IMG/VR virus record: IMGVR_UViG_3300031999_000232
Span: 1 to 20,923 of that record
DNA: 20,923 nt
Direction: 5' to 3' (one strand)
Origin: a virus
In this document: positions 1 to 20,923 of the stretch, one piece after another
Numbering within the stretch: position 1 is the stretch's first letter
Layout: every line of letters begins with the position of its first letter
Program-made: the position numbers and the translations under genes
Notes under the pieces: generated by a model
The model's input: the letters and a program-made list of their open reading frames with translations, nothing else
What the model was told of the DNA's origin: nothing
Databases searched by the model: none

Positions 1-261
1 CAAATAAGATCCAGAAGCGGTCTTGCTTTAAAACAAGGATTGTTTGTTTTAAACTCTCCTGGGACCATAGATGCGACCTATATTAATGATGAAATAGGTA
101 TTATTATAGTAAATGCTTCACGTAAGGTTCAATCCATTAAGTTAGGAGATCGTGTGGCTCAATTGGTTCCAAATAAAGTTGAACTATTGGATATTGAAGT
201 AGTTGATAAACTTTCTGGAGTAGATAGAGGTGGTGGTTTTGGTCATACAGGTACTAAATAA
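1..261 (+). CDS. dut: dUTPase (dUTP diphosphatase), C-terminal part, cut by window edge
   Basis: Trimeric dUTPases hydrolyse dUTP to dUMP and pyrophosphate, which keeps uracil out of phage DNA and supplies dUMP for dTMP synthesis. The frame is open from base 1, so the N-terminus lies outside the window. Four of the five conserved motifs are visible in order: RSRSGLA (motif 2, phosphate contact), GTIDATYINDEIG (motif 3, with the catalytic Asp), GDRVAQLV (motif 4) and RGGGFGHTG (motif 5, the flexible C-terminal arm that closes the active site). The arm is intact, and the stop falls just after it as is usual in the family, so the visible part looks functional. The TAA overlaps the ATG of the next small ORF by one base (TAATG), which suggests coupled translation. 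Confidence 0.93.
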   Translation, partial: QIRSRSGLALKQGLFVLNSPGTIDATYINDEIGIIIVNASRKVQSIKLGDRVAQLVPNKVELLDIEVVDKLSGVDRGGGFGHTGTK

Positions 262-431
262 TGTGTATTTCACCTAGTTATCAATACTTTACAATTCCTA
301 ATGATGGAAAAACCATATATAATATTTTAAATAAATCAAATGTAAGATTAAAAGTATTAGAAGATGGAAGAATTATTATGTGTAATATCGATCCAGATGT
401 TATTTATATCTTCAGAAGAGATATGGATTAA
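261..431 (+). CDS. small unknown protein, 56 aa
   Basis: A 56-codon frame starts with an ATG that shares its A with the dUTPase TAA (TAATG) and ends with TAA five bases before the lipase ATG. It fills the gap between two clear genes exactly, in the same dense style as the rest of the window. The protein begins MCISPSYQYF and ends IFRRDMD; it is mixed hydrophobic and charged, with no transmembrane segment and no motif I recognise. It has no good Shine-Dalgarno of its own, so it would depend on re-initiation after dUTPase. Function unknown; it could be a small phage accessory protein. Confidence 0.6.
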   Translation: MCISPSYQYFTIPNDGKTIYNILNKSNVRLKVLEDGRIIMCNIDPDVIYIFRRDMD

Positions 432-436
432 TACAT

Positions 437-1165
437 ATGAAAATAAATAGAAATTATGTTAAAACTTATTTAGTTTTTTCTAAAGACGCAAGATTAAATC
501 AAGAGTCTTTAATTAAAAGTTATGGAAATAACATCGAACCCTTTGATGTTAAAGAAACTGATACCCAAGGATTTATTTTAAAAAGTAAAGATGAATTAAT
601 AATTAGTTTTAGAGGAACTCAACAAATTCCTGATTGGTTTACTGATTTCGATGGTTTTCAAGTGGTGTATCCATATAATAATAAAGATTCTAAAATTAAA
701 GTTCATAAAGGATTTATAAATGCATATAAATCTACTAGAGAAATAATTCACCAAGCAATTAATAGAATTAATCCTAAAAGTATAACTGTTTGTGGACATT
801 CTCTAGGAGGAGCACTAGCAACTTTATGTGCAGTTGATATTCAATATAATTTTCCTGATAAAGTTTTATTTTGTTATACTTCTGGACAACCAAAAGTTGG
901 AAATAAGGATTTTATGGAATCTTTTAATAGACGTGTACCTAATATGACTCGAACATATATGCGAAAAGATATAGTTCCAATGTGTCCTCCTAATTGGTTA
1001 GAAAAACTTTCAGGTGGAAAATATTATCATGTAGGAACACCAAATCCAGTAGGACCTAAACTATTTATGTTTGGATTATTCAATTGGTTATTAAAAATTA
1101 ATAAAGATACTTTAATAGAAAATTTGGCAAATCACGCAATGGAATTATATTTTGCATTTGCTTAA
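437..1165 (+). CDS. class 3 lipase / esterase (alpha/beta hydrolase), 242 aa
   Basis: Class 3 (Rhizomucor-type) lipases hydrolyse ester bonds of acylglycerols or phospholipids with a Ser-Asp-His triad. The family landmarks are all in order: SFRGT near residue 57-61 (oxyanion-hole strand), VHKGF at 89-93, the nucleophile elbow GHSLGG with Ser122, YTSGQPKVGN at 147-156, RKDIVPMCPP with Asp178, and a late NHAMELY with His233. Length fits a single catalytic domain. No signal peptide or membrane anchor is seen, so the enzyme should be made in the host cytoplasm or packaged. It lies between nucleotide-metabolism and lysis genes. Lipases are uncommon in phages; a role in damaging host membranes is an inference. 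The start is preceded by only a weak purine stretch (AGAAGAG). Confidence 0.88.
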   Translation: MKINRNYVKTYLVFSKDARLNQESLIKSYGNNIEPFDVKETDTQGFILKSKDELIISFRGTQQIPDWFTDFDGFQVVYPYNNKDSKIKVHKGFINAYKSTREIIHQAINRINPKSITVCGHSLGGALATLCAVDIQYNFPDKVLFCYTSGQPKVGNKDFMESFNRRVPNMTRTYMRKDIVPMCPPNWLEKLSGGKYYHVGTPNPVGPKLFMFGLFNWLLKINKDTLIENLANHAMELYFAFA

Positions 1166-1193
1166 CTTTAAATAATACAACGAAAGGTAAAAA

Positions 1194-1640
1194 ATGGCCG
1201 AACTTACAATTATAACTGATGGTACTTTAAATGGTACTAAATTAATGGTAGATGGAAAAGAAATTACAAAGAAAGAAAAGGTAGTTAATATTCAACTATA
1301 TGCCTCTGCTCCTTATAAAAGTCAAATGACTGGTGAAATTTATAAAGGTGGAGTATCAGTAGATTATTCAACTATAGATGATAAAGGCACAATACAAAGT
1401 CAAAGAATTGGTTCTTCAGATTCCAATTATACCAAAGGAATTGGTCAAAAAATTAAACAAGAGGATCAGGTAGTAAGATTTATTGGTGAAGAAATTGATG
1501 CTAATATTTCAACATTAATTGATAAAATTTTGGCTCATAAAGATGCAAATAAAAGTTGGACCAAAGAAAGTCTATCCAATAGAACGAAAGATTCTCTTAA
1601 AGATCTATCAATAGATCTAGGAATTACTATAGATAATTAA
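1194..1640 (+). CDS. unknown phage protein, 148 aa
   Basis: The start is supported by AAAGG seven bases before the ATG. The first half looks like beta strands rich in Gly and Thr (for example TIITDGTLNGTKLMVDGKEI). The second half is hydrophilic with probable helices, including an EEIDANISTLIDKILAHKD stretch. No catalytic motif, signal peptide or membrane segment is visible. It sits alone between the lipase and two tiny ORFs. I do not recognise the family; a small structural or regulatory protein is possible, but nothing in the sequence decides it. Confidence 0.7.
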   Translation: MAELTIITDGTLNGTKLMVDGKEITKKEKVVNIQLYASAPYKSQMTGEIYKGGVSVDYSTIDDKGTIQSQRIGSSDSNYTKGIGQKIKQEDQVVRFIGEEIDANISTLIDKILAHKDANKSWTKESLSNRTKDSLKDLSIDLGITIDN

Positions 1641-1650
1641 GGAAATTAAT

Positions 1651-1689
1651 ATGGCTTGTAAATCAAAAGGAAAAAAGAAACCCAAATGA
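1651..1689 (+). CDS. possible 12-aa Lys-rich peptide (MACKSKGKKKPK)
   Basis: Ten bases after the preceding gene there is an ATG with AAGGA at a normal distance upstream. It opens a 12-codon frame encoding a strongly basic peptide, MACKSKGKKKPK. Its TGA overlaps the next ATG (ATGA), the same coupling used elsewhere in this window. It may be a genuine micropeptide, or a translational leader that delivers ribosomes to the 45-aa ORF. The length is too short for any homology argument. Confidence 0.35.
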   Translation: MACKSKGKKKPK

Positions 1690-1823
1690 GACCAATAAGA
1701 TTTAAAAGTGGATCGATTATGAAGGGAGCAGGATACGATAAAAGATTAAAACCTCCTAAAGATCCTACCTTGGTACCAAAAAAGAAAACAACACCAGAAA
1801 AAACTGGTATTAATATTAAATAA
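1686..1823 (+). CDS. small basic protein, 45 aa
   Basis: The ATG overlaps the TGA of the 12-aa frame (ATGA) and the frame runs to a TAA before the structured non-coding region. The 45-aa product begins MRPIRFKSGS and is rich in Lys, Pro and Gly, with a KPPKDPTLVPKKK stretch. That composition suggests a nucleic-acid-binding or disordered peptide. An alternative ATG lies 11 codons in, but without a clear ribosome site. No family recognised. Confidence 0.5.
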   Translation: MRPIRFKSGSIMKGAGYDKRLKPPKDPTLVPKKKTTPEKTGINIK

Positions 1824-1850
1824 ATATTTGATCATAGTTTTCTTTTAAGA

Positions 1851-1977
1851 CTCATACTATTTATGAGGAACATCACTCTTACGTGATGTGTGTTACATAA
1901 ACCTCCTTCCTTCCATACGAAGAATATTATATTCTTCGACCTCCTTTTTCTAGGGGAATCCAGTTCTTGGGTTCCCC
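1851..1977 (+). ncRNA. candidate structured RNA: four hairpins and two anti-Shine-Dalgarno octamers
   Basis: No gene fits this gap. On the + strand four simple hairpins follow one another: CTCATA/TATGAG (1851-1867), ACATCAC/GTGATGT (1870-1889), CGAAGAATA/TATTCTTCG (1918-1938) and the terminator-like stem at 1953-1977. The linkers around the third hairpin each carry an exact ACCTCCTT octamer (1901-1908 and 1939-1946), the same bases as the anti-Shine-Dalgarno at the 3' end of bacterial 16S rRNA. Both octamers lie outside the drawn stems and so could be single-stranded. Such an RNA could pair with AAGGAG-type ribosome sites, which many genes here use. Whether it is a separate transcript, a processed 3' UTR or a leader is unknown. 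I see no strong promoter; TTGATC at 1828 is the best -35-like match, without a well-spaced -10. Confidence 0.35.
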
Positions 1978-1985
1978 TTATTTAT
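1953..1985 (+). terminator. putative intrinsic terminator upstream of the endonuclease gene
   Basis: GGGGAATCC (1953-1961) pairs with GGGTTCCCC (1969-1977) to form a 9-bp stem with one G-T wobble and a 7-base loop, followed by TTATTTATT. The stem is GC-rich in an AT-rich setting. The T tract is interrupted, so termination may be partial. It would end transcription arriving from the dUTPase-lipase block or define the 3' end of the candidate structured RNA. Confidence 0.6.
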
Positions 1986-2014
1986 TACATGCCTATACTA
2001 AATCTGGAGATCTT

Positions 2015-2539
2015 ATGATTGCAAATAAATTAAAAAGAAAAATATGTAGAGATAAATGCTACATATGTTTTCAAAATTGTGATAAAGGATTGTGTTCCTA
2101 TCATCAAACCTTATATAAATGGGATTCTTCTATTAAAGGATTTAGATTAAAGAAAAAGAATAGAGGTTCAAGATATACAAAGGATGAATTTCATAAAAAT
2201 GAAATAAGATTAACAAAAATTTTGGAACAGGTATATGGATCTAAAAATATTATAACATCTTATCATCCTCTGTGGGCTGAATCAACTAAACATGTACTTC
2301 TTGAATATGATATTTATATTAAGAATAAAGATATCTTAGTGGAATACCAAGGCAGACAACATTATGAACACGTTCCATTTTTTGGAACTAAACAAGAATT
2401 TTTGTTACAAAAAAAACGCGATAGTAGAAAAAAAAGATTAGCAAAGATTCAAAATAAAAAACTTATATGTATTAAATATAATGAACCTATATTTAAAGAT
2501 TATATAATTAATAAAATTGAAGGCTCACAGGCCCAATAA
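2015..2539 (+). CDS. free-standing Cys-rich nuclease, probably a homing endonuclease (PD-(D/E)XK-like), 174 aa
   Basis: The chosen start has GGAG about six bases upstream; the longer frame would begin with a TTG inside the terminator hairpin and is rejected. Residues 11-30 hold a cluster of cysteines plus a His (C11, C15, C18, C22, C27, H30), a likely zinc-binding module. The nuclease part follows: LLEYDIYI near 95-102, ILVEYQGRQHYE at 107-118, then QKKRDSRKK near 132-140 and LICIKY at 150-155. This order (acidic-strand, E-x-Q core, Asp/Lys helix, final strand) is what I know from small Vsr/PD-(D/E)XK-type nucleases in phages with the EYQG-QHYE signature. Such genes usually act as selfish DNA that cuts related phage genomes. 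It could instead be a repair or restriction-type nuclease. Confidence 0.72.
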   Translation: MIANKLKRKICRDKCYICFQNCDKGLCSYHQTLYKWDSSIKGFRLKKKNRGSRYTKDEFHKNEIRLTKILEQVYGSKNIITSYHPLWAESTKHVLLEYDIYIKNKDILVEYQGRQHYEHVPFFGTKQEFLLQKKRDSRKKRLAKIQNKKLICIKYNEPIFKDYIINKIEGSQAQ

Positions 2540-2550
2540 AGGAGAAATTA

Positions 2551-2910
2551 ATGGAGTCAATGATTATACAGGGTGCTTCTGCAAGTGGATTTTATGCGGG
2601 AAAACCAGGAATGTATTTAAGTGTACAAAATATAGACTTTAGTGTCCCGATGAGTGGTACACTTACTAATGCTTCAATTACATTAAGTGGAGCATATGGT
2701 AATACTAAATATACATTTAATAATGATACTGATGTATGTGTTAGATTTGCACCAAACGAAGACGTTTATGTAACTACGTCAAATTTTGCAGCAGGTTATA
2801 GTGCTATTATAAATTATATTGAAGGTGGTGATATGGCTTCTTATATGCAATATGATACAGTTCGTATTTCTCCTGTTGAAGGTACAAATACTTTCTGGAG
2901 ATATCGATGA
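2551..2910 (+). CDS. unknown small protein, 119 aa, probably beta-rich
   Basis: AAAGGAG sits a few bases before the ATG, a strong ribosome site. The product is rich in Ser, Thr, Gly, Tyr and Asn with little charge (for example SVPMSGTLTNASITLSGAYG). It has the alternating polar/hydrophobic look of a beta-sandwich, as in small virion or fibre-associated proteins. No cysteine cluster, membrane segment or catalytic motif is seen. Its TGA overlaps the ATG of the next gene (ATGA). Function unknown; the neighbours suggest lysis or virion surface. Confidence 0.65.
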   Translation: MESMIIQGASASGFYAGKPGMYLSVQNIDFSVPMSGTLTNASITLSGAYGNTKYTFNNDTDVCVRFAPNEDVYVTTSNFAAGYSAIINYIEGGDMASYMQYDTVRISPVEGTNTFWRYR

Positions 2911-3494
2911 TGGGTATCATACATACAATATTAAATCTTCTAGGTATACACTATACAGCTATTATACTTATATTAACACTCTTGGTCTTATTAACAATAT
3001 CCATCTTTGGTAATGTTGGTTTAAATTGGTCAACTAAAACTTTTACCTTTGGTTCTTCAAAAAAAGATAAACAACGATCTTGTAGAGATTGTATAACTAC
3101 AATACACGCAAAAAGAGTAATTTTTGAAGGATTATATAATACTAAACACAATAGTATTCTAAAATTGCAGATGACTTTTGCTGAACATAAATTACAAGAA
3201 ATACAGACCTCTATTGGAAAACAATTAGATAAAAAAGTTCAGGATGATATACGTAGATCAGCAAAAGAAAATGGGTTTGAAATTCTTAGTGAAGAACAAT
3301 TTAAACAGTATATAATAGATAGACAGGGAGTATTATCTTTTATGATAGGTGACGAAAGTAATAATACAAAAAATATAATAGAAGAAATTTATAAAAACAT
3401 GAGAGAAGTTAAAACAAGAATTAGTAATGAATTAAAAGATTTAGAAGTCGTCTATATCGACGATATAAATCAATATTGTAATCAAAAGGATTAA
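2907..3494 (+). CDS. N-terminally membrane-anchored helical protein, 195 aa (possible holin or spanin-like)
   Basis: The ATG at 2907 overlaps the upstream stop (ATGA), and GGAG lies seven bases before it; the second ATG (2910) is an alternative. Residues about 8-34 form one long hydrophobic segment (HYTAIILILTLLVLLTISIF), followed by a basic patch with KKDKQ and a CRDC pair near residue 56. The rest is hydrophilic and mostly helical, with coiled-coil potential (for example FAEHKLQEIQTSIGKQLDKK). A membrane anchor plus coiled coil one base before an endolysin gene fits an inner-membrane spanin or holin. Size and a single membrane segment are not diagnostic, so the role is inferred from position only. 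Confidence 0.6.
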   Translation: MMGIIHTILNLLGIHYTAIILILTLLVLLTISIFGNVGLNWSTKTFTFGSSKKDKQRSCRDCITTIHAKRVIFEGLYNTKHNSILKLQMTFAEHKLQEIQTSIGKQLDKKVQDDIRRSAKENGFEILSEEQFKQYIIDRQGVLSFMIGDESNNTKNIIEEIYKNMREVKTRISNELKDLEVVYIDDINQYCNQKD

Positions 3495-3495
3495 T

Positions 3496-3894
3496 ATGGC
3501 TAAATTTAGTAAAACTTCTAAAGATAGATTATCTACTTGTCATCCTTTATTACAAAAATTATTTAATAAAGTAATACTATTTTATGATTGTACAATTGTA
3601 CAAGGATATAGAGGACAAGAGGATCAGGATAAAGCATTTAGTAAAGGAAAATCAAAATTAAAATGGCCAGATAGTAAACATAATTCAACACCTTCAATGG
3701 CTGTAGATGTTGCCCCATTTATAAATGGTCAAATATGTTGGGAATTTGTTCAAATGACTCATTTTGCTGGTTTTGTTTTAGGTTTGGCTACAGAAATAGG
3801 AATAAATATTCGTTGGGGTGGAGACTGGAATAGAACTAATAATTTGGCACAAAATAAATTTAATGATCTACCACATTTTGAACTAAAAATATAA
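3496..3894 (+). CDS. endolysin, M15-family L-alanyl-D-glutamate / D,D-type peptidase, 132 aa
   Basis: M15 peptidases are zinc enzymes that cut peptide cross-links or stems in peptidoglycan; phage versions (T5 Lyt, Listeria Ply500) lyse the host. Visible signatures are VQGYRGQEDQ near 35-44, SKHNSTPSMAVDVAP at 60-74 with zinc ligands His62 and Asp71, IRWGGDW at 105-111, and DLPHFEL at 124-130 with the presumed catalytic Asp124 and zinc ligand His127. At 132 residues it is one catalytic domain with no cell-wall-binding domain and no signal peptide, so it would need a holin to reach the wall. AAAGGA precedes the ATG, and the gene starts one base after the membrane-protein stop. The specificity (L-Ala-D-Glu or D-Ala-D-Ala) cannot be decided here. 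Confidence 0.92.
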   Translation: MAKFSKTSKDRLSTCHPLLQKLFNKVILFYDCTIVQGYRGQEDQDKAFSKGKSKLKWPDSKHNSTPSMAVDVAPFINGQICWEFVQMTHFAGFVLGLATEIGINIRWGGDWNRTNNLAQNKFNDLPHFELKI

Positions 3895-3917
3895 TGAGTA
3901 AGGTGGAGGGAAGTATT

Positions 3918-4580
3918 ATGTCTGTAAATTTAAGAACCATAACTGAAAAACAAGAACTTGCTATGATAGAAAAAGAAAATCCAGAATATAAAGCATTGAT
4001 TTCTATTTATCCAGCAGAATTATCTAGTGTATTAATAAATAGTAAAGATAAATTGGCTAAAATATGTAAAAGTCTTTCAAGTGCTTTAAGTTATACTTCT
4101 ACAAATGCTGTGATTATGACTTGTTCTAATAAGTGTCCATATGTGGATGTATGTGTTCTAATAAAGAATGATTTAACTCCGACTGGATATCCATGTCCTA
4201 TAGAGAAAAAAGTCATTATGGAGATGGAATCTGATATAGTCGACTATCTAGAAATAGATAGAAATAATCCTATAGAGATGGAAATGTTATGGGATTTAAT
4301 CGATTCTAAAATTCTAGATATGAGAGCAAGTGGTGCTTTAAAGAGTGGAAAATTAACACAAACAGTTGAACAAAAAGTTGGACAACAAATAGTTACAAGA
4401 GAAGAAATTGCACCAGAAATTGAAATAAAAATGGAACTTAAGAGAATAAAAGCCAATATTATGGATGCGTTTGTTAGTACTAGAAGATCCAAGAAAAAGT
4501 ATGGCATGAATAATGATGTTTCAACTCTTGAACAAATGATATTACAAGCAGCCAATAATGTATCTAGTAAAATCGATTAA
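3918..4580 (+). CDS. unknown four-cysteine phage protein, 220 aa
   Basis: The frame can start at 3894, where the ATG overlaps the endolysin stop, but GGAGGG seven bases before the ATG at 3918 is a much better ribosome site, so I use 3918. The central feature is a cysteine set C69-x3-C73-x5-C79-x13-C93 inside TCSNKCPYVDVC and GYPCPIEK, which looks like a metal site (Fe-S or zinc). It is followed by long acidic helices (IVDYLEIDRNNPIEMEMLWDL) and a basic tail with RRSKKK. It heads the block of virion genes leading to the terminase. A packaging or assembly role, possibly in the place of a small terminase, is conceivable, but I cannot show it. Confidence 0.7.
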   Translation: MSVNLRTITEKQELAMIEKENPEYKALISIYPAELSSVLINSKDKLAKICKSLSSALSYTSTNAVIMTCSNKCPYVDVCVLIKNDLTPTGYPCPIEKKVIMEMESDIVDYLEIDRNNPIEMEMLWDLIDSKILDMRASGALKSGKLTQTVEQKVGQQIVTREEIAPEIEIKMELKRIKANIMDAFVSTRRSKKKYGMNNDVSTLEQMILQAANNVSSKID

Positions 4581-5187
4581 ACAATTTTTTAAAAGAAAAA
4601 TTGATATTAAAAACTTTGCAGATAAAACAACAAAAAATCTTAAGCATTTGAGTGAATACACTACTGCTCATACAAGACATTTTTTAAGAGGAATTAAGAA
4701 TACTAATATTAAAATAGTAAGTAATAGAATTGGTGAGACTGCTAAAAGAGAGAATCTTAAAAAATACTATGATAAATCTGCTCTTAAAATTAATGAAGAA
4801 GTTACAAGATTATTTGATCACGGAAAAAGATTACTTGAAGGAACTAAAGCAGGACAAATATTAACCAAGGTTTTCGATAAACCCTGGGCCAGGAGAACCG
4901 CTTTTATTGCAGCAGGAATAGGAGCATTGTCGTTAGTTGAAAAAACAGTTAATGGTTTTATACCAGAACCAGCCATTCCAGACTATTATAATAAAGGTTA
5001 TGATACAATTAAAGAAAATATGACAGATTTTGGTTCTCCTGTAAATTTACTAAAAACTGCCTCAAAGACTATTACACCCTATTGGTCCAGTACTAGAAGA
5101 TCTATTACTACAAGTGTAAATACTGTTATTGATAGAAATGTGGCCCTGTTCTCTAGTAAAAATGCTATCAAACACACGAGATATTAA
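4558..5187 (+). CDS. unknown basic protein with one hydrophobic segment, 209 aa
   Basis: The only good start overlaps the previous gene by 23 bases and has no clear Shine-Dalgarno, so translation may rely on coupling. The first 110 residues are strongly basic and helical (for example FFKRKIDIKNF). Residues about 114-134 form an Ala/Gly-rich hydrophobic stretch (TAFIAAGIGALSLV), and the C-terminal part is polar. It is the first of three adjacent genes with this basic-plus-hydrophobic plan. Internal virion or DNA-ejection proteins often have such composition, but no family is recognised. Confidence 0.68.
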   Translation: MYLVKSIKQFFKRKIDIKNFADKTTKNLKHLSEYTTAHTRHFLRGIKNTNIKIVSNRIGETAKRENLKKYYDKSALKINEEVTRLFDHGKRLLEGTKAGQILTKVFDKPWARRTAFIAAGIGALSLVEKTVNGFIPEPAIPDYYNKGYDTIKENMTDFGSPVNLLKTASKTITPYWSSTRRSITTSVNTVIDRNVALFSSKNAIKHTRY

Positions 5188-5189
5188 TT

Positions 5190-5891
5190 ATGACAGAAAA
5201 TTCGATTCTAATTGGAAAAGAACAATATTCTACAATTAATGAAATAAAAAATAGAGATCCAAAAACTTGGTTAAAAAATTCTGGTTGGGGCAATAAACGA
5301 TCTAGGAAAAGTTGGAAAGGTCAAACTGGAACTACTGTAGAGAAATTTTATTCTGGAAAACATTCATCAGTTTTTACTACTAAAGAAGGAATTGGAACTA
5401 TACTTGGTCCATCTCTAAAAATAAATAAACAACCAAAAACTTGGTTTGATATTATAAAACAAAAAGCAAGAATTCAACAAAAACAAACCGCTAGAGGGGT
5501 AACACAATTTGGAAAAGGGGTAGGAAAATTTAGTACAAAAATATTAAATCGGCCAGTTAAAGGTTTAAATAGTTTAGGAAAATTATTACTTGGTGGTGTA
5601 AAATCAACTAGAAGAACTATTAAATCTATACCATCTCCTATTAAAAAAGTAGGTGGCGCCCTTGGATTAGTTGCTGGCGCAACTGCTATACTAGGAATTA
5701 CAATGATGAAAGGTGCAATGAATCAAGCAAGAGATATAGTATATGAAAGATATATGCAAGATCAAGCAGTAAGTAAAAACATTCTAAATAGTTCAAGAAT
5801 GGGTCTCTCTGCAGGAACATCGAGAATGCAAAATATGGGTGCAACAGTTGGATTATCAAACGCACTTTCACGTACGAGACATGGAAGATAA
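5190..5891 (+). CDS. unknown basic protein with one Gly/Ala-rich hydrophobic segment, 233 aa
   Basis: It starts two bases after the previous stop. The N-terminal 150 residues are rich in Lys, Arg, Gly and Trp. Residues about 154-174 are hydrophobic (GALGLVAGATAILGITMM). A helical region follows, then a C-terminal tail with Met, Ser, Gly and Arg (MGLSAGTSRM ... LSRTRHGR). The net charge is clearly positive. The plan matches the genes on either side. A virion-internal or membrane-interacting protein is the best inference; nothing in the sequence proves it. Confidence 0.68.
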   Translation: MTENSILIGKEQYSTINEIKNRDPKTWLKNSGWGNKRSRKSWKGQTGTTVEKFYSGKHSSVFTTKEGIGTILGPSLKINKQPKTWFDIIKQKARIQQKQTARGVTQFGKGVGKFSTKILNRPVKGLNSLGKLLLGGVKSTRRTIKSIPSPIKKVGGALGLVAGATAILGITMMKGAMNQARDIVYERYMQDQAVSKNILNSSRMGLSAGTSRMQNMGATVGLSNALSRTRHGR

Positions 5892-5894
5892 ATA

Positions 5895-6848
5895 ATGGCA
5901 CAAAATGTTTATGATCCCTATGGTAGTGATCAAGGATTATCAGTAGGAAGTATTACAAAAGACGCATTTACCAGTCCTTTAAAACCATCTACATATCTAG
6001 GAATGTATGCTGCATACCCTGGAATGTGGAGTATTGAAAAAGGTATATGGATGCCTTTTGCTGGTAAATCATTTGAACAAGGCGGAATTAAGGCCGTTGG
6101 CCAATCGTTATTAAAAGCAGGAATTGAAGCACATAAAGGTGGTATTGCTGGATATGCAAATCTTGCCAAAAAATCTTTGTGGAACATAGCAACATTTGGT
6201 CATTCAACTGGTGGTTACGTTGGCCAAAAATGGATGGATAAACAAAAATTTAAACCAGAAATTCAACAATTTTATAATAAAAGTGTTTCTGAATTACAAA
6301 GTATTGGATTAAAGTCTGGTATGCATTCAACAGCAGCTCTGGGTTCAGCTAAAAGGGAATCTCGAAAAATTTTGAATGATATGGCATACGATAGAATTAA
6401 TTTTAAAAAAAATGTAACAGAGAAACTTGTTACTTCTGGAAAATTATCATATTGGTTAAAAAATCCAGTTAAATATAAAGAAATAGAAGAAATATCTTCT
6501 ATTGCAAAAAAAGGTTTATTTATTGGTAATAAATTTAGAACTTTAGCAAAAGGTGGATTAGGTATAGGTAAAGGAGTAAGTTTTATAGGTGGTGCTATGT
6601 TGGCTTGGGATTTAATTTCAATGGTTGGAGAACCACTTGGAAGAGCAGCAATTCGTGGACTTAATAATACTATGACTGAATATCAAAAAAGATTTATGCC
6701 AGAAGTCGGTGGAAGATTGGAGATGAGTTATTTATCTCAAGGAGCGGCTACTGAAAGACAAAGAGCTATAAACTCGATAAGTAAAGCATATTTAAATGCT
6801 CGTTCAGCTTTTGGGACGGAAGCAGAAATGCTTCATAAAGGATTTTAA
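5895..6848 (+). CDS. unknown phage protein, 317 aa, hydrophobic segment and TERQRA-type C-terminus
   Basis: GGAAG about eight bases before the ATG supports the start. The N-terminal 110 residues are Gly/Ala/Tyr-rich and hydrophobic in patches (TYLGMYAAYPGMWSIEKGIW). The middle is basic and helical, and residues about 222-245 form a strong hydrophobic segment (GKGVSFIGGAMLAWDLISMV). The tail has QGAATERQRA, LNARSAFG and EAEMLH, a combination I associate with C-termini of uncharacterised phage virion proteins, from memory only. Third of three similarly built proteins before the terminase. Possible internal virion or ejection protein; not proven. Confidence 0.7.
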   Translation: MAQNVYDPYGSDQGLSVGSITKDAFTSPLKPSTYLGMYAAYPGMWSIEKGIWMPFAGKSFEQGGIKAVGQSLLKAGIEAHKGGIAGYANLAKKSLWNIATFGHSTGGYVGQKWMDKQKFKPEIQQFYNKSVSELQSIGLKSGMHSTAALGSAKRESRKILNDMAYDRINFKKNVTEKLVTSGKLSYWLKNPVKYKEIEEISSIAKKGLFIGNKFRTLAKGGLGIGKGVSFIGGAMLAWDLISMVGEPLGRAAIRGLNNTMTEYQKRFMPEVGGRLEMSYLSQGAATERQRAINSISKAYLNARSAFGTEAEMLHKGF

Positions 6849-6953
6849 ATGAGATCTGATGAAATTGTATCAAAAATAGAAACTGATGTGTTAAAATTAT
6901 TAGAAACTACAATCAATATCTACATTAATAAGAGGTTTTATGTCAATAGATAA
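6849..6953 (+). CDS. possible small helical protein, 34 aa, overlapping the terminase start
   Basis: The ATG follows the previous TAA directly (TAAATG), and AAAGGA lies six bases upstream, a proper ribosome site. The 34-aa product (MRSDEIVSKIETDVLKLLET at its start) looks like a single amphipathic helix ending in a basic tail. It overlaps the first 14 bases of the terminase gene in another frame, so its main role could be to couple ribosomes to the terminase start, which has AAGAGG close upstream. No family recognised. Confidence 0.45.
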   Translation: MRSDEIVSKIETDVLKLLETTINIYINKRFYVNR

Positions 6954-9900
6954 AAATATATTAGAAACATTTGAAAATCCAGTTATATGGTGTGAGTCTT
7001 ATTTAAGAGATCCTAGAGATAAAGAAAAACCACTAATTCTTCGATCATATCAAAAAGAACTTATAGAAAATTCGATAAAATATCAACAGATGATTACGCA
7101 ATGGGGTCGCCGATGTTTAGTTAAAAATAGTAATATTCTTATGTTTGACGGATCAATCAAAAAAATAGAAGATATTACAATTGGAGATAGTGTTTGCACA
7201 TTTAATAATAATCAAATAAAAAAAGGTATAATTGAAAAATTATTTGATAACGGAATCCAAGATGTTTATAAAGTTAGATTATTTGATGGTCGAGAAATAG
7301 AATGTACGGATAATCATCCGTTTCTAATAAGTGTTGGTAATAAATTATTTTACAAAACTATACAGGACGGACTTACTGTTGGAAATAGATGTTTGGTTAT
7401 AAAAGAATATAAAAAATTTGGCACATATCATAATATTGATGAGGCTAAATTATTAGGATATTTATTAACAGGCGGATATATAAATTGCGAATCTAATCAA
7501 ACGCCCAAATTTACCAGTTGTAATTATGATTACATATTGGACGTTCAACAATTGATACAAAAATTATTTGGATATAATGGAACAATAAAAAAACGGAAAA
7601 ATGCAAACGCTTATGATATTTGGCTTACCAACGGAAATAAAGGAAAAAAAAATAGAGTAAAACAATGGATTTTAGAAAATAATTTATCAGGAACTAAAGC
7701 AAAACATAAGAAAATATTGAATTATATAAAAAAATATAATTCAGAATCTTTATCTTATTTTATAAATAGAATTTTTTCTGGTGATGGTTGTATATCTCTG
7801 AATATTAGAAAAGATAGAATAAGTTTTGGGAAAGCAATTGATATAAATTTAACATCATGTAATTTAGAATTTTTGAAGGATTTTAGATCAGTACTTTATA
7901 AACTTGGAGTAAATTCTAAAATAAAAAAGGAATTGAAGAAAAGTCCCTCTTCTAACAAAATTTGTTTAAATTATAAATTATATTTTAGTGATTCTTATAG
8001 TATAAAAAATTTCTTATCTTTTGTTGGAAATGTATATGGAAAAGAAAAAAATTGCATAGAAGCATTAGAAGAACTCGATAAAAGATATTCAACGTTAATT
8101 GAGAAAACAGATAATAATTTTTATACCTCAAAAATATCAAAAATTGAATATGTTGGTAAAAAACAAACATATGATATAACTGTAAAAAGATATCATAACT
8201 TTATATCTGACGGAATAATTACTCATAATTCAGGTAAAAGTGTTGTTATGTGCGCGGATTGTCTTTGGTGGGCATCTGTCTATCCAATATTAAGAATGAT
8301 TAAAAATAAAGAAAAAAATCAAAAACCTTTTAGAATATTAGTGTTTGCTCCTTATGAATCTCAAGTAGATGAATTATGGAATACATTTATTCAATTAATT
8401 GGAGATTCTCCTTTATTAAAAGATCAGATTGAAAAAATTAGGACATCTGATACGCATCTAATACAATTTAAAGGAACTGGAAATAATAAAGGAAGTACTA
8501 TCGAAGGATATACAATAGGAATTAGTTCATCAAATCAGGGAATTTCTCTCAGAGGTCTTTGTTTAGCAGAAGATACTAGAATTACTATGGTAAATGGTAT
8601 TACTAAAAACATTAATAATATACAAGTTGGAGAAAAAATAATAGCATTTAATGAAGAAATAAACTTGTTTGTTGAAGATGAAATAGAATTAATTGCTGAT
8701 GAACAGGAAAAAGAATTATTTGAAATACTTTTGCAATCAGGAAAAAAAATTAAGTCTTCAAAAGATCATAAATTTTTGACAGATAATGGTTGGAAAAAAT
8801 TATCAGAAATAACTTTATTTGATAAGATAAAAACAGTTGATTATATAATTAAAATAGGTATTAGTTCCAATAAAATAGATCCTTTATATGATAAAATAAT
8901 TTCGATTAAATCTATAGGAATAAAAAAATGTTATGATATTACTACTAAAAAATATCATAACTTTATAGCAAACGGAATAATTACTCATAATTCAGGAGAT
9001 TTAATATTTATTGATGAAATGGATTTTATTCCAACAGCAATTATGGAACAAATTCTTATACCTATTACTACTACACATCCAGATTGTAGGTTTAGAATAT
9101 GTTCTACTCCATCAGGTGCTAGAGAATTATATTATAAATATTGTACACAGGCAAAAGAGAGAGGTTGGTATCATTCACATATTCCATCTTGGCACGTTAA
9201 TAATGAAAATTGGATGAGTCAACAACAAGCATTAGATTTAGGTCTACCAATTACTAAAAGTTCTGAATTTCAGGTAAAAAGTGTTACTAGTTCTGATAAT
9301 TACTCGCGCGAGTATGGGGCAGAATTTGGAGAGGAATATGGAGGAGTTTATAAACACCATTTAATACATAAATCTCTTGTAAAATATGGAAGAAATATTG
9401 ACATTAGTGATCCTCTTGTTTTTAATCCAGAATTTCAACAAAATGTTTTACATAAATATATTATTGGTGTAGATTGGAATAGTTATATTAATGGTGGTCA
9501 GATAGTTGTTTTAGAATTTTGTACAACTCCTACTTTTGTTAATTATTTCGATGATGATAAAAATCAAGAAGTAACTATTGATTTTACAGGAAGATATAGA
9601 CTATTCTATAGAAAGAGTATTAAATCCAAGGACGCAACACAACGACTTACTAGACAAGAAATTATAAGATTACTAACTTACTATAAAATTGATTATTTAT
9701 ATGTAGACTATGGAGCAGGGGATACTAATATAGAAGAACTAACACTTTATGGACGTCAGCATCCAGAATTAAATCTTTCTCAAAAATTAAGAGTTATTGA
9801 TAGTGGTGCTGTAGTTGAGCATTATGATCACGTTATTCAAAAGATGGTTAAAAAAAGAAATAAATCACTTATGATTAATTTCTCTGTATTATCATTAGAA

Positions 9901-10326
9901 GAGGGAATGTTTGTTCTTCCTAAAGAAGAAGATACAGACACTAGACTAATTGGACAGATGCGTAATTATATTGTTAAACATGTTACAGCCAGAGGTGAGT
10001 ATGCCTATGAGGGGGAAGATCATATTCTTGATGCTTTTAATTTAGCAGTATATGGATTCCAACAAAATTTTGGTCAACTTTTAACCTCTAGAGTTACATA
10101 TCAAATTAATTTATTTCCAGATCCTCGGGCACAAATGTATCCTCAAAGAGCATCTACTGTGAATGGTCCAATTCCAATTACAAAATTTAAATCTAATGGA
10201 ACTTATAATATGCCAATTAGAGATCCTGATAAACCAATACAAGTTCAATCACCACGAAGAGGATTTTTACCAGGAATTGGTTCAAGACAAAATATTTCTC
10301 AAGGATTTGGAAGGAGAAAATTTTAA
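6940..10326 (+). CDS. terL: terminase large subunit precursor interrupted by two inteins (1128 aa; 612 aa after splicing)
   Basis: TerL is the ATP-driven motor that cuts concatemeric phage DNA and pumps it into the prohead through the portal. Once the inteins at residues 59-430 and 541-684 are removed, the exteins join to give Walker A GRRSGKS (Lys433 in precursor numbering) and Walker B LIFIDEMDF (Asp692, Glu693), followed by the coupling-type STPSG motif. The RNase H-like nuclease has its three acidic positions: GVDWNS (Asp845), YVDYGAGD (Asp923) and HILDAFN (Asp1031). The spliced length of 612 aa is normal for TerL. The C-terminus is Arg/Gly-rich. AAGAGG lies five bases before the ATG. No frameshift or stop interrupts the frame, so the precursor should be made whole and mature by protein splicing. 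Confidence 0.95.
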   Translation: MSIDKNILETFENPVIWCESYLRDPRDKEKPLILRSYQKELIENSIKYQQMITQWGRRCLVKNSNILMFDGSIKKIEDITIGDSVCTFNNNQIKKGIIEKLFDNGIQDVYKVRLFDGREIECTDNHPFLISVGNKLFYKTIQDGLTVGNRCLVIKEYKKFGTYHNIDEAKLLGYLLTGGYINCESNQTPKFTSCNYDYILDVQQLIQKLFGYNGTIKKRKNANAYDIWLTNGNKGKKNRVKQWILENNLSGTKAKHKKILNYIKKYNSESLSYFINRIFSGDGCISLNIRKDRISFGKAIDINLTSCNLEFLKDFRSVLYKLGVNSKIKKELKKSPSSNKICLNYKLYFSDSYSIKNFLSFVGNVYGKEKNCIEALEELDKRYSTLIEKTDNNFYTSKISKIEYVGKKQTYDITVKRYHNFISDGIITHNSGKSVVMCADCLWWASVYPILRMIKNKEKNQKPFRILVFAPYESQVDELWNTFIQLIGDSPLLKDQIEKIRTSDTHLIQFKGTGNNKGSTIEGYTIGISSSNQGISLRGLCLAEDTRITMVNGITKNINNIQVGEKIIAFNEEINLFVEDEIELIADEQEKELFEILLQSGKKIKSSKDHKFLTDNGWKKLSEITLFDKIKTVDYIIKIGISSNKIDPLYDKIISIKSIGIKKCYDITTKKYHNFIANGIITHNSGDLIFIDEMDFIPTAIMEQILIPITTTHPDCRFRICSTPSGARELYYKYCTQAKERGWYHSHIPSWHVNNENWMSQQQALDLGLPITKSSEFQVKSVTSSDNYSREYGAEFGEEYGGVYKHHLIHKSLVKYGRNIDISDPLVFNPEFQQNVLHKYIIGVDWNSYINGGQIVVLEFCTTPTFVNYFDDDKNQEVTIDFTGRYRLFYRKSIKSKDATQRLTRQEIIRLLTYYKIDYLYVDYGAGDTNIEELTLYGRQHPELNLSQKLRVIDSGAVVEHYDHVIQKMVKKRNKSLMINFSVLSLEEGMFVLPKEEDTDTRLIGQMRNYIVKHVTARGEYAYEGEDHILDAFNLAVYGFQQNFGQLLTSRVTYQINLFPDPRAQMYPQRASTVNGPIPITKFKSNGTYNMPIRDPDKPIQVQSPRRGFLPGIGSRQNISQGFGRRKF
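7114..8229 (+). other. intein 1 in TerL Walker A loop, 372 aa, with LAGLIDADG endonuclease domain
   Basis: The intein begins at Cys59 of the precursor, right after QWGRR, and ends at Asn430, before Ser431-Gly-Lys-Ser, so it splits the ATP-binding loop. Splicing residues are present: N-terminal Cys in CLVKNSNILM, block B ECTDNHPF with T-x-x-H, block F YDITVKRYHNF, and the terminal GIITHN with penultimate His and final Asn, followed by Ser as +1 nucleophile. Between the blocks lies a two-motif LAGLIDADG homing endonuclease: AKLLGYLLTGGYI (7447-7482) and FINRIFSGDGCI (beginning about 7759). The second has its acidic residue (Asp282). In the first, the position normally Asp is Gly178 (codon GGC at 7471-7473). 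Splicing should work; DNA cutting probably does not. Confidence 0.94.
8190..8234 (+). repeat. 45-bp direct repeat, copy 1 (3' end of intein 1)
   Basis: This stretch matches 8952-8996 at 41 of 45 positions; the only differences are the four bases at 8206-8209. It codes for the YHNFI..GIITHN|SG splicing end. The last 25 bases (8210-8234) are identical to 8972-8996. Copy 2 is listed separately. Confidence 0.9.
8560..8991 (+). other. intein 2 in TerL, 144-aa mini-intein next to Walker B
   Basis: It starts at Cys541 (after ISLRGL) and ends at Asn684, before Ser685-Gly-Asp-Leu of the Walker B strand. The splicing blocks are present: CLAEDTRITM (block A), SSKDHKF (block B, Ser in place of the usual Thr, His kept), CYDITTKKYHNF (block F) and ANGIITHN (block G), with Ser as +1 residue. 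At 144 aa there is no room for a homing endonuclease and no LAGLIDADG motif is seen, so it is a mini-intein that splices but cannot home by itself. Its C-terminal end is nearly identical in DNA to that of intein 1. Confidence 0.93.
8952..8996 (+). repeat. 45-bp direct repeat, copy 2 (3' end of intein 2)
   Basis: Counterpart of 8190-8234, in the same orientation and frame, with differences only at 8968-8971. Recombination between the copies would delete 762 bp in frame (254 codons), including the ATPase extein between the inteins. Confidence 0.9.
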
Positions 10327-11562
10327 TTGGCTAATACTGATTTTAAAATAGTAGATTTTATTAATAAAGAATTACCTACCGAGATTTTAGAACAATTACG
10401 TGTTGCTGATAGAATTCAATATATTCTAAAACCCACTTCAACATCTGCTGTTTCTACTTCTGAACAAAACTCTGATTCAACATCAGATTCAATAATTACA
10501 ACTGATGATATTAATAAAGATATTGATGCTTTAGTGGATGAAGTTAAAGAATTAGAGAATTTGGTAGAACAATTGGAAGATATGGTAGACGAACATTTAA
10601 AAGATATGAGTATTCCACCAACTAATGAAAGAATTGCAGAAGCAGTTAAAAATTTAGGATGTGGAGACGGAAATATAACCAAAGACTGTCTAGATAAGGC
10701 ATTAGCTATAATGGATTATTTTCCAATGATGTCATTAGGAACAGATCCAGTTTTGGCTGCATTAATTGGAAATGGAACAGTTGAAGGACCGTGGTTAGAT
10801 TGTAATGAAATAACTTCCAATGTAGCAAAATTATTAAAAACAACCCCAAGAAATGATTATGAAGCCGACACATCAATTAAAGATCAATCAACTGAAATTG
10901 CAGATAAACACGAAAAACGAATGTTTGAAATGATGTTAGAAACTCTTTTAATGTTGTGGTGGAATATGCTTTGGCCTAAAACTGTTGTTGATGCTACTAT
11001 AATTAATCCTATACGACTTTCTGTAGCAAATCCAACCGATAGTCTAATTGGTTTTTTCTCAAAAACCGACACTGACCCAGTTAAAAAGCGATTTAAAAAA
11101 CCATCTCCAGAATGGTTAGCCAGGCACGGGCTTGTTAATAAAATATTAACCAGATTAAGAGTTCGTTTACTTTGTATTCCTTATAAGATATATCCTAGAT
11201 ACAAACCTATGGTTGAAATCATAGATGAAAAAGGAAATAAAGTAAATTGCAAAGATATAATTGGAGATTGTCCAACTCCTCCTGAAGAAAAAGAATTCAC
11301 TGAAGATAATAAACAAGCAATGACGCAAATGGGTAGTATGTTAGATGAAATTAATGGTGGCGATTATTGTTTTAATAATGCAGCACTTTTACAAGGAATT
11401 AATACCGATCTACCCAAAGGTTTTGGAACCTCTCCAGAATGTGTTAAATCCGCAAAAATAGTATTAGATGCAGTATTAGCAAACGCATTAACTCCTCCAG
11501 ATGGATCTAAAGATCCAGCAGGAGCATCATCAACAAAATCGACTATTTTAGGAGTAACTTAA
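10327..11562 (+). CDS. unknown, probable virion protein, 411 aa, TTG start
   Basis: The frame opens with TTG directly after the terminase TAA, and AAGGAG ten bases upstream supports this start; no ATG is nearby. Residues about 40-60 are Ser/Thr-rich, and about 57-95 are an acidic coiled coil (for example VDEVKELENLVEQLEDMVDE). A hydrophobic patch with LLMLWWNMLWP lies near residue 205, and scattered cysteines (GCGDG, LDCNE, INCKD-like, DYC) occur through the protein. The C-terminus is Pro/Ala/Ser-rich. It lies between terminase and portal, where neck, adaptor or head-associated proteins are commonly coded. No family recognised. Confidence 0.75.
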   Translation: MANTDFKIVDFINKELPTEILEQLRVADRIQYILKPTSTSAVSTSEQNSDSTSDSIITTDDINKDIDALVDEVKELENLVEQLEDMVDEHLKDMSIPPTNERIAEAVKNLGCGDGNITKDCLDKALAIMDYFPMMSLGTDPVLAALIGNGTVEGPWLDCNEITSNVAKLLKTTPRNDYEADTSIKDQSTEIADKHEKRMFEMMLETLLMLWWNMLWPKTVVDATIINPIRLSVANPTDSLIGFFSKTDTDPVKKRFKKPSPEWLARHGLVNKILTRLRVRLLCIPYKIYPRYKPMVEIIDEKGNKVNCKDIIGDCPTPPEEKEFTEDNKQAMTQMGSMLDEINGGDYCFNNAALLQGINTDLPKGFGTSPECVKSAKIVLDAVLANALTPPDGSKDPAGASSTKSTILGVT

Positions 11563-11564
11563 TT

Positions 11565-11813
11565 ATGTATGTAAAAAATGATGGATATGTGGCTGGTGCC
11601 GTTTTATTATTACCACAAATTAGAAAATTAAGAGAGATAGTGGAGTTTGAAAAATTTCAATGTAGAATTTTACGAGATGATAATAGAACACAGGAATTTA
11701 AAATTAAAACCGAAAAATTAAAAGATAAAATTTATACTTTTAGATTTAATAATCCAGAAGTTAATAAAATAACACTCGAAGGTAAAAAGGAAATAGAGAA
11801 TGGCTCTAAATAA
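11565..11813 (+). CDS. unknown small protein, 82 aa
   Basis: AGGAG about ten bases upstream supports the ATG, two bases after the previous stop. It has a short hydrophobic N-terminal stretch (VAGAVLLLPQI) followed by a highly charged body rich in Lys, Glu and Arg. It overlaps the following gene by 14 bases. The position between two probable virion proteins suggests a small structural or assembly protein; no motif is recognised. Confidence 0.62.
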   Translation: MYVKNDGYVAGAVLLLPQIRKLREIVEFEKFQCRILRDDNRTQEFKIKTEKLKDKIYTFRFNNPEVNKITLEGKKEIENGSK

Positions 11814-13026
11814 TAAAGAAGCTAATTCTAATATAGATATAGAACAATTTTCTACAGGTGTTAATGATGTATTAGGAAAAGTACAGAATCCAACTATAGC
11901 CTTGACTAAACCTGGACAAGAATTACAAAAAAGAGTTGGATTATTAAAAGAAATGGTTAATAATCTTAATAAACCAATTCTTAAAGCACTTGCTACTGAT
12001 ATGCTTACTGTAATGTCGTCTTGGTTAAATGATCCACAAGTTTTATGTTGTCTTATTCAAGGTATATATGCTGCTTATGTAGCAAAAAATACTAAATTAA
12101 CTGACGGTAATCAATTAAAATTAGCAGATACTAATTTTGGTAAATTTTTAGATACAATGATTGCTTTTATTGATTTTATTATCATTTTTTTAACTGAAGA
12201 TTTAAAACTAAAAATTCCATCATTTTTTATTCCAGATTTTATAAAAGAAATAATGTCCACTTTAATGGGTGCTATTTTATTAATTCTACAAGAAACATCT
12301 TTTGCTATTAGAGATTCTGTTATATCAATGATATTTGAATGGATGGATACGTGGGATACAGAACAAACTTGGTCTAAATGTTTACCTTTAAAACAAATGA
12401 TTAATATACTTAAAAAATACGTTAATGATTATGGCATTCTAGCTGATATTTTTGAAAAAATTAAGGGTTATGTTGGTGGTATGAGAGTTGGAGTTGAACT
12501 TGCTTTAGAAAAGATTACACCAAATGTTAAAGATTTAGAATTTCTATATTGGTTACGAGATTTATTGATTAAACTTAAAAAAGCTGTTCTTAATTTTGAT
12601 TTTTGTGTAGATTATACCTTTTTTAATAATTCTATTAATGGTGTTCCTGGAGAAGAAAAATTAATTCGAACCGTTCTTGGCCAGACCCCAAATATCGAAA
12701 ATGTTTTTGATCCAACTCTGAATATTAATAATCCGAACGACATACAGAACTATACTATAGGAGCAGATGGAACTATTTTATTAAATAAAGAATCTAACTC
12801 AAATTGGATTCCTAGGGTTTCAAATACTTTTTTAAGAGAATTTATAAATAAAGAATACGGAATTCCTTATGAGGTTATAGAAAATACTATTACTAGAGGT
12901 TCTTCAGCAGATCACGTTCAAGGAACAGATATTACATCTGATAATCAATATCTAATTGACAAGTGCGTAAATACTCCAACAGCTCAAGAGACTTTACGTT
13001 GGATCTTGAATATTAAGTCGAGATAA
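11800..13026 (+). CDS. unknown, probable virion protein, 408 aa, hydrophobic helices
   Basis: The start overlaps the previous gene by 14 bases and has AAAGGA upstream. The first 270 residues are helical with several hydrophobic stretches (DTMIAFIDFIIIFL near 112-125 and IMSTLMGAILLILQ near 149-162), flanked by charged helices. The C-terminal third is polar. It ends with tandem stops (TAATAA). The hydrophobic helices could be membrane-spanning or the core of a helical bundle, as in some portal-proximal or ejection proteins. Placed directly before the portal; no family recognised. Confidence 0.72.
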   Translation: MALNNKEANSNIDIEQFSTGVNDVLGKVQNPTIALTKPGQELQKRVGLLKEMVNNLNKPILKALATDMLTVMSSWLNDPQVLCCLIQGIYAAYVAKNTKLTDGNQLKLADTNFGKFLDTMIAFIDFIIIFLTEDLKLKIPSFFIPDFIKEIMSTLMGAILLILQETSFAIRDSVISMIFEWMDTWDTEQTWSKCLPLKQMINILKKYVNDYGILADIFEKIKGYVGGMRVGVELALEKITPNVKDLEFLYWLRDLLIKLKKAVLNFDFCVDYTFFNNSINGVPGEEKLIRTVLGQTPNIENVFDPTLNINNPNDIQNYTIGADGTILLNKESNSNWIPRVSNTFLREFINKEYGIPYEVIENTITRGSSADHVQGTDITSDNQYLIDKCVNTPTAQETLRWILNIKSR

Positions 13027-13053
13027 TAAGAATAGATGAAAAGTAGGTAATAA

Positions 13054-15153
13054 ATGAATATATCTTTTAAATCAATTTTTAAAAGTTTTGTTGTAGATAA
13101 GCCTCAACAAGTAGTTCCATTTTATCCAACAGTTTTAGAAAATGGAAATTTTCAGGATAAAAAAGATATTGAAGATCCTACAGCAAAATTTGCAGGACCA
13201 GTTCATATTGGAACAATATTTAAATCAAAAGTTCAGAGGTCTAATGTAAGTTTTAATAAATCTGAATATGATTTACCAATGATAGCAAATGCTGTACAAC
13301 TAGATGGAATTTTAAGAAGAGCTGTTAATATTTTTGTTGAACACGTATTAAAAAATGGATTTGAATTTAGTTCTAAAAATGACAAAATACAAAAACATGT
13401 AAATAGAAGAATTAAAGAAATTCAAAATCTAACTGGGATAACTTTTTCAGAATTACTTAATCAAATTACTACGCAATTAGTTACTTATGGAAATGCTTAT
13501 GTTGTAAAAGTTAGAACAAAAGATATTTCTAAATTTGGAAAATCATATTATTTATATAATAGAGAAAGTAATCCAATTGTTGGACTTTTTGTTTTAGATG
13601 CATCTACAATGGAAGTTGGTTTAAATCCCCAGGGATGTGTAACTACTTATAAACAAACTATTCGAGGTGAAGCTAGGGAGTGGGATGAACGAGATATTAT
13701 ACATTTTACTTATAATAAAATTCCTGGAACACTTACTGGTCAATCTCAAATACTTCCTGTTCTTGATGACGTTAGAGCCTTAAGAAAATTAGAAGAAGAA
13801 ATTGAAATATTAGGATTTCAATATTCTATTCCATTATATTTATATAAAGTAGGAAATAAAGATATTCCCGTTGCTCCAGGTGAATTGGATGCAGTAAGTT
13901 CTACTATAAATAATATGCCTGCTTATGGAATGTTAGTTGTTCCAGGACATCATTCAATTGAAATTCCCGCCAATGCAAATAATGTTCTAGATATTATTAA
14001 ATATGTTGATCACTTTAAACAAAGAATTTATAGTGGTCTTGGTGTTTCTCCTGTGGCAATGGGTGAAGGAGATACTTCTAATAGAGCAACCAGTGAAGCA
14101 CTAGATGCTTCAATGCAATCTGTTACCAAAGCATATCAACAAATCGTTAAAAATAAAATTGAAATGGATATAATTAGGGAAATTCTTCTAGATGGTGGTT
14201 TTAAAAATATTGAAGATGAATTAGAATTTAATTTTCCTGAAATAGATTTAGATAATCAAATTAAAAAAGAAACACACATTATTGCAAAATGGCAAAATAA
14301 TATTATCACCAGAACTGAAGCTAGAAACGAAATGGATTATGAAATAAATGTTGATGATAAAGATACGTTTCTACATATAGTTGATATACCTAAAATTGAA
14401 GCTCAAGCAAAAGCACAAGTTAAAGTTATACAAGCTAAAGCCGCTGCAATGCCAGAATCTACATCAAAAGGTACGGGTGAGTCGGAAACTGTACCTGCTC
14501 TACCAAAACCTAATGCTGGCGGTCATTCAGTAACAAAAGTTACTCATAAAGTTATTGCTCCTCCTCAAAATAAACAAGCAAAATCTACAAGTAACAAAGT
14601 TGCTCCAGCTAATCAACACGGTAAAAAAGTAAGACCAAAATATGTTAAAAATGAAGTGGATAATCTATTCGATGGATTATCACTTTTTAATAAAGAAGAA
14701 TTTTGTACTAATCTTCATAATGACTTAAAAATGCATTTATTAGAAGAATTGGATTATACTATAGATAATATGTGTAGTTTCTATCACATGGAACAACCAG
14801 AAAAGAAAGATAATATTCTTGATTTATATTTTTCTGGACTTAATTTAATTATAGATGATAGAGTTGGAAGAGCTATTAAATTATTAGATGATGATGTTAA
14901 ATTAAGTTTATTTTCGGATCAAACTAAAGAGTTTTTTGATAATCAATCTAATAAAATTGAAAATTTAGCAAAAATTTTGATGTGCAAGTCATTAGGATTC
15001 AAGACTATACTAATTACATCAGATGAATGTTTAACACATTCAGATGTTAATTTAAACATTAATCAAATGGATTTTTCTAAAATACCACCATTTGGATATA
15101 AATGTAAGTGTAAAATAGATGAAGAGATTTTTAATGAATTCAAATATTCCTGA
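13054..15153 (+). CDS. portal protein with MuF-like C-terminal tail, 699 aa
   Basis: The portal is the dodecameric ring at the capsid vertex through which DNA is packaged and ejected. Residues about 60-450 have the portal pattern: a first helix with LRRAVNIFVEHVL, ITTQLVTYGNAYVV, DERDIIHFTYNK, LPVLDDVRALRKLEEEIE and SGLGVSPVAMGEG followed by NRATSEALDAS. A Lys/Ala/Pro/Ser-rich linker (about 465-545) leads to a helical C-terminal domain ending in LGFKTILITSDECLTHSD and IPPFGYKCKCKI. That end resembles the Cys/His signature of MuF-type head morphogenesis proteins. The start has a modest AGG ribosome site. The 20-35 base overlap with the protease gene implies coupled expression. Confidence 0.9.
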   Translation: MNISFKSIFKSFVVDKPQQVVPFYPTVLENGNFQDKKDIEDPTAKFAGPVHIGTIFKSKVQRSNVSFNKSEYDLPMIANAVQLDGILRRAVNIFVEHVLKNGFEFSSKNDKIQKHVNRRIKEIQNLTGITFSELLNQITTQLVTYGNAYVVKVRTKDISKFGKSYYLYNRESNPIVGLFVLDASTMEVGLNPQGCVTTYKQTIRGEAREWDERDIIHFTYNKIPGTLTGQSQILPVLDDVRALRKLEEEIEILGFQYSIPLYLYKVGNKDIPVAPGELDAVSSTINNMPAYGMLVVPGHHSIEIPANANNVLDIIKYVDHFKQRIYSGLGVSPVAMGEGDTSNRATSEALDASMQSVTKAYQQIVKNKIEMDIIREILLDGGFKNIEDELEFNFPEIDLDNQIKKETHIIAKWQNNIITRTEARNEMDYEINVDDKDTFLHIVDIPKIEAQAKAQVKVIQAKAAAMPESTSKGTGESETVPALPKPNAGGHSVTKVTHKVIAPPQNKQAKSTSNKVAPANQHGKKVRPKYVKNEVDNLFDGLSLFNKEEFCTNLHNDLKMHLLEELDYTIDNMCSFYHMEQPEKKDNILDLYFSGLNLIIDDRVGRAIKLLDDDVKLSLFSDQTKEFFDNQSNKIENLAKILMCKSLGFKTILITSDECLTHSDVNLNINQMDFSKIPPFGYKCKCKIDEEIFNEFKYS

Positions 15154-16657
15154 TTCTGTAGATGTAAAATTAAAAGCTTCACATTTTGAGTATATTAATA
15201 GAAATGCTGTTAGATATACTGATAAGGCAGTTAAAAAAGGTACTCCCTCTTGGTTAACTCCTTATAATAAACCACAATTGGTAATGCACAATAAAACTAG
15301 TGATCCAATTGGTAGAATAATAGATTATAAAATAATTAAATTAAAAGATACTTCTTCTGAAGAACCTCCCAATTACATTCAATTAACTGCAAGAATTACT
15401 GATAAAGATGCTATATCCAAAGTTTTAGATGGACGATATAACACAGTTTCTGTAGGATCTAGAACATCTAGAGTTTTATGTAGTGAATGTAACCAGGTAA
15501 TTACTGAAGATGGACTTTGTGATCATAAAAAAGGATCATATAATGAAAAGGGCGATATAATTCACTGGATAATAGACCAATTGGATTATACTGAATGCTC
15601 TTTTGTAAATGAACCAGCTGATGATTATACTAAAATCGAAGAAATTAATTATGGTAAAGGTTGGATTAAATTTAATGAATTTCTTGATAATAGAACAAAA
15701 TTACTGGCTGAACTTAAACTGGAGGATTGCATGTCACAACAGACGGATGCTAAACTTAGTACAGAAACTAGGAATAAACTGCCTGAAAGTGCATTCTGCG
15801 GTCCTGGAAGATCTTTTCCTGCCCACGATAAAGCCCACGTTACTGCTGGACTTAGACTTCTGAATAAATCAAACTTTTCAGATGCTACTAAATCTAAAAT
15901 TAAAGCGTGTTTGTATCGTAAGGGAAAAAGATATGGTATCGCACCATCCACGGATGAACTACAAGAAAATCCTGATCTACTAATAATGGGAATAGATGAT
16001 GAATGGAGTCCTGAACAATTAGTAGAACTTGAAACTTTTTTTAAAGATAATCCAGATGCAGATCTTCCAAGCACAGAAGACACCGAGGATCAAACTAACA
16101 CTCAAACTCCAAATCTTGAAACAACTACACTTGATATTCAAAAATTAAAGGTAGGGGAATTACGAGATTTGGTAATCAAACTTCAAAAAGATATTGAAAC
16201 TTTAATTTCTATTAGTAAAGAAACTATCGAAAATAGAGATAAGAAAATAATTGAATTAGATAAAAAAATTACAGATTCTGATACAATTACAACTCAAAGA
16301 GAAGAAGAAATTAATAAATATCTAGATGAAAATGCAATTTTAAGTAAAAAATTTAGAGATTCAGTTATTTCTAATATTTTGGATCTTAAAGTGGCCGATA
16401 ATAATAGTGAGGAACGCTCAAAACTTTTAGATAAACTTTCTAAAAGACAGATTGAGAGTCTCCTAGACTCATTAGATGATTTGAGAATAAATAAAATTGC
16501 AAATATGCAAACAGGTTCTGAAGAGAAAATATTAAATACAACTCTTACAGATTCTACGAATTCTGATAAAGAAAAGAAAATTCAGAATACTAACGAAGAG
16601 AATGAAGATAAATTTTCACTCTTCAATAAAGATAGAAGTCAAATAACGGAGGACTAA
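15134..16657 (+). CDS. prohead protease fused to a scaffold-like C-terminal region, 507 aa
   Basis: The prohead protease cuts scaffold and capsid proteins during head maturation. I chose the ATG at 15134 (GAAGAG about eight bases upstream) over 15119. The protease domain covers about residues 1-165, with the presumed catalytic His52 in QLVMHNKTSDPIG and Ser106 in YNTVSVGS, and a conserved-looking CSFVNEPADDY near 155-165. A CSEC...CDH set (C116, C119, C129, H131) inserted after the Ser looks like a zinc knuckle. Next is a CGPGRSFP / HVTAGLRLL module (about 205-265) that I have seen in phage head proteins, then an acidic spacer and a long coiled coil (about 335-410) typical of scaffolds. It overlaps the portal gene by 20 bases. 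Confidence 0.85.
   Translation: MNSNIPDSVDVKLKASHFEYINRNAVRYTDKAVKKGTPSWLTPYNKPQLVMHNKTSDPIGRIIDYKIIKLKDTSSEEPPNYIQLTARITDKDAISKVLDGRYNTVSVGSRTSRVLCSECNQVITEDGLCDHKKGSYNEKGDIIHWIIDQLDYTECSFVNEPADDYTKIEEINYGKGWIKFNEFLDNRTKLLAELKLEDCMSQQTDAKLSTETRNKLPESAFCGPGRSFPAHDKAHVTAGLRLLNKSNFSDATKSKIKACLYRKGKRYGIAPSTDELQENPDLLIMGIDDEWSPEQLVELETFFKDNPDADLPSTEDTEDQTNTQTPNLETTTLDIQKLKVGELRDLVIKLQKDIETLISISKETIENRDKKIIELDKKITDSDTITTQREEEINKYLDENAILSKKFRDSVISNILDLKVADNNSEERSKLLDKLSKRQIESLLDSLDDLRINKIANMQTGSEEKILNTTLTDSTNSDKEKKIQNTNEENEDKFSLFNKDRSQITED
15731..16657 (+). CDS. nested in-frame scaffold protein, 308 aa (internal start inside the protease gene)
   Basis: TGGAGGA ends four bases before an in-frame ATG (Met200 of the protease fusion), the strongest Shine-Dalgarno within that gene. 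It sits exactly at the border between the protease domain and the CGPGRSFP module. Translation from here would give a protease-free protein with the acidic spacer and coiled coil, which is how several phages (lambda C/Nu3 is the classic case) make their scaffold in excess over the protease. The nested product is inferred from the ribosome site and domain border; no other evidence is available here. Confidence 0.6.
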   Translation: MSQQTDAKLSTETRNKLPESAFCGPGRSFPAHDKAHVTAGLRLLNKSNFSDATKSKIKACLYRKGKRYGIAPSTDELQENPDLLIMGIDDEWSPEQLVELETFFKDNPDADLPSTEDTEDQTNTQTPNLETTTLDIQKLKVGELRDLVIKLQKDIETLISISKETIENRDKKIIELDKKITDSDTITTQREEEINKYLDENAILSKKFRDSVISNILDLKVADNNSEERSKLLDKLSKRQIESLLDSLDDLRINKIANMQTGSEEKILNTTLTDSTNSDKEKKIQNTNEENEDKFSLFNKDRSQITED

Positions 16658-16660
16658 TAT

Positions 16661-17866
16661 ATGTCTATTACTAACTTTTATCTACCATTAAATCAAGGTA
16701 ATACACAAAAACAAGATACTCGCACAAGACCTTCCAAATATGCTCAATCTCCTATACGTGATTGGAGATTTGAACAGAGTGAAGGTGTTAGACCTGCAGA
16801 GTATATGGGTGTGTATAAACACTTGCCAGTGGCTTTCCAAGATATAAATACTGAAGACTGGGTTGTTATTCCTAAGGGAAGAATTGTTAGTGCCGTTGGC
16901 GCTTTCAATGCTACTCCTGTTAGTGGAATAGTTCACCCGATGTCTAGTGGTTCGATTAAGATTGGAAATGCTGGAGACTATATGGGAACAGGAACTGGTG
17001 CTGTAATTGAGGCAGGAATTGATACTTCTTACTTTGGTTATGATGAACACATTGTTCAACTTTTAGTCTGGGCTAATGGTGGATCAGGAACATTTAATTA
17101 TTACTATTCTAGTGATGACGTAACTGCCAAAACTAGAGCAGCAACAACGGCATTAGCTACAGCTAGTGGAGCTTTTTCACTTCCAGCCAATATTCCTATT
17201 GGTGTGGCTTTTACTGATATTTATCAAGATATTCGCGGCCAATATCTTAATTATAGAATGCACGAAGACGGATATCATGTCTTAACAGATTGGTTCGTCG
17301 AAGTTCCATTCGTAGATTATAAAGATGCTGGTTTTGCTAGTGGATGTAATCCTGCTGCGGCGTCTTGGGGCACAACCGTTACGGTCGGTACATACGCTAC
17401 GTGGAGAGCTGTAAATAAACAATTTACTTATCTTGCGTTTGATAGTAGTACTGATACTGTAACCCCAGGTGCTTTAGTGTGTAGTGATGGTATTGGAAAT
17501 TATAAACTTCAAGTACAACCTACATTTACTACGACTGTTGCTTCTGGTTCGCATCTAATTGGTACAGTTACAACTGTTTCGAATCCAGCATATACAAGAT
17601 ATAATATGCCAAGGACTCCTCAGACAGTTGGAAAATTGTTTTCACTAGATACGAGAATTCCAAAAGATAATCTTGAAAATGTGTTAACATATCCAAGATC
17701 TGGTATGCCAGGTTCACAAACTGCTGGTGTTACAAAAAATCTATTTGATTTTGCGTACTATTGTTTGTTAATTGGTAAAGGATCGGCTCAATCAGTTGAG
17801 ACCGTTCAGTATGCTATTCGTGCTGGGCTTTTTGGGCTAGCTAGAATCCAGCTGCTTGTATCATAA
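16661..17866 (+). CDS. probable capsid decoration or head-associated protein, 401 aa
   Basis: CGGAGGA lies about ten bases before the ATG, a strong ribosome site. The protein is rich in Gly, Thr, Ser, Tyr and Ala with little charge in its middle, giving alternating beta-strand patterns (for example NYYYSSDDVTA and TTVTVGTYATW). The N-terminus contains PLNQGNTQKQDTRTRPSKY and the C-terminus YAIRAGLFGLARIQLLV. It sits between protease/scaffold and major capsid genes and shares the capsid gene's less A-rich codon use, so high expression is likely. A decoration or head-fibre protein fits best; I do not recognise the exact family. Confidence 0.7.
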   Translation: MSITNFYLPLNQGNTQKQDTRTRPSKYAQSPIRDWRFEQSEGVRPAEYMGVYKHLPVAFQDINTEDWVVIPKGRIVSAVGAFNATPVSGIVHPMSSGSIKIGNAGDYMGTGTGAVIEAGIDTSYFGYDEHIVQLLVWANGGSGTFNYYYSSDDVTAKTRAATTALATASGAFSLPANIPIGVAFTDIYQDIRGQYLNYRMHEDGYHVLTDWFVEVPFVDYKDAGFASGCNPAAASWGTTVTVGTYATWRAVNKQFTYLAFDSSTDTVTPGALVCSDGIGNYKLQVQPTFTTTVASGSHLIGTVTTVSNPAYTRYNMPRTPQTVGKLFSLDTRIPKDNLENVLTYPRSGMPGSQTAGVTKNLFDFAYYCLLIGKGSAQSVETVQYAIRAGLFGLARIQLLVS

Positions 17867-17886
17867 TTAAAGGAGAATAATTTATT

Positions 17887-19215
17887 ATGGCTTACATGAC
17901 AATTAAAGATCAAGTCGCCTGGGAAAGCTTCCCTAAAAAAGATGATCGCACAAAATACATTAATGTGTATGATGCTTTCACAAATCGTGGACGTCTAATA
18001 GACGATAAAGGCGATGTCGTTAAATTTGAATTAAAAGATCTTGTAACTAAAGAAGATCTTATTCGTTTTATGCCTCAAACAGTGGAAACTGTTGTGCGTG
18101 AAGCAATCGAACCGAACCTATTTATTGTTCAAAAACTATTTCAACAGATTACTATTGAACAAGGATCTAGAATTCAAATTGGTGCTTTAGGTGCAATGGA
18201 AGCTGGTAGAGTTGGTCAAGCTGGAGAATATCCAGAAAGAATGCTTGATCTTGATGGTGGAGATATGGTTGCGATTACTACTGACAAGTATGGTCTAAAA
18301 ATCAGTCTAACCGAAGAGGTTGTACAGCAAAACCAATTTGATGTTATTAACGTATGGCTCCGTGCTGCTGGTAAAGCAATGGCACGTTGTAAGGAAAGAA
18401 TTGCAGCAAAACTGATTAACGAGATGGGTTACAAAATCTTTGATAATGTAACTCCAACTACATCGTATGCTGGAATGACAACTGGAAGAGATATTACTGG
18501 TCTTGCTAATGGATCAATGACATCAACAGATGTATTTGAACTATATGCATATCTTCTAAATAGAGGATTTTCACCAGATACTCTTCTAATGCACCCTCTT
18601 GCTTGGAAAACATTTGCAACTGATCCAGAAATGCGTGAAGTTGTACTTGCTGCATCAACAATTGCACAAGTTAAGGGTGGACAAATGGCTCCTAATTGGG
18701 GAACTGCTCATCGAGGTTATGGTTTGAGAACTACTGGTACTGGTACTGAAACAACTGCTGGTAACACTATCAAAGGACCTAACGCTTGGTCACAGACACT
18801 TAATCCATTAGGTGCTACATGGCAGATAGCTCCAACGTATCTACCTTCACCTATCCAAGTTATCGTTACAAATTATGTTCCATTTAGTTATGGATCACAA
18901 GGTATTGAGAGAATGGATACTGGTTGCACAACTAATGTTATTATGGTTGATTCCGATAACTGTGGTGTAATTGGTCAAAGTGAACAGGTAAGAACTGATC
19001 GTTGGACTGATCCAGAGAGAGATATTCTCAATATTAAAGTTCGTGAAGCATACGGATTTGCAGTACTTGAACAAGGTAAAGCAATTGCTAAAGCAAGTAA
19101 TATTGCTATCGCACGTAACTACAACTTTAACAATGTTAATACAGTCACACTTGCAGGCTTGACTTTAAGTGGAGTTCCAAGTGGATGGGTTTCTGGAGCA
19201 ACTACTCTTCCGTAA
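17887..19215 (+). CDS. major capsid protein, HK97-fold type, 442 aa
   Basis: This protein forms the icosahedral shell. Support comes from position (after protease/scaffold and decoration, before head-completion-type genes), from length, and from HK97-like features: an N-terminal helical arm, LFIVQKLFQQITIEQGSRIQIGAL-type entry strand (residues about 77-100), the ALGAMEAGRVGQAGEYPE loop, SLTEEVVQQNQFDVINVW and the spine helix AAGKAMARCKERIAAKL, SPDTLLMHPLAWKTFATDP, and late strands IQVIVTNYVPF and IMVDSDNCGVI. AAAGGAG precedes the ATG by about eleven bases. Codon use has more C/G-ending codons than in flanking unknown genes. It ends in tandem stops TAATAG, and a terminator follows. Confidence 0.88.
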   Translation: MAYMTIKDQVAWESFPKKDDRTKYINVYDAFTNRGRLIDDKGDVVKFELKDLVTKEDLIRFMPQTVETVVREAIEPNLFIVQKLFQQITIEQGSRIQIGALGAMEAGRVGQAGEYPERMLDLDGGDMVAITTDKYGLKISLTEEVVQQNQFDVINVWLRAAGKAMARCKERIAAKLINEMGYKIFDNVTPTTSYAGMTTGRDITGLANGSMTSTDVFELYAYLLNRGFSPDTLLMHPLAWKTFATDPEMREVVLAASTIAQVKGGQMAPNWGTAHRGYGLRTTGTGTETTAGNTIKGPNAWSQTLNPLGATWQIAPTYLPSPIQVIVTNYVPFSYGSQGIERMDTGCTTNVIMVDSDNCGVIGQSEQVRTDRWTDPERDILNIKVREAYGFAVLEQGKAIAKASNIAIARNYNFNNVNTVTLAGLTLSGVPSGWVSGATTLP

Positions 19216-19242
19216 TAGATTAGTAATGTTTACAGTGTAAAT

Positions 19243-19281
19243 AAAGGGGAGCAGAACAATCTTGTTCTTCTTCCCTTTTTT
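19243..19281 (+). terminator. intrinsic terminator after the major capsid gene
   Basis: AAAGGGGAGCAGAAC (19243-19257) pairs with GTTCTTCTTCCCTTT (19264-19278) around the loop AATCTT, 15 positions with one C-T mismatch and one G-T wobble, followed by a run of T. It stands 27 bases after the capsid stop. Only about 20 bases separate it from the next start, so genes downstream probably depend on read-through. Confidence 0.9.
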
Positions 19282-19301
19282 AAAATTAAGGAGAAAGTTT
19301 T

Positions 19302-19940
19302 ATGGCAAAGGAAGTAAAAGGAAAAAGAGAAGAATTTAAATTACCAAAATATTTAAGATTGGATAAAGGATCAATGTGGTTTGATTTAGATGGAGAAATG
19401 GCTTCTGGTATTAAATTATATGCGGTTCAAAATATTTTAGTTGGAAGAACACCTGGTAGTAAAGAAATTGTAAAAGATGAATTTGATAATAATAATCTAT
19501 TAAATTATGGAAAGATACCATCAAATCTTCCATGGTATATTGATACTACAAAAATTCCAAATGAAAAATTATCTAGGATTTTATTAGCATTTAAAAATGG
19601 AATATTAGTTGAGACCAATATAGAAAATCCTCCAAAACCATTTGTAAATAAAGACGATAGAGATTTTAAATATATTAAAGATGGCGATAGAATATTTAAT
19701 GGTAAAAATAAAGAAATATATGTTAGACTACAACAACTTAACTTTGATAGATTAAGAAATTTTATTAATGAAACACCTAAGAACGAAACTGGTCGACAAA
19801 ATTTAATGGATATGTTTGAATATGAAAAGAAGGGTTATAATCCTTTAAGTCGTCCACGATTCGAAGTTCTAGAACTAATTAGATCTAAATTAAGGGAATT
19901 TGGAAACGGAATAAGTGTTATAAGGAAGAATGAGGACTAA
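19302..19940 (+). CDS. unknown phage protein, 212 aa, possible head-completion protein
   Basis: AAGGAG nine bases before the ATG is a strong ribosome site. The protein is hydrophilic with many Lys, Asn, Asp and Arg. Notable stretches are KYLRLDKGSMWFDLDGEM near residues 17-34 and an RPRFEVLELIRSKLREF helix near the C-terminus. No cysteine cluster, membrane segment or enzyme motif is seen. As the first gene after the capsid terminator it sits where head-completion or head-tail connector proteins are commonly coded. Family not recognised. Confidence 0.7.
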   Translation: MAKEVKGKREEFKLPKYLRLDKGSMWFDLDGEMASGIKLYAVQNILVGRTPGSKEIVKDEFDNNNLLNYGKIPSNLPWYIDTTKIPNEKLSRILLAFKNGILVETNIENPPKPFVNKDDRDFKYIKDGDRIFNGKNKEIYVRLQQLNFDRLRNFINETPKNETGRQNLMDMFEYEKKGYNPLSRPRFEVLELIRSKLREFGNGISVIRKNED

Positions 19941-19945
19941 TAACA

Positions 19946-20551
19946 ATGTCTTTAAAAATCACTGGTCATTATCCAAGTATAAATTCTACTGGTGTAATGA
20001 GAAACGAAACTATTAGGATATATTTTAATACTCCTATTGAACCTTCTACAATTACTTGGGACACTATTTCTGTTCAAGAAAAGAGTAGTTTTACAACTTT
20101 AGTTGGTACACTTGGTGCAGTTTGGACTTCAAGTGGAACTGTATTAGAAGCAGATTTTATTCCAACTCTAACTATGTTACCGAATAACGAATATTCGGTA
20201 TATGTTTTTGGGGCACCTAATAGTATTATTGCTAAAGACGGAACATTATTAAACGATACTTATTCTTTTGATTTTGTTACAGGAACTGGATATTATGACT
20301 CTAGTGGAAATATTGGTGTACCTTCAGGAATAACTTCTGGAGTTTATACAGATATAACATTATCTGGAATTAATATAATAGATCAGGCAAATATTAATAG
20401 TTTTTCAATATATAGTACTATTCCGCAAAATCAACAACCAAATGTTAATTTAATATTAAATGAAATACAAATGGTTTTTACTGGAAACATTACATCTACC
20501 TCACAAGAAATAGTAGATAAAATTACTATTACAGAGGAAGAAGTTTTATAA
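19946..20551 (+). CDS. Ig-like (SbsA / Big_5 type) domain protein, 201 aa, with partial second repeat
   Basis: Residues about 1-112 match the SbsA Ig-like (Big_5) pattern: ITGHYPSINSTGVMRNETI (the P-x-N/S-x-x-G start), IRIYFNTPIEPSTI, a middle with LEADFIPTLTMLPNNEYSV, and an ending KDGTLLNDTYSFDFVTG. Residues about 155-201 look like the start of a second related domain (IPQNQQPNVNLILNEIQMVF), but the gene stops after roughly 45 residues, before the domain is complete. Such domains are common in phage head, tail and fibre surface proteins and bind carbohydrate or protein partners. The gene starts five bases after the previous stop. A virion surface or tail-associated role is inferred. Confidence 0.75.
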   Translation: MSLKITGHYPSINSTGVMRNETIRIYFNTPIEPSTITWDTISVQEKSSFTTLVGTLGAVWTSSGTVLEADFIPTLTMLPNNEYSVYVFGAPNSIIAKDGTLLNDTYSFDFVTGTGYYDSSGNIGVPSGITSGVYTDITLSGINIIDQANINSFSIYSTIPQNQQPNVNLILNEIQMVFTGNITSTSQEIVDKITITEEEVL

Positions 20552-20572
20552 ATCACATAAGTGATATTTTGA
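20552..20572 (+). terminator. weak hairpin, possible attenuator
   Basis: ATCAC/GTGAT with an ATAA loop (20552-20565) followed by ATTTTGATT, directly after the Ig-like gene stop. The five-base stem is too weak for a confident terminator. Confidence 0.25.
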
Positions 20573-20605
20573 TTAAAAAGAAAGAAATTAATAAGGAGAT
20601 TTTCA

Positions 20606-20923
20606 ATGGATATTATAACAAATGCATGTCAAGCGCTTCTAGGTTCTGGACTTCTTCACTGGGGAACGGATACAATTTACGCTTGCTTGTATGGTTCAGG
20701 TGCCGCTTTTACAAAAGATACTGTTGCTTATAGTGCTACTAATGAGTTAGCAACTAACTATGGTTATACACAAAAAAATTACGCGTTAGCAAGTAAGACT
20801 GTTACTTGGGATGATGCAAATGATCAAATTATGTATGACTGTGCTGATCTTACGTGGACGGCAAGTGGAGGCGACATTGGTCCAGCTAGATACTGTGCTA
20901 TGGTTCACAGTGGTGAAAGTAAA
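20606..20923 (+). CDS. probable virion structural protein, N-terminal 106 aa, cut by window edge
   Basis: AAGGAG seven to eight bases before the ATG supports the start; the frame is open to the last base. The visible part begins MDIITNACQALLGSGLLHWG and has beta-rich Thr/Ser/Gly/Tyr composition with YACLYGSGAAF, TNYGYTQKNYAL, TVTWDDAND and ARYCAMVHSGES. The spacing of an early 'A-L' helix, Y-x-x-L-Y strand, 'V-T/S-W-D' and final 'R-Y-x-x-M/V-x-x' strand is what I recall from small phage head or tail structural proteins, from memory only. Codon use is again less A-rich, like the capsid gene, suggesting an abundant product. Confidence 0.65.
   Translation, partial: MDIITNACQALLGSGLLHWGTDTIYACLYGSGAAFTKDTVAYSATNELATNYGYTQKNYALASKTVTWDDANDQIMYDCADLTWTASGGDIGPARYCAMVHSGESK

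Follow-up and report, generated by a model that had tools for sequence, protein, structure and literature searches.

A predicted gene for an antisense small RNA in a large tailed phage, with complementarity to a translation start upstream of the terminase genes

The locus and its promoter-like and terminator elements

The window comprises an entire IMG/VR fragment (20,923 bases; 30% G+C) and carries genes for a dUTPase, a lipase, an endopeptidase-like protein, a terminase with two intein domains, a portal protein, and the major capsid protein; the nearest isolated phages (Bacillus phage KLEB27-3, Moorella phage MTATph1, and Acinetobacter phage ME3) show 24–32% protein identity. The two intein/Hint domains of the terminase large subunit (6940–10326) are located at about residues 67–430 and from residue 539, with LAGLIDADG in the first. 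The class 3 lipase gene (437–1165) lies in the late region and is kept in two of the related phages described below (G001 and L173). A VSR-like endonuclease ORF (2015–2539), containing an N-terminal Cys motif and WDSSIxGFRLKK, occupies the same place in all eight phages covering the spot, and looks more like a resident than a mobile gene; in its C-terminal half it is similar to the homing endonucleases of Twort-like phages.

The gap ahead of the endonuclease ORF had been described in a first-pass annotation as a non-coding stretch with four successive hairpins, the last terminator-like, and two exact anti-Shine–Dalgarno octamers on either side of a perfect 9-bp hairpin. No ORF of at least 50 amino acids is present on either strand at 1824–1966, and the nuclease ORF, in its extended TTG reading, reaches the gap only from 1967. 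Both octamers (ACCTCCTT, at 1901–1908 and 1939–1946) were recovered, with no other copy on either strand of the whole window, as was the perfect hairpin between them (CGAAGAATA-TTA-TATTCTTCG); at least two copies of the octamer also occurred in 10 of 100 dinucleotide shuffles of the window, and the octamer count by itself is weak evidence and not significant. All four hairpins appear in the predicted fold (1851–1867, 1870–1889, 1918–1938, and 1953–1977; z = −4.2 for the region against shuffles), and the last is terminator-like, with a U-run (TTATTTATT) that is interrupted in the window. The first hairpin, however, contains a TAT[A/G]CTA-type box and is therefore better read as a promoter, the position of which suggests that the RNA starts at about 1865. 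The elements are summarized in Table 1.

Table 1. Positions of the predicted small RNA gene, its elements, and its predicted target in the window
Feature	Position	Strand	Remarks
Promoter-like box	1851–1864	+	CATACTATTTATG; phage TAT[A/G]CTA type; hairpin 1 of the first-pass annotation
Predicted small RNA gene	1865–1987	+	About 120 nt; own promoter-like box and terminator; syntenic layout kept
5′ hairpin	1870–1889	+	ACATCAC/GTGATGT
Seed tract	1895–1910	+	ACATAAACCTCCTTCC; includes first octamer; antisense to SD, spacer, and AUG of ORF 3918–4580
9-bp hairpin	1918–1938	+	Separates two CU tracts; missing here in G001, G006, G007, and L103
Second CU tract	1939–1952	+	ACCTCCTTTTTCTA; includes second octamer
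Intrinsic terminator	1953–1987	+	GGGGAATCCAGTTCTTGGGTTCCCC and TTATTTATT; hairpin and U-run
Promoter box of downstream endonuclease gene	1994–2000	+	TATACTA
Target site	3905–3921	+	GGAGGGAAGTATTATGT; SD to start codon of target gene
Target gene	3918–4580	+	220-aa helical protein, four conserved Cys; upstream of terminase genes

The near-complete-sized genomes of relatives allowed the box to be examined more widely. On the sense strand of gaps between co-oriented genes, TATACTA occurs 7, 5, and 8 times in G001, G007, and G006, respectively (expected, about 1.6–1.9), with no clear enrichment of TATAAT in the same comparison. Copies lie a short distance upstream of tRNA-like sequences and of many genes, among them the endonuclease gene downstream of the RNA, where the box is found in the window and in the relatives covering the spot. 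TATACTA is probably a phage-specific promoter class in these three genomes. About 25–30 nt before the promoter box of the RNA, G001, G006, and G007 have AAAGTGA in common, which may be an upstream promoter element. Both a promoter-like box of its own and an intrinsic terminator, the hallmarks of an autonomous small RNA gene, can be recognized here at the sequence level.

Several other readings of the stretch were rejected. Coding of the CU tract is contradicted by indels between relatives that break the frame. On the minus strand, expression of which had been named as an argument against such an RNA, AAGGAGGTTTATG is directly followed by TAA, the SD-like site leading to ATG-TAA, and relatives have short unrelated peptides there. 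A group I intron with a homing endonuclease was discarded, as no Rfam match was found and the genes on either side of the spot are intact in all relatives. Rfam searches gave no match at the gathering threshold for the window, and none at E ≤ 1 for 1824–2014.

Conservation of the layout in related phages

Relatives were found by searches with the capsid protein, the endonuclease, and ORF 3918–4580, and comprise three records of near-complete size (G001, 230 kb; G006, 213 kb; G007, 219 kb) and the fragments G005, G008 (L103), G009 (L107), L099, and L173. A direct DNA search of the phage collection yielded no relatives, and scanning with one neighbouring protein at a time (148 and 119 aa) yielded nothing. 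A pattern scan for H1 plus CCTCC matched G001 alone; a scan for the seed plus CTTTCTCC gave 22 matches, three of which are the known relatives G001, G006, and G007, while the other 19, whose neighbour genes do not correspond, look like chance. No RNA of this kind lies within 1 kb upstream of the target homologue of KLEB27-3, and the comparison with MTATph1 was one of gene order only.

Where covered, the syntenic spot is bordered by the 148-aa gene (with small basic ORFs) on one side and by the VSR-like endonuclease gene on the other. G001 has an identical box (CTCATACTATTTATGAG), the hairpin GTGCTGG-GAAA-CCAGCAC, TACATAAAACCTCCTCCTTCC, GCACCTCCTTTCTCC, and the terminator; in G006, with the box TATGCTATTAAT, the layout is CTTATGCTATTAATAGG, a hairpin, CATAAACCTCCCTTC, and the terminator; and in G007, with the box TATGCTAAAAAT, it is CTTATGCTAAAAATAAAGG, a hairpin, GGTGCATAAAACCTCCCTTTCCGCACC, and the terminator. 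The promoter box, the hairpin, CATAAA(A)CCTCC, and the terminator are thus kept in all three genomes, whereas the flanking proteins are only about 40–67% identical. A shorter version of the RNA, with the box ACTATACTATAG and without the CATAAACCTCC tract, is present in L103, and in L107, G005, and L173 the terminator is present and the CATAAACCTCC tract absent.

Among the individual elements, the 5′ hairpin recurs, always with at least 7 bp, in the window and at the corresponding spot of each of the four relatives that have an RNA, its sequences being unrelated. The terminator hairpin and U-run are found in all relatives with the syntenic spot, the loop GTTCT being common to the window, G001, G006, and G007. 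The 9-bp hairpin between the CU tracts is, on this comparison, a lineage-specific insertion. The pyrimidine tract ahead of the terminator is kept in G001, L103, and L107, and loosely in G006, G007, and G005; folds of the window and G001 suggest that the tract with the second octamer could base-pair with the GAGG at the 5′ end of the same RNA; alternatively, it may have other targets. The pair of octamers singled out initially is not conserved, with one exact copy in G001 and none in G006 or G007. What the check for a conserved layout in related phages did bring out is a longer conserved tract, complementary to one gene from its SD through the spacer to the start codon.

Complementarity between the seed tract and one translation start

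Read as its reverse complement, the motif CATAAA(A)CCTCC gives GGAGG-TTT(T)-ATG, an entire translation start. In the window, the seed tract pairs with the site at ORF 3918–4580 by 15 bp with one mismatch and one bulge. When the seeds were compared with all called starts by RNAduplex, the best partner was the same ortholog in all four genomes, ranking first among 314 starts in G001 (−27.8 kcal/mol), 285 in G006 (−21.0 kcal/mol), 287 in G007 (−24.0 kcal/mol), and 26 in the window (−17.7 kcal/mol), the last comparison covering 26 genes only. G001 (GAGGAGGTTTTATGT) and G007 (AAGGGAGGTTTTATG) each form 15 perfect base pairs at the target start, and these 15 nt are the longest exact complement of the whole RNA anywhere in either genome outside the RNA gene (next, 12 nt). 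GGAGGTTTTATG occurs in one of the 314 starts of G001 and in two of the 287 of G007. The second octamer tract has no target that is consistent between genomes.

The complementarity to the SD and start codon of a phage mRNA, as known for phage antisense RNAs, is furthermore held by compensatory change. GAGGAGGTTTTATG pairs with CATAAAACCTCCTC in G001, and AAGGGAGGTTTTATG with CATAAAACCTCCCTT in G007; the two targets differ at SD positions −10/−11 (A/G and G/A), and the seeds match, exchanging A-U for G-C and G-C for A-U. The cognate combination of seeds and targets is the best of the 24 permutations, G006 and G007 being nearly interchangeable. Because the orthologs share ancestry, the four genomes are not independent, and only the compensatory positions are. 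The model leads to the prediction that the upstream neighbour of L099, which has a G001-type start (GAGGAGGTTTTATGT), would carry ACATAAAACCTCCTC.

Among 99 reciprocal-best-hit triplets, the target scored z = −5.4, and the next group −3.6. Antisense copies of the 99 ortholog starts produced no second ortholog target matching the −72.8 of the actual seed and target (best, −62.1), and with dinucleotide-shuffled seeds z was −9.1 (best, −49.9 in 2000 trials). Where the seed is absent (L107, G005, and L173), the target gene also has no GGAGG start, and for the L103 RNA, which is without the CATAAACCTCC tract, the best start in the contig is that of another gene. In cofolding of whole RNAs, a method that models loop-type contacts poorly, the target was not first in G006. 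Gene starts were taken from a simple ORF caller, so that some of them will be wrong; ATG codons within the first 40–50 codons were also tried.

For the target gene itself, the start was set at ATG 3918 instead of the automatic 3894, a choice that provides an SD and fits the relatives. The protein is conserved in relatives (45–60% identity), has no Pfam match and no significant PHROG match, and no homologue was found in genome_contigs. Its structure model is of low confidence (pLDDT 61), and a search with the model gave no significant PDB match, the significant matches being confined to unnamed viral proteins. With neither kind of match, and beside terminase and structural genes, the gene does not fit the antirepressor target of a lysogeny switch. 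The gene after the major capsid gene (window 19302–19940; G001:147057–147746) is the consistent second-best seed target in G001, G006, and G007 (z = −3.6 in relatives); pairing is weaker in the window (−11.4), where 19302 was matched to the relatives' gene by position.

Proposed function, alternatives, and comparison with known systems

Based on the conserved gene layout, the seed–target complementarity with compensatory change, and its genome-wide specificity, we consider it probable (roughly 0.8) that 1865–1987, in a large tailed phage, is the gene of a small antisense RNA that acts in trans and lowers the amount of the ORF 3918–4580 protein. In the mechanism that we infer, the small RNA would be transcribed from its own phage-type promoter and would end at its own terminator, with the 5′ hairpin and the terminator hairpin holding the CU-rich seed open. 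In the cell, the seed would pair with the target mRNA, encoded about 2 kb downstream, from its SD across the spacer to the start codon; this would prevent 30S binding, resulting in less target protein, with or without decay of the mRNA. Since the exposed stretch is complementary to the translation start, production of the target protein is probably turned off or down; repression rather than activation is the expected outcome.

The first-pass annotation had suggested that an RNA presenting two open octamers could mask AAGGAG sites of host or phage messages, or tune phage late genes. A small plus-strand non-coding RNA with an open SD-complementary sequence, probably tuning a phage late gene, agrees with our results; two equivalent octamers and general masking of AAGGAG do not. 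Titration of many SD sites by open ACCUCCUU copies, or mimicry of the 16S rRNA 3′ end, appears improbable, even though strong SDs precede about 35–40% of starts and the seed also pairs reasonably well with a second ortholog, the gene that follows the major capsid gene (z = −3.6). The exact octamers are lost in G006 and G007, the seed runs on through the spacer and AUG of one gene, and the targets of the second tract differ between genomes. The supposition that AAGGAG or GGAGG serves almost every late gene did not hold in the window, where these precede 4 and 1 of the 25 called starts, respectively. The noted resemblance to the 16S 3′ end is real for the second tract of G001 and L103 (CACCTCCTTTCT) but absent from G006 and G007, on which ground 16S mimicry was rejected as the main function.

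The terminator persists in all relatives, even those without the tract, as would be expected of a mere cis element, an untranslated region and terminator between two operons, CU-rich by chance and without a regulatory RNA; conservation of the tract and a 15-nt specific complementarity with compensatory changes would then be left unexplained, and we regard this reading as quite improbable. That the same RNA and target instead pair within one long read-through transcript, or that the RNA protects or activates the target mRNA, is highly improbable: RNA and target do lie on the same strand 2 kb apart, and the terminator U-run of the window is interrupted, but the pairing covers the SD and AUG, which normally blocks initiation, and strong terminators and separate promoter boxes favour separate transcripts.

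Beyond a single target, we tentatively raise the possibility of an autonomous small-RNA family in large tailed phages that adjusts the amounts of several morphogenesis proteins, that of ORF 3918–4580 and then that of the gene after the major capsid gene; were this true, it would represent post-transcriptional control of late genes, not a lysogeny switch. A conserved small RNA directed against a gene start in the packaging/structural region would show that phages of the 200-kb class tune late genes by RNA pairing, and the prediction is specified down to single bases. The open-access papers that were searched contained no RNA of this kind for this group of phages.

Most phage antisense RNAs known to have phage targets function in lysogeny decisions. 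The C4 antisense RNA is among the Rfam families, and in c4 the RNA and its target are on the same strand. In c4 of P1/P7, complementary stretches in open regions of the folded RNA pair around a phage ribosome binding site and block translation (PMC12197685). The predicted RNA likewise has open stretches, in a folded phage RNA, that are complementary to the ribosome binding site of a phage mRNA; unlike c4, which controls an antirepressor in lysogeny, it would act on a gene beside the packaging genes of a large phage, and has a putative promoter and terminator of its own and no match to any Rfam family. The sar RNA comes from the locus of its target. It is 68/69 nt long in P22 and targets a phage mRNA by pairing at its translation start (PMC12197685). 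The predicted RNA is similarly a small phage RNA directed against such a start, whereas sar acts on the ant antirepressor, and here the RNA gene is 2 kb from its target and the pairing is short. In Gram-positive RNAs of the LhrC and RNAIII type, C/U-rich open CU/UCCC motifs between hairpins bind SD regions. Open C/U-rich tracts between hairpins are seen here too, but those RNAs bind many host mRNAs by short C-rich motifs, in contrast to a 12–15-nt seed whose complementarity includes the spacer and AUG of a single phage gene. PreS (phage lambda) and VpdS (VP882) are trans-encoded, base-pairing, and Hfq-dependent RNAs, PreS acting on host dnaN (PMC12197685). The present RNA is also predicted to be trans-encoded and to act by base pairing, its predicted target being a phage gene and not host dnaN. 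Altogether, it is most likely that the RNA works by a mechanism like that of c4 and sar, with no Rfam match and in a different genomic setting.
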